From: Clostridia bacterium
Lineage (GTDB): Bacteria > Bacillota > Clostridia > Oscillospirales > Acutalibacteraceae
DNA: 64,000 nt
Direction of reading: 5' to 3'
Assembly: GCA_017438845.1 (NCBI GenBank)
Contig: JAFRUO010000025.1
Location: forward strand, 62,001 to 126,000
Made by a program: the position numbers and the translations under genes. Below, piece by piece: positions 1-64,000 of this stretch (position 1 is the first letter of the stretch; each line of letters opens with the position of its first letter). The notes beneath the pieces are model-generated. The model was not told where the DNA came from and did not search any database. It was given only the letters and a program-made list of their open reading frames with translations.

Positions 1-201
1 CCTTTAACCCCACATAAACAGCCTGTCAAGTCTTTAAGGTGGAGATTTGCGCAGCAAATACTACCGTGGCTTGACAGGTTGTTATAACGCAATAAAAAAC
101 AGATATTTGGTAAATTATCAAGGATTCGAAGAATCCTTTAGCCGAGGGCGATAAATCGCCCGAACGCCATCAAATTGCTGGGCAATTTGATATAACGCTG
201 C
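1..201. repeat. Hairpin-rich ~200-nt repeat, copy 1 (left edge of island)
   Basis: Near-identical to 30442-30643, with about six differences over 201 nt. It folds into a chain of hairpins: a long one with outer stem CCTGTCAAGT/ACTTGACAGG-type and an inner ATTTGC/GCAAAT, then AAGGATTC/GAATCCTT, GGGCGAT/ATCGCCC and an ATCAAATT/AATTTGAT hairpin. The repeat probably continues left of the window, because copy 2 is preceded by one more hairpin (GGGGTTAAA/TTTAACCCC). No ORF spans it convincingly. Confidence 0.85.
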
Positions 202-318
202 TGCACCCATCCGGTGTCCTTTTTTTCGTGGCAGCTAATATGCTAATCATCAATCGGACATGCGTTATATAGTTTGTAAAAAGATTTCAATACGGGGTAG
301 TGCAATTAATTAATCCCC
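202..318. other. Intergenic, nothing recognised
   Basis: AT-rich stretch between the repeat and the broken HTH gene. It contains a short TTGCACTACCC-type motif (minus strand) that recurs near 15175. I see no gene here. Confidence 0.4.
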
Positions 319-636
319 CTACCTCTTATTGCACTGATAGTAATTCACGGTCTGACCAGTTTCATTATACTGATGAGTGATTTTCACAACTCCTGTATCG
401 GCCAGCTCTTTGATCGCCTTATCAACAGTCGTAACGGAAATATGACAGTTGTTGCTGATAGTTGTGCGTTAAGGATATGACTTCCCGTTGCGGTCGCTGA
501 GCTTTGAGAGATACATATACACTGCGAGCGCTCTCGGTTTAAAATTGTAATCGAAAATATCAGTCGGCACGAGGAAGAATTTTCCCTTGTCGTACATGAT
601 ATGCATGTTGTCATAGACGAGCTTAACTCTCTTCAA
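319..636 (-). pseudogene. Helix-turn-helix DNA-binding protein, broken by an in-frame TAA
   Basis: Reading the minus strand from a TTG at 636 behind a GAGGAG ribosome binding site gives a continuous 105-codon frame ending in TAG at 319, interrupted only by TAA at 469-471 (codon 56). The N-terminal half contains KGKFFLVPTDIFDYNFKPRA; the C-terminal half contains ISNNCHISVTTVDKAIKELA, a typical helix-turn-helix. This resembles the small replication-initiator/HTH proteins common in clostridial mobile elements. A one-base change would restore the frame. The family is recognised only by the HTH; the true start is uncertain because TTG is the only start near the RBS. Confidence 0.7.
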
Positions 637-642
637 AAAATC

Positions 643-682
643 ATCTCCTCACTTAAGAACATTTGTTCGCACGTGAGGAGAT
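643..682. promoter_or_regulatory. 40-nt palindrome with RBS and LexA-like box
   Basis: ATCTCCTCAC and GTGAGGAGAT are the outer arms of an imperfect palindrome lying directly upstream of the HTH pseudogene, and one arm carries its ribosome binding site. At its centre (657-668) is GAACATTTGTTC, one base off the Gram-positive LexA/DinR box GAACATATGTTC. This suggests SOS control and possible RBS sequestration; both are inference. Confidence 0.5.
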
Positions 683-850
683 TATATCATTTGTTATTCA
701 ATTTGTAAAACGGATTTGAGGATGTTAAGTACACATAATGGGACTGAGTAAGTATAATGAAACTAAATGCTTAGCATAACTTTTGGCAACAGTATATTGA
801 TTCCATAAGTTTTTTAGCAATTTGTAAATCAAAATAATGATGAGTTTGAT
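683..850. other. Intergenic, nothing recognised
   Basis: AT-rich spacer between the palindrome and the terminator of the restriction operon. It should contain the promoter of the HTH pseudogene, but I could not pick one confidently. Confidence 0.3.
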
Positions 851-886
851 AATAACAAGCACCGCTTTGTAGCGGTGCTTGTTATT
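851..886 (-). terminator. Terminator of the restriction-modification operon
   Basis: A perfect 16-bp stem (AATAACAAGCACCGCT and its complement) around a TTGT loop, three bases beyond the stop codon of the DUF2075 gene. Confidence 0.85.
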
Positions 887-888
887 GT

Positions 889-3069
889 TTATATCTCTTC
901 AATTCCCAAGCTCTTTAAGTAATTATATGTTCCATTATAATACTCAGGAAGGCGGGTGCTGTCCTCCCAGAATCCACTTGGGGTTTTATTCGGATTTCCT
1001 TCTGGCACGCATATAATCATGCCAACTCTAGCTCGTGTTAGTAAAACGCGATATGCATTAAGCATGTATTTCATTTGATCTTGCTTATTATCAGTATCGC
1101 CAATTAGCTTTTTCCACTGTGTCTGACCATTAAAATGATAGAATTGCCATTCTCCATTTTCACATCTCATATCTGCATCCCATAACAAACATGTATAATC
1201 AAGCTCCAATCCTTGAACTTGAATCTCTGTGGCTGCATCTTCTAAATAATTTGATGACCTTGTATCGGTTTTATCTTCTAAGAACCAGTGAACTGCATTT
1301 GCATCGCCTGATGGTAGAATATGAACTGCAAGCGGCTTAAATCTTGCGGATTCTTTTGTTACCAAAACACCAGTACGTTCCGTTCCTCTTACCTTATCAT
1401 GAAGCCATCTTCTTGCTTTATTCATATCCCTTGTTAGCACTAAGGGATACTTATCTTTTATCTCTTCATATATCGAGGATGCGCTTTCATCAAAGGTCAA
1501 TAACGCATGAACAAAAGCAGAAAGCTTTTCAGCTCTGTATGATCTTAAAGAAACACCGAGATGCAAATCTTCAGAATAAGTAACATTGTTGTTATCCTTC
1601 AACAACTCGTTTACTCTGCTTTCTGCATATTCAGCTTCTGTCAATTTGGGCGAAATAAATACTTTCCAATGCGGATAGTTATCGTTAATCGCAGCAATCC
1701 ATTCAGATATTCCAGCTTCACCTGTATTTATTTCCTGTCCGCCTCCGACAAGGCAAACAATTGTAGCCCAGTCTTCTCTTTGATCAAGAGACCAAATCAA
1801 AAATGCGGCCTCTGACATTGGAAAGTTCGGAACTTTAAGCTTGTTACCATATGTTCCGCCTCTTTTAAGATATTCGGCAAGCCTTTTGTGAGTCCAAGAA
1901 CGTTGAGCCTCGTCAAAAATTGCAACATGTTCGACTTCACCATATCCTGCTTTTTCTTGCTTTTCAGCTTTTTCATGATCAATTTCAAGAATTCCATTCT
2001 CAACAGGGTTCTTGATTTTTGCCAACATATTATCGCGGTAGCGGTGAATCATCTGAATCGATTTGCTAACCTCGCGGCGAGAGTCAGATAATTTCTTTTT
2101 TGTGCCTGCTTCTTTCTTTTTACCAGTCTCTTTTTCTTCCTCTTTTTCTTTCTCCTTGCATTTCTTAAAATCATCTTGTGCTAGTGCTTCTGTCAACACG
2201 GCAACAAGAGGGCCATTACCAGAGAGGTAAACTGCACCTTCATCTTCAACGGGTTCATCTTTTCCTTGATATGTCTGCCTTATTGCAACATCAAGGCCAA
2301 CAAGTGTTTTTCCCGCTCCAGGAACACCGGTTACAAAGCAAATGCTCTTTTGGTGTTTCTCTTTACTCTCTTTAATTACACTGAGGACATATGAAATAGT
2401 TCTGTCTGTAGAAGCTTTATCTGCCTCATGCTTTGTTATGTCTTCAACAGAATGGTTTTCATATAATGATCTCGCAGCTTCAATAATAGTTGGTGTAGGA
2501 GCATATGGACTGTTGATCCATTTGGTATTCACTGACGATTCGTTGGGGAATTCATCCAACACCATTCTGATCAAGTCCAACAGTCCATCTTTACCGGTTA
2601 CTAATGGGTTGACGACCTTGTCATCATATACTGACATCTGAACAACAGTTGAAGCCTTTTTGTGCTCAGTCGCAACTAGGATAGGAACAATAACCTTGTC
2701 CTGGCTATACTTGTGAAAGTTTTTTAAATCTAAGGCGTAGTCAAGAACTTGGTCAATATCAGCCTCAAGAATCTGTCCTTTCCCAACTTTAAATTCGATA
2801 CAAAAAATGATTCCTTTATATAGTAAAACAACGTCAACACGTTTTCCAAGACGCGGTATTTCATATTCAAACACAATGCGACCATCCCTATCTGTAAAAT
2901 GAGATAAGGTTTCTTGCATTATGGAGATTTCGCCCTTCCACGCATCTCTAGTGGCGGTTTTATCATCGCCGTGGTAATTGTCACAAATCTCACCAAATAC
3001 TGATGTATTAGGTTCGTTTATAAAATCATCAAAACCATTTTCATATAAGCATCGTGGAGACTTAATCAT
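889..3069 (-). CDS. DUF2075-type superfamily 1 helicase with N-terminal nuclease domain
   Basis: A 726-aa protein. The N-terminal ~130 residues look like a PD-(D/E)XK nuclease (D79, then E92-F-K94 in FCIEFKVG). A P-loop GVPGAGKT sits at 248-255 and the Walker B DEAQ at 386-389, followed by helicase motifs such as QVQGLELDYTCLLWDADM and AYRVLLTRARVGM near the C-terminus, as in DUF2075/COG3410 proteins. A Lys/Glu-rich low-complexity insert lies at about 304-325. It is the last gene of the type I restriction operon, 37 nt after hsdR, so an accessory role in DNA restriction or phage defence is likely. The exact reaction is unknown. Family call is firm, role is inferred. Confidence 0.85.
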   Translation of the reverse strand: MIKSPRCLYENGFDDFINEPNTSVFGEICDNYHGDDKTATRDAWKGEISIMQETLSHFTDRDGRIVFEYEIPRLGKRVDVVLLYKGIIFCIEFKVGKGQILEADIDQVLDYALDLKNFHKYSQDKVIVPILVATEHKKASTVVQMSVYDDKVVNPLVTGKDGLLDLIRMVLDEFPNESSVNTKWINSPYAPTPTIIEAARSLYENHSVEDITKHEADKASTDRTISYVLSVIKESKEKHQKSICFVTGVPGAGKTLVGLDVAIRQTYQGKDEPVEDEGAVYLSGNGPLVAVLTEALAQDDFKKCKEKEKEEEKETGKKKEAGTKKKLSDSRREVSKSIQMIHRYRDNMLAKIKNPVENGILEIDHEKAEKQEKAGYGEVEHVAIFDEAQRSWTHKRLAEYLKRGGTYGNKLKVPNFPMSEAAFLIWSLDQREDWATIVCLVGGGQEINTGEAGISEWIAAINDNYPHWKVFISPKLTEAEYAESRVNELLKDNNNVTYSEDLHLGVSLRSYRAEKLSAFVHALLTFDESASSIYEEIKDKYPLVLTRDMNKARRWLHDKVRGTERTGVLVTKESARFKPLAVHILPSGDANAVHWFLEDKTDTRSSNYLEDAATEIQVQGLELDYTCLLWDADMRCENGEWQFYHFNGQTQWKKLIGDTDNKQDQMKYMLNAYRVLLTRARVGMIICVPEGNPNKTPSGFWEDSTRLPEYYNGTYNYLKSLGIEEI

Positions 3070-3106
3070 TAGAAATTCCTTTCATTATTGTAATTTTGTT
3101 ATTCTA

Positions 3107-6100
3107 TTAGGCTATTGCATTAGAATTAATCTGTTCAATAATTCTTCTTATCCCATACCAAACTGTCAAATCAGCAAATACATCCGAAATACTTCCTTGA
3201 TCGGTAAACGGTGTTTCCTGAAGGACTGACATATCTTTCAAAATACCGTTGTGAACAATATATTCAATAATCTGGTTCACAAAATAAATCTGTCGACTGT
3301 CAAGACTGACACTATTAAGGTATTCGGCAAAAGCTTCTTTAGCAGCGTTCATATCCAATCCGACAATTTCCCTGACGAATTCACCGAGTGGTTTGTCGCC
3401 GTATTCCGCTTCGTATTCCTCCTTCGAACCGAGATCTTTCCAAAGGATCTCTTCCAACGCTTCAATATCCTTATGTGTAAGCGGCTGATTTGATTTCAGT
3501 TTGGCAATAACGATATTATTCTGATTCTGACGTACATAGTATTCCGCCTTCATTTTATAATTTCGGAGATCGTCATTTTCAAGTTCGGAATCATTCCAGT
3601 TTACGTCCAGTATCTCATCATCAAAATCAGTAAGATATACTACTTTCCCGTGCGGAATATATTTCATAAGATTGCGCAGTTCTGTTCTGATACGTTCAAA
3701 ATCATTAATGTCGGCATTCTCTACATAGTTGGTATGAAGAATCATATCGATCAATTCAGAATGAGCCTGGATTTCGGGTATATTTGCAACGCCTGCAACA
3801 GCGCTTACTTTTTTTATAAGGTCCGTTCTTGCTCTCTTATACTTTTTACCAATAAGGTATGCCAGTTCAATGCCATAAATCAATGCATCAAACCTGACAG
3901 CACTCGCCTCGTCACCATCGGGCAAGATCAAAGGTGCAAGCTCGTAACCCATAATTAATGTGTCCTCATATGTCAAAGCCGAATAATTATCCGGATTTGA
4001 ATAGATATCGACATATTTTAAGTGCTGACGGACCGCAAAATTCTCACGATTGAGTTCCCTGACCTTTTGAACCATGTTGTCGACAAGTGATTTACGCAAT
4101 TCAATAAGATAATCCGTCTGATAATCGGCGTCTTGCAGTTTATAAGCAATCTGAGATTTGAGATGGAACACCGCGCCCTGCAAGGCAATCATATTAGCAG
4201 TCGGCTTACCTTTTGAGAAACGGAAGAATTCGAAGTTGCCGCAAAAATCAAAGATATAGAATTTATCCTTATCCTTCCCGTCAAGCAGTCCTTCGCAAAG
4301 GCGCGTTCCCCTGCCTATCATCTGCCAGAATTTTGCCTTACTCATAACCTTTTTAAAGAAAACAAGGTTGAGAACTTCCGGCACATCAATACCGGTGTCA
4401 AGCATATCAACCGAAATTGCTATCTGAGGAAGTTTTTTCGGATCCGAAAACTCGTCAATTGCAGACTGGGCATAGTTTGTGTAGTTATCAATTACTGTTG
4501 CGTAGCCGGGATAATTCGGATACTCTTTATTAAATATTTCAAGAATTTTTTCTGCGTGAAGATGGTTTTTGGCAAAGATAATTGATTTGCCGAGCTTTTC
4601 ACCGTAGTCAATTTTTATTCCATCCCGCATAAGAACATGAAGGACTTCTTTGATTGTGTCCTCATTGATAACCCATTCGTTAATTGCCGATGACTGAATC
4701 GCTTCGGGAAGTTCTCCGTTTTCATCAACAAACGTGTTTTCATATTCTTCCTTATCTTCATCCGAAAGTTCATCGTAAACTATACCCTGATCAATGAACT
4801 TCAGCGTAGATTCAACCGAAACATAATCTACAAGATATCCGTCCTTAACTGCCTGTGCCAGCTCATAGCCATAGGTCGGTTCACCGTTGTTCAGCTCAAA
4901 GATTTCATATGTATTCTTTTCGATTTCGTCTTTGGGAGTCGCTGTAAGACCGACAAGAGGAGCATCAAAATAGGTGAAAATATCTCTGTATTTATTATAG
5001 ATTGAACGGTGTGCCTCGTCACAGATAATCAAGTCAAAATGTCCGCAGGTAAAGAGTTTACCTTCGTCATCCTTAACATCATCAATGCAGTTCATCATTG
5101 TCTGATAAGTTGAGAAAACGCAGTGCGCAGAAACATTATCTTTTTCTTCACAGAGATTCGTTGCCGAAAAATCGGGTAAGAGATTAACAAATGCACGTTT
5201 TGCCTGTGTAACCAGCGAGTTTCTGTCAGCAAGGAAAAGAACATTCTTTATCCAGCCATGCTGTAAAAGGACGTCAACGAGCGCAATGACAGTTCTGGTC
5301 TTGCCCGATCCGGTTGCCATTACGAGCAGGGCTTTTCTGCGCTTTCTGTTGTCAAAGCTATCGCAGACCGCCTTGACGGCAGCCTCCTGATAATATCTTC
5401 CTGCAATGTCCGAATTGACAAACACATTTTTCAGGCTTGTCCGCATTGTCTGAAGATTAAACAACTTTTCAAGATCACGTTTGGAATAAATAGCGGCGCA
5501 TTTTCTTTCGGGATAAATGTTGTCAGTTATTCTTGTATCAAAACCATTCGTGAGGAAAATCACGGGGCGTCTGCCGTATTTCTTCTCAAGAATATCGGCA
5601 TAGAGCTTTGCCTGCTGTCTGCCAACAGCAACATCCTTACAGGTGCGCTTTGCTTCAATGACTGCAAGCGGTTTTCCCGTGTCATCATAAAGAACATAAT
5701 CGGCGTAACCGACTTCGGATTTGTTCGGCATACCGTCGAGCTCGACCTCATTGAGCCAGTTTTTGCCCTCGATCCAACCTGCGTCGCGAAGCATTGAGTC
5801 AATATATATTTTACGTGTTTTGTATTCAGATAAATCAAGCGGCTTGGAAACATAAGTGTTCCTCTGCTCTGCACGACGTGCGGTCAACTCCGATTTAAGA
5901 GCTTCATTCTCTTTAATAAGCTTTTCAAGGTCGATATCCTTCTCTTCGGGAACATCAACGGGTTTGTTGTGACTATCAAGAAGTGATTTGTCGAACTGAC
6001 GTTCTTCATAGTTTTCAGAATAGCAGTATGCCACAAAATCAAGGAACACGAAAAGGTTTTCAAGGCAGAGTTCAGCCTCGTCATAAGAAACCTTTTTCGT

Positions 6101-6394
6101 TTCGTGCGCTGCGCGATTACCCGACTTGCGGATAAACTCCATACGTTTGAGGATATCCTCGCCGACTATATCACGGAATTCCTCGCTGCCCATAAGTAAA
6201 ACGAGGGTGTCCTGATAAGGCATAACAAGGTCGCCGTCAACGGAATACATCCATTTGACAGCCGCCTCCATCGCCCGCCGGCAATTGATAACGCAGGCCG
6301 AAGCGTCAATATTCAGAATTTGCTCTGCCGCGATTGCAGCGTCAGCAAACCCCGAAAACTTTGGTTCACTTTTCAAAAATTCAAAGTTGGTCAT
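3107..6394 (-). CDS. hsdR: Type I restriction enzyme, R (endonuclease/translocase) subunit
   Basis: About 1095 aa. In order: a DUF4145-like helical N-terminus (RRAMEAAVKWMYSVDGDLVM), a restriction nuclease core (GYADYVLYDD then AVIEAKR), a superfamily 2 motor with P-loop ATGSGKT and DEAH box (IICDEAH), helicase C-terminal motifs (GIDVPEV, MIGRGTR) and a C-terminal helical region of the EcoEI type. It translocates and cuts unmodified DNA as part of the HsdRMS complex. I prefer ATG 6394 (RBS AGGTGG five bases upstream) to the GTG at 6403, which sits on the RBS. The gene starts right after the preceding ORF, indicating coupled translation. Confidence 0.95.
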   Translation of the reverse strand: MTNFEFLKSEPKFSGFADAAIAAEQILNIDASACVINCRRAMEAAVKWMYSVDGDLVMPYQDTLVLLMGSEEFRDIVGEDILKRMEFIRKSGNRAAHETKKVSYDEAELCLENLFVFLDFVAYCYSENYEERQFDKSLLDSHNKPVDVPEEKDIDLEKLIKENEALKSELTARRAEQRNTYVSKPLDLSEYKTRKIYIDSMLRDAGWIEGKNWLNEVELDGMPNKSEVGYADYVLYDDTGKPLAVIEAKRTCKDVAVGRQQAKLYADILEKKYGRRPVIFLTNGFDTRITDNIYPERKCAAIYSKRDLEKLFNLQTMRTSLKNVFVNSDIAGRYYQEAAVKAVCDSFDNRKRRKALLVMATGSGKTRTVIALVDVLLQHGWIKNVLFLADRNSLVTQAKRAFVNLLPDFSATNLCEEKDNVSAHCVFSTYQTMMNCIDDVKDDEGKLFTCGHFDLIICDEAHRSIYNKYRDIFTYFDAPLVGLTATPKDEIEKNTYEIFELNNGEPTYGYELAQAVKDGYLVDYVSVESTLKFIDQGIVYDELSDEDKEEYENTFVDENGELPEAIQSSAINEWVINEDTIKEVLHVLMRDGIKIDYGEKLGKSIIFAKNHLHAEKILEIFNKEYPNYPGYATVIDNYTNYAQSAIDEFSDPKKLPQIAISVDMLDTGIDVPEVLNLVFFKKVMSKAKFWQMIGRGTRLCEGLLDGKDKDKFYIFDFCGNFEFFRFSKGKPTANMIALQGAVFHLKSQIAYKLQDADYQTDYLIELRKSLVDNMVQKVRELNRENFAVRQHLKYVDIYSNPDNYSALTYEDTLIMGYELAPLILPDGDEASAVRFDALIYGIELAYLIGKKYKRARTDLIKKVSAVAGVANIPEIQAHSELIDMILHTNYVENADINDFERIRTELRNLMKYIPHGKVVYLTDFDDEILDVNWNDSELENDDLRNYKMKAEYYVRQNQNNIVIAKLKSNQPLTHKDIEALEEILWKDLGSKEEYEAEYGDKPLGEFVREIVGLDMNAAKEAFAEYLNSVSLDSRQIYFVNQIIEYIVHNGILKDMSVLQETPFTDQGSISDVFADLTVWYGIRRIIEQINSNAIA

Positions 6395-6403
6395 AGTATC
6401 CAC

Positions 6404-7675
6404 CTAGTTAATTTTATATACGGAATTATCCTCATTGTTATCGTTATTTGGTTCAACAGTCTTGTATAACCCTGTCTGTGATTTAAACTCTTCAGTTATT
6501 TCTGTTGATGTTTTTTCACCTTTTAAAAATTGTTCAAAAAGCTTTAAGAATTCATCAGTTGTAACTATAAGTATATCGTTCTTTTTTGCATCTTCAATAA
6601 CATTTACATGAATAGGTTCGCGATCATTTAGTGCTTTTTCTCTTTGATAAGTGATTATTAATAGCCCTTTTACATTTTCAGTTTTTTCATCTTCATCAAG
6701 CTTATCTTGGTAATCAGCACAATGCCTTTGAACTTGCGAAATATTTCCTCTTTTGACGTTTGAACTAATCCCCTTAATCTCTCCTACAAAGGTAATAGAC
6801 TCTTTTTTTATAATAAAATCCGCTTTCTTTTCATCAACATATTTGCTTAAATCACATTCGAGTATTTCTTGAAGCATTTCAAAGCACGTTTTAACCAGAC
6901 CATCGCCAGTATCAACTAAAATGCTTTTGTAACGCAAGTTTGAATCAATTTTTTGTTTGATTTCTTTTATGCTCTCCTCTACTAAAGCTAACTGTTTTTC
7001 TTTTTGATCAAGTGCTTTCTGGAGCACATTATCATCGAAAAAGCTATAATCTTTAACCCATTCGGGAATATCTATGCTCTCTTTTACCAAACCTATTTCA
7101 TTTAAATAATCATCAATATTTAATTCGGATAAATTCAAACTTGATAAAAAACAGTTTTTAGATAGTTGAATAGTTGTTTTATTATTACTTGCTTTTGAGA
7201 AAGTTAATCCCTTTCCATTGGATGAAATAGAAAACGTAGCGTTAACTTCAGTATTGGATATAATTGTTTTACTGTTTTCAAAAAACAACTCAAAATGGTG
7301 AAGATTAACACCATCTAATATACAATTGTTGATAGTTGAGTAGCAAACTTCGTCTATAACATCTTTCAAAGGTTCATTGTAGTAATACTTGCCGGAAGAT
7401 AATCGATCGTAATAATATGTATAGTTTTGAGGTAGAAAAACAATCGTAGGTCTGTCCGTATTTTTTATTTGTTGATTAAGTGTTAATAAATCATTCTTAC
7501 AGGAAACCAAGCCAACTGATTTTTCTTTCACTTTCCAAATATCTTTATCCTGCAAAGAAATGATATTAAGGTCAAATTCACTAAACGATATAGAATCGGA
7601 AAAAAAACTTTTAACAACAGTGTTCAAAGAAGTTATTTGTTCCTTTTTATTAAATGTAATTAATTGTATTTTCAC
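6404..7675 (-). CDS. Unrecognised protein with coiled coil and C-terminal nuclease-like domain, inside the hsd operon
   Basis: A 423-aa protein with a GTG start behind GAGGTGAT, 9 nt after hsdS, and its stop abuts the hsdR start region. The N-terminal ~200 residues match no family I recognise. Residues ~214-248 form a charged coiled coil (QKEKQLALVEESIKEIKQKI). The C-terminal part looks like a PD-(D/E)XK fold: an early Glu-containing helix (~266-270), D286 in KADFIIK, then E299-I-K301 in VGEIKG, followed by a helix with GNISQVQRHCADY. Position between specificity and endonuclease subunits suggests an added nuclease or adaptor of the complex. That function is inference; no known hsd accessory gene of this kind comes to mind. 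Confidence 0.75.
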   Translation of the reverse strand: MKIQLITFNKKEQITSLNTVVKSFFSDSISFSEFDLNIISLQDKDIWKVKEKSVGLVSCKNDLLTLNQQIKNTDRPTIVFLPQNYTYYYDRLSSGKYYYNEPLKDVIDEVCYSTINNCILDGVNLHHFELFFENSKTIISNTEVNATFSISSNGKGLTFSKASNNKTTIQLSKNCFLSSLNLSELNIDDYLNEIGLVKESIDIPEWVKDYSFFDDNVLQKALDQKEKQLALVEESIKEIKQKIDSNLRYKSILVDTGDGLVKTCFEMLQEILECDLSKYVDEKKADFIIKKESITFVGEIKGISSNVKRGNISQVQRHCADYQDKLDEDEKTENVKGLLIITYQREKALNDREPIHVNVIEDAKKNDILIVTTDEFLKLFEQFLKGEKTSTEITEEFKSQTGLYKTVEPNNDNNEDNSVYKIN

Positions 7676-7684
7676 ATTATCACC

Positions 7685-8860
7685 TCACCCAAAATATTGC
7701 TGCATTAAACTGTCAAATAATAATTGCGCTTCGTCAAGAGCCTTCTGCACAACAGTTTTTATTTTGTTAATTTGAGAATAAATCAAAGCAAATTCATTTT
7801 GCTCTTTTAAAGGTGGCAATCGGAATTTCAAATTCTTTATTATTCCAAGGTTTAAACCATCCATTATTGCTCCCTTCGCATTTCCTGTTAACTGATATTG
7901 AATTTCCGGGTGCATTTGAAACAAACTGCAAAGAAACACTGAATTAACTTTTGAATAGTCTGGAGTTAGACACGCAAGGTGTTTTGTGTTGATAGCCAAT
8001 GGCATATTATTAGGAATAATCGCCGAGCGCCCAATCGTACCCATTATTGTTATTATCACATCACCAGAGTGGACTGTGTATCTTTTCAATTCCTGGTACT
8101 TTTTCTCTGTAATAAACCTCATTTTATTAAATGAAAACTTGTTATCAACCGCATTATCTATACCTAAAACAAAAACACCCTTATCAACGAACTCGTCATG
8201 GTGAAGAGCGCTGCCAAATGGACCTGTTCTTGCATCCAGACATACATCTTTAATGGTAACATATTGCCAAGCGGAATTCGAGGATATAAAAATCTCAACA
8301 AATTTTGATTTTAATAGATTATCTAAAAGTCCAATTTGTTTCTTTCTAAATTTAATTAGTTTTAAAACACTGCTCAATATCTCGTTTTTATATAATTGTT
8401 CATTTAAGTGAGGACACTCGATTTTCAAATTCAACAAATGCTCATTGCGCAGATTTTTCATTATAGCCCCTTGAGCCATCAAAGAAATATCAGCTCGATA
8501 TTTTGAACTTAAAAAAAACATTTCAAGATAGCCGCTGTTAATAGAAACGGGACGAACGACTTTACAAAAAGCACCAAAAGTATATTCGCCTTCCAGATTA
8601 AAAGCCGCAGATTTTCCAACTAACGATTCGCTTCCTGAAGCGCAAACGATAATATCTCCTTTTTTTAATAATTGTTCATCAGATACATTTGACCTATCGA
8701 CATAAACTACATTCTCAAAAGATATCGTTCCATCTTCATTGATATTATTATTCTTCAAAAGGATTATTGAGTTTTCATCCAGAGCGTTATGTAAGTCTTC
8801 TGGTTTATAAGACACTCCTCTAACTAACGAAGCTATTTCACCAAGTCTTTTTATTTCCAT
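7685..8860 (-). CDS. hsdS: Type I restriction-modification, specificity subunit
   Basis: A 391-aa protein with two target-recognition domains, each followed by a conserved helix: the first half runs to about residue 185 (NEQLYKNEILSSVLKLIKFRKKQIGLLDNL), the second to the end (LPPLKEQNEFALIYSQINKI). The half that starts WQYVTIKDVCLDARTGPFGS is the second domain. It dictates the methylated and cut sequence. Slightly short for the family, mainly in the first domain. Its target cannot be read from sequence. Confidence 0.93.
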   Translation of the reverse strand: MEIKRLGEIASLVRGVSYKPEDLHNALDENSIILLKNNNINEDGTISFENVVYVDRSNVSDEQLLKKGDIIVCASGSESLVGKSAAFNLEGEYTFGAFCKVVRPVSINSGYLEMFFLSSKYRADISLMAQGAIMKNLRNEHLLNLKIECPHLNEQLYKNEILSSVLKLIKFRKKQIGLLDNLLKSKFVEIFISSNSAWQYVTIKDVCLDARTGPFGSALHHDEFVDKGVFVLGIDNAVDNKFSFNKMRFITEKKYQELKRYTVHSGDVIITIMGTIGRSAIIPNNMPLAINTKHLACLTPDYSKVNSVFLCSLFQMHPEIQYQLTGNAKGAIMDGLNLGIIKNLKFRLPPLKEQNEFALIYSQINKIKTVVQKALDEAQLLFDSLMQQYFG

Positions 8861-8899
8861 ATATTCATCCCTACAAATCCGAATATGTTTAATTAATTG

Positions 8900-9358
8900 T
8901 TATCCGAAATCTTTGAAAAGAGCTATTACCGCTACAATCAAAGCAACTAATGCAATAATACTTGAAAACATAGAAGAAATAAAATTACTGTCTTCCGTTG
9001 TTTCAATTTCCTTTAATGATAAACCGCTAATTATCGCAAACATTAACGAAAAGATTAAAACACAAAACAGGCCCAAAACAGTCAGATATCCGCTTAGTTC
9101 TTTAAAATTAAAAGTTGACCAATAAATAAAGGCGCATGCAACAGAAGATATTGTTACAAATATACCGATTATTACAAAAACAAATAGCATGGGCTCTATC
9201 ACAAACTTCAGCAATTCTCTGGAGTATTTGTGTTGTGGCTTATCTTGTTCTGCTGTTTTATGCGCATTAATGATAGAATCTGCTAATTTATCTTAATCTA
9301 TTTCAAGGTTTAATTCCTTAATATTATTGATAATTGACTTATTTTCCTTTTTACTCAT
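8900..9358 (-). pseudogene. Small 3-TM membrane protein with in-frame TAA at codon 22
   Basis: The intact frame begins at ATG 9358, which overlaps the stop of the upstream gene as ATGA, so translation would be coupled. TAA at 9293-9295 (codon 22) interrupts it, after which the same frame runs on through DKLADSIINAHKTAEQ to three hydrophobic segments (MLFVFVIIGIFVTISSVACA, LTVLGLFCVLIFSLMFAIIS, SIIALVALIVAVIALF). Internal restart at TTG 9214 could still make a 104-aa membrane protein. The family is unknown. Its place inside the hsd operon, with another membrane protein two genes away, is unusual. Confidence 0.6.
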
Positions 9359-9600
9359 TCATCATATTCTCCAATAATGTCATCCGTATACTCTTTGCCA
9401 GAGACAGAATAGAAAACGCTACCTTCGTCAGAATACTCTAAAGGCACTGGCGTTCCCTGCTTTATATACCCATGTTTTTGTAGAAGCAATATACTTTTCA
9501 ATACGACTTTGCCGTTAAGACGCAAAGCAGTTGAAATGTCATCTACTGTTGACCAAGGATTTTCCTTGATATAAGCAAATATTCTCTTGTTTTCACCCAT
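9355..9600 (-). CDS. Small winged-helix DNA-binding protein
   Basis: 81 aa. TVDDISTALRLNGKVVLKSI followed by LLQKHGYIKQGTP reads as a winged helix-turn-helix, with a short acidic tail. It sits between two membrane-protein genes in the hsd operon, 9 nt after the upstream gene, and overlaps the downstream start. It may regulate the operon through the repeated motif near 12841-12896, but the C-terminal winged helix of the Fic protein is an equal candidate. Confidence 0.7.
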   Translation of the reverse strand: MGENKRIFAYIKENPWSTVDDISTALRLNGKVVLKSILLLQKHGYIKQGTPVPLEYSDEGSVFYSVSGKEYTDDIIGEYDE

Positions 9601-9609
9601 CGTTCACAC

Positions 9610-10226
9610 CTACTTTTGTTTTATGTAATCCTTAATATCATTTATGATGAAACCCATCAGTTGACCTTTTTTTGTTTTGCCAGTGCCCAAATCTTTTCGC
9701 ATTTCATTCATTATTTCTTCGGTAATCCAAATGCTATCTAAATTGTTTTTAGGGTTAATAGCTAATTGCCTAAACTCAATCCATTTTTTTGCAACTTTTG
9801 GAGACCCCCAAAGGGTTAGTTGCTTTGAAAACTTATTAATATCTTTTATCATATCCTCTTGAGGATATTCTGTTCCTGCTTTGCCGTTCTGTTGTACTTT
9901 ATAAATCAAATCAACAAAATCACAATACGGACCTTCTCTTTTTTGAGCTAAGTACTCATTCCTCGATTTTTTATACTCCAAGCTTTTTCCAACTATTGAG
10001 CTAATGACCACACCAATTATTGATACTCCACCAGTAATAATAGCGACAACAACAACTGCATCAAGTTTGGCTAATTGTTTTAAAAATAATCCAATATACT
10101 TTATTGATACGATTATAACAAATATCGCAAATGCAATTATCAAAAGCAATATGAGTAATCCAATTATAAAATTTATTTTTGGATGTCTTTCACTAAATGG
10201 CTTTTTATGTCTTTTTTATTCCCCAT
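9610..10226 (-). pseudogene. 2-TM protein with cytoplasmic helical domain, N-terminal frameshift
   Basis: A good RBS (GAGGTG) and ATG at 10226 follow the hsdM stop by 10 nt and encode MGNKKDIK; the next residues read well only in another frame (KKPFSERHPKINFIIG). One extra A in the A-run near 10200 would join them. The open part gives two hydrophobic segments (IIAFAIFVIIVSIKYIGLF and VVVVAIITGGVSIIGVVISS) and a ~120-residue soluble helical domain. The family is not recognised. The shift lies in a homopolymer, so a sequencing or assembly error is possible. A shorter product from an internal TTG at 10149 is also possible. Confidence 0.6.
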
Positions 10227-10236
10227 GCTTAACACC

Positions 10237-11739
10237 TCAATTATTCAGCATTTTCTCCAGCTCATCCATAGCCGTATTGATTTCCTTTTCAAGTGAGCGA
10301 AGATTTGCCAAAATTTCACTTGTCGGAGGATACTCAACGGGCTTATACTCAGTTTTCTTATATTTATTGATTGACAAATCGTAATCATTGTCAACAATTT
10401 CCTGCTTTGAAACAAAGAACGACTGCTCTGTGCGTTCCCTGTCCTTTTCCGCTTCAAGGTTTTTAAACCTTGCGATAATATCGGGAATATCATTTTCCTC
10501 GGTGGGACTGCGCTTGTCATCAAGTGAAAAGCCGTCTGCCTTCATATCGTAGAACCAGACGTTATCAGTACCGCCGTGCTCGGTCTTGGTAAAAATCATT
10601 ATAGCGGTTGAAACGCCCGCGTAAGGCTTGAACACGCCTGAAGGCATTGAAATAATCGCCTCAAGTTTATTGTCGTCAATTATCGCCTTGCGGATTGCCT
10701 TGTGCGCCGTTGACGAGCCAAAGAGCACGCCGTCGGGAACGATGCATGCACAACGTCCGCCGATTTTAAGCATTCTCAAGAATAGTGCGAGGAAAAGAAG
10801 GTCTGTTTTCTTAGTCTTGCAAAGTTTAAGCAAATCAGTTGAAACTATGTCATAGTCAAGACTGCCCTTGAAAGGCGGATTAGCAAGTATCAGCGAATAC
10901 TTGGACTTGTCCGGATTCTGATCCGAAAGACTGTCACGGTACTCGATAAACGGACTGTCAATTCCGTGCGTCATCATATTCATGGCACCGATACGAAGCA
11001 TGGTGCGGTCCATATCGTAGCCGAAGAACATATGATTCATATAATGGTCTTTTTTTACTCGGTCAAAAAAGATTTCTTCCCTGCGTCTTTCTTTCAGATA
11101 CTCGGCTGCAGAAACAAGAAATCCGCTTGTTCCGCAGGCCGGATCACAGATAACGTCATCTGACTTAGGATCCATCAGTTCAACCATCATTCTGATAATA
11201 TGTCGGGGAGTGCGGAACTGACCGTTTCTGCCCGATTGAGCTATCTTTGAAAGCAAATATTCGTAAACGTCACCGCGAATATCCGTGCTCTGCATAGCAT
11301 TCATCATTTCATATACGGAATCGAGGCCCGACACAACTTTATCGAGCAACAGTGGCGTAGGAAGTTTAAAAATCGCATCATCCATATATTTTGAATATGC
11401 GCTGTTCTTATCACTATGAAGTGTTTTAATAAATGGAAAAACCCACTCCTGAACTACAGAATACATCTTGCCGGCGGGGAAGTCATGAAAAACCGACCAT
11501 TTTAACTGACTGCCGTCAATTTTTCTGTCGCCGACTTCAACCTCACCGCTGAAAATGCTTTTATATGGCAGACCGAGCATTGAACTCTCTTTTGCGCGGA
11601 GATTGTCAGAATCATCCAAATCCCTTATAAACATCAAATAGGTAATCTGCTCAATCACATCCAGCGGGTTAACCAATCCACCGGCTGCAAAGTCGTTCCA
11701 TATACCGTCTATTCTATTTTTCAACTCACCTGTAATCAT
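10237..11739 (-). CDS. hsdM: Type I restriction-modification, DNA adenine methyltransferase subunit
   Basis: 500 aa. N-terminal HsdM helical domain, SAM-binding motif I DPACGTSGFLVSA, and catalytic motif IV NPPF (LILANPPFKGSLDYD), which is the N6-adenine type. C-terminal coiled coil (NLRSLEKEINTAMDELEKML) for contact with HsdS. Start ATG overlaps the Fic stop codon (ATGA at 11736-11739), so both are translationally coupled. Methylates host DNA and forms the core of the restriction complex. Confidence 0.96.
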   Translation of the reverse strand: MITGELKNRIDGIWNDFAAGGLVNPLDVIEQITYLMFIRDLDDSDNLRAKESSMLGLPYKSIFSGEVEVGDRKIDGSQLKWSVFHDFPAGKMYSVVQEWVFPFIKTLHSDKNSAYSKYMDDAIFKLPTPLLLDKVVSGLDSVYEMMNAMQSTDIRGDVYEYLLSKIAQSGRNGQFRTPRHIIRMMVELMDPKSDDVICDPACGTSGFLVSAAEYLKERRREEIFFDRVKKDHYMNHMFFGYDMDRTMLRIGAMNMMTHGIDSPFIEYRDSLSDQNPDKSKYSLILANPPFKGSLDYDIVSTDLLKLCKTKKTDLLFLALFLRMLKIGGRCACIVPDGVLFGSSTAHKAIRKAIIDDNKLEAIISMPSGVFKPYAGVSTAIMIFTKTEHGGTDNVWFYDMKADGFSLDDKRSPTEENDIPDIIARFKNLEAEKDRERTEQSFFVSKQEIVDNDYDLSINKYKKTEYKPVEYPPTSEILANLRSLEKEINTAMDELEKMLNN

Positions 11740-12797
11740 TTATCGTTCTCCCTGTTCCAAATATATTTAGTATATCTTCCGCCGCCGATTTTAATGATCT
11801 TTTTCTCTTTAAGCAAAGATGCAAGTGTTCTTTGAACGGTAACCTCGCTCATGTTGCTGAGCTTTTCACTAATCTCTCTTTTCGTGATCTGACCGAGAGT
11901 GTTTCTTATCAAGTCCTCTACCATCTCCGGTTTGGATTGCCTTTTACCGGAAACTATTAGAACTCTCTCATCAAATTCACGGTATGCGGAAATGATTACT
12001 CCAAGCATATATCTGATAAAAGGTTCATAATTGTTAGCACCTTCGTGCCAACCTTCAGAGCTTTCTTCAAGCGCCTCATAATAGGTTTCCTTTGAGTTTT
12101 CAATTATTCTTTCAATACTGATGTACTTGCCAACCATAAAGCCCAAACGATAAAGCGTAAGCAGCGTTAATAAACGGCTCATTCGCCCGTTTCCATCATT
12201 GAAAGGATGAATACAGAGGAAATCAAGAACAAACACCATCGACGCAATCAGCGGATCCAAAGACTCCTTGGTAATCGCATCATTGTATTCGCGGCAAATA
12301 GCATCAACATATTCCGCTGTCTCCCAGGCATGAACAGGGGTGAAGCGAATACGCTGATTGCCCTCTGCATCGGTTTCGGCAATTACATTATCAGCATTTT
12401 TAAAGTTACCGCCAATTGACATTCCGCTGAATTTATACAAATTCTGATGAAGCTGCAATATCATATTTTTGGTAATAGGAATGTACTCATAATTCTTATG
12501 GATTGTATTCAGTACATCCCTGTATCCGGCAATTTCCTGTTCATTTCGGTTCCTGGGTGCGGTTTTTTCCGAAACAATCTTTTTAAGGCGCTCATCAGAA
12601 GTGTAAATGCCTTCGATACGGTTTGACGCCTCCGTGCTCTGTATTTTCGCTAAATCAACCAAATAGTCAAGCGTGTCCGGCTTGATCTCCAGAAACTGGT
12701 TCTGCTTGCCTTTAAACTCGTTTACCTTTGTAAGCAAGGCAACAATATCAGGAGTCAGAAGCTTATTTGATTCTGATTTGTAGTTGAAGTTTCTCAT
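11736..12797 (-). CDS. Fic-family protein (AMP-transferase type) with C-terminal winged helix, first gene of hsd operon
   Basis: 353 aa. The Fic motif HPFNDGNGRM is intact at 197-206, with the catalytic His197. An inhibitory motif of the class II type, S58-xxx-E62-G63, is present near the N-terminus, so activity is expected to be self-restrained. The C-terminus (ITKREISEKLSNMSEVTVQRTL...) is a winged helix that could bind DNA. Fic proteins are known neighbours of some type I systems (the rloF type). It lies directly behind the operon promoter. Target of modification is unknown; it could control the restriction enzyme or the operon. Confidence 0.9.
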   Translation of the reverse strand: MRNFNYKSESNKLLTPDIVALLTKVNEFKGKQNQFLEIKPDTLDYLVDLAKIQSTEASNRIEGIYTSDERLKKIVSEKTAPRNRNEQEIAGYRDVLNTIHKNYEYIPITKNMILQLHQNLYKFSGMSIGGNFKNADNVIAETDAEGNQRIRFTPVHAWETAEYVDAICREYNDAITKESLDPLIASMVFVLDFLCIHPFNDGNGRMSRLLTLLTLYRLGFMVGKYISIERIIENSKETYYEALEESSEGWHEGANNYEPFIRYMLGVIISAYREFDERVLIVSGKRQSKPEMVEDLIRNTLGQITKREISEKLSNMSEVTVQRTLASLLKEKKIIKIGGGRYTKYIWNRENDK

Positions 12798-12829
12798 TTT
12801 ATCACCAAATTGTATTATTTAACATCCTT

Positions 12830-12858
12830 ATTATATAATTTAATTTGGCTAAAGTCAA
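12830..12858 (-). promoter_or_regulatory. Promoter of the hsd operon
   Basis: Minus strand TTGACT (12853-12858), 17-bp spacer, TATAAT (12830-12835), 33 nt before the Fic ATG. The spacer holds TTTAGCCAAATT, and a second copy TTTAGTCAAATT lies about 30 bp upstream (near 12881-12893). Confidence 0.8.
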
Positions 12859-12896
12859 TGTTAATTTTATCATTTTTTACAATTTGACTAAATTAA
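12841..12896. promoter_or_regulatory. Twice-repeated operator-like motif AATTTGRCTAAA
   Basis: AATTTGGCTAAA starts at 12842 and AATTTGACTAAATT at about 12880; each is a small inverted repeat (AATTT/AAATT type). One copy lies between the -35 and -10 boxes of the hsd promoter, the position expected for a repressor site. The likely binder is the Fic winged helix or the 81-aa winged-helix protein of the same operon (inference). Confidence 0.45.
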
Positions 12897-12920
12897 AACA
12901 AGTTGGATTTTTTACTCAAT

Positions 12921-12964
12921 CAAAAACCCCTTCTCTTTATACAGCGAGAAGAGGCTTTTTTGTT
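12921..12964 (-). terminator. Terminator of the CoiA-like gene
   Basis: Stem CCCCTTCTC/GAGAAGAGG with A-run and T-run on either side, 10 nt beyond the stop of the CoiA-like gene. It may work in both directions. Confidence 0.8.
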
Positions 12965-12973
12965 CTTTTAACT

Positions 12974-14656
12974 TTATTTATCAGTTTTTTCTCTTAGATA
13001 ACACTCTCTGCAAAAGCCATGTATACCTTTATATTCTACCATTTCATCTTCTCTTTTAATCACACCGCATTCATTGCAAATAAACCATTTGTATCCGAAA
13101 CTGTCCTTTGCAATCTTACCTTCAATCAACAGATTTTTAGATATCACTTCTTCCAACTCGGCCTCGTAATCGATCCTTTTCAGCTTATCCCTGCGGTCTT
13201 TTTCACTAATAGATTTTTCAAATGATTCATCAGGCAAAAATCCTTTTTCTTCACGCTCGTTTATGTTGTATATGGTTTTATACACACGATTCGGTTGAAT
13301 TAAGTCATAGATTTCCTTTGTAACATCCCAAGAGTATTGATTAACCTCTTTAATAACCTTCTCTAAGCGAAGAGCTGCTTTTTGATTTGGCGGTTGCAAT
13401 GTGTTAATGGCTAAAGTATAATAATCGCCACTATATGATTTTTTTGAAATAAAGCCCAAATATGAAAGGTAGTGTAAATACTCTTTCAGGCAACATTGGA
13501 ACAAGTTTTGCTCCGCAGCGGTATTGCCAAAACAAAACCTCGCTTTTGAAGTCATATTCCAATTAATCTTAAACTCTTCTTGGTATTTTACAGCCCAATT
13601 ATTAACTCTTATTAGCGTTATTATATGCTGTTCATCAGGTTTCCTATTGTAAACGAACTTGTCAAATAACGCCGACTGCCAAATACGTCTGTCACAATTA
13701 AAAACCATTTCACCGGTGATAGGAATATCCATAAAGAACGGTAAAACGAAATTATCAGAATAAAAGGTTCTACGTCTAAGATAGTATGCCGTTTTAGTAT
13801 CATTTCTTAATTCAAATATTGACTGTTTATAATTATTCTCATCTTGCAATCCGTCAATAATAGTTTGAGAAATTAATCTTTTCTGTTCTCTATTCTCTCT
13901 CTTTTCCCGTTCTTTTTTCTGCCTTTCTTCCTCGTCTTTTACAAAATTGTCAACCAGTTTTTTATATTCCTCTTTTGCCCACTCATATGCCTTGTCACTG
14001 ATTGGGTTATAAATCCACTTTTTAAGATCGTTATCTTCCAACAAAAGTTTTCTAATGTTTTCTTTACTGTAATCTTCTCCGGAATAATCACTTAAATCAA
14101 TTTCTACAACAGGCAGACCTATGCGCTTGATTTTTTCGCTTTTCACTTCATCGATAAAGTGCGTAACGGCGATTTCAATCAAACATTCTTTGCCGCCAAT
14201 TTTCACAATAACATCAGGTACAATATCTGAAACTCTTTTTTCCAGTTCTACGCCCTCACATTCAAACACCTGTGATGCCTTATACACCATTTCTTGAGGA
14301 ACTTCATAATAGTATCGCTGAGGTATCGTTTCTATTATATCATCTATTTTAACCTTAAGAGCAGGCAAACACACCTTCATCTCTTCTTGAATAATCTCTT
14401 TGGCAAGAATATGCAATGCGCTTTGGTGTGCGACAATGAGATTGCAAGATTCTCCATTATGCGCAAAATGCGGTTGCTTTTTACCATTTCCTAATCGTGC
14501 TTGTAATCTTTGTCCGCATCCCGGACAGATACAGTTGCATTTTAAGCCGTTTTGTTCTCTTGTAATTTCATCAATAGATATTAGTTTGTCATCTCTCAAA
14601 GCATATTTCAGCTTAATATCATATATTGTATCGCTGCTATGTTCATTTTTATCCAC
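12974..14656 (-). CDS. Competence protein CoiA-like nuclease-family protein
   Basis: 560 aa with GTG start behind GGAGG. An N-terminal zinc-finger-like module has C44-xx-C47 and HFAH (63-66), followed by a nuclease-like core (SDIVPDVIVKIGGK then CLIEIAVTHFID), the arrangement of CoiA-like proteins. A long charged helical stretch (~236-265) follows, and a C-terminal zinc ribbon (CNECGVIKREDEM ... GFCRECYL). CoiA acts in DNA uptake and recombination in streptococci; large CoiA-like proteins in mobile islands are of unknown role. Single-gene unit with its own promoter and terminator. Family fairly sure, function not. Confidence 0.75.
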   Translation of the reverse strand: MDKNEHSSDTIYDIKLKYALRDDKLISIDEITREQNGLKCNCICPGCGQRLQARLGNGKKQPHFAHNGESCNLIVAHQSALHILAKEIIQEEMKVCLPALKVKIDDIIETIPQRYYYEVPQEMVYKASQVFECEGVELEKRVSDIVPDVIVKIGGKECLIEIAVTHFIDEVKSEKIKRIGLPVVEIDLSDYSGEDYSKENIRKLLLEDNDLKKWIYNPISDKAYEWAKEEYKKLVDNFVKDEEERQKKEREKRENREQKRLISQTIIDGLQDENNYKQSIFELRNDTKTAYYLRRRTFYSDNFVLPFFMDIPITGEMVFNCDRRIWQSALFDKFVYNRKPDEQHIITLIRVNNWAVKYQEEFKINWNMTSKARFCFGNTAAEQNLFQCCLKEYLHYLSYLGFISKKSYSGDYYTLAINTLQPPNQKAALRLEKVIKEVNQYSWDVTKEIYDLIQPNRVYKTIYNINEREEKGFLPDESFEKSISEKDRRDKLKRIDYEAELEEVISKNLLIEGKIAKDSFGYKWFICNECGVIKREDEMVEYKGIHGFCRECYLREKTDK

Positions 14657-14668
14657 TGTATAAGCCTC

Positions 14669-14697
14669 CTATTATTCATGCAAAAACTATATCATAT
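14669..14697 (-). promoter_or_regulatory. Probable promoter of the CoiA-like gene
   Basis: Minus-strand TTGAAA, 17-bp spacer, TATAGT just upstream of the TAGGAGG ribosome binding site. Coordinates are approximate to a few bases. Confidence 0.45.
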
Positions 14698-14760
14698 CTG
14701 CCAATTCTTTTCAAATCGTCAACGACCTTAACGTCCCGTTATTAGTTCTTTGCTTAGCAA

Positions 14761-14787
14761 AAAGGAAGCCGTGTGGCTTCTTTTTTT
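14761..14787. terminator. Short terminator, both directions
   Basis: GAAGCC GTGT GGCTTC followed by seven T on the plus strand and five A before it. It lies beyond the end of the broken DUF6809-like gene. Confidence 0.7.
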
Positions 14788-14793
14788 GTGCTG

Positions 14794-15066
14794 TCAGCAC
14801 TCCCTCTCTTTCACTTCCATCATCAGCTTCATGCCCATTGAAAGTGCGTTCTTGAACATCTCCGATTCTATGACCAAGCTGAGGATATCGGAGGCCTCGA
14901 CAAAACGTTCAAGCAGAAGGCGCTGTTCATCGTCGAGCATCTCCTCAAGATCACTTTTGCACTTCACTATATCAGCGAGCGCCTTGTTTTATGCCTCGCT
15001 GCTGAGCAGTCCGACCGAATCACACGGTATGATGTTTCCGTAGTATAAATCATCGAGTATTGACAT
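14794..15066 (-). pseudogene. DUF6809-like small protein, in-frame TAA at codon 26
   Basis: A 91-codon frame from ATG 15066 (RBS AGGAGTG) to TGA at 14794-14796. It begins MSILDDLYYGNIIP, the hallmark of a small clostridial family that I associate with DUF6809, and ends with a helical KCKSDLEEMLDDEQRLLLER region. TAA at 14989-14991 is the only interruption. Function of the family is unknown. One of three small genes in this element broken by a TAA. Confidence 0.65.
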
Positions 15067-15255
15067 TTGTATCACTCCTTTGCAACACAAACAAATACCA
15101 TACTAATCAGCAAAAGTCCAGAAGAATTTTTCAAAGATTTTTAATTAGTTTGTGATTAGTTTTTTTGCCGGGTAGTGCAAATAATTGCACCCCCTTTTTC
15201 ACCAAAAAGAATTAAAAATCAGCCTCGAATGAAAATTCGGGGCTTACATCTTTAG
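15067..15255. other. Intergenic between two broken small genes
   Basis: Holds a GTGCAAATAATTGCAC palindrome at about 15175-15190, within a TTGCACTACCC motif shared with the region near 295-310. No gene seen. Confidence 0.35.
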
Positions 15256-15484
15256 TTATTCGTCTTCATCATCATCCCAACCGTTATCCCAGCCATTATC
15301 CCGGTCATCGTCTCTGTCATCGAAACGGTCGTCATCCCAGCCGGATGTTATATGAAGCTCGCCTGTATCCATGTCCATAGCCATGTTATCCCATACGCAT
15401 CATCATATCACCGTCCGAGTCGAAGCCTATGTTACCACCGCCGGAAATTATTATATCTCCGTCATCAAAATCAAATATTGACAT
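15256..15484 (-). pseudogene. Small aspartate-rich protein, frameshifted
   Basis: Starts at ATG 15484 after a strong RBS (TAGGAGGATTTATT) with MSIFDFDDGDIIISGGGNIG, then shifts frame after MMMRM; removing one G from the GGG near 15391 joins it to DNMAMDMDTGELHITSGWDD and a repetitive acidic tail (DDRFDDRDDDRDNGWDNGWD). The total length of 229 nt confirms the one-base excess. Unknown function; the Asp/Trp repeats could bind metal or a protein surface. Confidence 0.55.
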
Positions 15485-15516
15485 AATAAATCCTCCTATA
15501 TATTTTCTTATTCTAA

Positions 15517-16164
15517 TTATTCGTGTCCATTTTTACTATACTGATTATACAAGTTGTTTATCGCTTCTGCATAAATTGATCGTGAATGCTTATCCGAATT
15601 TGTATTAGTGTTTTTTAGATACAAATACAAATCTCTAACTTCATTCCAGTGCTTTTGTTTTTTTAGCCAATCCGCCCTTTCTTCAAGGCTTTCAAATCCT
15701 TTGCTTCTGTATTCCCAAGAAAAATAGTCTTGTCTCTTATTATATCGAATATATTGCTGTCCGTTTTTGCCATTATATACAATTGCAAAATCACAACTGT
15801 GGTGAATCCTAGAAAACAGGTTCTCAACAAATTTAATGGTTATAACACTTGTTGAGTTTTCAAATGAATTATAACCGAATCCCAATGCATTTTTTCTTAA
15901 TGCATTAAACAAGATACTTCTAATTTCTTCGGGTTCATATTCTTCATCTTCGTCATTAACATGGATGTTCACATCAAAATCAAATCCTATATTTGTTTTA
16001 GGATCATATGTTACTAGATTTCTTTTCTTTGATGAACTGCCGACATACTCATAACTAAATGTGAAATCGTCACGAACCTCATCCTGTACTAAATGAATAA
16101 TTCTTTCTAGTTCCTTTTTTACAGGCTTCAATTTTTCTTGTGTTGCATAAATGTAGTGGTACAT
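15517..16164 (-). CDS. Nucleotidyltransferase-fold protein, function unknown
   Basis: 215 aa. VGSSSKKRN (G42-S43), FDFDVNI (D62, D64) and a later strand CDFAIV (D125) match the G-S ... D-x-D ... D pattern of polymerase-beta-like nucleotidyltransferases. It is a single gene with RBS TGGAGG and its own promoter. No cyclic-nucleotide effector, HEPN partner or sensor gene lies next to it, so CBASS or a MNT/HEPN toxin-antitoxin pair is not shown. It could be a tRNA- or protein-modifying enzyme, or a defence factor, given the island. Confidence 0.65.
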   Translation of the reverse strand: MYHYIYATQEKLKPVKKELERIIHLVQDEVRDDFTFSYEYVGSSSKKRNLVTYDPKTNIGFDFDVNIHVNDEDEEYEPEEIRSILFNALRKNALGFGYNSFENSTSVITIKFVENLFSRIHHSCDFAIVYNGKNGQQYIRYNKRQDYFSWEYRSKGFESLEERADWLKKQKHWNEVRDLYLYLKNTNTNSDKHSRSIYAEAINNLYNQYSKNGHE

Positions 16165-16226
16165 AGTGTTTCCTCCAAAGTATTAGTTTCCCGTACCTAC
16201 CATTTAACCCTATGTTAAATCATTTC

Positions 16227-16254
16227 ATTATATTTGTAAATAATCTTTTGTCAA
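16227..16254 (-). promoter_or_regulatory. Promoter of the nucleotidyltransferase-like gene
   Basis: Minus strand TTGACA (16249-16254), 16-bp spacer, TATAAT (16227-16232). Confidence 0.75.
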
Positions 16255-16591
16255 GAGTTTTTAAATAAAAAGTATAATCTCGCAAATAGACTTCCCTGCC
16301 GGTAAGAGATTGAGGCAAACAAACGCTTGACAATTTGTCAAAGCTAAGCTAGTATACGAAACGAGAAAAGTTCCCTAATTATGTCAGAGAGACGTGAAAA
16401 AGGGAACTTTTTATGTTTTTTTGAGACAAAATAGAGACTTTGAAAACCGTGTACGATATTCAAAAATGACTGCTTTTTCTAAATGTGCCAAAATGACGTC
16501 AAAATAAAAATTCCGTTTTACAGAGACTTAATAGAGACTTCCGAAAAGCGCCCTCTTGCGGCACTAAGCGAAACACTGATATTGTACCATG
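16255..16591. other. Right end of element 1: arm-site-like repeats
   Basis: Non-coding. Contains TTGACAATTTGTCAA (16327-16341, a near-perfect palindrome), a terminator, and two pairs of GAGAC half-sites 11 bp apart (16423/16434 and 16523/16534). The second pair begins 69 nt before the tRNA-like core, the same distance as at the right end of element 2. Confidence 0.55.
16366..16412. terminator. Hairpin, probable terminator
   Basis: AAAAGTTCCC and GGGAACTTTTT arms around a ~23-nt loop. Confidence 0.55.
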
Positions 16592-16635
16592 CTCTGACTC
16601 CGTATGTTGAGGTTCGAATCCTTATACCTCTGCCA
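16592..16635 (+). other. tRNA-Gln(CTG) 3'-half, att core 1 (right end of element 1 / left end of element 2)
   Basis: Starts in the anticodon loop (CTCTGACTCCG, anticodon CTG), runs through a T-arm (TGAGGTTCGAATCCTTA) and acceptor strand to GCCA. No 5' half precedes it, so it is not a working tRNA. It matches 30311-30354 at all but one position. Such 3'-end copies are the standard scar of tyrosine-integrase insertion into a tRNA gene. Confidence 0.8.
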
Positions 16636-16638
16636 AAG

Positions 16639-16670
16639 AAAAGGGACAGTTCATACGAACTGTCCCTTTT
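16639..16670 (+). terminator. Terminator after tRNA fragment 1
   Basis: Perfect hairpin AAAAGGGACAGTTC, ATAC loop, and complement ending in TTTT. It reads nearly the same on both strands, which creates mirror-image false ORFs. Confidence 0.8.
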
Positions 16671-16754
16671 GCGTGTTTTTGTGTATTTATGCGTTGTTTT
16701 GCGCCAGTTTTTCGGCTCTTTGACTGCTGCTTTTGCTCTTCTGCAGACCGTTTT

Positions 16755-16781
16755 GAGACTTTTGTGAGACCAGAGCGAGAC
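16755..16781. promoter_or_regulatory. Three GAGAC half-sites at 11-bp spacing (integrase arm-site-like)
   Basis: GAGAC at 16755, 16766 and 16777, one helical turn apart, 163 nt right of att core 1. The following CACAAACTCGCCAAACAT resembles the sequence after the GAGAC pair at 30242 (CACACAAGTCCGCAAAGCAT). Confidence 0.5.
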
Positions 16782-16965
16782 ACAAACTCGCCAAACATCG
16801 CCTAACCATTGAGAGATTTTAAAGAGAACTAATAGGTCGACAAGATAAACAAACATAATGGATATGATGAGATTAATTAATCATATCAACTAATATGTTT
16901 TATTATAGGTTATTGTAAAATTTATTATAATATTGTACAATAAAATCGAAAAGGGGTTGAAAATA

Positions 16966-18519
16966 GTGAAATCATTATCTGTAGAAATCAATAATATTAA
17001 GGGCATCAATAAATTAAAAATAGATATGCCGCTCGAACCAGATGTATATGCAATTACTGGATTAAACGGTATTGGCAAAAGCACTTTGTTATCAAGTATT
17101 GCATGTCGCCTAGTAAGACCGATTAATTTTAATTTTTTGAATAATCAGGATTATAACGATGCCTCAAAAATAGTGTTTTCTAATGATGGAATATGCGAAA
17201 CATGGACTCCGAACAAAGGGAAGTGGAATAAGGATTCACAAGAAAACGAAATTACACTTAGGGGCTTTCAAGAAGGAAGCATTACTAAAGGAACTCGTTT
17301 TTTACACGCTTTTGATTATAGATTTTACAAAAAGCTATTAAATATTAATCCAACTTATCTAAGACCCGCTGATGATTTTGTAAGTTCAAATCTAGGCAAA
17401 ATACTTTATAATGATGAAAACCACTATAATAATTTGTTTAGAGTTGATCGTGCGACGGCGGAAAAGTATTATCGATATAAAGGAGTTATTTATTATGAAA
17501 AAGTAAATGAAACTTTCATTAGTCAATTTGATTTAAGCACAGGGGAACTAATGCTTATAAATCTGTTACATCTAATAAACAACCTCTTAGTGAGAACAAA
17601 TAATAGAGAACACCTCAACTTGATTTTGATTGATGAAGTTGAACTAGCACTTCATCCATCTGCTATTAGACGACTCGTTCCATTTGTTAAAAGCATTGCA
17701 AAAAGATACAATGTTGCTGTGTATTTTGCAACTCATTCAATGGAAATAATATATGCCTTACCCGTTGAAAATCTAATATATTTGCAATACAGCGGAGAAA
17801 AAACTATTGAGTGTATTACTCCGTGTTATCCATCTTATATATGTAGAGATATTTATATGCATACTGGTTATGATATAGTAATTCTGGTAGAAGATGATTT
17901 GGCAAGCAATATAATTGAAAGCTATATAAAAAAGAGCCATTTTGATATAAACAAGCGCATACAAGTTCTGCCAGTGGGAGGATACCAAAACACTTTATCA
18001 TTACATCAAAACCTATTAGCTGAAAAAATTCTTAACGACAAATCACATATTATTAGTATTTTGGATGGCGATGTAGAAGAAACTGTAAATAACATTAAAA
18101 CTAATGATGGACAATGGCAGTTAATAAACAAGAATGATATTTTGTTCTTACCAATACAAAGCATAGAAAAGTATTTGAAGATGAAGTTATTTGATAATAA
18201 AGACTATGCGTTTATGAGAGATTTCAGAGATCGCTTTTTTAAGTTTGAAGACGAAATTGACTGGTATAAACATGAATACTTGAGCAATATTAACTCTAAG
18301 AAAGAACAGGATATATCTATGGGCAAATCTACACTTGACGAAAAGGCGTATTTTGCTAACGGAAAAAACCTGTTTGGTATTCTTACGGAAAAAGCAATTA
18401 GCGAATATAAATACACTAAAACTTCCTTTAGATATGGCGTTTGTGAGTATTTAATTGAAAATGAAGATTTCTCAATTTTTGAAAAATCATTAAAAGAAGT
18501 ATTATGCCCTTTACTATAA
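16966..18519 (+). CDS. OLD-like ATPase with TOPRIM-type nuclease domain
   Basis: About 517 aa from GTG 16966 (AAGGGG upstream); an earlier in-frame TTG at 16933 lacks a good RBS. P-loop GLNGIGKST, ABC-type signature FDLSTGELMLINLL, Walker B LILIDEVELALHP and H-loop ATHSMEI show an SMC/ABC-like ATPase. The C-terminal third has VILVEDDLAS followed by ISILDGDVEE, the E ... DxD pattern of a TOPRIM domain, as in OLD-family proteins. Such proteins restrict phage alone or with a helicase (GajA/GajB in Gabija), but no UvrD-like partner is adjacent, so this is a solitary OLD-like gene. It lies alone, converging with the integrase gene. Confidence 0.8.
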   Translation: MKSLSVEINNIKGINKLKIDMPLEPDVYAITGLNGIGKSTLLSSIACRLVRPINFNFLNNQDYNDASKIVFSNDGICETWTPNKGKWNKDSQENEITLRGFQEGSITKGTRFLHAFDYRFYKKLLNINPTYLRPADDFVSSNLGKILYNDENHYNNLFRVDRATAEKYYRYKGVIYYEKVNETFISQFDLSTGELMLINLLHLINNLLVRTNNREHLNLILIDEVELALHPSAIRRLVPFVKSIAKRYNVAVYFATHSMEIIYALPVENLIYLQYSGEKTIECITPCYPSYICRDIYMHTGYDIVILVEDDLASNIIESYIKKSHFDINKRIQVLPVGGYQNTLSLHQNLLAEKILNDKSHIISILDGDVEETVNNIKTNDGQWQLINKNDILFLPIQSIEKYLKMKLFDNKDYAFMRDFRDRFFKFEDEIDWYKHEYLSNINSKKEQDISMGKSTLDEKAYFANGKNLFGILTEKAISEYKYTKTSFRYGVCEYLIENEDFSIFEKSLKEVLCPLL

Positions 18520-18525
18520 ACAATA

Positions 18526-18549
18526 AACCCCTTATGAATTTAAGGGGTT
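18526..18549. terminator. Bidirectional terminator between OLD-like and integrase genes
   Basis: AACCCCTTA/TAAGGGGTT stem located between the two convergent stop codons. Confidence 0.75.
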
Positions 18550-18556
18550 CATTCTA

Positions 18557-19720
18557 TTATGCCATTTTGCTTTGACTCTCTTTTTCATTAGTATATTCTT
18601 CAAGTCGTCTTCTGTTTTGCTCAAAGACTTCATCTACCATATGCGTATAGATTTTGGAAGTTACTGAAATATCACTATGTCCCATTAGTTCCTTTGCCAC
18701 ATTCAGCGGAACGCCTGCCGCCTGACAGTGGGTGCAAAAAGTGTGGCGAAGCAGATATGGCTCAAGGTCTGGTGCAAGTGTGCTTTTGGTTATTTGGTTT
18801 CTGTAAACCGTTGCACCGTTAGCAATATCCATCTGGTGGTAGAAACTGTGCCATGCGTGGTAGAAGGCGTTTGTATCCATCGGCAGTTCATGGTTCTTGT
18901 ACCTCACGAATACCCACTCGGTATTCTGCCCTTTGAGCTTGTGTTCAAGAAGCGCCGTTTTAAGTTGCGGTGGTATCGGCAGAAGCCTGCCTTCTCCGGC
19001 TTTTGTTTTTGACTTGGTTACTGTCAGCACATCTTTTTCAAAGTCTATGTCAGCCCATTTTAGATTGCGTATTTCTATCGGTCTGAGTCCACAGTAGAGC
19101 ATTGTAAGGAACGCCGCACCTGCATAATGCTTCTTCGCCGTTTCTATTATTAATGTTCTCTCCTCGTCTGTTATCGGTCTGCGAGTACCCTGAGTGACTT
19201 CGGGCAGTACAACATCCTCGGCAGGATTGTCAGGGATTAATTTTTGCTTTATCGCCCTTTTTAGTATTCGCTGTAGCGTCATTCTTAACTTTGATACATA
19301 TGGCTTGCTGTATCCCTTGTATGAGTTTATGAATCGTTGGCAGTCATCTTCGTGAATATCACACAGGCGGTAACTTTCGAAATATGGAATAATGTGAGTG
19401 TATACATAACCTTTGTAGTCGCTTTTGGTTTTTTCGCTGACATCGGCATTTTTTATGTTTAGCTCATACCAGTTGTCAGCGAACTCTTTGAACGGCATAT
19501 CGGATGATACTACCTTGTGTTTGTTCTTTTCCTGCTCCTGATAGTAGTCCTTTATCAGACTTTCCAACACCTTGCGACAGTCTTTTTCACTTTTCTTAGA
19601 GTGAGCAGTCAGTACATCGTATTCACCGTTAGCATTTTTGATTCGCTTGGTCATACGCCAACACTTAAAATTACCGTCTTTATCGTAGAGTCCGTACTTG
19701 ATTCTTTTTGTTTCTGCCAT
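18557..19720 (-). CDS. Tyrosine recombinase (integrase) of the mobilisable element
   Basis: 387 aa from ATG 19720, with AGGAAG eight bases upstream (a GTG at 19729 lies on the RBS). N-terminal AP2/arm-binding-like domain (KYGLYDKDGNFKCWRM), SAM-like core-binding domain (FKEFADNWYELNIKNADVSE), then the catalytic domain: Arg in CGLRPIEIRNLKW, Lys in TKSKTKAGEGR, YLLRHTFCTH with Tyr in place of the first His of HxxR (a common clostridial variant), LMGHSD and the nucleophile Tyr in SKIYTHM. It should insert the element at the 3' end of the tRNA-Gln gene. Confidence 0.93.
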   Translation of the reverse strand: MAETKRIKYGLYDKDGNFKCWRMTKRIKNANGEYDVLTAHSKKSEKDCRKVLESLIKDYYQEQEKNKHKVVSSDMPFKEFADNWYELNIKNADVSEKTKSDYKGYVYTHIIPYFESYRLCDIHEDDCQRFINSYKGYSKPYVSKLRMTLQRILKRAIKQKLIPDNPAEDVVLPEVTQGTRRPITDEERTLIIETAKKHYAGAAFLTMLYCGLRPIEIRNLKWADIDFEKDVLTVTKSKTKAGEGRLLPIPPQLKTALLEHKLKGQNTEWVFVRYKNHELPMDTNAFYHAWHSFYHQMDIANGATVYRNQITKSTLAPDLEPYLLRHTFCTHCQAAGVPLNVAKELMGHSDISVTSKIYTHMVDEVFEQNRRRLEEYTNEKESQSKMA

Positions 19721-19729
19721 TGTAATCAC

Positions 19730-19941
19730 TTCCTTTCAGCAACACACAATACCACAAAGAGATTTGAGTATCCAGACTTATTTGTTATATATTACAATTG
19801 ATTTTTCAATAAAATCTGCTATACTATAAATATAAAAAGCTCGTATACATAGTAACCATATTACTCTCAAATCTATCTTTCACCATTTCGAAAGAGTTAA
19901 AAAACAAATCGAAACTAGAATTCAAATTTAGAGGTGAGGAT
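19730..19941. other. Intergenic upstream of integrase
   Basis: AT-rich; expected to hold the integrase promoter. No gene seen. Confidence 0.3.
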
Positions 19942-20004
19942 ATGTTAAAAATAATTTTATTTATTCTTTCAGCGGCAGATACCAGCGTATGTGAGATGTA
20001 TTGA
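19942..20004 (+). CDS. Possible 20-aa peptide
   Basis: ATG follows a GAGGTGAGGA ribosome binding site and encodes MLKIILFILSAADTSVCEMY, hydrophobic at the start. It overlaps the 5' arm of the inverted repeat at 19982. It could be a leader peptide or chance. Confidence 0.25.
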   Translation: MLKIILFILSAADTSVCEMY

Positions 20005-20077
20005 AAGTTATTTGAAGTAGGTTACTAAGTTTAAGAGATAATACGCTGGGAGGGTTCGACTCCCTCCAATCTCACCA
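19982..20077 (+). other. tRNA/tmRNA 3'-end-like structure
   Basis: CCAGCGTAT (19982) pairs with ATACGCTGG (20041), and is followed at once by a T-arm-like GAGGG TTCGACT CCCTC and a 3' strand CAATCTCACCA. GTGAGAT near 19991 also pairs with ATCTCAC near 20069. No credible anticodon arm or D-arm is present, so it is not a normal tRNA. It may be an old integration scar in a tRNA or ssrA end, or a tRNA-mimicking RNA. Confidence 0.35.
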
Positions 20078-20081
20078 CAAA

Positions 20082-20108
20082 GCCGAAGGTTCGCCTTCGG
20101 CGACTTTT
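20082..20108. terminator. Terminator of the mobilisation operon
   Basis: GCCGAAGG TTCG CCTTCGGC hairpin beside the stop codon of the 68-aa HTH gene, with T-rich sequence on the plus side. Confidence 0.7.
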
Positions 20109-20313
20109 ATTTATACACATATTCAAGTATATCGTTGAGGTAGAATTTTCGCATTCCTTCCACCATTGCAACGGGCAAATGGGTTGTGATTTTACGCGCG
20201 GTTTCTCTGCTCACGCCTAGCACTTTGCCCACTTCGGTTACATTCAAAAAGAAACCGTATTTCTTAGCGATGGCGTCCGCCATCTTTTCAATTTCAGATT
20301 TATTCTTTCGCAT
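20107..20313 (-). CDS. Small helix-turn-helix protein (excisionase/regulator type)
   Basis: 68 aa. VTEVGKVLGVSRETARKITT is a clear helix-turn-helix and FYLNDILEYVYK a short wing-like tail. Size and position next to integrase and relaxase suit an excisionase or regulator. It is the last gene of the mobC-relaxase unit, 10 nt after the relaxase. Confidence 0.7.
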   Translation of the reverse strand: MRKNKSEIEKMADAIAKKYGFFLNVTEVGKVLGVSRETARKITTHLPVAMVEGMRKFYLNDILEYVYK

Positions 20314-20323
20314 GGTTCTCTCC

Positions 20324-21313
20324 TTACCAAATTAAACCCTGTTCCTGTTCCTGCTCATACGGCATATTGTAGGATATCTTTCTGTTGAGTTCGGACTTTG
20401 TAACCTTGTAGCCGTGCGCTCGCATTTTCAAAACTAATACATCCAGCACCTTGTCGTCAACTTCGTAGTAATCGTAATTATCAAAGTCGGGTTCCGGCGT
20501 CGGCAGCGCTGCCAGCGTATCGAAAATTAAGGTATCCAGTCCCGTTGTGCAGTCGCCTGACTTCGGCGTTTCATAAGTTTCATTCGTTTCCGCAAGCTGC
20601 GATTCACAACCGCCAAGCCAGAAATATGTTTGCAGATTTTCTTTCAGCAATCGTTCATCAAATAACTTTGCATCTCTGACTCTGTGACCGTTCGCGTCGG
20701 TGTAGGTCATATATTTGTAGTCGGGATTGTACTTTACATCGATTCCGTGTAGTCTCATTTTTTGAATAAAGTCGGACATAGAATACGACTCTTTCATCAT
20801 CCGCAGTGCCATCATTTTGATTTCAAATTTCCAGCGGGGTTCTCTGTTTCTGTCAGTCTTTGCCTCGGTAGTTTTGAAACCGCTTTTCTCACAAAGCTCA
20901 TTGCTGTAATTCTTGATGGCAATCAAATCCTGCGGCGCCACATTCATTTTCTTTCCGTCAAGCATATTGACGGAATTGATAACGAAATGATTGTGCGTAT
21001 GATGCCGGTCTATGTGTGTTGCAACTAATACTTGGTATCCCGGGAAGCAATGCTCCGCCATCTGCAAACCGATTTCGTGCGCCTTTTCCGGCGTGATTTC
21101 ATCGTCCACAGCAAAGGACTGCATCATGTGATAATGTGTTCTGCCGCCGAGCTTGTTGTACTTGAGCTTCGTCATTTCAAATTCATCAATGACGCTCTCG
21201 GGCATACAGTTTACACCGCTGATTAACTTGTCCTCGGTTTTCTCTTTCTGCGTGACATAGTTTACGATAATGCCTACTGATATTTTTCCAGAAGTGAGTT
21301 TAATAATCGCCAT
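20324..21313 (-). CDS. MOBP-type relaxase (mobilisation nuclease)
   Basis: 329 aa. N-terminal relaxase domain with Tyr19 (NYVTQKEKTE) as likely nucleophile and motif III H100-x-D-xx-H-x-H-N-H109 (THIDRHHTHNHF). It nicks oriT and pilots the strand in conjugal transfer supplied by another element. Somewhat short, with no long C-terminal primase or coupling region, fitting a mobilisable rather than self-transferable element. Its start overlaps the mobC 3' end by 40 nt. Confidence 0.92.
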   Translation of the reverse strand: MAIIKLTSGKISVGIIVNYVTQKEKTEDKLISGVNCMPESVIDEFEMTKLKYNKLGGRTHYHMMQSFAVDDEITPEKAHEIGLQMAEHCFPGYQVLVATHIDRHHTHNHFVINSVNMLDGKKMNVAPQDLIAIKNYSNELCEKSGFKTTEAKTDRNREPRWKFEIKMMALRMMKESYSMSDFIQKMRLHGIDVKYNPDYKYMTYTDANGHRVRDAKLFDERLLKENLQTYFWLGGCESQLAETNETYETPKSGDCTTGLDTLIFDTLAALPTPEPDFDNYDYYEVDDKVLDVLVLKMRAHGYKVTKSELNRKISYNMPYEQEQEQGLIW

Positions 21314-21582
21314 ATCTTTGCTACCTCTTTTCGGGTATCACTCAAATCAACACACTCAATCTTACCCATATTCGCAAGGCGTGTTAACTGATTCAGATTG
21401 TTACCGATTGCATTCAGTTCTTCATCAATACCCGTCAGACCGGGCATAACATAAATGTCCTTACCGAGCGCTGCGTCACGAAGATACGGCGCCAACGAAT
21501 CATACTTTATATATGCCTTATCTTCAATCATCTGCCGTTCTTTTTTCGTCACTCTGAAATTCAAAACGATATCTCTGTTCAT
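21274..21582 (-). CDS. mobC: MobC-like relaxosome accessory protein
   Basis: 102 aa. A ribbon-helix-helix start (VLNFRVTKKERQMIEDKAYI) and the MobC signature LNAIGNNLNQLTRLANMGKI. It helps the relaxase bind and open oriT. Located between the oriT-like repeats and the relaxase, as usual. Confidence 0.9.
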   Translation of the reverse strand: MNRDIVLNFRVTKKERQMIEDKAYIKYDSLAPYLRDAALGKDIYVMPGLTGIDEELNAIGNNLNQLTRLANMGKIECVDLSDTRKEVAKIWRLLNSLLEKYQ

Positions 21583-21599
21583 ATATAATTACCTACCTT

Positions 21600-21830
21600 A
21601 TTTACAGCGAAAGATACTTGTACTTTCGCTGAGAGGAAAAACATTCGGAGTGATTATTAACACAATGCAAAGCGTTGTGTTTCAATCACGTAGTGCGTTT
21701 TGACGAAAGCGGGGTTTGGGGCGCCAGCCCCATTGGCTTTGTATCGCCGCCTCGGGCGAGCGATATACAAAGCCGAAACTCGCCTATATTCAAAGCATCT
21801 GTAAACAGCTGCTTTGAAATCTGAAGGCTT
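21600..21830. other. Candidate origin of transfer (oriT)
   Basis: Directly upstream of mobC lie three inverted repeats: GCGAAAG/CTTTCGC (21607-21629), AACACAA/TTGTGTT (21659-21681) and GGCTTTGTATCGC with GCGATATACAAAGCC (21735-21774). Between the second and third is TAGTGCGTTTTGACG, loosely like IncQ-type nick regions. Position and repeats support oriT; the nick site is a guess. Confidence 0.5.
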
Positions 21831-21933
21831 TTTTATTGTTTATGAAAAAGGAGTTAACAACCCCTGGTTAAATTTTTTTATTCTTAAGGGGAAGATTATG
21901 ATGTTCCTTCGCTTCTGCCGACAGCTGCTTTTT

Positions 21934-22170
21934 TCACTCTGCAGACAGTTCGGGATTGATTCGGAAGGTCAAGCGGTTTTTATTGATTTCAAATTCAATC
22001 ATATCTGTATCCGCGTCAACGGATATTTTGCATTGCTCCGGGTAATCAACAGCGAGCTGACGCAGCTGCTTTTTCAGTTTGGTGTTGTATGTTCTGCCGT
22101 ACATAATATTGTCCTGCTCGTTGAAATATATTTCTGTAACTCTGTCCTTCTTTTTCAATTCATTTCTCAT
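21934..22170 (-). CDS. Small conserved-looking protein of the mobilisation region, function unknown
   Basis: 78 aa, RBS GAGGTGAG before ATG 22170. Charged, with an alternating beta-type C-terminal half (CKISVDADTDMIEFEINKNR). It looks like a small protein commonly found beside relaxases in clostridial elements, but I know no function. Separated from mobC by the oriT-like region. Confidence 0.6.
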   Translation of the reverse strand: MRNELKKKDRVTEIYFNEQDNIMYGRTYNTKLKKQLRQLAVDYPEQCKISVDADTDMIEFEINKNRLTFRINPELSAE

Positions 22171-22285
22171 AATCTCACCTCGTCATTCACAATATTTCAA
22201 CGGACCTTCTGCCATCATAATTATATCATTCGGAAAAATATTTTGTAAAGATAGTAGAGCATCACAGTACAAATTATAGGACATA

Positions 22286-22322
22286 AAAAGCAGCCTTCAG
22301 ATTAACCGAAGGCTGCTTTTTA
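22286..22322 (-). terminator. Terminator of the FHA/kinase operon
   Basis: AAAAGCAGCCTTC and GAAGGCTGCTTTTT around ATTAACC-type loop. Stem and loop closely match the hairpin at 24574. Confidence 0.8.
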
Positions 22323-22338
22323 TTATTGTTCTTATTCA

Positions 22339-22857
22339 TTATGCCTGTGATTTAACAACCAATTCTGCAGAACCTGCTTGTATTTTGTCACCAACACTTA
22401 TTTTTCGTTTCTCGGTTGTAACTCTTTCATCATTCAAGAATGTACCATTTGTACTTTGAGAATCTTTAAGAAATAAACCATCATCTAATTTTTCAATTAT
22501 GAAATGATTTCGAGAGATAGTTTTATCGTTTAGAAAAACATCAGTATTCCTGTCTCTTCCAAAAGTTAATTTTTTTGAATCCAAGGGGATAATATTTTCA
22601 CTTTTTATAGACCGCATATATTTACTTTCAATTGGACAATTATTAGAGATAATATACATATACTTTGAATCATTCGAATCAAAAATCACATTCGCTTTTT
22701 TGATTTCATTTGTGTTTTTCACTTTATAAATGCGTCTTTTCTTGTGTCTATAGAAATGTGATTTATTTTTATTTTTAATCTTTGCATAGTGTATTATTGA
22801 CAATAATAGGGCTAGAATTTCAGATGACAGAATGGATATATAGAAAAACATACTCAT
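22339..22857 (-). CDS. Membrane-anchored FHA-domain protein
   Basis: 172 aa. N-terminal hydrophobic anchor (~4-24), a basic linker, then a C-terminal FHA domain with the phospho-Thr pocket residues in FGRDRNTDV, SRNHF and STNGTFLND. Its start overlaps the stop of the kinase gene by one base, so the two are co-translated. FHA domains bind phosphothreonine, so it is probably a substrate or reader for the upstream kinase. Confidence 0.88.
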   Translation of the reverse strand: MSMFFYISILSSEILALLLSIIHYAKIKNKNKSHFYRHKKRRIYKVKNTNEIKKANVIFDSNDSKYMYIISNNCPIESKYMRSIKSENIIPLDSKKLTFGRDRNTDVFLNDKTISRNHFIIEKLDDGLFLKDSQSTNGTFLNDERVTTEKRKISVGDKIQAGSAELVVKSQA

Positions 22858-24419
22858 TATAATTCCTCCCAGATTTGAATTAGTGTTCCTGACACAAGAG
22901 TAAATGCGCCCAATATAATTGTGTATACAAATGTACTTGATGTAGTAACATTAACTTTAATCATCCCCAAATCGTTTGCCGTCAGCAGTCCAAAAAACAC
23001 CGTAGAGAATATTAGTACTGTTATCATTGCAAATAATGCAATCGAGCCAATGCTTTTGTTCTTAATCCACAATCTTTCCGCCACAATTTCTCTTATTGAG
23101 ACTACAGATAGAGCTAAGTTTACATTTAACAATTCTGGTGGTATTTTACTATAATCTAACAATTCTAAATTGCTAACTTGCAAATACATCCTTGAGAATA
23201 AAAAATATATAAATAAAGGTATTAGAGAAATTAAATATGTAAATAGAAACCAGTTTATCATTCTATAAGCTATTCTATATAAAAAGGATCTGTCTTTGTC
23301 ATTTCCATCTGCATTATTATTGCAATTATCTTGTTCGAATGGCTTTAAGTAAATGCTTTTCCTCGAAGTGGGTATGGCAGTTGATAGATTACCTAATGTA
23401 GATAAACTATCTATACCTAAAATTACGGTCCTTTCATAACTGTTAATTGTAGTATATTCTTTCCAATTAATCCTTTTTAGCTTTAAATTGCCTATATTAT
23501 TATATGCATTTTCTAAGTCTTTTCTCATTTTTTCTGCATCAGCATATCTATCTTTTTTATCATATGCACATGCCTTTAAAATAATTTTGGAAAAACTATC
23601 ACTAGCATTTTTAGGAGAAGGTAAAAACTGATAATTTGATTTAATTCGTTTTTCAATAGCCTCTTTGTAATCAATATCTTTACATTCAAATGGCAATCGA
23701 TTTTCATTCATTAATCTATATAAAACCATTCCAAGAGAATACAAATCAGAAGAAAAGTCGTATTTTCTTTTATTGTATTCTTCGGGAGGCATATATGCTA
23801 ATGTGCCTTTAATACCTGTCTCACCTTCTATAGTATTTATTTCTTCTGCTAATCCAAAATCGCCAAGTTTAAAATCTTTTTCTTTTGATACTAGAATATT
23901 TTCTATTTTTATATCTCTGTGTACTATTTGTTTTGCGTGACAATATGTTAGAGCTTTGCAAATGTCAATTCCTAGTTTTATTATTTCTTTTTCTGTTAAC
24001 TTATTAAATTTAAAATACTCTTTAATAGGTTGCAATAATTCCATTTGGATTAAAACTGAAGAAAGATCATCAGTATCATACAAAATACAATCGTATGTTT
24101 TTACAATATTATAACAAGCGTTTAGATTATAATTCTGAACTGCTTTCTCCATAATACTATTAATTGAACTTTTATAGTGTTTGTAAGACTTTTTTATCTC
24201 GATGATTTTTACTGCTCTAACTTCATCGTTTTCTTTATTCTTAATTGAGTAAACTCTTGAAGTAGACCCTTCACCTATTAATCGTTCAAAGTACCAAGAA
24301 TCGTTTATTGGTTCATATTTTCGAACTGAATAAAGTTCATCTTGTCTATTACAATGAGGGCACTTTTTATACTTATCTCTATCGTAAAAATGCCCATTAT
24401 TACACCTTGTCAAATTCAT
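22857..24419 (-). CDS. Membrane Ser/Thr protein kinase with N-terminal zinc ribbon
   Basis: 520 aa. A zinc ribbon (CNNGHFYDRDKYKKCPHC) precedes a Hanks-type kinase: P-loop GEGSTSRV, Lys71 in VKIIEIKK, HRD at 167-169 (HRDIKIENIL), DFG at 187-189 and a PPE motif near 211. All catalytic residues are present, so it should be active. About three transmembrane segments fill the C-terminal ~130 residues, and there is no PASTA sensor, so it is not the housekeeping PrkC type. Cargo of element 2, paired with the FHA protein. Kinases of this sort in islands include the anti-phage Stk2; a defence role here is inference. Confidence 0.88.
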   Translation of the reverse strand: MNLTRCNNGHFYDRDKYKKCPHCNRQDELYSVRKYEPINDSWYFERLIGEGSTSRVYSIKNKENDEVRAVKIIEIKKSYKHYKSSINSIMEKAVQNYNLNACYNIVKTYDCILYDTDDLSSVLIQMELLQPIKEYFKFNKLTEKEIIKLGIDICKALTYCHAKQIVHRDIKIENILVSKEKDFKLGDFGLAEEINTIEGETGIKGTLAYMPPEEYNKRKYDFSSDLYSLGMVLYRLMNENRLPFECKDIDYKEAIEKRIKSNYQFLPSPKNASDSFSKIILKACAYDKKDRYADAEKMRKDLENAYNNIGNLKLKRINWKEYTTINSYERTVILGIDSLSTLGNLSTAIPTSRKSIYLKPFEQDNCNNNADGNDKDRSFLYRIAYRMINWFLFTYLISLIPLFIYFLFSRMYLQVSNLELLDYSKIPPELLNVNLALSVVSIREIVAERLWIKNKSIGSIALFAMITVLIFSTVFFGLLTANDLGMIKVNVTTSSTFVYTIILGAFTLVSGTLIQIWEEL

Positions 24420-24483
24420 AATAGTCCTCTTTTACTAAAACATTAATAATATAGTACTCGTTTTTATAAAAGATTTCCATTAT

Positions 24484-24569
24484 AATGCAAAAAGGTACAA
24501 AAAAACGACAAAAAAAGACATAATTAATTGAAAATTATGGGTTGACAAATGAAAATTACTTGTTCTCAG
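24484..24569 (+). repeat. Inverted repeat A (left flank of acetyltransferase cassette)
   Basis: About 86 nt, roughly 80% identical to the reverse complement of 27449-27534. Shared blocks include TACAAAAAAACGACAAAAAA and TTGACAAAT...TTGTTCTCAG. Confidence 0.75.
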
Positions 24570-24573
24570 CCAT

Positions 24574-24614
24574 GTCACCAACAGCCTTCAGTTAATCCGA
24601 AGGCTGTTGGTGAC
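24574..24614 (-). terminator. Terminator of the acetyltransferase operon
   Basis: GTCACCAACAGCCTTC and its 16-base complement around a 9-nt loop, just beyond the third GNAT stop. Confidence 0.75.
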
Positions 24615-24618
24615 AGAT

Positions 24619-25083
24619 TCATTTTTCGTAAAAAACTAATGTCAGTTTATCATTAATCTTTTCTGTTTTACTGGTTTTACGATAGCCCATTTTTTCAAAC
24701 AAATAGCAGTTTGCCTGCTCGGTGATAATTGTATCCAGACTCCAATTATCAGCGCCGTGTATTTCTTCAACTACTCTTATTGCCGCCTGTGCATAGCCTT
24801 TGTTTCTGTATTTAGGTAATATGCCAATAGGAGATATTCGTTTCTTACTGTCATCCTTTTTATCTACAATGCGAATGAAACCGACTATTTCATTATCTGC
24901 CATAATAAAATAATAATGAGTGAACGGCTGCTCAAATCTTTGTCGGATTCTTTCGCAGGATTCAGCTGCAGGATTTGTTTCATAGTCCTGATACTTTTCG
25001 AGCAATTCAGCAAATGATTCAACTTGCATCTGCCAAATAGTATTTATATCGCTTTCTATCGCAGATATTAATTCTATGTTCAT
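24619..25083 (-). CDS. GNAT acetyltransferase 3
   Basis: About 154 aa from ATG 25083 (RBS GAGGAATA), one base after the preceding stop. Core fold motifs: NEIVGFIRIVDK and an acetyl-CoA loop ISPIGILPKYRNKGYAQAAI (R/Q-x-x-G-x-A type), ending FEKMGYRKT. Substrate unknown; small-molecule or drug acetylation is plausible for a mobile cassette. Confidence 0.85.
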   Translation of the reverse strand: MNIELISAIESDINTIWQMQVESFAELLEKYQDYETNPAAESCERIRQRFEQPFTHYYFIMADNEIVGFIRIVDKKDDSKKRISPIGILPKYRNKGYAQAAIRVVEEIHGADNWSLDTIITEQANCYLFEKMGYRKTSKTEKINDKLTLVFYEK

Positions 25084-25084
25084 A

Positions 25085-25615
25085 TTATTCCTCAATTTCC
25101 ATTGCGTAGAACTTTGCCTTAAAGGATTCACTACCGTCAATTTTCGTTATTGTTCCGTCATGATGAAATGTCATTCCAAGTTTTTCCATCACCAGCCCTG
25201 AACGTGGATTATCAACAGCGTGTTCTGAACAAATCTTATTAACTCCAAGTTCTTTATGAGCGAAGTCAACGATTGCTTTCATCGCTTCTGTGCAGTATCC
25301 CTTGTGCCAAAAATCATAGTGGAGATTATAACCGATTCCCCAATAACCTTCCATTTCATTGTTAGGTCCAATACCGCCGGAGCCGATTAATTTGTTTCCG
25401 TCTTTCAAAACAAATGCCCAGTTCCATTCATTTTCCTCAGTCAATGTGCCTTTGATAAAATCAATCGTTTGGCTTATATCGGTTGCACAAGGATAGGACA
25501 TATATTTTGCAACACGCGGGTCACTGTTCCATTCAAACATCGCTTCTGCGTCGCTGAGTTCAATCGGTCTTAATATTAAGCGTTCTGTTTCAATAATGGG
25601 TTCTTTATGTTTCAT
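25085..25615 (-). CDS. GNAT acetyltransferase 2, RimJ/RimL-like
   Basis: 176 aa. Typical start IIETERLILRPIELSDAEAM, a central WGIGYNLHYDFWHKGYCTEA with the CoA loop, and VMEKLGMTF. RimJ/RimL-type enzymes acetylate protein N-termini, and relatives acetylate small molecules. Start overlaps the stop of GNAT 1 as ATGA. Confidence 0.88.
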   Translation of the reverse strand: MKHKEPIIETERLILRPIELSDAEAMFEWNSDPRVAKYMSYPCATDISQTIDFIKGTLTEENEWNWAFVLKDGNKLIGSGGIGPNNEMEGYWGIGYNLHYDFWHKGYCTEAMKAIVDFAHKELGVNKICSEHAVDNPRSGLVMEKLGMTFHHDGTITKIDGSESFKAKFYAMEIEE

Positions 25616-26091
25616 AACAACAACTCCATAAATCCAACTATAAACGGCAAATCATCAAATCGTTTTGCTCCTGTATGTACGAAACCAAGTGATGAATACC
25701 AGTTTTTCAAAATGGTATTATCCTCAATAATGCCGATAGTTATCTTCTTTGCAGATGTATTTTTAGCGGTATATTCTTTTGTGTATTCAACAATTTCTTT
25801 ACCTATACCTAAATGGCGATATTCAGGTAGGACAGAAAGATTATTCAGTTCAACACTTTTGCCGTTATTGACTAATGAAAAGTAGCAAACACTTTTACCA
25901 TTATGCTGATATAAAAACATTTCTGCTCCGCTCTCATATAGCCTGATTAGTTTATCAATAGGCATAAACGCAGTATGATTCGGGCAATTATCTTTTGTCA
26001 GTCCAAAATCAGCAGCAACGGTTATAAAACTCTTATGAATTATCTCAAGGCATATATTTAGTTGTTCTTTCGAAGTAACTTTTTGAATCAT
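25612..26091 (-). CDS. GNAT acetyltransferase 1
   Basis: 159 aa from ATG 26091 with AAGGATAT upstream. LNNLSVLPEYRHLGIGKEIV is a textbook GNAT CoA-binding loop, and NWYSSLGFVHTG the closing strand. Sits 11 nt after the broken methyltransferase gene in one operon. Substrate unknown. Confidence 0.88.
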   Translation of the reverse strand: MIQKVTSKEQLNICLEIIHKSFITVAADFGLTKDNCPNHTAFMPIDKLIRLYESGAEMFLYQHNGKSVCYFSLVNNGKSVELNNLSVLPEYRHLGIGKEIVEYTKEYTAKNTSAKKITIGIIEDNTILKNWYSSLGFVHTGAKRFDDLPFIVGFMELLL

Positions 26092-26102
26092 AATATATCC
26101 TT

Positions 26103-26950
26103 TTATTTTACACCACGAATAACCATTGTTACGGAAACAGAAGTATCCCACTGTTTAATTCCTGCTCTGTACAGGCTAATTCGTTCATCGTATTTCTTGT
26201 TGACAGCGACTATGACTTCATCTGTATTGGCAGAGTGCGTTGAATTAATTGCCTCTAATGCACACTGCCTGTCCGCCTCGATTATTGATTCTGCCATAGG
26301 TGCAACATACTTTTCATTATCGGGCGTTAAATCTATTAATGCGTAACCAGTTGATACATTCCTGAATCCGTGCTCTTGCATTGATAAGGGTATTTCTGCT
26401 TCTGACATCGGAAACTGACACACCTGATATTTTTCCATATCATCTTGTACATTTGGCTGTTTACTCCAAAAGTCTTTTTCTGCTTCTGTAATGTCAAGAC
26501 ATTTTGCAGAACATTTTATACCTCTTCTTGCCGAAAGGCAAAGGCAAATGCCATTAGATTTTAACACACGTTCTGTTCTCCCCAGAAAACAGAAGGATCA
26601 ATGTGTTCCTGTACGGTATTTGAAATAGTAATGTCAAAGGTGTTATCTTCAAAGGGAAGATTAGTGGCATCACCTTCTAAAAATGTTACGCCAGATATAT
26701 TTGCTTTTGCAAACTCAATGAACTTTGTATCTCTGTCAACGCCAATGATTTCGGCTTTGGGATACCAACGGTGAAGTGCTTCTGCAAGTGCGCCTGGTCC
26801 GCAGCCTATCTCAAGAATTCTTAATTCTTTATCTTGATCCAGATTGAACAGATTGCGGTATTGTTCAAAAAACAAATCATCAAATCTCAGCTTTCGGCTT
26901 AGATATAATGTTAGTATACCTTGAACATTATCTGACCACACAGAATTCAT
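26103..26950 (-). pseudogene. Class I SAM-dependent methyltransferase, frameshifted
   Basis: Two overlapping frames together make one ~280-aa protein. The first has SAM motif I LRILEIGCGPGALAEAL, an acidic strand AEIIGVDRD and a post-core NTVQEHIDPSVFWGEQ; the second resumes at VLKSNGICLCLSARRGIKC. One base is missing near 26570. RBS GGGAGGG precedes ATG 26950. Without the shift it would be a small-molecule methyltransferase of the ubiE-like type. Either a pseudogene or a sequencing error. Confidence 0.75.
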
Positions 26951-26979
26951 AAGATACCCTCCCCAAAAGATATGAGTTC

Positions 26980-27008
26980 ATTTTACCACAAGCACACATA
27001 TATTGCAA
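26980..27008 (-). promoter_or_regulatory. Promoter of the methyltransferase/GNAT operon
   Basis: Minus strand TTGCAA (27003-27008), 17-bp spacer, TAAAAT (26980-26985). Confidence 0.65.
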
Positions 27009-27448
27009 ATTTCATTGGAAAAATCGCTCTGCGGTTTATAAGGCGATTTTCGGCAAAAAAGTATTGGTCTACGCTTGGAAAATTTGCGATTTATCCGTTC
27101 AGTTCTCATTTTGCGTATAACTCACCGTTAGAAGAGCGTTATCGACTGAATTGTAAAAATTGCTGATGTAAACTAATAGTTTTAAGTTTTTGAAAAAAGT
27201 ATAAAAATCAGCTCTTGTAAGGTGTTAAAATTTGCCTTTCGGGAGCCGATTTTTTTTACTATTTTTCGGTTGCAAAATGCGCACAAAATTTTTCAAAAAC
27301 CCTTTTAAGTTGTTTATGACCATTTGCTGACCTAGGGAATGCCCAAATTTTGAGTTTTAATCTGTTTACATATTTTGGTGCTTTTATATTGTTAGAGTAT
27401 AAAAATTTGTGCTGGGGGTAGCCTAAATTTTAATCCACTATTTCGCCA

Positions 27449-27534
27449 CTGAGAACAAATGATTTTTATTTGTCAAGTCCTAATTTTCGCTTTTGAATGT
27501 CTTTTTTTGTCGTTTTTTTGTACATTTTTGCATT
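27449..27534 (-). repeat. Inverted repeat B (right flank of acetyltransferase cassette)
   Basis: Reverse complement of this segment aligns along its whole length with 24484-24569. Confidence 0.75.
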
Positions 27535-27602
27535 TTGGGTTGACAATTAAGAAAAAGTATTCTTGTATTATATTATAGTTTTATAGTAAAAGTGGGGATT
27601 CA

Positions 27603-28610
27603 ATGGAACATTCTAGTTTTTTTGATTTTTTAAATAACGAATTAATAAACTATAATTCTAATGGTGAAAGAATATCATTACCGCTTAGCATACAACTTGA
27701 ATTAACATCCTTATGTAATATGCATTGTAAATATTGTTATAATTCATCTGGCGTTAAAGATAATAATGAATTATCTATCGACCAGTGGATTATTGTATTA
27801 AACAAAATAATTGAACGGGGCGGGATATTTCAGTGTACTTTCTCGGGTGGTGAACCATTATTATTCCCGAATTTAAATATCCTTATGGATACGCTTTATA
27901 AAGACGGCACTAGTTTTAATCTGATTACAAATGGTTGCTTGTTAAACGAAGAACAAGTAATAAAGTTTAAAAAATATAATTGGAATTGGATACAGATATC
28001 CCTTGATTCACAATTTGCTGAAATTCATGATTATGTACGAGGATATGCTGGAGGATGGGAAAAAGCAGTTAATGGTATAAAAATTTTGGTAGCTAATAAT
28101 ATGCCTGTTCATGTTGCGTGCGTAGTAACAAAATACAATTTATACAATTTAAAAGAATTCGTGAGTTTCTGCAAGTCTATTGGCGTAACAAAAATAAGGT
28201 TTTCAGAAGTTCTCTTTAGTGGAAGGGCATGTGACGGTAAACTATTGTTGACTGCAGAAGAAAAAGATTATTTTAAAAAAACCGTAGACGAGTTGATGTT
28301 ATACAATAAAAAAGAGCAAGATATAAAAATTGAAATAGCAACTTCATATAGAGAACAATTAACAAATCTCAAAAAATATGCCCCATTAAGTATTATTATT
28401 AGACCAAACGGAGATGTAAAAATTGATTGCGTTCTTCCATTTGTTATAGGGAATGTTAAAGAAGAAAGTTTAAGTAAAATTTGGCAAAATGTATACTCGT
28501 TTTATGATAGTAAAATAAAAAACGAATATATAGACAACGCATTACAAGGAGAAATCAAAGTAAAAAATAACTTTGATCCTGATATTGTTTTTAAAAAGGA
28601 GGTGAAATAG
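27603..28610 (+). CDS. Radical SAM peptide-modifying enzyme (RiPP maturase type)
   Basis: 335 aa. The [4Fe-4S] motif C38-xxx-C42-xx-C45 (CNMHCKYC) and SGGEP at 81-85 define a radical SAM core. The C-terminus keeps the shape of a SPASM/twitch end (IRPNGDVKIDCVLPFVIGNV ... SLSKIWQ) but has only one cysteine there (C276), so it likely lacks full auxiliary clusters. PqqE/AlbA-like relatives modify ribosomal peptides. The precursor ORF starts two bases after its stop, and a PqqD-like protein follows, so it is very probably the maturase of that peptide. The chemistry (epimerisation, C-C or other crosslink) cannot be told. Confidence 0.9.
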   Translation: MEHSSFFDFLNNELINYNSNGERISLPLSIQLELTSLCNMHCKYCYNSSGVKDNNELSIDQWIIVLNKIIERGGIFQCTFSGGEPLLFPNLNILMDTLYKDGTSFNLITNGCLLNEEQVIKFKKYNWNWIQISLDSQFAEIHDYVRGYAGGWEKAVNGIKILVANNMPVHVACVVTKYNLYNLKEFVSFCKSIGVTKIRFSEVLFSGRACDGKLLLTAEEKDYFKKTVDELMLYNKKEQDIKIEIATSYREQLTNLKKYAPLSIIIRPNGDVKIDCVLPFVIGNVKEESLSKIWQNVYSFYDSKIKNEYIDNALQGEIKVKNNFDPDIVFKKEVK

Positions 28611-28611
28611 A

Positions 28612-28731
28612 ATGAAGGAATATATTAAACCGGATATTGTTGCAATGGATACTACAAACGCAACAAAGTTAGCAGCCGCTGCTGCAAATGTAGTACTTAC
28701 TATTACAAAAACATCAGAGGAAACAAAATGA
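28612..28731 (+). CDS. 39-aa RiPP precursor peptide
   Basis: ATG follows AAAAAGGAGGTGAAATAGA, the strongest ribosome binding site in the region, and lies between the radical SAM and PqqD-like genes. The leader MKEYIKPDIVAMD has a Tyr4-xx-Pro7-x-Ile9 pattern like the YxxPxL motif that RRE proteins grip in lasso-peptide leaders. The rest contains a run of five alanines followed by NVVLTITK and a hydrophilic TSEETK tail. There is no cysteine, aromatic residue or Gly-Gly site after the leader. Too short for common gene callers. Confidence 0.8.
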   Translation: MKEYIKPDIVAMDTTNATKLAAAAANVVLTITKTSEETK

Positions 28732-28732
28732 T

Positions 28733-29023
28733 ATGGTTAATGTGAATGCAAAGTTTAATCTTACAGTCCTCAAAATACGGCTTGAAGATAACATATTATT
28801 TGTTATGAATAAAAAATTAGAACTTTATTCAATTAATCGTTCGGGTTGGGAAATCTACAAATTAATCAGCGAGAATAATTCTCTAGATCAAATTGTAATT
28901 TATTTATCAAAGTCTTATAATATTTCACAAGAATTATTATTGTCTGATGTTGAAAACTTTATTGAACGATTATTAGAATATCAAATAATTGAAGTTGATA
29001 GAGGAGAGGAAAAGTATGATTGA
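28733..29023 (+). CDS. PqqD-like RiPP recognition element (RRE) protein
   Basis: 96 aa. LYSINRSGWEIYKLISENNS followed by LDQIVIYLSKSYNI and a DVENFIERLLEYQIIEV end is the PqqD fold pattern. Such proteins bind the leader peptide and present it to the radical SAM enzyme. One base separates it from the precursor stop. Confidence 0.85.
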   Translation: MVNVNAKFNLTVLKIRLEDNILFVMNKKLELYSINRSGWEIYKLISENNSLDQIVIYLSKSYNISQELLLSDVENFIERLLEYQIIEVDRGEEKYD

Positions 29024-30125
29024 TTTAAAAGGTGTAATTTCCTCTATAATAGGAGCGTTAATATCCTCGTTTGTGTCAGTATTATTTGATGTTATCAAAA
29101 ATAGTTACTCAGCTGACAAGAACTTTACTGTAAGTGCAGGTGAAATTACAGTAAAAGCATTAATAATTGCATTTGTAGCTTTTGTGGTTTTCATTGTTGG
29201 ATACAACGAGATTAAGAAACAATTAACAAAAACAAATTCGGATTTAGTAAATACAAAACAAAAAAACAAACAACTTGAAACAGAAAAAGATAACATAAAC
29301 GAGGAGATGAATCAATTAATATCCGAAAAAGAAGCTATGCTTGAGGAGATAAACCAATTAAAAACAGAAATGAAGTCTTTAAATAATGATTTAAAATATT
29401 ATAAAGATGTTTGTAGCAAAAACTCTAATTTATTATCACAATTACAGGGTGTAGAAAGTGCCAAAGTTAGAAAAATTTTCGACGAATTCAACAGAACACC
29501 ATATGAGAAACTTTTCAGTAATAGTATTGAGATATTAATTGATATTGTTAAATCCAATAGTTCCTTATATAATGTAAACTATACTTGGAGATTTAAAGGT
29601 AAAGCATTAAAGGATCTCTCGGTTCCAACCTTTAGGAGGGGTGTTTCAAGTGATCAGAAAATAAAGAAAGAAACGTTAAACTTAGTAGTTAAAAGAAAAG
29701 TTAATAACAAAGAAGTTGAAATCCTTTATAATGACGAGAGAGGATATAATATTAGATATTTATCATTTTCAACATTTGAACTTGATCTGGAAGTATTTGT
29801 TGCACAATTTTTACGTAAAAACGATATTTTTGATATTGAAATATCATATACGCTGGTAGACAATTATAATCCTCAAGGGGATTATTTTTACATTTTTCCT
29901 TTCACTTTTGATGACGCAATTTGCAAAGATTTGTCAATTGAAATAATTTCAAATGATTGTATTATAACAGAAGCTTTGCTTGAATATGTCAACGAAGGCA
30001 CTGAAATGGTTGATACAAAGACCATGAGAAAAATAGGCGAAAAGTACAGTTTAATGTTTAATCCGAGTTTAGAGAATAAGGCACAGGGTTTTTACAAAAT
30101 ATCAACTGATAGTGATAACAATTAA
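29016..30125 (+). CDS. Membrane protein: 2 TM, coiled coil and beta-rich C-terminal domain; unknown
   Basis: 369 aa from ATG 29016 (RBS GAGGAGAGG), overlapping the PqqD-like gene by 8 nt, so co-translated. Two hydrophobic N-terminal segments (~7-25 and ~47-67), a ~70-residue coiled coil (EKDNINEEMNQLISEKEAML ...), then a ~220-residue domain rich in predicted strands. No protease, ABC transporter or immunity family is recognised. The architecture loosely recalls 2-TM beta-rich effectors of signalling defence systems, but I cannot assign it. In context it is the only partner of the RiPP genes and may be the target, receptor, anchor or exporter of the peptide. Confidence 0.7.
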   Translation: MIDLKGVISSIIGALISSFVSVLFDVIKNSYSADKNFTVSAGEITVKALIIAFVAFVVFIVGYNEIKKQLTKTNSDLVNTKQKNKQLETEKDNINEEMNQLISEKEAMLEEINQLKTEMKSLNNDLKYYKDVCSKNSNLLSQLQGVESAKVRKIFDEFNRTPYEKLFSNSIEILIDIVKSNSSLYNVNYTWRFKGKALKDLSVPTFRRGVSSDQKIKKETLNLVVKRKVNNKEVEILYNDERGYNIRYLSFSTFELDLEVFVAQFLRKNDIFDIEISYTLVDNYNPQGDYFYIFPFTFDDAICKDLSIEIISNDCIITEALLEYVNEGTEMVDTKTMRKIGEKYSLMFNPSLENKAQGFYKISTDSDNN

Positions 30126-30310
30126 CTTTTAAATATTTATACCAACTAATATTCAATGGTGCTCGAAATTATTATTTATTTTCGGGGATAGAATATTTGT
30201 TTACCGTTCTCTAATTTGAAAAATCTATGTTTTCAGAAATTGAGACAAAAGTGAGACACACAAGTCCGCAAAGCATTGAAAACACTAAGTTTTTTAAACG
30301 AATATTTCAA
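30126..30310. other. Right end of element 2
   Basis: Non-coding. Contains GAGAC at 30242 and 30253 (11 bp apart), starting 69 nt before the second tRNA fragment. No clear terminator follows the RiPP operon. Confidence 0.5.
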
Positions 30311-30354
30311 CTCTGACTCCGTATGTTGAGGTTCGAATCCTTATACCGCTGCCA
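30311..30354 (+). other. tRNA-Gln(CTG) 3'-half, att core 2
   Basis: Same 44-nt sequence as 16592-16635 except one base in the acceptor strand (TACCGCT instead of TACCTCT). It lacks a 5' half and is followed by its own terminator. Marks the right end of element 2. Confidence 0.8.
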
Positions 30355-30361
30355 AAGAGGA

Positions 30362-30390
30362 ACAGGCATCCAAATGGATGCCTGTTTTTC
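30362..30390 (+). terminator. Terminator after tRNA fragment 2
   Basis: ACAGGCATCC AAAT GGATGCCTGT followed by TTTTC; different in sequence from the hairpin after fragment 1. Confidence 0.8.
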
Positions 30391-30441
30391 TTTCTCAAAA
30401 GAAATTGAGGCTTTGAAGAATCCTTATTACGGGGTTAAAAT

Positions 30442-30643
30442 GTCTTTAACCCCGCATAAACAGCCTGTCAAGTCTTTAAGGTGCAGATTTGCGAAGCAAA
30501 TACTACCGTGACTTGACAGGTTGTTATACCGCAATAAAAAACAGATATTTGGTAAATTATCAAGGATTCGAAGAATCCTTTAGCCGAGGGCGATAAATCG
30601 CCCGAACGCCATCAAATTACTGGGCAATTTGATATAACGCTGC
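30442..30643. repeat. Hairpin-rich ~200-nt repeat, copy 2 (right edge of island)
   Basis: Matches 1-201 with about six substitutions, which fall in loops or unpaired positions or leave a G-U pair. An additional hairpin GGGGTTAAA/TTTAACCCC (30432-30453) precedes it. Beyond it the sequence becomes ordinary chromosome. Confidence 0.85.
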
Positions 30644-30653
30644 CATGAAAGCT

Positions 30654-30686
30654 AAAAAGCGTTTCAGAAATTCCGAAACGCCTTTT
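30654..30686. terminator. Terminator-like hairpin
   Basis: AAAAAGCGTTTC and GAAACGCCTTTT around a 9-nt loop. Confidence 0.55.
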
Positions 30687-30783
30687 AATTGTGTTCTAAT
30701 ACTATCACAAATTCAAAGTATTTACAATACATCTTTTACCCAGTTAGTCAGCAAAATCCCATTACAGGGACATCGCAACAACA

Positions 30784-30806
30784 AAGGGACTGCAATGCAG
30801 TCCCTT
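30784..30806 (-). terminator. Terminator of the aminopeptidase gene
   Basis: AAGGGACTGCA and TGCAGTCCCTT form a perfect hairpin 18 nt beyond the stop codon. Confidence 0.75.
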
Positions 30807-30824
30807 AATTATTATTTGCATTTT

Positions 30825-32048
30825 TCAAAACGCCCAGGTACCTTTGCGGAAAATGGGGACGGTTTTACCGTCACGGGTTATGGCGTCGATGTCAAGTCCC
30901 TCATAGCCTATCATAAAATCAACGTGAATCATTGAATCGTTTATGCCCATCTTGCGGCATTCGTCAAGCGTGTACCTGTCAAAATCCTTGATTGAGTCGG
31001 CAAAGCCCATGCCCAGAGCAAGGTGGCAGGCGGCGTTTTCGTCAAAGAGGGTTTCATAGAAGAGAAGCCCGCTTTCGGAAATCGGAGAATTAACGGGAAC
31101 AAGCGCACATTCTCCGAGATATGCAGCGCCCTCGTCCATTGAAATCATCTTTTTAAGAAGCTCTTCATTCTTTTCGGCGTGAACCTCAACCGCTTTGCCG
31201 TTTTCAAAGCGAATTGAGAAGTTCTCAATCAACTGTCCCTGATAGGAAAGCGGCTTAGTGGCGTAAACTACGCCCTCTGCAACGCCCCTCATAGGAGAAA
31301 TAAAGCATTCTTCGGTGGGGATGTTCGGGTTAAAATAAATACCCTGGAGGCTGGTTTCTCCGCCGCCTCTGAACACCGCCTGCTTAATCATACCGACAGT
31401 AAAATCGGTACCGTTATCGCCCTTGTAAACGAGCTTGTCAATGCCGAGTGAATTCAGATATTCACAGCGGTCGTGCAAATCCTTGTTGTGTGAGTCCCAA
31501 GCGGCTATCGGGTCGCCGTCAACACGGGAGGTAAAGAGTATCGCCTCCCAGAGCTTTTCGATTGCCTTTCCCTTAGGCATTCCGGGGAACACCTTCTTTG
31601 CCCACTTTTCGCCGGGAACGGCGACAATGCACCACTGATACCTGTTTTCCATTTTATCCCTGTAAGGCTTGATAATCGGGAAACGCTTCTGCATAGCCTT
31701 GTTCATCTTTTCCTGGTTAATTCCCTTGAGCCCGTCCGGTTCCTCGGAAACGAGATAAATTCGGCACGGAAGCTCGTCGACATAATGCTGAAGTCTTTCC
31801 TGTTCCCACTTTTCAACCTTTGAAAGAGAGGTTAACGTCTGATGTCGGTAGTGAAGCTTTGTAAGCGGCTGATATTCCCAATTGACAACCACCTTTCCTG
31901 CGCCTGCACGGTAGCATTCCTCAACGAGCATTTTGACAAATTCGGGCTGATCCAGCTCGCACTGTATGATAACCTCCTGCTTTTTCTGAATGTTCACGCC
32001 CTTTTCGGCGATAAGCTTCGCATAACTGCGCAACACGGTTTTTTTCAT
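30825..32048 (-). CDS. M29-family metallo-aminopeptidase (AmpS/aminopeptidase T type)
   Basis: 407 aa, RBS AAGGAG. Metal-binding residues of the family are visible: GVAEGVVYATKPLSYQG (Glu), the EGAAYLGECALVP segment, ETLFDENAACHLALGMGF and the C-terminal SMIHVDFMIG (His, Asp). Cytoplasmic dimer that removes N-terminal residues from peptides. Downstream of a small membrane-protein gene, 19 nt away, likely one transcript. Confidence 0.92.
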   Translation of the reverse strand: MKKTVLRSYAKLIAEKGVNIQKKQEVIIQCELDQPEFVKMLVEECYRAGAGKVVVNWEYQPLTKLHYRHQTLTSLSKVEKWEQERLQHYVDELPCRIYLVSEEPDGLKGINQEKMNKAMQKRFPIIKPYRDKMENRYQWCIVAVPGEKWAKKVFPGMPKGKAIEKLWEAILFTSRVDGDPIAAWDSHNKDLHDRCEYLNSLGIDKLVYKGDNGTDFTVGMIKQAVFRGGGETSLQGIYFNPNIPTEECFISPMRGVAEGVVYATKPLSYQGQLIENFSIRFENGKAVEVHAEKNEELLKKMISMDEGAAYLGECALVPVNSPISESGLLFYETLFDENAACHLALGMGFADSIKDFDRYTLDECRKMGINDSMIHVDFMIGYEGLDIDAITRDGKTVPIFRKGTWAF

Positions 32049-32067
32049 AATGTTCTCCTTAAAATGA

Positions 32068-32706
32068 TTATACAGTTTCTTCGCTGTCTTTTAAAATATC
32101 ATAAAGCCATTGTTCAAGCTCGTGAAAATGCTTCGGGAAATTTGCGGAGCCGTCGGCGTGAAGCCTCTGACCGCCGTTAATCGTTGCTGTCAGTCTGAAA
32201 TCGGTGCCGTCAAGCAAGCCTTTCGGGCGTTCTCCGCTGAAGCCGTTCCACTTCGCAAAATCAAAACCGTTGAGCGCATCAATTAACGTTTGCGTGTCGC
32301 AGGTTGTCCTTTTGACGAGCTTCCTCTCTTCTTCACCGTTGCCGTAAAACATATTGTAGTAAGATATTTCACACTGACCGCCGTCGGCAATTATTTCATA
32401 CTCCTCGGTAACTCGCATTCCGCTGAGTCTGAGATTCAGGCTTTCAAAATCTGTAACGGTTTTTCCGATTCCGCCGTGATTTGTAAAAAGCATAATGCAC
32501 ACCCCTGCCGTAATTATTATAGTCAAAACTCCGAGAATAAATTCAACAAGCCCTACCCGCTTTGCGTAACGCTCGGTTTTAAGCCCTGCTTTAAATTCCG
32601 AAGCGAAGCCGTTGATAAGACTGTACTTTTTCCTGAAATAAATTAAATATCCGAAAACAAGAAATACAAGTCCGACTAAAGACAAAACAACAGTTACAAA
32701 AATCAT
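32068..32706 (-). CDS. DUF3784-like membrane protein
   Basis: 212 aa. Two transmembrane segments at ~3-24 and ~53-74 with the DUF3784-like stretch LIYFRKKYSLINGFASEFKA between them, then a ~135-residue soluble domain ending in FPKHFHELEQWLYDILKD. Function unknown. First gene of the unit with the aminopeptidase. Confidence 0.65.
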   Translation of the reverse strand: MIFVTVVLSLVGLVFLVFGYLIYFRKKYSLINGFASEFKAGLKTERYAKRVGLVEFILGVLTIIITAGVCIMLFTNHGGIGKTVTDFESLNLRLSGMRVTEEYEIIADGGQCEISYYNMFYGNGEEERKLVKRTTCDTQTLIDALNGFDFAKWNGFSGERPKGLLDGTDFRLTATINGGQRLHADGSANFPKHFHELEQWLYDILKDSEETV

Positions 32707-32856
32707 CAGAGCACCTCAGACATAAGCATTCTCGGTATTGTATGCGGTTTTTGTATCGAAATCATTCTTTTCGACGCAATAATTATACAGCATTTTTTGT
32801 TCTAAGACAATATATCGGGTGAATTAAAATGTATAATAATATGAACGCAAAAGAAA

Positions 32857-32891
32857 AAGAAGGGGGAACTGCGCCGCAGTCCCCTTCTTTT
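32857..32891 (-). terminator. Terminator of the aldo/keto reductase gene
   Basis: AAGAAGGGG...ACTGC and GCAGTCCCCTTCTT stem, 13 nt beyond the stop. Confidence 0.8.
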
Positions 32892-32903
32892 ATAAGTTGT
32901 AAT

Positions 32904-34037
32904 TTATTCTCCCAGCAGCCTGCAGACCATATCGAGATTCTTGCGGATTTCGAGATGCTGCGGACATTTCTTTTCGCAGGTGCCGCAATCTATACAGTCT
33001 TTGAATGTCTTGCCGCCCTTTTTAAGGTATTCCTGCATCATATGTCCTGCGTGATCTTTTAACCCGTAAACATTCCGGTATGTATACATTTCAAAGATAT
33101 GCGGAATATTTATCCCGACGGGACAGGGCTGACAGTATTTACAGCCCGTGCAGTATAGCTCCGAGAACTTTTTGATTTCCTCAAGGGCTTCTCCGAGCTG
33201 TTGCCACTCGCTCTCGGAAAACGCGGCGCCGTCAGACGCCACCTTGATATTGTTACGAACCATATCAATGTTCTGCATTCCCGAAAGAGCGCAGTTTAAA
33301 TCCGGGTTGCCGAGGCAGAATCTGAACGCCAGCTCATAAGTCGCAATAGCAGACTTGCCCGTAAGTCTTGAATAAAGATCGGTCGGCGCTGCAAGACGTC
33401 CGCCGCCGACGGGCCCCATGGCGATTGTTCCGAGTCCCTTTCCGTGAACATACTTAATCATTTCCTCATTGGCTCGGTCAAGAAGATTGTACTGGCAGAG
33501 CATTGACTCCATTTTCACTCCCAGACTTTCAGAGGTGTCAACTATGTATTTTATAACGCTCGGATCGTCGTGAAAGGAGAAGGAAATGTGCCTTATAAGT
33601 CCCTCCTGCTTAGCCCTTGCAGCTGTTTCGAGAAGATTATTCTTCAATATCAGTTCGTCAAACTGCTTACGCCCGATACCCCAAAAATGATAGAAATCAA
33701 TATGGTCCGTGTCAAGACGTTTAAGGCTTCTTTCAAGAAGGCGGCGATACTTGTCGCCTGTCAGGTCATCGTCCATCGGGCATTTTGTCGAAATGAGAAT
33801 CTTATCACGGAAGGCTTTTACGGCGTGTCCTACCGCCGCTTCACTGTTGTGATTGCAATAATGCGGAGCCGTATCAAAATAATTTACGCCGTTTTCAAAT
33901 GCAAAGGCAAGCATTTCATCCGTCTTTTCCTGATCGACGAAGCTTTTCCCGTCCTTTTCATATTCGGGAAGGCGCATACATCCGAAGCCGAGCGCAGATA
34001 TTTTTTCTCCGGTATTGCCGAAATCACGGTAATTCAA
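32904..34037 (-). CDS. Aldo/keto reductase with C-terminal ferredoxin-like iron-sulphur domain
   Basis: 377 aa. N-terminal TIM barrel with the catalytic set D/Y in NYFDTAPHYCN, Lys in ISTKCP and His in DFYHFWGIG. The C-terminal ~90 residues carry two cysteine clusters, CTGCKYCQPCPVG and CIDCGTCEKKCP, for [4Fe-4S] centres. Such fused reductases are common in anaerobic Clostridia; the substrate is unknown. Stands alone on its transcript. Confidence 0.93.
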   Translation of the reverse strand: MNYRDFGNTGEKISALGFGCMRLPEYEKDGKSFVDQEKTDEMLAFAFENGVNYFDTAPHYCNHNSEAAVGHAVKAFRDKILISTKCPMDDDLTGDKYRRLLERSLKRLDTDHIDFYHFWGIGRKQFDELILKNNLLETAARAKQEGLIRHISFSFHDDPSVIKYIVDTSESLGVKMESMLCQYNLLDRANEEMIKYVHGKGLGTIAMGPVGGGRLAAPTDLYSRLTGKSAIATYELAFRFCLGNPDLNCALSGMQNIDMVRNNIKVASDGAAFSESEWQQLGEALEEIKKFSELYCTGCKYCQPCPVGINIPHIFEMYTYRNVYGLKDHAGHMMQEYLKKGGKTFKDCIDCGTCEKKCPQHLEIRKNLDMVCRLLGE

Positions 34038-34089
34038 GACAACATCCCCCTTTTACGATTCTTTTGTCTGTATAGTAGCAAAGAAAAAT

Positions 34090-34116
34090 GAGCTTGTCAA
34101 CACAGTAAACAAGCTC
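34090..34116 (-). terminator. Terminator of the LarA-like operon
   Basis: GAGCTTGT and ACAAGCTC around an 11-nt loop, T-rich on the minus strand. Confidence 0.6.
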
Positions 34117-34176
34117 AATTCACACGATGTAAAAATGTGTCTATAAACGGGGCTTTGCACGGTCACGGTGACACTG

Positions 34177-35457
34177 TCAGCCCTCAAACGTTTCCCGGTT
34201 TATCCACAGACCGAGAGCGGGATTCGGTATAAAATATATTTCCTCGCCGTCAACCTCGTTATAGCCGTAGCTGAGCTTTTCGGGATTGTATTTTTTTGAA
34301 AGCACGTCATAATCAGCCGCATTAAAGCCCACCGAAGTTATTTCCTCTTTTGTAATATTTTTTACGGCGTAGGTTATCGTAAACCTTCCGTCCGATGAGC
34401 CGTGAATAAGATGTGCCGCCGCGCCCATATTTTCACGCAGGTCGGCGTTTTCCGGCTTTTTAAATTCCTCAAGGGTTTTAAGTCTGCCTCTGTAACCGTA
34501 TTTGCGGATTAATCTGTCGACCGCTTCGTCCTCGCCGAAACGTTCTACTCCGGGCGCAAGGATAATCAGCTCGCCGCCGTCAGCCATCGCCATTCTTGTC
34601 CGATAAACCGCCTTGTTGCCGAGCCAGGTGCTTTGAAATTCCTCGGGGTCGAGATACACAACGCACTTTTTAAGTCCGTGCTCTACGAAGTCGATATTTT
34701 TCTTTTGTGCAAGCTTTACGGCATTTGTAAGGCATTCTCTGCCCTCGCCGATAAAAACACCGTGCGTATGTATGCTCCCGCCGGGAGCCGTCGTAACGGT
34801 CAATACAAACATAATCGGACGGTCTTTAAGAAAATGCTCCATTCCGTAGTCAAACATTCTGCGGACAGGCGTATGATCCTTGCCCATCATTCTTTCCATG
34901 CCGTAAACTGCGCCTATCATATGCGATTTATTTATCATCTCGCTGCCGCCGACGCCGACAAAAAGGTTTTTCGAGTGGTTTGCCATACCGATAACCTCGT
35001 GCGGTACAACCTGACCGGGTGAAATAATAAGGTCATAGCTTTCGTCCGTTACAAGTCTGTTAACCTCTGCGAAAACGGGCTCCTCCCAGAGCCCTTCGGT
35101 AATTTCGGAAAGAAAATCGGACGGTATTTCACCGAGCTTTACGACATCGGTTCGCCAGTTATGTATAAGCATGCGCTCAAACGGAATGTCGCCGAACATA
35201 GCCGTCCACTGCGCTTCGGTCATCGCAACGTGAGTGCCGAGCGCAGGCATAATATCAACCTGCACGCCCTTTTCCGCCAGAGCGTGATAGTATACGTTTG
35301 TAATAAAACCTGCTCCGGAATGAAGGCGTGTAAAGTCAGGCGGAAGAATAAGCACCTTTTTCAAATTCCTGCCCTCAAGCGAGCGTAAAAGAGCCGCTTT
35401 AATTTCTTCCCTTGTTAAGCCCTCATCCGTTTCGGCATAAAGATAAATGTCCTTCAT
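34177..35457 (-). CDS. LarA-like (DUF2088) nickel-pincer racemase/epimerase family protein
   Basis: 426 aa. LILPPDFTRLHSG is the DUF2088 signature loop, ALGTHVAMT carries the first catalytic His, and ISPGQVVPHEVIG and GGSEMINKSHMIG cover the second His/Lys region. The family racemises or epimerises alpha-hydroxy acids with a Ni-pincer nucleotide. Located in one run with 6-phosphogluconate dehydrogenase and a KDG-kinase-like gene, so the substrate may be a sugar acid rather than lactate (inference). No larB/C/E cofactor genes are in the window. Confidence 0.82.
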   Translation of the reverse strand: MKDIYLYAETDEGLTREEIKAALLRSLEGRNLKKVLILPPDFTRLHSGAGFITNVYYHALAEKGVQVDIMPALGTHVAMTEAQWTAMFGDIPFERMLIHNWRTDVVKLGEIPSDFLSEITEGLWEEPVFAEVNRLVTDESYDLIISPGQVVPHEVIGMANHSKNLFVGVGGSEMINKSHMIGAVYGMERMMGKDHTPVRRMFDYGMEHFLKDRPIMFVLTVTTAPGGSIHTHGVFIGEGRECLTNAVKLAQKKNIDFVEHGLKKCVVYLDPEEFQSTWLGNKAVYRTRMAMADGGELIILAPGVERFGEDEAVDRLIRKYGYRGRLKTLEEFKKPENADLRENMGAAAHLIHGSSDGRFTITYAVKNITKEEITSVGFNAADYDVLSKKYNPEKLSYGYNEVDGEEIYFIPNPALGLWINRETFEG

Positions 35458-36293
35458 ATTTCATTCTCCCAAAGAAAATGCTTTATTGCAGCTGCTACGC
35501 CGTCGTCATTACAGTCGGACGTAACAAAGTCAGCCGCCTCTTTTACCTTTTCGTCGGCATTCCCCATGGCAACGCCGATTCCGGAGCCGTGAAGCATGGT
35601 AATATCGTTGAAATCATCACCGAATGCCATCGTCCCGCTAATCGGGATTCCGAGATACTCTGCAAGCTTTTTCAGTGCAATGCCCTTTGTGGCTTCGCGG
35701 CTGTTTATTTCGATATTGTTCACAATTGAGGTTGTCACAACAAGGTCGGGAAACTCCTCGGGAAGCCGACTGAGCATTTCCTCACGCAGCTTCATATCCT
35801 TAAAGAACGCCTGAATCTTCTGAATATCGGTTCTGCTTTCCCTAAGATAAGCTTTAAGCTCAGGCACAGGCGTCCGAAGCTTTTTAATCATTTCCAGACT
35901 GTGAATATTTGCGGCATACTGCTCCGCCAGGTCATAGTGGCTTTGGGTCATACGACCCCAACCGTTCATATAACAGTCATAAATTACATCCAGGCTGTCA
36001 AGCCTTTCCATAACGCCGACTGCCCTTTCCCACGGTATTTCGGAGCCGCATACGGTTTTTTCGCCTTTGACGTCATAAACCTGTGCGCCGTTTACCGAAA
36101 TGACATAGCGAACAAAGGGAAGGTCTCTGATTACCTGCGGCATTCCCAGGTAAAACCTTCCCGTAGCAGGAACTATTTCAACGCCCTCTTCAGCCGCCCT
36201 TTGAAGAGCGGCTCTGTTTTTTTCGGAGAGCTGTTTGTCGGAATTCAGCAGTGTACCGTCCAGGTCCAGTGCTATCAGCTTAATATTATGCAT
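35454..36293 (-). CDS. Cof-type HAD phosphatase
   Basis: About 280 aa from ATG 36293, which overlaps the gnd 3' end by 8 nt; the longer upstream frame is not coding. Motif I ALDLDGTLLNSD, Lys in RTDIQKIQAF-region and motif IV FGDDFNDITML are intact, with a large cap (subclass IIB). Dephosphorylates a sugar phosphate or related metabolite. Translationally coupled to gnd and overlapping the LarA-like gene start. Confidence 0.9.
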   Translation of the reverse strand: MHNIKLIALDLDGTLLNSDKQLSEKNRAALQRAAEEGVEIVPATGRFYLGMPQVIRDLPFVRYVISVNGAQVYDVKGEKTVCGSEIPWERAVGVMERLDSLDVIYDCYMNGWGRMTQSHYDLAEQYAANIHSLEMIKKLRTPVPELKAYLRESRTDIQKIQAFFKDMKLREEMLSRLPEEFPDLVVTTSIVNNIEINSREATKGIALKKLAEYLGIPISGTMAFGDDFNDITMLHGSGIGVAMGNADEKVKEAADFVTSDCNDDGVAAAIKHFLWENEI

Positions 36294-37737
36294 TATACTG
36301 CGTCGCCGCTGTGTTGCCGCCGTGTCCCGTCCAGTTTGTATGGAAGAACTCGCCTCTCGGAGCGTCAAGTCTTTCGTATGTGTGCGCGCCGAAATAGTCG
36401 CGCTGAGCCTGAAGAAGGTTGGCAGGCAGACGCTCTGTGGTATAACCGTCAAAATAGCTGAGCGCAGAGGTCATTGCGGGAGCGGGTACGCCGTATTCAA
36501 GCGCGGTCGCGGCAACCTTGCGCCAAGCGGGAACAAGCCTTTCAACGGTTTCCTTAAAGTAGGGGTCGAGAAGCAGATTTGTAAGCTCGGGGTTTGCGTC
36601 ATAAGCTTCCTTGATTTTACCGAGGAATACCGAGCGGATAATACAACCGCCTCGCCACATCAGAGCAATACCGCCGTAATTGAGCTTCCAGCCGTAGTGA
36701 GTCGCGGCAACACGCATAAGCGTATAGCCCTGAGCATATGAGATTATCTTTGAAGCGAACAAAGCCTGACGGATGGCTTCAACCATCTGAGCCTTGTCAC
36801 CTTTAAATTCGGGAATCTTTCTTGCGAACACCTTGCTTGCCTCAACACGCTCGTCCTTCATGGCTGATAGGCATCTTGCAAACACTGCCTCTCCGATTAA
36901 GGTAAGCGGCACGCCCTCGTCAAGTGCCGCAATGCCTGTCCATTTACCCGTACCCTTTTGTCCTGCGGTGTCGAGAATCTTTTCGGCAAGCGGCTGACCG
37001 TCCTCATCCTTAAACGCCAGAATATCGCGTGTAATCTCAATAAGGTAGCTGTCAAGCTCCGTTTCATTCCACTGCTTAAAGGTTTCGTACATCTCGTCGT
37101 AGCTCATACCAAGAAGGTCACGCATAAGCTGATATGCCTCGCAGATAAGCTGCATATCGCCGTATTCAATTCCGTTGTGAACCATTTTTACAAAGTGACC
37201 TGCGCCGTTTTCTCCGACCCAGTCGCAGCAGGGCTCGCCGTTTTCAACCTTTGCACAGATTGACTGAAGAATGGGCTTTACAAAAGGCCACGCCTCGGGT
37301 GAGCCGCCGGGCATCATGCTCGGACCGTTAAGCGCTCCCTCCTCGCCGCCGGAAACACCCGTACCGATGTAAAGCTTGCCCTTTGACTCGACATAAGCCG
37401 TTCTGCGGATAGTGTCGGGAAAGTGCGAATTACCGCCGTCAATAATGATATCGCCGTCCTCAAGAAGGGGAAGCAACTGGTCAATCAGCGCGTCAACCGC
37501 AGAGCCTGCCTTAATCATCATAAACACCTTACGGGGCTTTTCAAGGTTTTCCACCAGCTCCTCAAGCGAATGACAGCCGATTATGTTTTTACCGCTTGCA
37601 CGGCCGTTTACGAAGTTGTCCACCTTTGAGGTGGTACGGTTATATACCGCAACAGTGAAGCCCTTTGACTCCATGTTCATAACAAGGTTTTCGCCCATAA
37701 CGGCGAGACCGATTAATCCTATATCAGCTTTTTTCAT
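36286..37737 (-). CDS. gnd: 6-phosphogluconate dehydrogenase, decarboxylating
   Basis: 483 aa, full length. N-terminal GLAVMGENLVMNMESKGFTV with NRT, suggesting NADP preference; IIDGGNSHFPDT and VSGGEEGALNGPS; active-site HNGIEYGDMQLICEAY; C-terminal swapped tail HTNWTGHGG. Converts 6-phosphogluconate to ribulose 5-phosphate and CO2. Between the KDG-kinase-like gene and the phosphatase, on the same strand. Confidence 0.97.
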   Translation of the reverse strand: MKKADIGLIGLAVMGENLVMNMESKGFTVAVYNRTTSKVDNFVNGRASGKNIIGCHSLEELVENLEKPRKVFMMIKAGSAVDALIDQLLPLLEDGDIIIDGGNSHFPDTIRRTAYVESKGKLYIGTGVSGGEEGALNGPSMMPGGSPEAWPFVKPILQSICAKVENGEPCCDWVGENGAGHFVKMVHNGIEYGDMQLICEAYQLMRDLLGMSYDEMYETFKQWNETELDSYLIEITRDILAFKDEDGQPLAEKILDTAGQKGTGKWTGIAALDEGVPLTLIGEAVFARCLSAMKDERVEASKVFARKIPEFKGDKAQMVEAIRQALFASKIISYAQGYTLMRVAATHYGWKLNYGGIALMWRGGCIIRSVFLGKIKEAYDANPELTNLLLDPYFKETVERLVPAWRKVAATALEYGVPAPAMTSALSYFDGYTTERLPANLLQAQRDYFGAHTYERLDAPRGEFFHTNWTGHGGNTAATQYNA

Positions 37738-37754
37738 TTGGCATCATACTCCTT

Positions 37755-38813
37755 TTATCTTTGTACACGGGCGTTGCCCTTGTAAATATCCCATATTTGC
37801 TTTTCGTCTGCAGGCTCGGCGTAGTCGTTAAGACTGCTTGCCGCAAGCACGCCGCTTGCCCAGCCGAAGCCGAGCCATTTGTCGGGCGTCCAGCCCTGCA
37901 GTACGCCGTAGAGCAATCCGCCCGAGAAGCCGTCGCCTCCGCCGATGCGGTCCATTACCTGAATAGGTCTGGGCTCCTCAACATACCAGTTGCCGTCAGC
38001 CCAGAGTATCGCTCCCCACAGGTGCTCGTTGGCTGAAACAACCTGACGAAGCGTGGTGGCATACGCCCTCGCCTGCGGATATTTTTCTCTAACCTGATCA
38101 ATCATAGCCTTAAAACGCTCAATTTTTGAAGAGAGTTCCTTACCGCCTGCTTCGGGACCTTTAAAGCCGAGGCAGAGCTGGAAGTCCTCCTCATTGCCGA
38201 CAAGAATATCGGCAAGCGATGCAATTTCGTGGAACGCCTTTCCGAGTTCCTCCTCACGGCCCTTCCAGAAGGTGGCGCGGTAGTTTAAGTCAAAGCTTAC
38301 CAGCGTGCCGTATTTCTTCGCCGTCCGTGCAACCTCAAGACAGCATTTTGTGGTCTGCTCGCTCATTGCGGCAATAAGTCCGGAAAGGTGAAGAATGCCG
38401 ACTCCCTCCCGACCGAAAATACGTTCAAGGTCAAAGTCGTCTGCCGACAGGGTTCTTCCGACCTCGCCTGCGCGGTCATTCCAGACCCTCGGAGCTCTGA
38501 GCCCGAAGCCGGAATCGGCTATGTTAAACTGATGTCTGTAGCCCCAGGGACCTCCCTGCGGCACCTCCTTTGCCTCAAAACGGATATTACGGGCACGAAG
38601 CTGACGCTTGATAAAATCAGCCATCGGTGAGCCCTCGACGAATCTCGTCATAACAAGGCATTCGCTGCCGAGGCTTGAAGCCACGTTAAGTACGTTGGTT
38701 TCGGCAGAGGTTGCCTGCAAATAAAACAGATTGCTGTTCTGAACAGCCATGCGGTCCTGAGGCGTAATCCTGAGGCCCATGCTGGTTACGGTAGCAATTG
38801 CGTATTTCTTCAT
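37755..38813 (-). CDS. kdgK: PfkB-family sugar kinase, 2-keto-3-deoxygluconate kinase-like
   Basis: 352 aa. GGGDGFSGGLLYGVLQGW is the PfkB signature with the catalytic Asp, and LSGLIAAMSEQ and SFDLNYRATFW are typical of KDG kinases. Phosphorylates 2-keto-3-deoxygluconate in sugar-acid breakdown. 17 nt upstream of gnd. No KDPG aldolase in the window, so substrate is by similarity only. Confidence 0.85.
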   Translation of the reverse strand: MKKYAIATVTSMGLRITPQDRMAVQNSNLFYLQATSAETNVLNVASSLGSECLVMTRFVEGSPMADFIKRQLRARNIRFEAKEVPQGGPWGYRHQFNIADSGFGLRAPRVWNDRAGEVGRTLSADDFDLERIFGREGVGILHLSGLIAAMSEQTTKCCLEVARTAKKYGTLVSFDLNYRATFWKGREEELGKAFHEIASLADILVGNEEDFQLCLGFKGPEAGGKELSSKIERFKAMIDQVREKYPQARAYATTLRQVVSANEHLWGAILWADGNWYVEEPRPIQVMDRIGGGDGFSGGLLYGVLQGWTPDKWLGFGWASGVLAASSLNDYAEPADEKQIWDIYKGNARVQR

Positions 38814-39067
38814 ATTAACACTCCTTTACACAACGGTTCTTATCATTAAAAAGAATCATAATATTTTATCATATTGATATATGAAAATCAAGGATTTCAA
38901 GCCGAATAGTGCACGACTTTTGAAGTGGGGAACCGAATGTGTTTTGAAAAGACAAAATCTCTTTATTTAAAGTCCCACTATATGTACTGTGCTTTTTGTC
39001 TTGTAATAATTGCCTTGTTTTTTTATCATCTTTTTTATATAATGAATGTAAAGGAGTTGAAAGCTTT
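38814..39067. other. Divergent intergenic region
   Basis: Separates the minus-strand sugar block from the plus-strand orphan. AT-rich, no gene seen; promoters for both directions expected. Confidence 0.35.
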
Positions 39068-40243
39068 ATGTCAGAAAATAAGGATTTGATTTTTCAATTA
39101 GTAAACAACGACTATGTACAACCTTATTTTAAAGATGATATTGATTTATCCAAATTTACAAAAATATCATTGGGCAATATAACCCTGCTTGGTACCGCTT
39201 TTGCACCTTTAGCTCAAGTTATGTCATCATCACAAGCGGCATCAGCCAATTTTATCAAACAGTTCGGAGCATCAAATTTATACACGGCAACAGACAAATT
39301 TGATAATCCCATTAAGCTTACAACAACCGCCAACAACGAAATCGACAGATACATCGGCTCGTACGTCAAAGACGGTAAAACTGCACAATCCAGATTTCAC
39401 CCTGTTTCATTAGAGGAACTTTCGGGAAATAGAATAGCATTTGATCCAGCAACAGCTTTAATGGCAGCAGAGCTGATTTATATTGCCAATGAGATAAAAA
39501 CAGTTAAGCAGCAACAAGAAGATATGTTTCAATATCTGCTTGCTGAAAAGAGAGCCGAACTTGATGGCAGCTTGTCTTTTTTAATAAAGGTAATGAATGA
39601 TTATAAAGATAATTATCAAAATGAAATATACAAAACCAGTATGCATATAAAGATATTGGATATCAAGCAACAGTCTGAACAATCAATAACTGCGGCTAAA
39701 AAGCACATCGACAACTTTTTTAAAAAAGAAAAGGACGACTTCAATCGCCTTTCATCTCATTTTCAAAGCTATCAAATTGCTTTATATCTGTATTCCTTCT
39801 CATCATTCGCCGAGACAGTTGTCCTTGAAAATTTTAACTTGGATTATTTGAAAAAAATATCTTCTCGAATCGAAGAGCTTTCTACAGAATATCGAGCGAC
39901 ATACACTGATGGATATAATTATCTGCAGGGTAAGTCAGAGTCTTCTGCTCAATCCAAGTTACTCTCAATCGGGTCAAAGGTAAGCAAAAAAATAGGAGAA
40001 GGAATCGCAAAAACTCCCGTAGGTGATAAAACGCAAATAGACGAAAAGATAATAAACGGGTCAAATAAACTCATGAGTATAAAAGAAGCCTCTGTTTCAA
40101 AGCTTTTGGACGAGTTTTGTAATTACAAAGAAACAAGAGTACAATCATTTGTTCATTTAATATCCACGCTTGGTGAAGTATTTAATAACGATTCTATTGT
40201 TTTTGATTCCAACAATCTTTATGTGCCAAAATTATATTGTTAA
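39068..40243 (+). CDS. AT-rich orphan, unknown function
   Basis: About 391 aa from ATG 39068 (RBS AAAGGAG; the longer frame from 38996 has no support). Two mildly hydrophobic segments (ISLGNITLLGTAFAPLAQVM and AFDPATALMAAELIYIANEI), then long helices (KTVKQQQEDMFQYLLAEKRA ...) and a lysine/serine-rich stretch. Codon use and base composition look unlike the GC-richer neighbours, which suggests transfer. I recognise no family. Confidence 0.75.
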   Translation: MSENKDLIFQLVNNDYVQPYFKDDIDLSKFTKISLGNITLLGTAFAPLAQVMSSSQAASANFIKQFGASNLYTATDKFDNPIKLTTTANNEIDRYIGSYVKDGKTAQSRFHPVSLEELSGNRIAFDPATALMAAELIYIANEIKTVKQQQEDMFQYLLAEKRAELDGSLSFLIKVMNDYKDNYQNEIYKTSMHIKILDIKQQSEQSITAAKKHIDNFFKKEKDDFNRLSSHFQSYQIALYLYSFSSFAETVVLENFNLDYLKKISSRIEELSTEYRATYTDGYNYLQGKSESSAQSKLLSIGSKVSKKIGEGIAKTPVGDKTQIDEKIINGSNKLMSIKEASVSKLLDEFCNYKETRVQSFVHLISTLGEVFNNDSIVFDSNNLYVPKLYC

Positions 40244-40260
40244 TCATTGTAATTACTGAA

Positions 40261-40293
40261 AACCGCATACAGTGCACGGCACTGTATGCGGTT
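40261..40293. terminator. Bidirectional terminator
   Basis: 15-bp stem AACCGCATACAGTGC and complement with a 3-nt loop, between convergent genes. Confidence 0.8.
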
Positions 40294-40295
40294 AA

Positions 40296-41267
40296 CTATT
40301 TCTCCTCGGGGTATATTACTCCCCATTCTTTTCTGACATCCGTCATTATTTTCATTACATCACGGGTCAGGTCAAGCCGCATATCGCCGATTCCGCGGAC
40401 AGCCTTTTCCATATCTTCAATTTCATAAGTCAGCGGAGAGATGTCGGGGTCGCTTTCTATCATCACGGGCTGACATCCGTCGCAGAAGGTTATTTTAGCC
40501 TTGTGCGAACGGTTGTAGCTTTCAAACTCCGCATACGCCTTTTCAAAGGAAACAGCGGCGGTTCTCGGAAGCTTTGCGGTAAGCGACAGGGTGACGGACA
40601 CCATTTCTCCTTTTATGTTGTTAAGTAACATAACTGCCTGCTCGTCTACGCCCGTGGGCGCAAGCTTTACAACGGATTTCACCTCGCTTGCGTTTTCACT
40701 GAGAAAACGCCTTGCAAAGGAAAGAGCGTAAACGCCGATGTCAAGCATAGCGCCGCCGGCAAGCTCAGGGTTAAAGAAGCGGTTGGTCATATCATAGTCC
40801 TTATTACTGCCGAGGTTGACCTCGATTAGCTTAAGTCTGCCGAGCTCTCCCCTTTCGATATATTTTGAAACCTCCGTGAAAACGGGCATATGATACACTG
40901 TCATGGCTTCTGCAAGGATTACCCCGCTTTCTTCGCAGGCGGCAATCCCCCTGTCAAGCTCGTCGCTGTTAAGCGTGATCGCCTTTTCGCAAAGCGCGTG
41001 CTTTCCGTTGCGCGCCGCTTCGAGTATATATTCTATGTGTCGGTTGTGCGGAGTGGCGATATATACTATGTCAATCTCGGGGTCGGCAAAAAACTCCTCC
41101 GCGGTTTCATATGCCTTACAAATGCCGTAGCTCTCTGCAAAGTCTCGGGCTCTGTCAAAGCTTCTTGAATACACAGCGTATATTTTTCTTCCTTTTTCGT
41201 TAAAGGCGTCAGCCATTTCATGGGCTATATGACCGCAGCCGATAAAGCCCCATTTCATTTCCTTCAT
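40296..41267 (-). CDS. Gfo/Idh/MocA-family oxidoreductase
   Basis: 323 aa. Rossmann start WGFIGCGHIAHEMADAF, the family Lys in ALCEKAITLN, and GGAMLDIGVYALSFA in the C-terminal sheet. Resembles trans-dihydrodiol dehydrogenase/sugar dehydrogenases; NAD(P)-dependent. The substrate cannot be told. Confidence 0.93.
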   Translation of the reverse strand: MKEMKWGFIGCGHIAHEMADAFNEKGRKIYAVYSRSFDRARDFAESYGICKAYETAEEFFADPEIDIVYIATPHNRHIEYILEAARNGKHALCEKAITLNSDELDRGIAACEESGVILAEAMTVYHMPVFTEVSKYIERGELGRLKLIEVNLGSNKDYDMTNRFFNPELAGGAMLDIGVYALSFARRFLSENASEVKSVVKLAPTGVDEQAVMLLNNIKGEMVSVTLSLTAKLPRTAAVSFEKAYAEFESYNRSHKAKITFCDGCQPVMIESDPDISPLTYEIEDMEKAVRGIGDMRLDLTRDVMKIMTDVRKEWGVIYPEEK

Positions 41268-41281
41268 AAGCTTCCTCCGAT

Positions 41282-42454
41282 TTATTTAAGCTCCTCTTTA
41301 AGCCGCTTTGCCCCCTCGGGCAAGGGCTCGCTCATTTTTTCGAGAACATTTTTGTAAAATTCCTTTACATCGCTGTCGCCGAGTATTAGGTAAACCTGAC
41401 TGTTATTTTGGGCTGTTTCGGCAATAGACCTTAGCTGAGCCTGCGTAAAGTCCGCATATCGGCTGAGCTCCTCAATAAGCGTGTGCGTTGTTCTGAAATT
41501 CTCACTCTCGGAAAGCGCCGAAACAAGTGCGTCAACCTGCTTTTGTTCACTGTTTCTCGTGTCAAGCTCAAAATGTGCTGCGGTTTCTCCGACGTTATCG
41601 TAGTGCACCGCCTCAATAAGCTCGTTGGCGGCGGTTTTGTCGATAATCATTTTAACGAGCGATTCCAGCTGTCCGTTTTCGGTGTAATCTGCAGGGGCAA
41701 AATACTTGATACGGTCGTCGTGGAGCATATTAAAGACCTTGTTTTTGTCCTCGGTTTTCGGGTCGTATACCCCGATTGAGTAGCCGCCGTAGGCGTTTAC
41801 GAGCTTCATGCAAGGAATATCGGTATCACTGTCGCCGATATAGACTATGTTTCTGAACGGCACTCTGATTTTGTCGGGTGCAAAATAATCATTTACGGCA
41901 GGGTCATTTACCTCAAGCGTGCCCTTTTCAATTCTGAAAAGGAACTGGGTTTTGTTCGTATAGTTAATCGCCTGAGCGGGCCAGACCGCGACTCCGTCCG
42001 AATCAAAGCAGAAGGAGCTTGCATATATTTTTTCAAACGCGCCGTTTTTTGCAATAGCGGTGCCCTCAATCATTTCCTTTAAGCCCGAGGAAATAATATA
42101 GTGCTCAAGTATAACGCCCTTTGACAGAGCGTACTCCCGTGTTCTTTCAAACCAGCTGTCGACCCCAGGAAAAAGCTTTACCCGTGAGCCGTATTCCGCA
42201 AGGTTTTCCCTGTTAAGTATCACCGAGCCGTGAGCCTTTTGAACCATGGTATACATATACGCAAGGTTCTGGTCCATTTCGTTTTTCTCGGCAAGACGGT
42301 TTGACTCAATCCAAAACTCCTCAACGTCGTAGCCTACGGACTGAATAAAGCCCTGCGCCTGCATATCCTCGGGTGAAAGCGTTCTGTCGAAGTCATAGCA
42401 AATGGCAACTACGGGCTTAGCTTCCTTTCCCTTTCTGATAAAGTTTTTGCTCAT
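41282..42454 (-). CDS. HAD-family phosphatase (phosphoserine phosphatase-like)
   Basis: About 390 aa, start chosen at ATG 42454 (GGTG upstream); an alternative ATG is at 42487. Motif I CYDFDRTLSPEDM, motif II IISSGLKEMIEG and motif IV VYIGDSDTDIPCM are intact. The C-terminal ~130 residues are an added helical region. Lies 14 nt upstream of the oxidoreductase, likely one operon. Substrate unknown. Confidence 0.85.
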   Translation of the reverse strand: MSKNFIRKGKEAKPVVAICYDFDRTLSPEDMQAQGFIQSVGYDVEEFWIESNRLAEKNEMDQNLAYMYTMVQKAHGSVILNRENLAEYGSRVKLFPGVDSWFERTREYALSKGVILEHYIISSGLKEMIEGTAIAKNGAFEKIYASSFCFDSDGVAVWPAQAINYTNKTQFLFRIEKGTLEVNDPAVNDYFAPDKIRVPFRNIVYIGDSDTDIPCMKLVNAYGGYSIGVYDPKTEDKNKVFNMLHDDRIKYFAPADYTENGQLESLVKMIIDKTAANELIEAVHYDNVGETAAHFELDTRNSEQKQVDALVSALSESENFRTTHTLIEELSRYADFTQAQLRSIAETAQNNSQVYLILGDSDVKEFYKNVLEKMSEPLPEGAKRLKEELK

Positions 42455-42635
42455 ACACTTCACCGCCGTTTTAATGTAGATTTCCATACCATTGTAGCAT
42501 ACACGGAGAATATAATCAATTTGCTTTTATATATGTATTAATTCGATTTGCACTTTACCTTAATTAAAGTATATGTTACAATGCAGTTATGACAAAATCA
42601 GCTAATCTTTAAATTACTTAAAGCCGGAGGAAAAT

Positions 42636-43631
42636 ATGAAAAAGCTCTTAATTTGTATTGTTCTGTTGATCATACTAATCGCTCTTGCGGTATGCTATTT
42701 TGTTTTAATAAAGCCGAAAACTGACTTTGACAAAAACCGCAAGCGACTTGAAATAAAAAAGTATTCCTCCAAAATCGGCACGGACAAAATCCATTTTCTC
42801 AACACAGAGAACTCTGACGCCATACTGCTTGAAAGCAACGGTCATTTCGCCCTCATTGACGCAGGAGAGGACAACGACAATCCGAGAGGCTTTGAATCGC
42901 TTAATCTGAAGGGATTTGAGGACAGAGTGCTCGCCTACCTCAAGGAAAACGCAGCTGACAGCGAGGGTAAGGTTACACTTGATTTTGTGCTCGGAACGCA
43001 CAGCCATTCCGACCATATAGGAGGCTTTGATACAATCATCCTCGACGACGATGTAAGCATCGGAAAAGCGTACTTAAAGGAATATAACGAAAGTAAAATT
43101 GTCGACTACGAGGTGCAGGAGTGGGACAACAAAGAGGTATACGAGCAAATGGTCAACGCATTGAACAGCAGGAATGTGCCGATTATCTCCTCACCGGGTT
43201 CGGAGCCGTTTACCCTCGGCAATTTTAAAATCACGCTTTTCAATACCGTTGACAACGACACGGAAAAGGTCGGCGAAAACGACCGTTCCTTCGGAGTGCT
43301 TGTTGAAAAGGACGGGACACGTGTTTTCCTCGCAGGCGATATTGACAACAAGTCAGGTGATGAAGCGCGCTTGGGTCCCGAAATCGGCAAGGTGAATTTG
43401 CTTAAGGTCGGTCATCACAGCTACAGCGGCTCAACGACCGGCGGATGGTTAAGGAATCTTAAGCCCGACTACTGTGTTGTGACCAACACCTACGAAAGAG
43501 CCGACAAGAATACGCTTTCAAGAATTACACGTATCACCTCTGCGCCGATACTGTTCTCGGGCAGTGAAAACGGTATAGTTGCTGTTTTCGGTGATGACGG
43601 AAAGCTGAGCTTATATAACGACATTCACTGA
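42636..43631 (+). CDS. Secreted/membrane-anchored MBL-fold hydrolase (ComEC C-terminal-like)
   Basis: 331 aa. N-terminal signal anchor (LLICIVLLIILIALAVCYFV), then a metallo-beta-lactamase fold: GTHSHSDHIGG, LAGDIDNKSG and KVGHHSYSGST. This is the pattern of ComEC-associated and stand-alone extracellular nuclease/phosphodiesterase relatives. Monocistronic with RBS CGGAGG and its own terminator. Confidence 0.9.
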   Translation: MKKLLICIVLLIILIALAVCYFVLIKPKTDFDKNRKRLEIKKYSSKIGTDKIHFLNTENSDAILLESNGHFALIDAGEDNDNPRGFESLNLKGFEDRVLAYLKENAADSEGKVTLDFVLGTHSHSDHIGGFDTIILDDDVSIGKAYLKEYNESKIVDYEVQEWDNKEVYEQMVNALNSRNVPIISSPGSEPFTLGNFKITLFNTVDNDTEKVGENDRSFGVLVEKDGTRVFLAGDIDNKSGDEARLGPEIGKVNLLKVGHHSYSGSTTGGWLRNLKPDYCVVTNTYERADKNTLSRITRITSAPILFSGSENGIVAVFGDDGKLSLYNDIH

Positions 43632-43643
43632 CATCGCACACAT

Positions 43644-43671
43644 AAAAAAGCTTCCTGACGGAAGCTTTTTT
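43644..43671. terminator. Bidirectional terminator
   Basis: AAAAAAGCTTCC TGAC GGAAGCTTTTTT between convergent genes. Confidence 0.85.
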
Positions 43672-44209
43672 AATAATCTTTTTTATGTCTTAATTCCTCT
43701 TTTATGTATTTAAAGGTCTTTTCCTCACCCTCATCCCGTAGCATTTTAAGCAGGCTTTCGAGCAATGCCGAGGTTTCATCGTGTATTATTCTCTTGTCCC
43801 TGCCCCTTTCAAAATACTCAATCGGGTGCGAATCCGTGTAGTTTTTCCCCTGATAAATCTTGCTTGCCGCAACCCTGTCGCAGAACATTTCGATTACATA
43901 ATTAATCGGCATTTTAACGGGAGCGTAACGCTTAAGGTGCGGATTATAGTCGTTCCAGTATTCAAAGTGATGCTTATTTCTGCCCTTGTGGTGAAGCCAG
44001 GCGAGCGAATAGCCTCTGTCAAGCCTTTCCTGTTCGTTCGGGCTTCTTGTGCCGTCATAGTATTTTGCACCGTTTACAAACTCCACGGGCGTATATTTGG
44101 ACAGGTCGTGCCTTAAGCCCTGAAAGCCGATGCCTGCCTTAAAGCAATGTCTGATAACCTGATGTCGGTGCTTTGTAATTGTGTTGAAATGTTTAATCGG
44201 ATGTGCCAT
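43670..44209 (-). CDS. DUF5662-like protein
   Basis: 179 aa. Histidine-rich pattern HRHQVIRHCFKAGIG, LRHDLSKYTPVEFVNGAKYY and AWLHHKGRNKHHFEYW, which I associate with DUF5662, possibly an HD-like metal site. Function unknown. Overlaps the end of trmO by 17 nt, hence probably co-transcribed. Confidence 0.75.
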   Translation of the reverse strand: MAHPIKHFNTITKHRHQVIRHCFKAGIGFQGLRHDLSKYTPVEFVNGAKYYDGTRSPNEQERLDRGYSLAWLHHKGRNKHHFEYWNDYNPHLKRYAPVKMPINYVIEMFCDRVAASKIYQGKNYTDSHPIEYFERGRDKRIIHDETSALLESLLKMLRDEGEEKTFKYIKEELRHKKDY

Positions 44210-44903
44210 TTTGAAGGCTCCCCTTTTCTGTATTCTTTTCTGTCCTGATTATTTCAATTTCTCCGTCACGGGCGCGGAAACGGATGTTGTACCCTGCAAA
44301 GCTGACGGCATATTCCGCTTGCTGTCGGGCTTTATATGAAGGCCTCGGGTCATTTTCAAGCAGGCTGATAAGTGCATTGAGCTTATCCTTCGGGAAATCC
44401 GCAAGCACCTGCTCATTATACCTGACCTTTACACTGTATCTCTCGGTAAACGCCGTGTAGCCGGGCGTTGCGTCAGTCTTGGAGTCGGCAAAGGGCAAAT
44501 AAGGCTTGATGTCGAAAATCGGCGTTTCGTTCATAAGGTCAATTCCCGAAACATAAAGCACGGGGGCCTCGTCACAATCAAGGTCAACCCTTTTAAGCCT
44601 GACGCAGGAAAGCCCGAGACTGTTGGGACGGAACGGAGAGCGTGAGGCAAACACGCCGACCCTTTTGTTGCCGCCGAGCCTCGGAGGTCTGACAGTCGGT
44701 CTGAAGGGGTAAGAGGCGCACCCGGAAAACTGCCAGATAAGCCAGATGTGAGAAAAGCCGTCAAGCTCCCTTACCGCTTCGGGGAAACGGTACTCGGGGC
44801 TAAAAACAATTTTGCCTTCAAGCTCTTCGACCATACCGCTTTGACGGGGTATGCCGAATTTTTCGGGAAAATCGGTATATATTTTTGCTATCGGTTTAAT
44901 CAT
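44193..44903 (-). CDS. trmO: tRNA (t6A37) N6-methyltransferase, TsaA/TrmO family
   Basis: About 236 aa from ATG 44903 (GGAGAG upstream). The beta-barrel core shows GFSHIWLIWQF, RPPRLGGNKRVGVFASRSPF and FRPNSLGLSCVRL, which hold the SAM-binding residues, and GIDLMNETPIFDIKPYLP. Methylates t6A37 of threonine tRNAs. A C-terminal domain follows, as in E. coli TrmO. Confidence 0.93.
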   Translation of the reverse strand: MIKPIAKIYTDFPEKFGIPRQSGMVEELEGKIVFSPEYRFPEAVRELDGFSHIWLIWQFSGCASYPFRPTVRPPRLGGNKRVGVFASRSPFRPNSLGLSCVRLKRVDLDCDEAPVLYVSGIDLMNETPIFDIKPYLPFADSKTDATPGYTAFTERYSVKVRYNEQVLADFPKDKLNALISLLENDPRPSYKARQQAEYAVSFAGYNIRFRARDGEIEIIRTEKNTEKGSLQNGTSD

Positions 44904-45032
44904 AAAACTCTCCGACAAAGCTCTCACCTCTTTGGTTATTTTAATATATATTTTTCTTTTTCGCAACAAAAGAGTTTATTTTTCTTTATTATTTCTTTTT
45001 AATATAGTATAATCTACACAGAGGTGAAACAG

Positions 45033-45875
45033 ATGAGTGACAAAAACTATTTAGACCGTGAGGACTACGAGGAGCCTGCATGCCTGCTGTGCATGGACCG
45101 TGAAAAAAAGGACGAGGCTCCCGTTACAAGGATTGACGTAGGCAGGGTGCTAAAAAAGCTTGACGAGCACTTTGCAAAAAACGATTATGAGGCGGCAAAA
45201 AGGCACCTTAATTTCTGGCTTACCGAGGCGCGTTTCGGCAACGATGAGGAGGGAGAGCTGATTATCCGCAACGAGATGATGGGGCTCTTCCGCAAAATCG
45301 GCGAAAAAGAAAACGCCTATGAGGCGCTTGAAAACGCAATTAATCTGCTTGACAAATTATCCCTTGAGGGCACCGAAATTTACGGCACGACTTACCTCAA
45401 CGCCGCTACCGTGTTAAAGGCGTTCGGCGAGCCCGAAAGGTCGATTGACTTTTTCGCGAAGGCTTTAAGCTCATACGAAAAAAGGCTTGACAGGGGCGAC
45501 GCAAAATTCGCAGGGCTTTACAACAATATGGCTTTAACGCTGGTTGACCTCGGCAGATTTGACGAGGCTTTCCGTTGCTATGAAGATGCAAAAAATATAA
45601 TGTCAGAAATTCCCGGCGGCAGTCTTGACGAGGCGATAACCTACCTTAATATGGCTGACGCATACGAAAAGCGTGACGGGCTTGAAAAGGCGGCTGAGGA
45701 AATCAACGACTGTCTTGAAAAAGCTGAGTCGCTTTTAAACAACGAAGCGCTTGAGAAAAACGGCTACTACGCCTTCGTAATGGAAAAATGCGCTCCCACC
45801 TTCAGGTACTACGGCTGGTTTGCGTTTGCCGACGAAATAGAGGAAAGGGCTAAGGAAATATATGAAAGGGCTTGA
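45033..45875 (+). CDS. TPR-repeat protein
   Basis: About 280 aa from ATG 45033 behind AGAGGTG. Contains several tetratricopeptide-like helical pairs (YGTTYLNAATVLKAFGEPER, FAGLYNNMALTLVDLGRFDE, AITYLNMADAYEKRDGLEKA). Probably a protein-binding partner of the DUF4037 product whose gene overlaps its end. Function unknown. Confidence 0.85.
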   Translation: MSDKNYLDREDYEEPACLLCMDREKKDEAPVTRIDVGRVLKKLDEHFAKNDYEAAKRHLNFWLTEARFGNDEEGELIIRNEMMGLFRKIGEKENAYEALENAINLLDKLSLEGTEIYGTTYLNAATVLKAFGEPERSIDFFAKALSSYEKRLDRGDAKFAGLYNNMALTLVDLGRFDEAFRCYEDAKNIMSEIPGGSLDEAITYLNMADAYEKRDGLEKAAEEINDCLEKAESLLNNEALEKNGYYAFVMEKCAPTFRYYGWFAFADEIEERAKEIYERA

Positions 45876-46803
45876 AATATCAAAAAGCTTTTATGAGGAA
45901 TACGGCAGGGATATGCTTCACACGGAGTTTCCCGACATTGAGGGCTTGGTTGCCGTCGGGCTTGTGGGAAGCGGCTCGGAGTGCTACGGCTATGACGACG
46001 AGGTTTCCTCCGACCATGACTATGAGGCAGGCTTCTGCCTGTTTATACCCGATGAGGAGGTTGTTGACCGGCAGACGGCGTTCCGCCTTGAAAGGGCATA
46101 TTCAAGGCTTCCTAAGGAATATATGGGGCTTAAAAGGAGCATACTTTCCCCCGTCGGAAGCAACCGCCACGGAGTAATCAGAACAAGTGATTTTTACACC
46201 GAAAAGGTAGGCTCGCCCGACGGAAGCCTGAGTTTACGTGACTGGCTGACAATAGACGAATTTTATCTATCGGAAGCCACAAACGGCGAGGTGTTCAGGG
46301 ATGACTGCGGGGCGTTTACACTGATAAGGGAAAAGCTTCTCAATATGCCCGAGGGCATCAGGCTTAAAAGGCTTGCAGGCAATCTGCTGATTATGGCGCA
46401 GTCCGGACAGTATAATTTCAAGCGCTGTCTTGACCACGGCGAGCCTGCCGCCGCACAGCTTGCAGTAGGGAAATTCGTTGACTCGGCAATGAAAGCGGTA
46501 TTTTTGTTAAACCGCAGATATATGCCGTATTACAAATGGAGCTTCCGCGCGCTCAGGGAACTGCCGAAGCTCGGAGGACTTGCCGACAGCTTTGAGTTTC
46601 TGCTGACAAGCGCCAATGACGGCGACAACGCCGAAACGAAATACTTTATAATTGAGGACATCGCCTCAATGGTAATTGACGAGCTGCAGAAGCAGGAAAT
46701 TACAAAGGCGGTTTGCGGCGACCTCGAAAAACACGCATATTCCGTAAACGATTTTATTGAAGACGGAGAAATCCGAAACCTGAATATACTTACGAGTGTA
46801 TAA
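45862..46803 (+). CDS. DUF4037-domain protein, nucleotidyltransferase-like
   Basis: 313 aa. VGSGSECYGYDDEVSSDHDY gives a G-S ... D-x-D type nucleotidyltransferase start, followed by DUF4037-like helical sequence. Starts inside the TPR gene (14-nt overlap), so the two are coupled. Such TPR/DUF4037 pairs are common in Clostridia, role unknown. Confidence 0.85.
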   Translation: MKGLEISKSFYEEYGRDMLHTEFPDIEGLVAVGLVGSGSECYGYDDEVSSDHDYEAGFCLFIPDEEVVDRQTAFRLERAYSRLPKEYMGLKRSILSPVGSNRHGVIRTSDFYTEKVGSPDGSLSLRDWLTIDEFYLSEATNGEVFRDDCGAFTLIREKLLNMPEGIRLKRLAGNLLIMAQSGQYNFKRCLDHGEPAAAQLAVGKFVDSAMKAVFLLNRRYMPYYKWSFRALRELPKLGGLADSFEFLLTSANDGDNAETKYFIIEDIASMVIDELQKQEITKAVCGDLEKHAYSVNDFIEDGEIRNLNILTSV

Positions 46804-46835
46804 AAAAGCTCCCTGAAAAGGGAGCATTTATTTTA
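46803..46835. terminator. Terminator between convergent genes
   Basis: AAAAGCTCCC and GGGAGC with T-rich 3' flank. Confidence 0.7.
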
Positions 46836-46857
46836 AACATTTTTAATTATCATATGT

Positions 46858-47178
46858 CTATATTTGCTTTGCGCCGCAGGAACCGCAATATACGGACCCC
46901 TCCTGCAAGGGACTGCCGCAGTAAATACAAAAGCCTGCGTGATTGCTCTGTGGCGGCTTATTAACTGCGCTGTGCTGATTATTATACCTTGATGCAAGGC
47001 TTTGTGCAGGCGAATAATTTGGTGTGCTTTTATTGTTTTTCTTTTGCTTCCGAAGAAAGTTTTCAAAGCCGTCCGTGACCCTGTTTCCGATAAACCCGAC
47101 TATTATAACCAGAACAAGAACAATCGCAAAGGCGCACAGGATTACTAATATGCCCCCATGTGATGATGTTGCCGCCAT
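46858..47178 (-). CDS. Small membrane protein with C-terminal zinc ribbon
   Basis: 106 aa. One transmembrane helix (~9-32), a polar linker, and a zinc ribbon FCIYCGSPLQEGSVYCGSCG. Last of three adjacent genes, two of which share the zinc ribbon design. Function unknown. Confidence 0.7.
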   Translation of the reverse strand: MAATSSHGGILVILCAFAIVLVLVIIVGFIGNRVTDGFENFLRKQKKNNKSTPNYSPAQSLASRYNNQHSAVNKPPQSNHAGFCIYCGSPLQEGSVYCGSCGAKQI

Positions 47179-47189
47179 AACGATTCCTC

Positions 47190-47669
47190 CTAAAAAATTG
47201 AGTGCTTTGTGTTGAAGTCTATTTTGTATTCTTTAACCGCAGTGTTCGGGTCAAGAGAGAGGAACGCCTTTTCAACCGTGGTCATAAGCATATTCATTTC
47301 GTTGTAGTTTTCATACATCCCTCTGTAGGTTTTCCACGAGGTAAACTCAAACCTGAATATTCCTATTCCGGAGGGTTCGTCAAATTTCACCTTATAAAGT
47401 CTTGCCGAAAAGGTCGCGCCTTTAAAGGCAACCGAGTCGGAGGTATTTCCGTCTGCGGAGCACGGGATACCGAAGCCTTTAATCGCTTCTGCAAGCGCCG
47501 AGTAGCTTCCGATTTTAGACGTAAATTCCTCTCCTTTTTCGGCAAACCTGATGTCACGCTTTATCATTTTGCCTTCCTTGACAAGAGTGTTCATTTTGTC
47601 CGCCTTTTTTAAACCGATAACTACTCCTATTATGATTGCTATCGCAACCATTAAAATACCTAACCACAT
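47190..47669 (-). CDS. Membrane-anchored protein, unknown
   Basis: 159 aa. N-terminal transmembrane helix (WLGILMVAIAIIIGVVIGLK) and a soluble alpha/beta domain (FSARLYKVKFDEPSGIGIFR). One base after the upstream gene. No family recognised. Confidence 0.7.
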   Translation of the reverse strand: MWLGILMVAIAIIIGVVIGLKKADKMNTLVKEGKMIKRDIRFAEKGEEFTSKIGSYSALAEAIKGFGIPCSADGNTSDSVAFKGATFSARLYKVKFDEPSGIGIFRFEFTSWKTYRGMYENYNEMNMLMTTVEKAFLSLDPNTAVKEYKIDFNTKHSIF

Positions 47670-47670
47670 A

Positions 47671-48183
47671 TTAAACTCCTCTCTTTATCTGATTTCCGCA
47701 CGCACCGCAAAAGGCAGCGCCGTCTCTGAGAGGACTGCCGCATTTGTTGCAGAATCTCGGTTGCGGCGCAGGAGCCGTTATCGGTTCGGGAGACGGCTGT
47801 GCGCTCCGAACGGGATATTCCGTTGCCGCATACTGAGCAGGCTGTTCGGGAAATGTTGTCTGTTCCGACTGCTCCGGGAATGTTGTCTGTTCCGTCTGTT
47901 CCGGGAACTGAGTAAAGCTTTGCTGATTTGCTTCGGGAGTATACGTTCCGTTTTGCTTAGCCTTTTCCTCTTTACGCTTGCGGTAAGCGTCGGTTGCCTT
48001 GTCGACAAGCTTATCCGTACCCTTGGATATAGCGTTTTCCAGCATTCTTATCAGGATAAAGCCTACAACCGAAACTGCAATTGTAACTAAAATACCGATA
48101 ATTATGTTGTTGGTGTAAGCGCCTGCTAAAAGTCCGAGCAATACACCGAATATAATTGAGTTATACGCATATGTTTTTCTCAT
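47671..48183 (-). CDS. Membrane protein with Gln/Thr/Pro repeats and C-terminal zinc ribbon
   Basis: 170 aa. Two transmembrane helices (~10-46), charged segment, a short repeated stretch (QTEQTTFPEQSEQTTFPEQ) and zinc ribbon FCNKCGSPLRDGAAFCGACG. First gene of the three-gene unit. Function unknown; the repeat may vary in number between strains. Confidence 0.75.
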   Translation of the reverse strand: MRKTYAYNSIIFGVLLGLLAGAYTNNIIIGILVTIAVSVVGFILIRMLENAISKGTDKLVDKATDAYRKRKEEKAKQNGTYTPEANQQSFTQFPEQTEQTTFPEQSEQTTFPEQPAQYAATEYPVRSAQPSPEPITAPAPQPRFCNKCGSPLRDGAAFCGACGNQIKRGV

Positions 48184-48217
48184 AATATACCCCCGTTTTC
48201 AATTATTAGATCTTTTC

Positions 48218-50737
48218 TTATTTGAATATACCCTTTTGATCCATTCTCATAATAATCGAAGCTATCTGTGCGCGGCTTGCAGTCTTTGTCGGCGCAAGCG
48301 TTCCGTCGTCGTTACCGGAAATTGCGCCCTGCTGAACTGCCCACGCCATTGCAGGAACTGCAAATGCGCTTGTGTTCTTGTAATCGCTGAATTTTGAAAG
48401 CGTTGCCGTAATGCTTCCGACCGCAGGCTCATTTTTATATCTGTAAAGAATAACGGCTATCTGCTCACGGGTTATGTTGTCGCCAACGCCGAAGTTGCCG
48501 TTGTCATAGCCTGCGATTATGTTTTTGTCAACCGCCCAGTTAACAGCTGCCGCATAGTATGCGCCCTTCTTTACATCCTTTAGCTTGCTTGTTGTATTCT
48601 GATACTTTGAAAGGTCGGCTTTTGCAATGTTTGCAAGAATTACAACGAAGTCCTGACGCTTGAGGTTGTCGTTAGGTCCGAAATTGCCGTTCTGGTAACC
48701 CGACATATAGCCCCTGAGAGCAACGTACTTAACTGCGTCATAGTACCATGAGCCTTCCTTAACATCCGGGAAGCCCTTGTAGCTTTCGGTCAGCGAGGGT
48801 ATCGCTTCTGTCTTTGTTTTTCCGCATACCGTGCAGGTATAAGTCCTTACTCCTTTTGCGGTAACTGTCGGCTGTCTGGTTATTTTGCCTGCGTCCCAGC
48901 TGTGACCCTTTGCGGAAATATTACCGGTTTCCATAACTGCGCCGCAGATAGTGCAAACCTTCTGCCTTACGCCCTTTTCGGTACAGGTAGGCTCTGTCAC
49001 CGTTTGCCATGCCGAAGCCTTATGCGTGTGGTTAAGCTCCCACTTTGCATATAAGGTGATGTCGGCGTCCGCCGTGTATTTTGACCCTGAAGCATAGCTT
49101 ACGCCCGTGCCGTCTGCCTTTGTGTTCCAGCCCTTAAAAGTATAGTTTTCTTTTACGGGCACTGACGAGGTTATTGTTAAGTCGTCCTTATAATACTTTG
49201 TCTGTGCCGAAGGCGCACTTGTTCCGCCGTTAGCGTTGAAAGTGACTTTGTGTTCTGCAATGATAAATTTCCAACACTGATGTGCAGCACCGGTAAGCGG
49301 ATTTTGCCTGATGTTTGCTCCGTCGTTTCTGCTCTCAATTTCTAAGGCATATCCGCTGCATTTTGGAATTATGTAATAATCCGATCCCGTCGGTATAATA
49401 GCAAATTGCTGAGCCGGAGACCCGTTCGCCGTATGAAGGGCAATATTGGAATTTACTTTCGACAAACCGTCTGTAACGTCAAGCGATAGTGTGCTCGGAT
49501 TCAGATTAAACTTTTTGTAATCATGGATTATAGTATAATAGCCATTATCAAGCTTTGTGATTTTAAAGGTAAAATATTCACTGACAACATATTTACCGTT
49601 TTTCAAGTATACATTTGCGTTATTGGAGAATTCCGCATATTTCACCGGTTTATTTCCGGTAAGAATAGAATTAGCTGTTGCTTCGGTATAATCAGCAGTC
49701 AGTTGTCCGTATCTGTTTGTTCCGTTATCCGAATCGGGAAACATAGTGTAGGGATTAACAATAACATATCTACCGTCTGCAAGCGGCTGAGCAGGCTTGT
49801 AAGGGATAAAGATCCATGACTGTGCATATGAGTTATTGTTCTTGTATTGAACAATATTTGTTCCGCCGCTAACTATTCCGTCTGTGAAATCTATTGAGTA
49901 TCCGCTGTGTCTTGCCTGAATGCGGTATCCAAGCCCGCTGGCGTTTGGAGAAATCGCCCATTGCTGGTTTTTACCTCCGTTAAAGGCGGATACCCCTATA
50001 TTGGCACGTGCCGATTTGTCAATATTCCACACGTCAAGCGACATATTGGTGCCCTTTTGTTTAATATAGTAAAATCCGCCCGAATAGGTCAGCGTCCAGA
50101 TATCACATACAGGAGGGTCGCCTGAAAGAGGACCGCAAAGACTGACATTGGTTCCTGCCGCCGCAGGTACAGCTGTGCCTTCTATGTCAATATAATAAAA
50201 TGCAGACTTATCGGGACTTCCCGAATTAGCAATCAGATAGTCGCCGTCGGGGATAGTGCGGGGATAACCCGAGCTCATCTCCGTCCCCTGTTCGACAGGA
50301 GGGGTAGGGTTGCCGCTTAAATAAATATATCCATACATATCACTTTCATATGCAGGCGCCCATCCTTCATGAAACTTACCGTTGTAATTGCCCTCTAATT
50401 TGTATATTTGATTAGTAGCGCTATTGTAGTCGGTAACAAACGCGACATGACCATAATTAGAATTCCAAGACGCCTGTTTAAATACTACAATAGAGTTTGC
50501 TCTTGGTGTGCTTCCGACAGAATATCCCGCTGTCTGTGCATTAGAATACCATTGCCAAGCATTTCCCCAACTCGGCAATTCAATTCCAAGAATATCCTTT
50601 GCTTTTTGCCAAGCTGCATATGTACAATTACTGTCCATATTTCCCGGATAAGGATTAGCCATGGCAATAACGCTTGTACAATTCATTACACATATTAGCA
50701 TCACTAATGACAATACAAATGATAAACCCCTCTTCAT
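48218..50737 (-). CDS. Secreted cell-wall protein: CHAP hydrolase, ricin-type lectin, InlB-like repeat and SLH domains
   Basis: 839 aa, RBS AGGAGGAGA. Signal peptide (1-27), CHAP amidase/endopeptidase with Cys38 (SNCTYAAW) and His97 (NYGHVAFVTDY), two ricin-B-like lectin regions (~160-320 and ~320-500), a Listeria-Bacteroides repeat (TFNANGGTSAPS ... KGWNTKADGTG), two CxxC-containing beta repeats, and three SLH domains (~660-839) for attachment to secondary wall polymer. It probably cuts peptidoglycan while bound to the own or a foreign wall. A structured leader with a terminator precedes it. Confidence 0.92.
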   Translation of the reverse strand: MKRGLSFVLSLVMLICVMNCTSVIAMANPYPGNMDSNCTYAAWQKAKDILGIELPSWGNAWQWYSNAQTAGYSVGSTPRANSIVVFKQASWNSNYGHVAFVTDYNSATNQIYKLEGNYNGKFHEGWAPAYESDMYGYIYLSGNPTPPVEQGTEMSSGYPRTIPDGDYLIANSGSPDKSAFYYIDIEGTAVPAAAGTNVSLCGPLSGDPPVCDIWTLTYSGGFYYIKQKGTNMSLDVWNIDKSARANIGVSAFNGGKNQQWAISPNASGLGYRIQARHSGYSIDFTDGIVSGGTNIVQYKNNNSYAQSWIFIPYKPAQPLADGRYVIVNPYTMFPDSDNGTNRYGQLTADYTEATANSILTGNKPVKYAEFSNNANVYLKNGKYVVSEYFTFKITKLDNGYYTIIHDYKKFNLNPSTLSLDVTDGLSKVNSNIALHTANGSPAQQFAIIPTGSDYYIIPKCSGYALEIESRNDGANIRQNPLTGAAHQCWKFIIAEHKVTFNANGGTSAPSAQTKYYKDDLTITSSVPVKENYTFKGWNTKADGTGVSYASGSKYTADADITLYAKWELNHTHKASAWQTVTEPTCTEKGVRQKVCTICGAVMETGNISAKGHSWDAGKITRQPTVTAKGVRTYTCTVCGKTKTEAIPSLTESYKGFPDVKEGSWYYDAVKYVALRGYMSGYQNGNFGPNDNLKRQDFVVILANIAKADLSKYQNTTSKLKDVKKGAYYAAAVNWAVDKNIIAGYDNGNFGVGDNITREQIAVILYRYKNEPAVGSITATLSKFSDYKNTSAFAVPAMAWAVQQGAISGNDDGTLAPTKTASRAQIASIIMRMDQKGIFK

Positions 50738-50940
50738 TTAATCTCCTCCTAAAAAAGCATATAAAAAAAGTGCGCAGCCGAAGCTACGCACAAAAAACAC
50801 ATAGCTCCGATTGTCGCCAAACAATGTTACATAATCGCAGATAGATGTATGCAAAATAGAGCATGCATTTTTATCATAACAGATAAAAATAGCATACACG
50901 GCTATCTGCTGAGTATTATTTAATAACATTATTTGGCTTT
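50738..50940 (-). ncRNA. Structured 5' leader with intrinsic terminator (attenuator or riboswitch candidate)
   Basis: About 200 nt between the promoter and the CHAP gene. A long stem pairs 50892-50908 (minus strand CAGATAGCCGTGTATGC) with 50838-50852 (GCATACATCTATCTG) and encloses an ATTTTTATC/GATAAAAAT hairpin. Just before the RBS is GTGCGTAGC TTCG GCTGCGCAC plus a T-run (50762-50791), a strong terminator. It does not match the c-di-GMP or c-di-AMP riboswitch sequences I know. Confidence 0.5.
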
Positions 50941-50943
50941 ACT

Positions 50944-50972
50944 ATTTTACCATTATAAAGTGAAATAGTCAA
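50944..50972 (-). promoter_or_regulatory. Promoter of the CHAP/SLH gene
   Basis: Minus strand TTGACT (50967-50972), 17-bp spacer, TAAAAT (50944-50949), giving a ~200-nt leader. Confidence 0.75.
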
Positions 50973-50976
50973 CAAG

Positions 50977-51003
50977 AAAGACCTCGATTGCCCGAGGTCT
51001 TTG
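50977..51003. terminator. Hairpin, probable terminator
   Basis: AAGACCTCG and CGAGGTCTT stem followed by TTGTT on the plus strand, overlapping the upstream side of the CHAP promoter. Confidence 0.5.
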
Positions 51004-51152
51004 TTATGTCGGTCGACCGATTTTTTTCTGCTGCCAACCGCCGCCCGTGCTGCATAAAAAATCCAAGTTAAAACATAGTATTCAAAAAGCTTGATTTTAC
51101 TTGGTTTTGCGTGCTTTTATTATAGCAAATATTGTGTCCTTATGTCAAATTC

Positions 51153-51182
51153 TTGACTTGAACTTTTCTTTGGTGCTACAAT
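51153..51182 (+). promoter_or_regulatory. Promoter of the PAQR gene
   Basis: TTGACT (51153-51158), 18-bp spacer, TACAAT (51177-51182), 44 nt before the ATG. Confidence 0.7.
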
Positions 51183-51226
51183 AAAACAAATCGAAGTCTT
51201 ATTCTTGCTTACAGGACAGTTTTATT

Positions 51227-51892
51227 ATGAAATCATGGGAATCCGTTTCATTACCGGAGTACACAAAAAAGGAAGAAACTCTTAATATTATTACTCACGC
51301 CGCAGGGCTTGTTATCAGCGCCTGTATTCTCGCCTTCTGTCTTGTTCCTGCTATTGTGAGCCGTGATACGATTCGCATTGTATGTGCTTCGCTGTACCTT
51401 TTCGGAACAACGGTAATGTTCGTAACCTCGGTTATCTATCACGCCGCAACCAATCCCGACAGAAAGAAGCTGCTTCGGGTCATCGACCATTGCACGGTAT
51501 TCTTTTCGGTTGCCGGCACGGTTACGGGCTGTGTTCCCGTTGTGTATGACAGAGTCGGAAAGCCTCAGGCAATTCTTATGCTTTCGGTCGCTTGGCTCGG
51601 AGTGACAACGGGCTTGCTGCTCACATTGTTCATGTTTGAAAAGACAAAGGCTATACGGATGTGCCTTTACATAGGCACGGCACTTGTCTGCGCCATTGTC
51701 GGAGCGAAGGCATATACGCTTCTTCCCGTCGGAGCATTTCTCTGCTTCCTCATTGGCAGCTCTTCACTTTTGCTCGGAGCCGTCTTTCTGCGAATCGGAA
51801 GGACGAATCGGTACTTCCACGCAGTCTTTCATATATGCATTGACATAGGCCTTGCCGTGTATTTTATCGGTATTTCAAAATATTGCTTTTAA
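51227..51892 (+). CDS. Hemolysin III / PAQR-family membrane protein
   Basis: 221 aa, seven hydrophobic helices. Family residues: SVIYHAATN, RVIDHCTVF and the C-terminal FHAVFHICIDIGL with the metal-binding His pair. Bacterial members are thought to be membrane hydrolases or lipid-homeostasis proteins; the haemolysin name is historical. Confidence 0.9.
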   Translation: MKSWESVSLPEYTKKEETLNIITHAAGLVISACILAFCLVPAIVSRDTIRIVCASLYLFGTTVMFVTSVIYHAATNPDRKKLLRVIDHCTVFFSVAGTVTGCVPVVYDRVGKPQAILMLSVAWLGVTTGLLLTLFMFEKTKAIRMCLYIGTALVCAIVGAKAYTLLPVGAFLCFLIGSSSLLLGAVFLRIGRTNRYFHAVFHICIDIGLAVYFIGISKYCF

Positions 51893-51922
51893 AGCTAATC
51901 AAAATAGAAAACGGGTGATTTT

Positions 51923-52393
51923 ATGATTATACGAAATGCAGAAGAAAAGGACATTGAACAGATACTGAATTTGCTAAGCCAGGTGCTTGAAATCCACGCA
52001 TCCATAAGGCCGGATATTTTCATTCCGCAGACAACCAAATACACCGAAAGCGAATTGTCTGATATCCTTAAAAATGAAAAGAGGCGCACCTTCGTCGCAA
52101 CGGATGAAAACGGAAAAGTTCTGGGCTATGCCTTCTGCGAAATCAGAGACTTCACGGGTATGAACAATATCGTTCCGCACACTGAAATGTATATTGACGA
52201 TTTGTGCGTTGACAGCGCTTCGAGAGGACAGAATATCGGTAAGGCGCTTTTTAACCGTGTTAAAGATGAGGCACGGGCGCTCGGATGCTACGAAATCACG
52301 CTCAATGTCTGGGAGGGCAACGACTCGGCAAGAGCATTTTACGATAAAATCGGACTGAAACCGAAGGAAACAATGATGGAATTGATATTGTGA
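51923..52393 (+). CDS. GNAT acetyltransferase
   Basis: 156 aa. Acetyl-CoA loop in DDLCVDSASRGQNIGKALFN (R-G-Q-N-I-G) and closing FYDKIGLKPKE. Substrate unknown. Same strand as PAQR and the hydrolase gene, short gaps. Confidence 0.92.
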   Translation: MIIRNAEEKDIEQILNLLSQVLEIHASIRPDIFIPQTTKYTESELSDILKNEKRRTFVATDENGKVLGYAFCEIRDFTGMNNIVPHTEMYIDDLCVDSASRGQNIGKALFNRVKDEARALGCYEITLNVWEGNDSARAFYDKIGLKPKETMMELIL

Positions 52394-52427
52394 GGGGTTG
52401 AAATACCGCACAAACGGAGGATGAAAA

Positions 52428-53141
52428 ATGAAAAAATGGGTTAAAGTACTTTTAATACTTTTTGTTATAAGCGTTGCGTTGGTAATGGTGACAGCTGTTT
52501 ATGCATCCGACTACTACCGTGCAGTCGCAGTCGGCGCTTACATAACGAGCGGTAATACGGTTGCCGTTTCGCAAATCGACGAAGGGTACTTTTTTGACGG
52601 TCCCGGGACCGAGGACGCGCTTATTTTCTACCCAGGAGCCAAGGTTGACGAAACTTCTTATGCGCCGCTTCTGAATTCGCTCGCAGAGCAAGGCGTGGAC
52701 TGCTTTCTTGTCCGTATGCCGATGAAGCTTGCATTTCTCGGAATGAACAATGCGGACAATATCCGTGCCGAATACAGCTATGCTCATTATTACCTTGCGG
52801 GGCATTCCCTCGGCGGAGCAATGGCTGCCGATTACGCCGCAGAGCATACCGATGAGTATTCGGGTCTGTTTCTTTTGGCGGCTTATCCGTCAAAGGACCT
52901 GTCAAAAGCTGAGTTTCCCGTGGTATTCATTTACGGTGAGAATGACCTTGTCCTCAGCCGTGAGAAGCTCAACGAAGGTTTTTCTCTTGTTCCGTCCGAT
53001 TATTCGGTAGTGAAAATAAGCGGCGGAAATCATGCACAGTTCGGCTCCTACGGCGAACAGGACGGCGACGGAAATGCCGCAATCTCGGCAGAGGAACAAC
53101 AAAGAATAACAGTTGATGCAATAGTAAATGTTATCGGATAA
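52428..53141 (+). CDS. Membrane-anchored alpha/beta hydrolase
   Basis: 237 aa, RBS CGGAGGA. N-terminal anchor (VLLILFVISVALVMVTAVYA), nucleophile elbow GHSLGGAMA with the catalytic Ser, FIYGENDLVLS for the Asp and SGGNHAQFG for the His. Similar to carboxymethylenebutenolidase-like/DUF-type esterases that face outside the membrane. Substrate unknown. Confidence 0.9.
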   Translation: MKKWVKVLLILFVISVALVMVTAVYASDYYRAVAVGAYITSGNTVAVSQIDEGYFFDGPGTEDALIFYPGAKVDETSYAPLLNSLAEQGVDCFLVRMPMKLAFLGMNNADNIRAEYSYAHYYLAGHSLGGAMAADYAAEHTDEYSGLFLLAAYPSKDLSKAEFPVVFIYGENDLVLSREKLNEGFSLVPSDYSVVKISGGNHAQFGSYGEQDGDGNAAISAEEQQRITVDAIVNVIG

Positions 53142-53158
53142 CGAAATAAAAGCACAAA

Positions 53159-53190
53159 CCCTGAGGATTATACTCCTCAGGGTAATTATT
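53159..53190 (+). terminator. Terminator of the hydrolase operon
   Basis: CCCTGAGGA and TCCTCAGGG stem followed by T-rich sequence. Confidence 0.75.
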
Positions 53191-53292
53191 TTTACATCTC
53201 TTAATCTTCGGTTTCGTAATAATACATCTGAAACCTCAATTTCAGTTGTTTTCATTTTGCAAGCATCTCGCTTTTGCTTTTTAAAAACCAAC

Positions 53293-53322
53293 AAAAAGGA
53301 TGGCGTGAAGCCATCCTTTTTA
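53293..53322 (-). terminator. Terminator of ppdK
   Basis: AAAAAGGATGGC GTGA GCCATCCTTTTT-type hairpin, 18 nt beyond the ppdK stop. Confidence 0.85.
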
Positions 53323-53339
53323 TTGATTAAATGTTATGA

Positions 53340-55973
53340 TTATGCATTCTTCTCAGCGATAGCTGCCTGTGCTGCTGCGAGGCGAGCGATCGGAACACGG
53401 AAGGGTGAGCATGAAACATAATCAAGGCCGATCTTGTGGCAGAACTCAACGCTTGACGGGTCGCCGCCGTGCTCACCGCAGATACCGCAGTGAAGTGAAG
53501 GACGGGTTGCCTTACCGTTCTTAACTGCCATTTCCATAAGCTGGCCAACGCCTGTCTGGTCAAGCTTTGCAAACGGATCGTTCTCGAAAATCTTCTTGTC
53601 ATAGTAAGCGTCAAGGAACTTACCTGCGTCGTCACGGCTGAAGCCGAAGGTCATCTGTGTAAGGTCGTTTGTACCGAAGCAGAAGAACTCAGCCTGAGTA
53701 GCGATGTCGCCTGCGGTAAGAGCTGCACGCGGGATTTCGATCATAGTACCAACCTCGTACTTCATCTCAACGCCTGCGTTTGCGATTTCTTCATCAGCAA
53801 CTGCAACTACGATGTCCTTAACATACTTTAATTCCTTAGTGTCGCATGAAAGCGGAATCATAATTTCGGGAGCAACTGTCCAATCCGGATGTGCCTTCTG
53901 AACATTGATTGCCGCACGGATAACAGCTCTGGTCTGCATCTTTGCGATTTCGGGATATGTAACTGCAAGACGAAGTCCTCTGTGACCCATCATGGGGTTG
54001 AACTCGTGGAGAGAAGCGATAAGAGCCTTGATGTCTGCAACCGACTTGCCCTGAGCGTCTGCAAGCTTCTGAATGTCAGCTTCCTCTGTGGGAACGAACT
54101 CGTGAAGCGGAGGATCAAGGAAACGGATTGTTACGGGGCAGCCCTCAAGAGCTTCGTAAAGCTTTTTAAAGTCTGACTGCTGATAGGGAAGAATCTTGTC
54201 AAGAGCAGCTTCTCTTTCCTCAACTGTGTCTGAGCAGATCATCTCACGGAAAGCAGCGATTCTGTCCTCTTCAAAGAACATATGCTCTGTACGGCAAAGA
54301 CCGATACCCTCTGCGCCGAGCTCTCTTGCCTTCTTAGCGTCTGCGGGTGTGTCGGCATTGGTGCGAACCTTAAGCTTTCTGTACTTGTCAGCCCAGCCCA
54401 TGATTCTGCCGAAGGTGCCTGCGATCTGAGCATCAACTGTCGGGATAATACCCTCGTAGATGTTACCTGTTGAACCGTCGATTGAGATGTAGTCGCCCTC
54501 ACGGAACTCCTTGCCTGCAAGAGTGAACTTCTTGTTCTCTTCGTCCATGTTGATTTCGGTGCAGCCTGATACGCAGCAGGTACCCATACCGCGGGCAACA
54601 ACGGCTGCGTGAGAGGTCATACCGCCTCTGACGGTAAGAATACCCTGAGAAGCCTTCATACCGGTGATGTCCTCGGGTGAGGTTTCAAGACGTACAAGAA
54701 CTACCTTCTCGCCTCTTGCGTTCCAAGCCTCAGCGTCCTCTGCAGTAAATACAACCTTACCGCATGCAGCGCCGGGAGAAGCGCCTAAGCCCTTGCCGAG
54801 AGGTGTAGCAGCCTTAAGAGCCGCTGCATCGAACTGAGGATGAAGAAGAGTGTCAAGGTTACGGGGATCGATCATCGCAACAGCTTCCTCTTCTGTTCTC
54901 ATGCCTTCGTCAACAAGGTCGCAGGCAATCTGAAGAGCAGCCTGAGCTGTTCTCTTACCGTTTCTGGTCTGAAGCATGAAGAGCTTGCCGTGCTCAACGG
55001 TAAATTCCATATCCTGCATATCTCTGTAATGATTTTCAAGTGTCTGGCAAACCTGCTTAAACTCAGCGAATGCCTCGGGGAACTTCTGTTCCATTTCGGA
55101 AATGTGCATAGGTGTACGAACACCTGCAACAACGTCCTCGCCCTGTGCGTTTGTAAGGAACTCACCGAAGAGGCCCTTAGCGCCTGTTGCGGGGTCGCGT
55201 GTAAAGGCAACGCCTGTACCGCAGTCATCACCCATGTTACCGAATGCCATTGACTGTACGTTTACTGCAGTACCCCATGAATACGGGATGTCGTTGTCAC
55301 GACGGTAAACGTTTGCACGCGGGTTGTCCCATGAACGGAAAACAGCCTTGATAGCGCCCATAAGCTGTTCCTTGGGGTCGGTCGGGAAATCCTCGCCGAT
55401 CTTTGCCTTATATTCAGCCTTGAACTGGCCTGCAAGCTCCTTAAGGTCGTCAGCTGTAAGCTCAACGTCCTGAGTAACGCCCTTCTTTTCCTTCATCTCG
55501 TCGATGAGCTGCTCGAAGTACTTCTTGCCGACTTCCATAACAACGTCGGAATACATCTGAATAAATCTTCTGTAGCAGTCCCAAGCCCAACGGGGGTTGT
55601 TTGACTTCTCTGCGATAACGTTAACAACGTCCTCGTTAAGACCGAGGTTAAGGATTGTGTCCATCATACCGGGCATTGAAGCACGTGCGCCCGAACGAAC
55701 AGAAACAAGAAGCGGATTTTCTTTATCGCCGAATTTCTTTCCTGTGATGCCTTCCATCTTAACGATGTACTCGTTGATTTCGCTCATAATCTCAGGATTG
55801 ATTTCACGGCCGTCTTCGTAATACTGTGTACAAGCCTCTGTTGAGATTGTGAAGCCCTGCGGAACCGGGAGACCGATGTTGGTCATCTCGGCAAGGTTTG
55901 CGCCCTTACCGCCGAGGAGCTCTCTCATGTTTGCATTACCTTCTGAGAAAAGGTAACAATACTTGTGTGCCAT
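53340..55973 (-). CDS. ppdK: Pyruvate, phosphate dikinase
   Basis: About 877 aa from ATG 55973 with GGAGGT upstream; the longer frame is not supported. N-terminal ATP-grasp domain (LLGGKGANLAEMTNIGLPVP), phospho-His domain GGMTSHAAVVARGMG with the swivelling His, and C-terminal PEP/pyruvate barrel ending in SLHCGICGEHGGDPSS with the catalytic Cys. Interconverts pyruvate + ATP + Pi with PEP + AMP + PPi, central to glycolysis or gluconeogenesis in many Clostridia. Confidence 0.97.
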   Translation of the reverse strand: MAHKYCYLFSEGNANMRELLGGKGANLAEMTNIGLPVPQGFTISTEACTQYYEDGREINPEIMSEINEYIVKMEGITGKKFGDKENPLLVSVRSGARASMPGMMDTILNLGLNEDVVNVIAEKSNNPRWAWDCYRRFIQMYSDVVMEVGKKYFEQLIDEMKEKKGVTQDVELTADDLKELAGQFKAEYKAKIGEDFPTDPKEQLMGAIKAVFRSWDNPRANVYRRDNDIPYSWGTAVNVQSMAFGNMGDDCGTGVAFTRDPATGAKGLFGEFLTNAQGEDVVAGVRTPMHISEMEQKFPEAFAEFKQVCQTLENHYRDMQDMEFTVEHGKLFMLQTRNGKRTAQAALQIACDLVDEGMRTEEEAVAMIDPRNLDTLLHPQFDAAALKAATPLGKGLGASPGAACGKVVFTAEDAEAWNARGEKVVLVRLETSPEDITGMKASQGILTVRGGMTSHAAVVARGMGTCCVSGCTEINMDEENKKFTLAGKEFREGDYISIDGSTGNIYEGIIPTVDAQIAGTFGRIMGWADKYRKLKVRTNADTPADAKKARELGAEGIGLCRTEHMFFEEDRIAAFREMICSDTVEEREAALDKILPYQQSDFKKLYEALEGCPVTIRFLDPPLHEFVPTEEADIQKLADAQGKSVADIKALIASLHEFNPMMGHRGLRLAVTYPEIAKMQTRAVIRAAINVQKAHPDWTVAPEIMIPLSCDTKELKYVKDIVVAVADEEIANAGVEMKYEVGTMIEIPRAALTAGDIATQAEFFCFGTNDLTQMTFGFSRDDAGKFLDAYYDKKIFENDPFAKLDQTGVGQLMEMAVKNGKATRPSLHCGICGEHGGDPSSVEFCHKIGLDYVSCSPFRVPIARLAAAQAAIAEKNA

Positions 55974-56194
55974 AAGTAATACCTCCAATAAAAATATACT
56001 GATTAAATAAGCCTGTCCCGAAAAAGCTCGGGTCATTATTTGCCACTCGTAATTATAACAGAAAAAAATATGTTTTGCTACAATTTTTACAAAAAATCCC
56101 TTTCAATAAAAGTACAAATTTAAATGGTGTTTTCTCTGTTTTTATGGATTTTGCACAAAACAAAAGGACGGTAGCTCCGTCCTCTGTGTGATTG

Positions 56195-57664
56195 TTATTC
56201 TTTTGTCATTTCTTTAATGTATCTTTTAAAGAATTTAAGCGCTTCCTCAACGGACGCAACGGGAAGTCTTTCATTGGTACCGTGCGTACAAAGCAGGAGC
56301 CCCGTGCTTACAAGGAAGGGTGAATATCTGTAAATATTTTCGCAAATCGGCTCATAGTTATATGCGTCCGTGCCGCCCATTACAAGGTAAGGCGCAACAA
56401 GGTTCTTCTCGTCTGTGCTCTCACAAAGCCTTTTGATTGTCCTAAACGCTCTGGAGTCAGTCGGAGAAACTACAGAAGCCTCCTTACCGACAAGCAGGTT
56501 GTACTCCACCTTTTCCTTTCCGACGGCCTTTTCGATATGCCTTTCGACATCCTTAAAGCTGACGCCCGGCATTGTGCGGAAGTTTACGGTGATACCTGCC
56601 TTTTGCGGAAGTACATTAAACTGAGGGCTTCCGTGAGCCATGGTAACTGCAGTACAGGTCCTGACGAGAGACGCCGCAGGCGGTATAAGCGTCATTATTT
56701 TAAGCACCAGCGGCTTTAAAAGCCAAAGGTTACAGGTTATAAGCCTTGCAGGATATGAACATCTGCGACCGATTTGCGTAAACAGCTCATATACGAACGC
56801 CGGCATTTTTGCTTTGAACTGATGGTTTTCAAGTCCCTTAATCACATTTGCCAGATGACCGAGCGCCGTGTGCTTAGGCGGCTGCGAGGAATGTCCTCCC
56901 TTTGCCGAAACGCTGATTTCATAGTTCATACTGCCCTTTTCGGCAACGCCGACGCCTGCAAGGTTGCAGTTGAGTATACCCTTAACGTCAACGGGAAGCA
57001 TTGCTCCGCCCTCGTCAAGCACAGCCTCAAGATGAACGCCCTTGCCTTTAAGGTGTTCAACTATTTGTCTTGCTCCGTTGTCGGGTGCGGCGACTACCTC
57101 CTCATTGTGCCCGAGACAAAGGTAGAGAGTCCTTGTGGGGGTGAAGCCGTCGGCTATCAGCTGTTCAACGCTTTCCATAACGGCAATAAGGTGGTTTTTC
57201 ATGTCCATTGCGCCTCTGCCCCAGATAAACTCTCCGTCATTATAGCCTTCAAACGGATCGTGCTCCCAGTCATTCTCGGTGCCCTCGTTAACGGGTACGA
57301 CATCCTGGTGCGACAGCAGGGCGATAGCATCGAGCGAGGGATCGCTTCCCTCCCATTTATAGATAAGGCTTGCCTCGGCGATTTCTGTCCTTTCAAGTGT
57401 TTTGTGGACAAGAGGATAACGCTCCTCAAGATATTTATGAAATTTTTCAAACTCGTTCCAATCGACAAGCTCCCTGTCATAATTGGAAATCGTCCTGATT
57501 TTGATTGCACCTGTCAGACTTTCACAATATCTGTCAACGTCCACCTTCTCGTCGGCAAGTTCAATTTTTTCCGACTTATCCTTTTTCGGCGTAAAGAAAA
57601 GGGCGCGGAGCGCAGTGATAAAGATGAAGACAAGTAAAACAAGTATTATAATCTGAAAAACCAT
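56195..57664 (-). CDS. M20-family metallopeptidase with N-terminal membrane anchor
   Basis: 489 aa. Transmembrane helix at ~3-25. Metal site: LLSHQDVVPVN (His, Asp), WGRGAMDMKNH (Asp), CLGHNEEVVA (Glu-Glu) and VMGGTDAYNYEPICEN near the C-terminus. Resembles carboxypeptidase PM20D1/CPS1-type enzymes that hydrolyse N-acyl amino acids or dipeptides. Three nt after the upstream gene, so likely one operon. Confidence 0.93.
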   Translation of the reverse strand: MVFQIIILVLLVFIFITALRALFFTPKKDKSEKIELADEKVDVDRYCESLTGAIKIRTISNYDRELVDWNEFEKFHKYLEERYPLVHKTLERTEIAEASLIYKWEGSDPSLDAIALLSHQDVVPVNEGTENDWEHDPFEGYNDGEFIWGRGAMDMKNHLIAVMESVEQLIADGFTPTRTLYLCLGHNEEVVAAPDNGARQIVEHLKGKGVHLEAVLDEGGAMLPVDVKGILNCNLAGVGVAEKGSMNYEISVSAKGGHSSQPPKHTALGHLANVIKGLENHQFKAKMPAFVYELFTQIGRRCSYPARLITCNLWLLKPLVLKIMTLIPPAASLVRTCTAVTMAHGSPQFNVLPQKAGITVNFRTMPGVSFKDVERHIEKAVGKEKVEYNLLVGKEASVVSPTDSRAFRTIKRLCESTDEKNLVAPYLVMGGTDAYNYEPICENIYRYSPFLVSTGLLLCTHGTNERLPVASVEEALKFFKRYIKEMTKE

Positions 57665-57667
57665 TTC

Positions 57668-58339
57668 TTAGCCCCCCTGTCTGAATTCGTCTATTTTAAC
57701 ATAATATCTCTTCGGATTTTTTTCGTCGTAATAAACGCTGAGACTCTGTTCCTTAATCTTTTTCGTAAGGCGGTTTCTCCTAACCGGGAAAGAATAAAAG
57801 GGCTTTTTCTTCAGCTCCGGAAAATCCGAGCTGTCGCAGAGTATTCGGCACCTGCCGAAGCTCAGCTTTTCAACCTTTTTGACCCTGCAAAGCTTCCACG
57901 AACCGCTTTCAAGCAGCTTCGTTCTTTGCCTCAGCGGCAGGAAAACAACAAGCATAATAATGCACAAAAACGCACTTACCAACGCTGATATTTCAAGTGT
58001 CAGCTTCTCCTTGCCGTCGGGGTTTATAACCATATGCTCAGCAGGGTTATCCGCGAGATAATAATATTTCAGTGTCTGACCGATGTATGTATTACGGTCG
58101 GCGCGTGTATAAACCTCCTGCTTTACCTCGCCGTTTTCAATAAAGCTTGCTACATATTCCTCTCTTCCGCTGTCCGAGGTCTGAGTGTAGGAAATAAGAT
58201 AATCTCCCTCAACGGCATGCTTCTTATAATAGCTCTGCTTTATAAGTATGCCTGCAAAGACCGCAGTTACCGCAAGCGCCGCAACAAGCAAAGCGGCAAG
58301 GCAAACAAACAGTATTTTTTCGTTTTTGTAAAGCTTCAT
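57668..58339 (-). CDS. DUF3592-like membrane protein
   Basis: About 223 aa from ATG 58339 behind AGGAGGAT. Two transmembrane segments (~7-28 and ~115-135) flank a beta-rich domain (YTRADRNTYIGQTLKYYYLA), as in DUF3592 proteins, with a second small domain ending SVYYDEKNPKRYYVK. Function unknown. Sits between polC and the peptidase. Confidence 0.65.
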   Translation of the reverse strand: MKLYKNEKILFVCLAALLVAALAVTAVFAGILIKQSYYKKHAVEGDYLISYTQTSDSGREEYVASFIENGEVKQEVYTRADRNTYIGQTLKYYYLADNPAEHMVINPDGKEKLTLEISALVSAFLCIIMLVVFLPLRQRTKLLESGSWKLCRVKKVEKLSFGRCRILCDSSDFPELKKKPFYSFPVRRNRLTKKIKEQSLSVYYDEKNPKRYYVKIDEFRQGG

Positions 58340-58349
58340 GGTATCCTCC

Positions 58350-61300
58350 TTAGAACAGTGAAAGCTGTGCGGACTGCGGCAAATCACCGAAAGCTCCGCA
58401 CTGAGTGAGCAGCTCGATTACCGCACTGCCCGCCTTCGCCCTGTCCGCAAAATCTTCAATTGAAACAAATTCTCCGTTGCCGTCGTTGCGTGCGTTTGCA
58501 AGCGGATAAGCCGCCGCCTCGCCGACTCCCGACAGCGCCGAGAAGGGCATACGTATTTTTCCGTCCTCAATTTTGTAGGTCGTTGCCTCGGACTTATATA
58601 TGTCAACCGGAAGAAGTTCAATGCCTCTCGCCATCATCTCGTTTGCGACCTGAAGCTGAGTAAACTGATCCTTGTCCTTCTGGGTGGCGGTTTTTGATTT
58701 TATTTTTTCATCGATTTCCTTCATCTTGTCCTTGACCGCCTGTCTGCCCTGAACTACGCTGACAGCGTCAAGATCGCCGCCGCGCACGGTAAGAAAAGCC
58801 GTGTAATACTCAAGAGGCTTGTAAATTTTGTACCAGCCGAGCCTGAGCGCCGCAATAACATAAGCCGCGGCATGCGCCTTGGGGAACATATATTTGATTT
58901 TACGGCATGAGTCCATATACCATTCGGGTACATTGCACGCCCTCATTGCTTCCTCAGCTCCCTCCGGGAAGCCGAATTTTGCAACCTTACCCTTTCTGGT
59001 AAGTTCCATTATCTTAAACGCAAGGCTTGATTCTACGCCTGCGTGCATAAGATAGGTCATAATGCTGTCACGGGTTCCGATAACCGAGGAAATGGTGCAC
59101 GTGCCGTCGTGGATAAGGTCCTGAGCGTTACCGTTCCAGACATCGGTTCCGTGTGAAAGACCCGAAATCTGCAAAAGGTCGGAGAAGGTCTGCGGCTGAG
59201 CCTCAATGAGCATCTGCCTTACAAACGGCGTACCCATTTCGGGTATTGAAAGCGTTCCCGTTTCACAGTCTATGTCCTCAGCCGTAACGCCTAATGGCTC
59301 GGGGCTTGTGCAGAGCTTGATTATGTTTCTGTCGCAAACATCTACATCCATAACGGGTATACCCGTCATATCCTCAAGGTGTTTATAAAGCGTAGGAACA
59401 TCGTGACCGAGTATGTCAAGCTTGAGTATCGTGTCATGAAGCGAGTTAAAGTCAAAGTGAGTGGTTTCCATATCCGACGTGGTATCGTCGGCGGGGAACT
59501 GCACGGGAGTAAAATCGTAAACCTCATAGTCATTCGGAACAACAACCATTCCGCCGGGGTGCTGACCTGTTGTCCTTTTAACGCCGGAGGTGCCTCGGGT
59601 AAGTCTGTCCTCCTCGGCTCGGCAGACAGTCATGCCTTTGTCCTCAAGCCTTTTTTTGACGTAGCCGTATGCGGTCTTGTCAGCAACGGAGGAGATTGTT
59701 CCCGCCTTGAAAACGTGCGACGAGCCGAACAGCTCCTCGGTATATCTGTGAGCCTTGCCCTGGTAATCGCCCGAGAAATTAAGGTCAATATCGGGCGCTT
59801 TATCTCCGTGGAAGCCGAGGAAGGTTTCAAACGGAATTTCATGACCGTCCCTTATAAGCGGAGTACCGCATTCGGGACAATCCTTTTTCGGCATATCAAA
59901 GCCTGAGCCGTACTCTCCGTTTTCGTAGAACTCCGAGTATTTGCACTTGGGACATCTGTAATGCGGCACAAGGGGATTTACCTCGGAAATACCCGCCATT
60001 GTCGCAACGAAAGACGAGCCGACCGAGCCTCTTGAGCCGACGTGATAGCCGTGTTCCTCAGAGTCCCAAACAAGTCTTTGAGCGATTATATAAAGTACGG
60101 CGTACCCGTTTTCAATTATCGAGTCAAGCTCCCTGGTAAGCCTTTTGGAAACGAGGTCGGGAATCTTCCCGTCCTTTTCGTACCACTCCTTCGCCTTAGT
60201 CCAGCAAATATCGCGCAGTTGCTCCTCACTGCCCTCGATTGACGGCTGATAAGTGCCGTCGGGGAAGGGCTTGATCACATCAATTTTGTCCGCTATTTTG
60301 TTGGGATTTGTAACAACAACTTCCTTAGCGGTGTCCTCGCCGAGATAAGCGAATTCGTCAAGCATTTCACGTGTTGTCTTAAAATAAAGCGGAGCCTGCT
60401 TATCGGCGTCGGGATAGCCCTGAGAAGCCTGAATAATCTCTCTGTATTTTGCGTCCTTCGGGTCAAGGAAATGAACGTCGCCGGTAGCTACGACGGGCTT
60501 TCCCAGCTTGTCGGCAATGGCGACAATTTTTCGGTTGACCTCCATTATGTCCTCAAAGCTGTTGAACTTGTCGTAACGCTTGTTTCTTTCGGGGTGTTTG
60601 GAATTCGGGTCCGAATGCGCCCTGAGCATAAATTCGTTATTGCCCAGAGGCTGTATTTCAAGGTAGTCGTAGAAAGAGGCAATTTCGGTGATCTCCTGCT
60701 CGCTCTTTTCCTCGATTATCGCCCTGAACAGCTCGCCTGCCTCGCACGCCGAGCCGATTATAAGCCCTTCACGGTACTTAATAATTTCGGACTTCGGCAT
60801 TCTCGGACGCTTGTGGAAATACTTTACATTGGAGAGTGAAACGAGCTTATAAAGGTTTTTAAGACCTCTTGAGTTTTTAACAAGTATTATCTGATGATAG
60901 GTCGGAAGCTGATCAATCGGAATGTCGGGGTTTTTCATATCATCGACAAAGTATGCCTCGACGCCGTAGATAATTTTTATCTTATCGCCTGCTGCATTTC
61001 TCGCCTCCGGAAAGCCCTGTACACAGCCATGGTCCGTGATGGCTATCGCCTTGTGCCCCCATTTGATTGCCCTTTTTACAAGCTGTGCGGGCGGCGTCAT
61101 GGCGTCCATTTGAGAAAGGTTTGTATGCAGATGAAGCTCCACCCTTTTTTCAGGCTCATTGTCCTGCTTCTCGACGGGTGTTACAAGACAGATGCTTCTC
61201 GGGTTTATAACCTTTTCTCCCCTGTATTTGTCAAACGAAACCGAGCCCGAAAGCGTAACAAAAACGCCGTCCTTCAGGTTGTTGAAAAGCTCGTCGCAGT

Positions 61301-62111
61301 AAACGGTTTTGTCAAAAATCAAAACCGAAAACGAGTTTGTATAGTCGGTTATGTTAAAGGATATTATGTACTTATCGCCGTTCTTGGTAAGCCTTGAGTC
61401 AAAGCCGAAAATTTCTCCCCAGACGGTAACTCGGTCTGCATTGTCCTCAAGCTCGGCTATCGGCGTCGGCGCATTCTTAACCTTGTTACCGTAAATAACC
61501 TTAAGGGAGTCGGTGTAATATGGGTATCCCTCCTCAACAACGGTTGCGGTAACCTCCTTTTTGGCTGTTTCCCGTTGCTTGATGCTGTCGTCTATGCTCT
61601 GCTGAAGCTGTTCGAGCGTAGGCTTGTTCTCCTGCTGCGCCTCGGTAATTGTAACCTTAACCTCTGCGCCGAAACGGTCTTTTAATATACGGCTTGCTAT
61701 TTCTTCACAGCCGTTGGAGGTCAGTATATCCCTGCCCGATTTTTTCAGTCGGAGGTTGAGCTGAGTCATATCCTCATTGTATGAGAATTCGCAACCGTCA
61801 AGAAAGCCGTTTGCTACAACGACTCTTCTTTTGATTATTTCAATAAGCTGGGAATTATATTTTTCCGTAAGCAATCTTTTTTCGAACACAGGCTCAAGCT
61901 GAACCGTGGCAACGCCGAGGAGCTTTTCAAGCTGACGGTCAAGTCTGTCGAGCGTTTCCTCTCTTAACAAAATCGGAAATTTAACGACTATGGTAAGACT
62001 GTCCTCGTTTAAATCGGGAATCAGTCTTATTATTTCCGCCTTTTCAAGCGCCTTATCAAACGCACTCAACGCCTGTCTGTGTTCACTGAACAAATCGTAA
62101 AATAAACTCAT
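58350..62111 (-). CDS. polC: PolC-type DNA polymerase III alpha subunit, without the inserted proofreading exonuclease
   Basis: 1253 aa against ~1430 in B. subtilis. N-terminal domain, OB fold (~225-310), PHP domain starting HLHT at 327-330, then polymerase with zinc finger CPKCKYSEFY...CPECG, palm motif DIDLNFSGDYQ, QHPGGMVV and the clamp-binding tail QLSLF. In B. subtilis the DEDD exonuclease is inserted in the PHP domain after a VDD motif; here VDD at 389-391 runs within a dozen residues into TYHQIILVKN, so that ~170-residue domain is absent. Replicates the chromosome; proofreading would need a separate protein. Downstream of ispG. Confidence 0.95.
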   Translation of the reverse strand: MSLFYDLFSEHRQALSAFDKALEKAEIIRLIPDLNEDSLTIVVKFPILLREETLDRLDRQLEKLLGVATVQLEPVFEKRLLTEKYNSQLIEIIKRRVVVANGFLDGCEFSYNEDMTQLNLRLKKSGRDILTSNGCEEIASRILKDRFGAEVKVTITEAQQENKPTLEQLQQSIDDSIKQRETAKKEVTATVVEEGYPYYTDSLKVIYGNKVKNAPTPIAELEDNADRVTVWGEIFGFDSRLTKNGDKYIISFNITDYTNSFSVLIFDKTVYCDELFNNLKDGVFVTLSGSVSFDKYRGEKVINPRSICLVTPVEKQDNEPEKRVELHLHTNLSQMDAMTPPAQLVKRAIKWGHKAIAITDHGCVQGFPEARNAAGDKIKIIYGVEAYFVDDMKNPDIPIDQLPTYHQIILVKNSRGLKNLYKLVSLSNVKYFHKRPRMPKSEIIKYREGLIIGSACEAGELFRAIIEEKSEQEITEIASFYDYLEIQPLGNNEFMLRAHSDPNSKHPERNKRYDKFNSFEDIMEVNRKIVAIADKLGKPVVATGDVHFLDPKDAKYREIIQASQGYPDADKQAPLYFKTTREMLDEFAYLGEDTAKEVVVTNPNKIADKIDVIKPFPDGTYQPSIEGSEEQLRDICWTKAKEWYEKDGKIPDLVSKRLTRELDSIIENGYAVLYIIAQRLVWDSEEHGYHVGSRGSVGSSFVATMAGISEVNPLVPHYRCPKCKYSEFYENGEYGSGFDMPKKDCPECGTPLIRDGHEIPFETFLGFHGDKAPDIDLNFSGDYQGKAHRYTEELFGSSHVFKAGTISSVADKTAYGYVKKRLEDKGMTVCRAEEDRLTRGTSGVKRTTGQHPGGMVVVPNDYEVYDFTPVQFPADDTTSDMETTHFDFNSLHDTILKLDILGHDVPTLYKHLEDMTGIPVMDVDVCDRNIIKLCTSPEPLGVTAEDIDCETGTLSIPEMGTPFVRQMLIEAQPQTFSDLLQISGLSHGTDVWNGNAQDLIHDGTCTISSVIGTRDSIMTYLMHAGVESSLAFKIMELTRKGKVAKFGFPEGAEEAMRACNVPEWYMDSCRKIKYMFPKAHAAAYVIAALRLGWYKIYKPLEYYTAFLTVRGGDLDAVSVVQGRQAVKDKMKEIDEKIKSKTATQKDKDQFTQLQVANEMMARGIELLPVDIYKSEATTYKIEDGKIRMPFSALSGVGEAAAYPLANARNDGNGEFVSIEDFADRAKAGSAVIELLTQCGAFGDLPQSAQLSLF

Positions 62112-62125
62112 AATCTTCCTTTATA

Positions 62126-63178
62126 TTAAAGAGCCTCTATTTCCTTTAAAAGCTCTGTTAAAATCTCTTCCTCTTTTACCTTTCTGAGCACCTCTCCGTG
62201 CTTGAATATCATTGCACAGCCGTCGCCGCCTGCAATGCCTATATCTGCCTCCTTGGCCTCGCCGGGACCGTTTACAACGCAACCCATAACGGCTACGGTA
62301 ATCGGTTTGTTACAGCCCTGAAGGCTTTTTTCAACCTTCTCGGCAAGCGAAATCAGGTCAATCTTGGTCCTGCCGCAGGTCGGGCAGGAAACAATTTGCG
62401 GACAGTCTGTTTTGACGCCGACCGCCTTGAGTATGTCAAAGCCTGCCGCAACCTCCTCTACGGGATCCGCCGTAAGCGAAACTCTTATTGTGTCACCTAT
62501 GCCGTCAAGCAAAAGCGAGCCTATGCCTGCGGCTGATTTGAGCATACCCATTCTGCGTGTGCCCGCTTCGGTAACGCCGAGGTGCAGCGGATAGTCGCAC
62601 TGCTCGGCAACGAGTCTGTACGCCTTGACCATCGTCTGCACGTTAGATGATTTAATCGAAATAACTATGTCACCGAAGTCAAATTTTTCCAGAAGAGAAG
62701 CGTGTCGCAATGCGCTCTCGCAAAGCCCCTCCGCGGTGACAGAACCGTATTTTTCAAGTATATCCTTTTCGAGCGAGCCCGAATTAACGCCGATTCTGAT
62801 CGGCACATTTTTTTGCCTGCAAGCGTCAGCTACCGCCTTTATCCTGTCATCGGAGCCGATATTTCCGGGATTGATTCTAATTTTGTCAGCCCCTGCCGCA
62901 ATGCTTTCAAGCGCACATTTATAGTCGAAATGAATATCAGCCACAACGGGTATTTTTACCGCATTTTTTACAGCATAAAGAGTCTTGACCGCATCCTTGT
63001 CGGGCACGGTCAGCCTGACTATTTCGCAGCCCGCCTGCTCAAGCTTTGTCGCCTGTCGGACATTGCCGTCTATATTATGCGCCTCGACATTGAGCATTGA
63101 CTGCACACTGATTTTTCCCTCGGGTCCGATTTTGACGTTTCCGGTTTTGACCGTTCTGCAGGCTCGTCTGTTAATCAT
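62126..63178 (-). CDS. ispG: 4-hydroxy-3-methylbut-2-en-1-yl diphosphate synthase
   Basis: 350 aa, full length. TIM-barrel start VKIGPEGKISVQSMLN and the [4Fe-4S] ligands in VSCPTCGRTKIDL and VMGCVVNGPGEAKEADIGIA. Converts MEcPP to HMBPP in the MEP isoprenoid pathway. 12 nt after rseP and 14 nt before polC, the usual clostridial arrangement. Confidence 0.97.
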   Translation of the reverse strand: MINRRACRTVKTGNVKIGPEGKISVQSMLNVEAHNIDGNVRQATKLEQAGCEIVRLTVPDKDAVKTLYAVKNAVKIPVVADIHFDYKCALESIAAGADKIRINPGNIGSDDRIKAVADACRQKNVPIRIGVNSGSLEKDILEKYGSVTAEGLCESALRHASLLEKFDFGDIVISIKSSNVQTMVKAYRLVAEQCDYPLHLGVTEAGTRRMGMLKSAAGIGSLLLDGIGDTIRVSLTADPVEEVAAGFDILKAVGVKTDCPQIVSCPTCGRTKIDLISLAEKVEKSLQGCNKPITVAVMGCVVNGPGEAKEADIGIAGGDGCAMIFKHGEVLRKVKEEEILTELLKEIEAL

Positions 63179-63190
63179 ATTTTCCCCTTC

Positions 63191-64000
63191 TTACGAATGA
63201 ATAATTCTGACTATATCGTTAAACGTTATCACTACCATAAGGCACATCAGCAGTACAAAGCCCGCCGCGTGCACATAGCCCTCGTATTTCGGATTAATCG
63301 GCTTACGGCGTATTCCCTCAATAATGAGGAACAGAAACCTTCCGCCGTCAAGGGCAGGAAGCGGAAGCAAATTCGCCACGCCGATATTAATTGTTATTAA
63401 AGCCATTATAAACAGCAGGTTTTCAAAATTACTCTGCTTTACCGCGTCCGCCGCGACGTCGGCGATAATGTCCACCGTGCCGACGGGGCCTGCAAGCTCG
63501 GACATTCCGTACCTGCCCGTAACTACATCAAAAAGGCTCAGCCACACCATACGCACAATTGAAGCAGACTGCGTAAACGAATTGACAAGCACATTCTTAA
63601 CCCCGGGTTTTTCGCCTACAATAATAAAATCATAGGTAATCATATTGACGGTTTTGCCCTTTGAAATCTCAACCGCCTCGGTCTTGAAAGCAACGTCGTT
63701 GAGCTCGACCCTTTTTCCGTCCCTTTCGACAACAAAATCAAACACTCCGTCCTCGCTTCTGCTCATCAGGAAGGACAGATCTCTTTCCGACCAGACTCTG
63801 TGGCCGTCAATTTCAATAAATTTGTCGCCCTCTTTAAGTCCGTTCTGATTGCTGACGGCGGTTTCATAGAAGCCCTTGATTGTGTTTGTGCCGATAAGCT
63901 CCGTCGAGCTTGAAAGCGTGACCGCCATTATAATCAGTCCCAAAAGCAGGTTCATAAACGCGCCTGCCGCAACAATAATCAGCCTCTGCCAGACCTTTTT
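63191..64000 (-). CDS. rseP: RseP-like site-2 metalloprotease, C-terminal part (runs off the window)
   Basis: The open frame continues to the window edge with KVWQRLIIVAAGAFMNLLLG, the second conserved membrane motif of the family (GPxxN/FNxxLG type), so the ATG at 63955 is internal. A PDZ domain follows (GLKEGDKFIEIDGHRVWSER), then a third membrane region with LLPLPALDGGRFLF, which carries the metal-binding Asp. The HExxH motif lies beyond the edge. Intramembrane protease; dxr is expected further upstream. Confidence 0.93.
   Translation of the reverse strand, partial: KKVWQRLIIVAAGAFMNLLLGLIIMAVTLSSSTELIGTNTIKGFYETAVSNQNGLKEGDKFIEIDGHRVWSERDLSFLMSRSEDGVFDFVVERDGKRVELNDVAFKTEAVEISKGKTVNMITYDFIIVGEKPGVKNVLVNSFTQSASIVRMVWLSLFDVVTGRYGMSELAGPVGTVDIIADVAADAVKQSNFENLLFIMALITINIGVANLLPLPALDGGRFLFLIIEGIRRKPINPKYEGYVHAAGFVLLMCLMVVITFNDIVRIIHS

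Follow-up and report, generated by a model that had tools for sequence, protein, structure and literature searches.

What stands between the promoter and the coding sequence of the gene 50737-48218, and does it decide whether that gene is expressed? Within the window (the whole stretch of DNA that was analysed, 64,000 nt), the locus is encoded by the minus strand. The gene starts with an ATG at 50737 and encodes a protein of 839 amino acids with CHAP, ricin-lectin, Flg_new and SLH domains and an export-like N-terminus, as expected from the CHAP/SLH wall protein recognized in a first-pass annotation of this DNA. That annotation had also described a good promoter, a long bipartite stem and a strong terminator just upstream of the ribosome-binding site. 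All three were recovered in our analysis.

A structured leader between promoter and gene

The promoter (50972-50944) reads TTGACT-17-TAAAAT and is TG-extended. Six nt separate its -10 element from the start of a long stem, P1, with which a leader RNA of 175 nt begins (50937-50763). The leader folded to -65 kcal/mol, compared with -37.2 ± 4.1 kcal/mol for 200 dinucleotide shuffles, none of which was as low (z = -6.8). The z score was still -6.7 in dinucleotide shuffles without the terminator. Together with matches to a covariance model, this fold assigns the leader to the attenuator family described below.

In the predicted fold, P1 is built from two helices, one lower and one upper, and includes an AU-rich inner hairpin as well as a bulge on one side. 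Its 5′ arm (50937-50923) begins at the presumed transcription start, and its outer pairs co-vary in the family; the 3′ arm (50835-50816) is likewise supported by the fold and by family co-variation. The 5′ side of P1 carries the motif AAUA (50920-50917, nt 18-21 of the window copy). Three strands lie between the arms: W (GUAUGCUAUUUUUAUC, 50897-50882); S (GAUAAAAAUGCAUGCUCU, 50875-50858), which takes up the 3′ half of the inner hairpin and the bulge; and D (GCAUAC, 50852-50847). P1 is followed by the linker GACAAU (50815-50810), for which the commonest pattern in the family is RRCAR, and then by strands T (CGGAGCUAUGUGUUUUUU, 50809-50792) and X (GUGCGUAGCUUC, 50791-50780). According to pairing energies and column counts, T can take either S or X as its partner. 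S, which complements T, is the proposed anti-antiterminator, and X serves both as the 5′ arm of the terminator and as the 3′ arm of an antiterminator.

The intrinsic terminator (50791-50763) has a stem of 9 bp (50791-50770) and then 7 U. Only 25 nt separate its U-run from the ATG, and a Shine-Dalgarno sequence (AGGAGGAG, 50750-50743) lies in this interval. The promoter at 50972-50944 could therefore drive the gene solely via read-through. A terminator belonging to an unrelated transcript would have refuted the first-pass annotation; at this distance from the ATG it is part of the leader's own transcript.

Two other structures were seen in the window. Just upstream of the leader promoter, 51148-50980 on the minus strand holds a consensus-perfect promoter (TTGACA-18-TATAAT with TG) and then about 139 nt, ended by a strong hairpin at 50999-50980. 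It is possible that this unit is a small RNA or an insulator. The upstream region 51150-50975 was not conserved: in a search of 59 genomes, a single match appeared besides the own genome, and it was short and weak. At 53158-53183, between converging ORFs, there is a strong two-way terminator-like hairpin of 10 bp with U-runs on both strands.

Distribution of the leader

A BLAST search with the leader located it, promoter included, at six places in its own genome. The other copies precede genes for an SLH protein, a BspA-type LRR protein, a collagen-repeat protein and an EcoRI-type adenine methylase (Pfam), and the sixth copy is truncated by a contig end 85 nt downstream. Because unrelated genes follow the other copies, the link to nucleotides or wall precursors raised in the first-pass annotation is not favoured. 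Lack of conservation in relatives would also have counted against that annotation; the leader was conserved. A DNA search of relatives matched 29 of 98 genomes, own included. A covariance model (R1) built from 22 leaders had matches in 19 of the 39 genomes of the genus and in at least 98 of the 391 genomes of the class (56 of 223 genera). When 398 genomes were drawn from the phylum, R1 matched the own genome only and none of the 397 others. For the class and the phylum, the filters were stricter and no more than seven candidates per genome were scored; the class figure is thus a lower bound and the phylum result less sensitive. In 20 genomes that were rescored with more candidates, and that had been chosen mostly for their many matches, there were 8-27 copies per genome.

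An exact pattern of the core was found in 54 stretches of named records, all from uncultured organisms or MAG bins. Their titles name Clostridia, Clostridiales/Eubacteriales, Ruminococcaceae, Ruminococcus, Oscillospiraceae, Clostridiaceae, Eubacterium or Bacillota, and the source, where the title gives one, is mostly animal gut. These 54 loci vary less in T and X since the pattern fixes much of both strands.

The promoter is also conserved. Of 189 copies, 180 have a -10 element ahead of P1, 151 of them at exactly 6 nt from its first base, and 151 of the 180 also carry a -35 element. This spacing indicates that promoter and RNA travel together and that P1 starts at the presumed start site.

Some copies stand in tandem, two or three in a row (L174, L176, L178, L181, L188, L189, L191, L201, L106, L130, L128 and others). 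Inspected by eye, later tandem members were preceded by promoter-like sequence, and some had unrelated S, T and X strands. The second members of L174 and L176 had very different S, T and X strands, yet both pairings were kept (also by eye). In a subtype B (L020, L021, L025, L026, L027, L029, L033, L054), S lies in a hairpin of its own, GAAUUUG..CAAAUUC in most; T is close to GGAGUUUGCGUUUUU, and S:T is very strong (-17 to -21 kcal/mol). In the leader as such, strand T may bear some resemblance to a CRISPR repeat. Four contigs of genome G059 (L170-L173) and one of the own genome (L005) end no more than about 90 nt after a leader, as if repeated sequence followed.

IMG/VR gave no match to one exact pattern, which is a narrow test, and plasmids gave no match. 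Among phages there was a single partial blastn match, which proved to be a full leader (119 bits; L150, MT835845.1) before a lipoprotein-like gene. This record was deposited as a bacteriophage, but its other ORFs look by eye like bacterial chromosome genes. From these results, of which the IMG/VR one is narrow, we rejected a phage or plasmid origin; the phage label is probably misassigned.

Competing pairings are supported by co-variation

RNAalifold, applied to 22 leaders, chose S:T and the terminator unprompted. For the further comparisons we used 189 of 191 distinct leaders; the other two were dropped, as their S and T could not be located. In these 189 copies, pairing within the own leader was stronger than cross pairing between leaders for P1 (-39.6 versus -17.8 kcal/mol), for S:T (-15.2 versus -12.9) and for T:X (-16.1 versus -13.8), and none of 2000 permutations matched the observed value in any of the three cases. 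A sample of 110 of the 189 leaders gave z scores of -10.5 for S:T and -10.6 for T:X, whereas six of seven control strand pairings stayed within |z| 1.4. The remaining control, the first 20 nt with X, was weak (z = -2.3; 26 of 2000 permutations). As permutations and shuffles break relatedness, the significance is somewhat overstated.

A fully paired partner for the first 8 nt of P1 was present in 111 of the 122 type A copies, compared with 425 of 2218 cross pairings; the seven type B copies among the 129 were excluded. In the columns of P1, which were not in the model, 69 double-change cells were counted against 23.7 after shuffling, and pairing was 96.6% against 80.3%. The S:T columns had 39 double-change cells against 14.6, although alignment A4 was fitted to S:T and this count leans towards it. 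The T:X columns, again not in the model, had 16 against 6.7 (95.1% paired against 93.5%). As for pairs with any double change, there were four for S:T, little above shuffles (reached by 81 of 500), and four for T:X, not above shuffles (246 of 500).

In four genomes, cross pairing among the copies of one genome was compared with cross pairing between genomes; it did not exceed the latter for S:T in any of the four, nor for T:X in three of them. This implies that each leader is tuned to itself. It gives no support to a common trans-acting pairing RNA, which we had considered and rejected.

The many dispersed copies and their hairpin shape would also fit a mobile repeat of the MITE kind, in which inverted arms merely mimic RNA structure. 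However, the arms vary between copies and still pair within each copy. In a mobile repeat the sequences at the ends would be preserved, so the differing arms argue against one. The promoter spacing is kept as well, and T:X and S:T co-vary. We regard this explanation as hardly credible.

Two features were taken as criteria of an attenuator: an intrinsic terminator between the promoter and the ribosome-binding site of the downstream gene, and an antiterminator that excludes this terminator. Both were met, the second by T:X, which is kept by co-variation. The first-pass annotation had left the choice between riboswitch and attenuator. The attenuator is supported by the exclusive hairpins and their co-variation in 189 copies, while a small-molecule ligand has been neither shown nor excluded. 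Overall, the leader very likely belongs to a new family of cis-acting transcription attenuators, the unit of which is a promoter plus an RNA of about 175 nt. No transcript, read-through or ligand data exist. The genome-wide repetition and the dual pairing of the strand 5′ of the terminator had both been missed at first; the observation is larger than was thought.

Genes downstream of the leaders

In 120 of the 182 copies with enough DNA, a start codon preceded by a Shine-Dalgarno sequence was found within 70 nt, which gave 119 distinct genes. By a simple signal-peptide rule, 77 of the 119 were positive compared with 38 of 188 control ORFs (Fisher's exact test, P = 5 × 10^-15), the controls being taken solely from the 54 core-pattern loci. 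The Pfam scan covered 81 of 82 gene references (L080 was dropped for its doubtful frame) and found 64 families. The BspA-type LRR_5 was the commonest, in 19 proteins, followed by CHAP (4), collagen (3) and DUF6273 (3); zinc ribbons, ricin lectin, HTH, EcoRI methylase, subtilase and others occurred in one to three each. This breadth argues against a metabolite of a single pathway.

Accessory genes were also seen after leaders. Pfam identified a piece of a HicA-type toxin (L195), an EcoRI-type methylase (L006) and MazE/MraZ-like pieces (L197); L182 looked similar to the last by eye. A small-peptide leader was considered as well, since open frames run through the leader in some copies, and was set aside because the shared residues follow from the conserved bases.

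The remaining 62 of the 182 copies had no such start within 70 nt. This would be expected if the copies were stand-alone small RNAs acting in trans, merely located before other genes, and the promoter and terminator that each RNA owns, like the promoter-like sequence seen by eye before second and third tandem members, would suit such genes. But the starts that do exist cluster at a median of 19 nt past the terminator (quartiles 17-22), and S:T and T:X are leader-specific, with no better cross pairing within genomes for S:T in all four genomes and for T:X in three of the four. It is thus quite improbable that the copies are trans-acting RNAs.

Folding order and energetics

Equilibrium folding of successive prefixes of the window leader predicted S as the early partner of the first six bases of W, and D as the later one. 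W:S pairing was 0.99 at lengths of 80-95 nt. From 100 nt on, and thus ahead of the synthesis of T at nt 129, it was replaced by W:D (0.83-0.89); in these computations D displaces S from W upon closure of P1. Over 189 leaders, the mean pairing of S fell from 0.75 to 0.46 as P1 closed. The drop was 0.3 or more in only 89 of the 189, and a rise that large occurred in one.

The mean energies were -15.2 kcal/mol for the S:T duplex, -14.0 for the terminator hairpin and -11.6 for the antiterminator hairpin. S:T, a pseudoknot, lies outside what the folding program is able to score. With S:T left aside, the terminator was on average 2.3 kcal/mol more stable than the antiterminator, and the antiterminator was the more stable of the two in 32 of 189 leaders. 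As the terminator is already more stable without S:T, little help may be required for termination, and the direction of regulation is undecided.

The two hairpins were within 3 kcal/mol of each other in 114 of 189 copies. A passive attenuator without any sensor might exploit such a balance, either for a fixed low read-through or for cell-to-cell variation of surface proteins, and its targets are indeed surface and accessory genes. Fixed read-through would not, however, require the conservation of AAUA and the linker, nor a maintained third strand S. We consider a passive device unlikely.

Conserved motifs and possible regulators

If the attenuator has a sensor, its conserved bases may mark the site. 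AATA occurred within nt 9-32 in 151 of 189 copies, whereas 66 were expected from shuffles; in 117 of the 151 it lay at nt 13-15, the commonest start (nt 18 in the window copy). Among 153 motif-bearing copies in one set of folds, 77 had all bases of AAUA unpaired. AAUA and the RRCAR linker are conserved, yet the pairings do not explain them; both are candidate receptor sites.

In a ligand-binding riboswitch, P1 and AAUA would form a small-molecule aptamer that fixes S as free or hidden, and the rest would be the expression platform. The excess and position of AAUA, the common linker and the many copies per genome are compatible with this. The conserved unpaired bases are few for an aptamer, however; AAUA was wholly unpaired in about half of those folds, the downstream genes share no pathway, and Rfam gives no match. 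Such a riboswitch appears rather unlikely. Rfam riboswitches with intrinsic terminators do resemble the leader in being 5′ leaders with a structured upstream domain and a terminator/antiterminator platform; they differ in that here there is no class match, few conserved unpaired bases and no metabolic theme.

At gathering score, Rfam 15 had no match in the 64-kb window, in line with the earlier remark that no known class was evident, and searching 20 related loci yielded one tRNA only, outside the leader. With a lax threshold there were 12 matches in 50650-51250 (best E 0.02) and seven in seven related loci, all below the gathering scores, and these were discarded. The T-box model, part of the Rfam library, had no gathering-score match in the window or the 20 loci. 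T-box leaders are likewise long, choose between terminator and antiterminator and occur in several copies per genome; here, in contrast, Rfam finds no match and the scanned genes, taken together, are not concerned with amino acids or tRNA.

A protein-controlled attenuator, in which an unknown RNA-binding protein acts on the P1 motif in a PyrR-like mode, is possible although doubtful. The long helix and its short conserved motif would suit a binding site for a protein, and the copies might together make up a single regulon, but the candidates that we searched for failed. LoaP was above the curated cut-off in none of the 39 genomes of the genus; matches below it were present in 35 of the 39 and also in 13 of 14 control genomes. 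CAT_RBD (LicT/SacY) was absent from all 39. ANTAR matched in 34 of the 39, but four leader-bearing genomes had no ANTAR match: G017 (97% complete), G030 (96%), G028 (74%) and G015 (77%). ANTAR is therefore not needed. Systems of the LoaP, ANTAR and LicT type share with the leader a hairpin element before a terminator; they differ by these same results.

PyrR-type attenuators are the pyr operon leaders of Bacillus, where PyrR acts on the anti-antiterminator. They and the leader have in common the order anti-antiterminator, antiterminator, terminator, mutually exclusive pairing and a terminator before the gene. In our family, unlike PyrR-type leaders, the proposed anti-antiterminator strand is located in a bulge within a long stem and has to form a pseudoknot in order to pair; the genes are many and unrelated, no regulator has been identified and there is no Rfam match.

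No description of the leader was found in searches of open-access PMC papers, as far as titles and the openings of abstracts reveal, and it is possible that an unnamed entry exists in the supplementary tables of PMC8040213. The family is real, widespread and apparently undescribed; the last point rests on Rfam and the open-access literature only.

A proposed model of attenuation by strand displacement

For this new family of attenuators we propose a mechanism that is well supported at the level of its pairing logic. The competing pairings rest on co-variation and the folding order is computed from the sequence; the pseudoknot in the RNA, the read-through and the signal are inferred. To judge from the promoter spacing, transcription would begin at the first base of P1. 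S would pair first with W. When the 3′ arm of P1 emerges, D may displace S from W and leave it in the bulge, as in the prefix folds. Since P1 closure frees S and S:T is energetically strong, S should take T as soon as it emerges, forming the putative pseudoknot and letting X form the terminator, and the gene would be off. If S were withheld, or S:T broken, T would pair with X in the antiterminator, no terminator would form and the polymerase would read into the gene.

The signal most likely acts on P1, because AAUA and the RRCAR linker are conserved without being explained by the pairings. Most likely it reports the general state of the cell, because the downstream genes share an exported or accessory character rather than a pathway. 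Only tentatively, as a possibility short of probable, we suggest a new class of riboregulator: one global signal (a second messenger, stress or the state of elongation) would be read via the AAUA of P1, and strand displacement and the pseudoknot would set the expression of an extensive regulon, made up of surface and accessory genes, in gut Clostridia that have not been cultured.

As a regulatory RNA, the attenuator family would be very common, present in at least 98 of 391 sampled genomes of the class and in up to 27 copies per genome, and it is missing from Rfam 15. Strand competition leads to exact predictions for mutations, which makes the mechanism directly testable, and the copy number makes the search for a shared signal practical. 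The family would offer a handle on surface-protein switching in the Clostridia of the rumen and hindgut.
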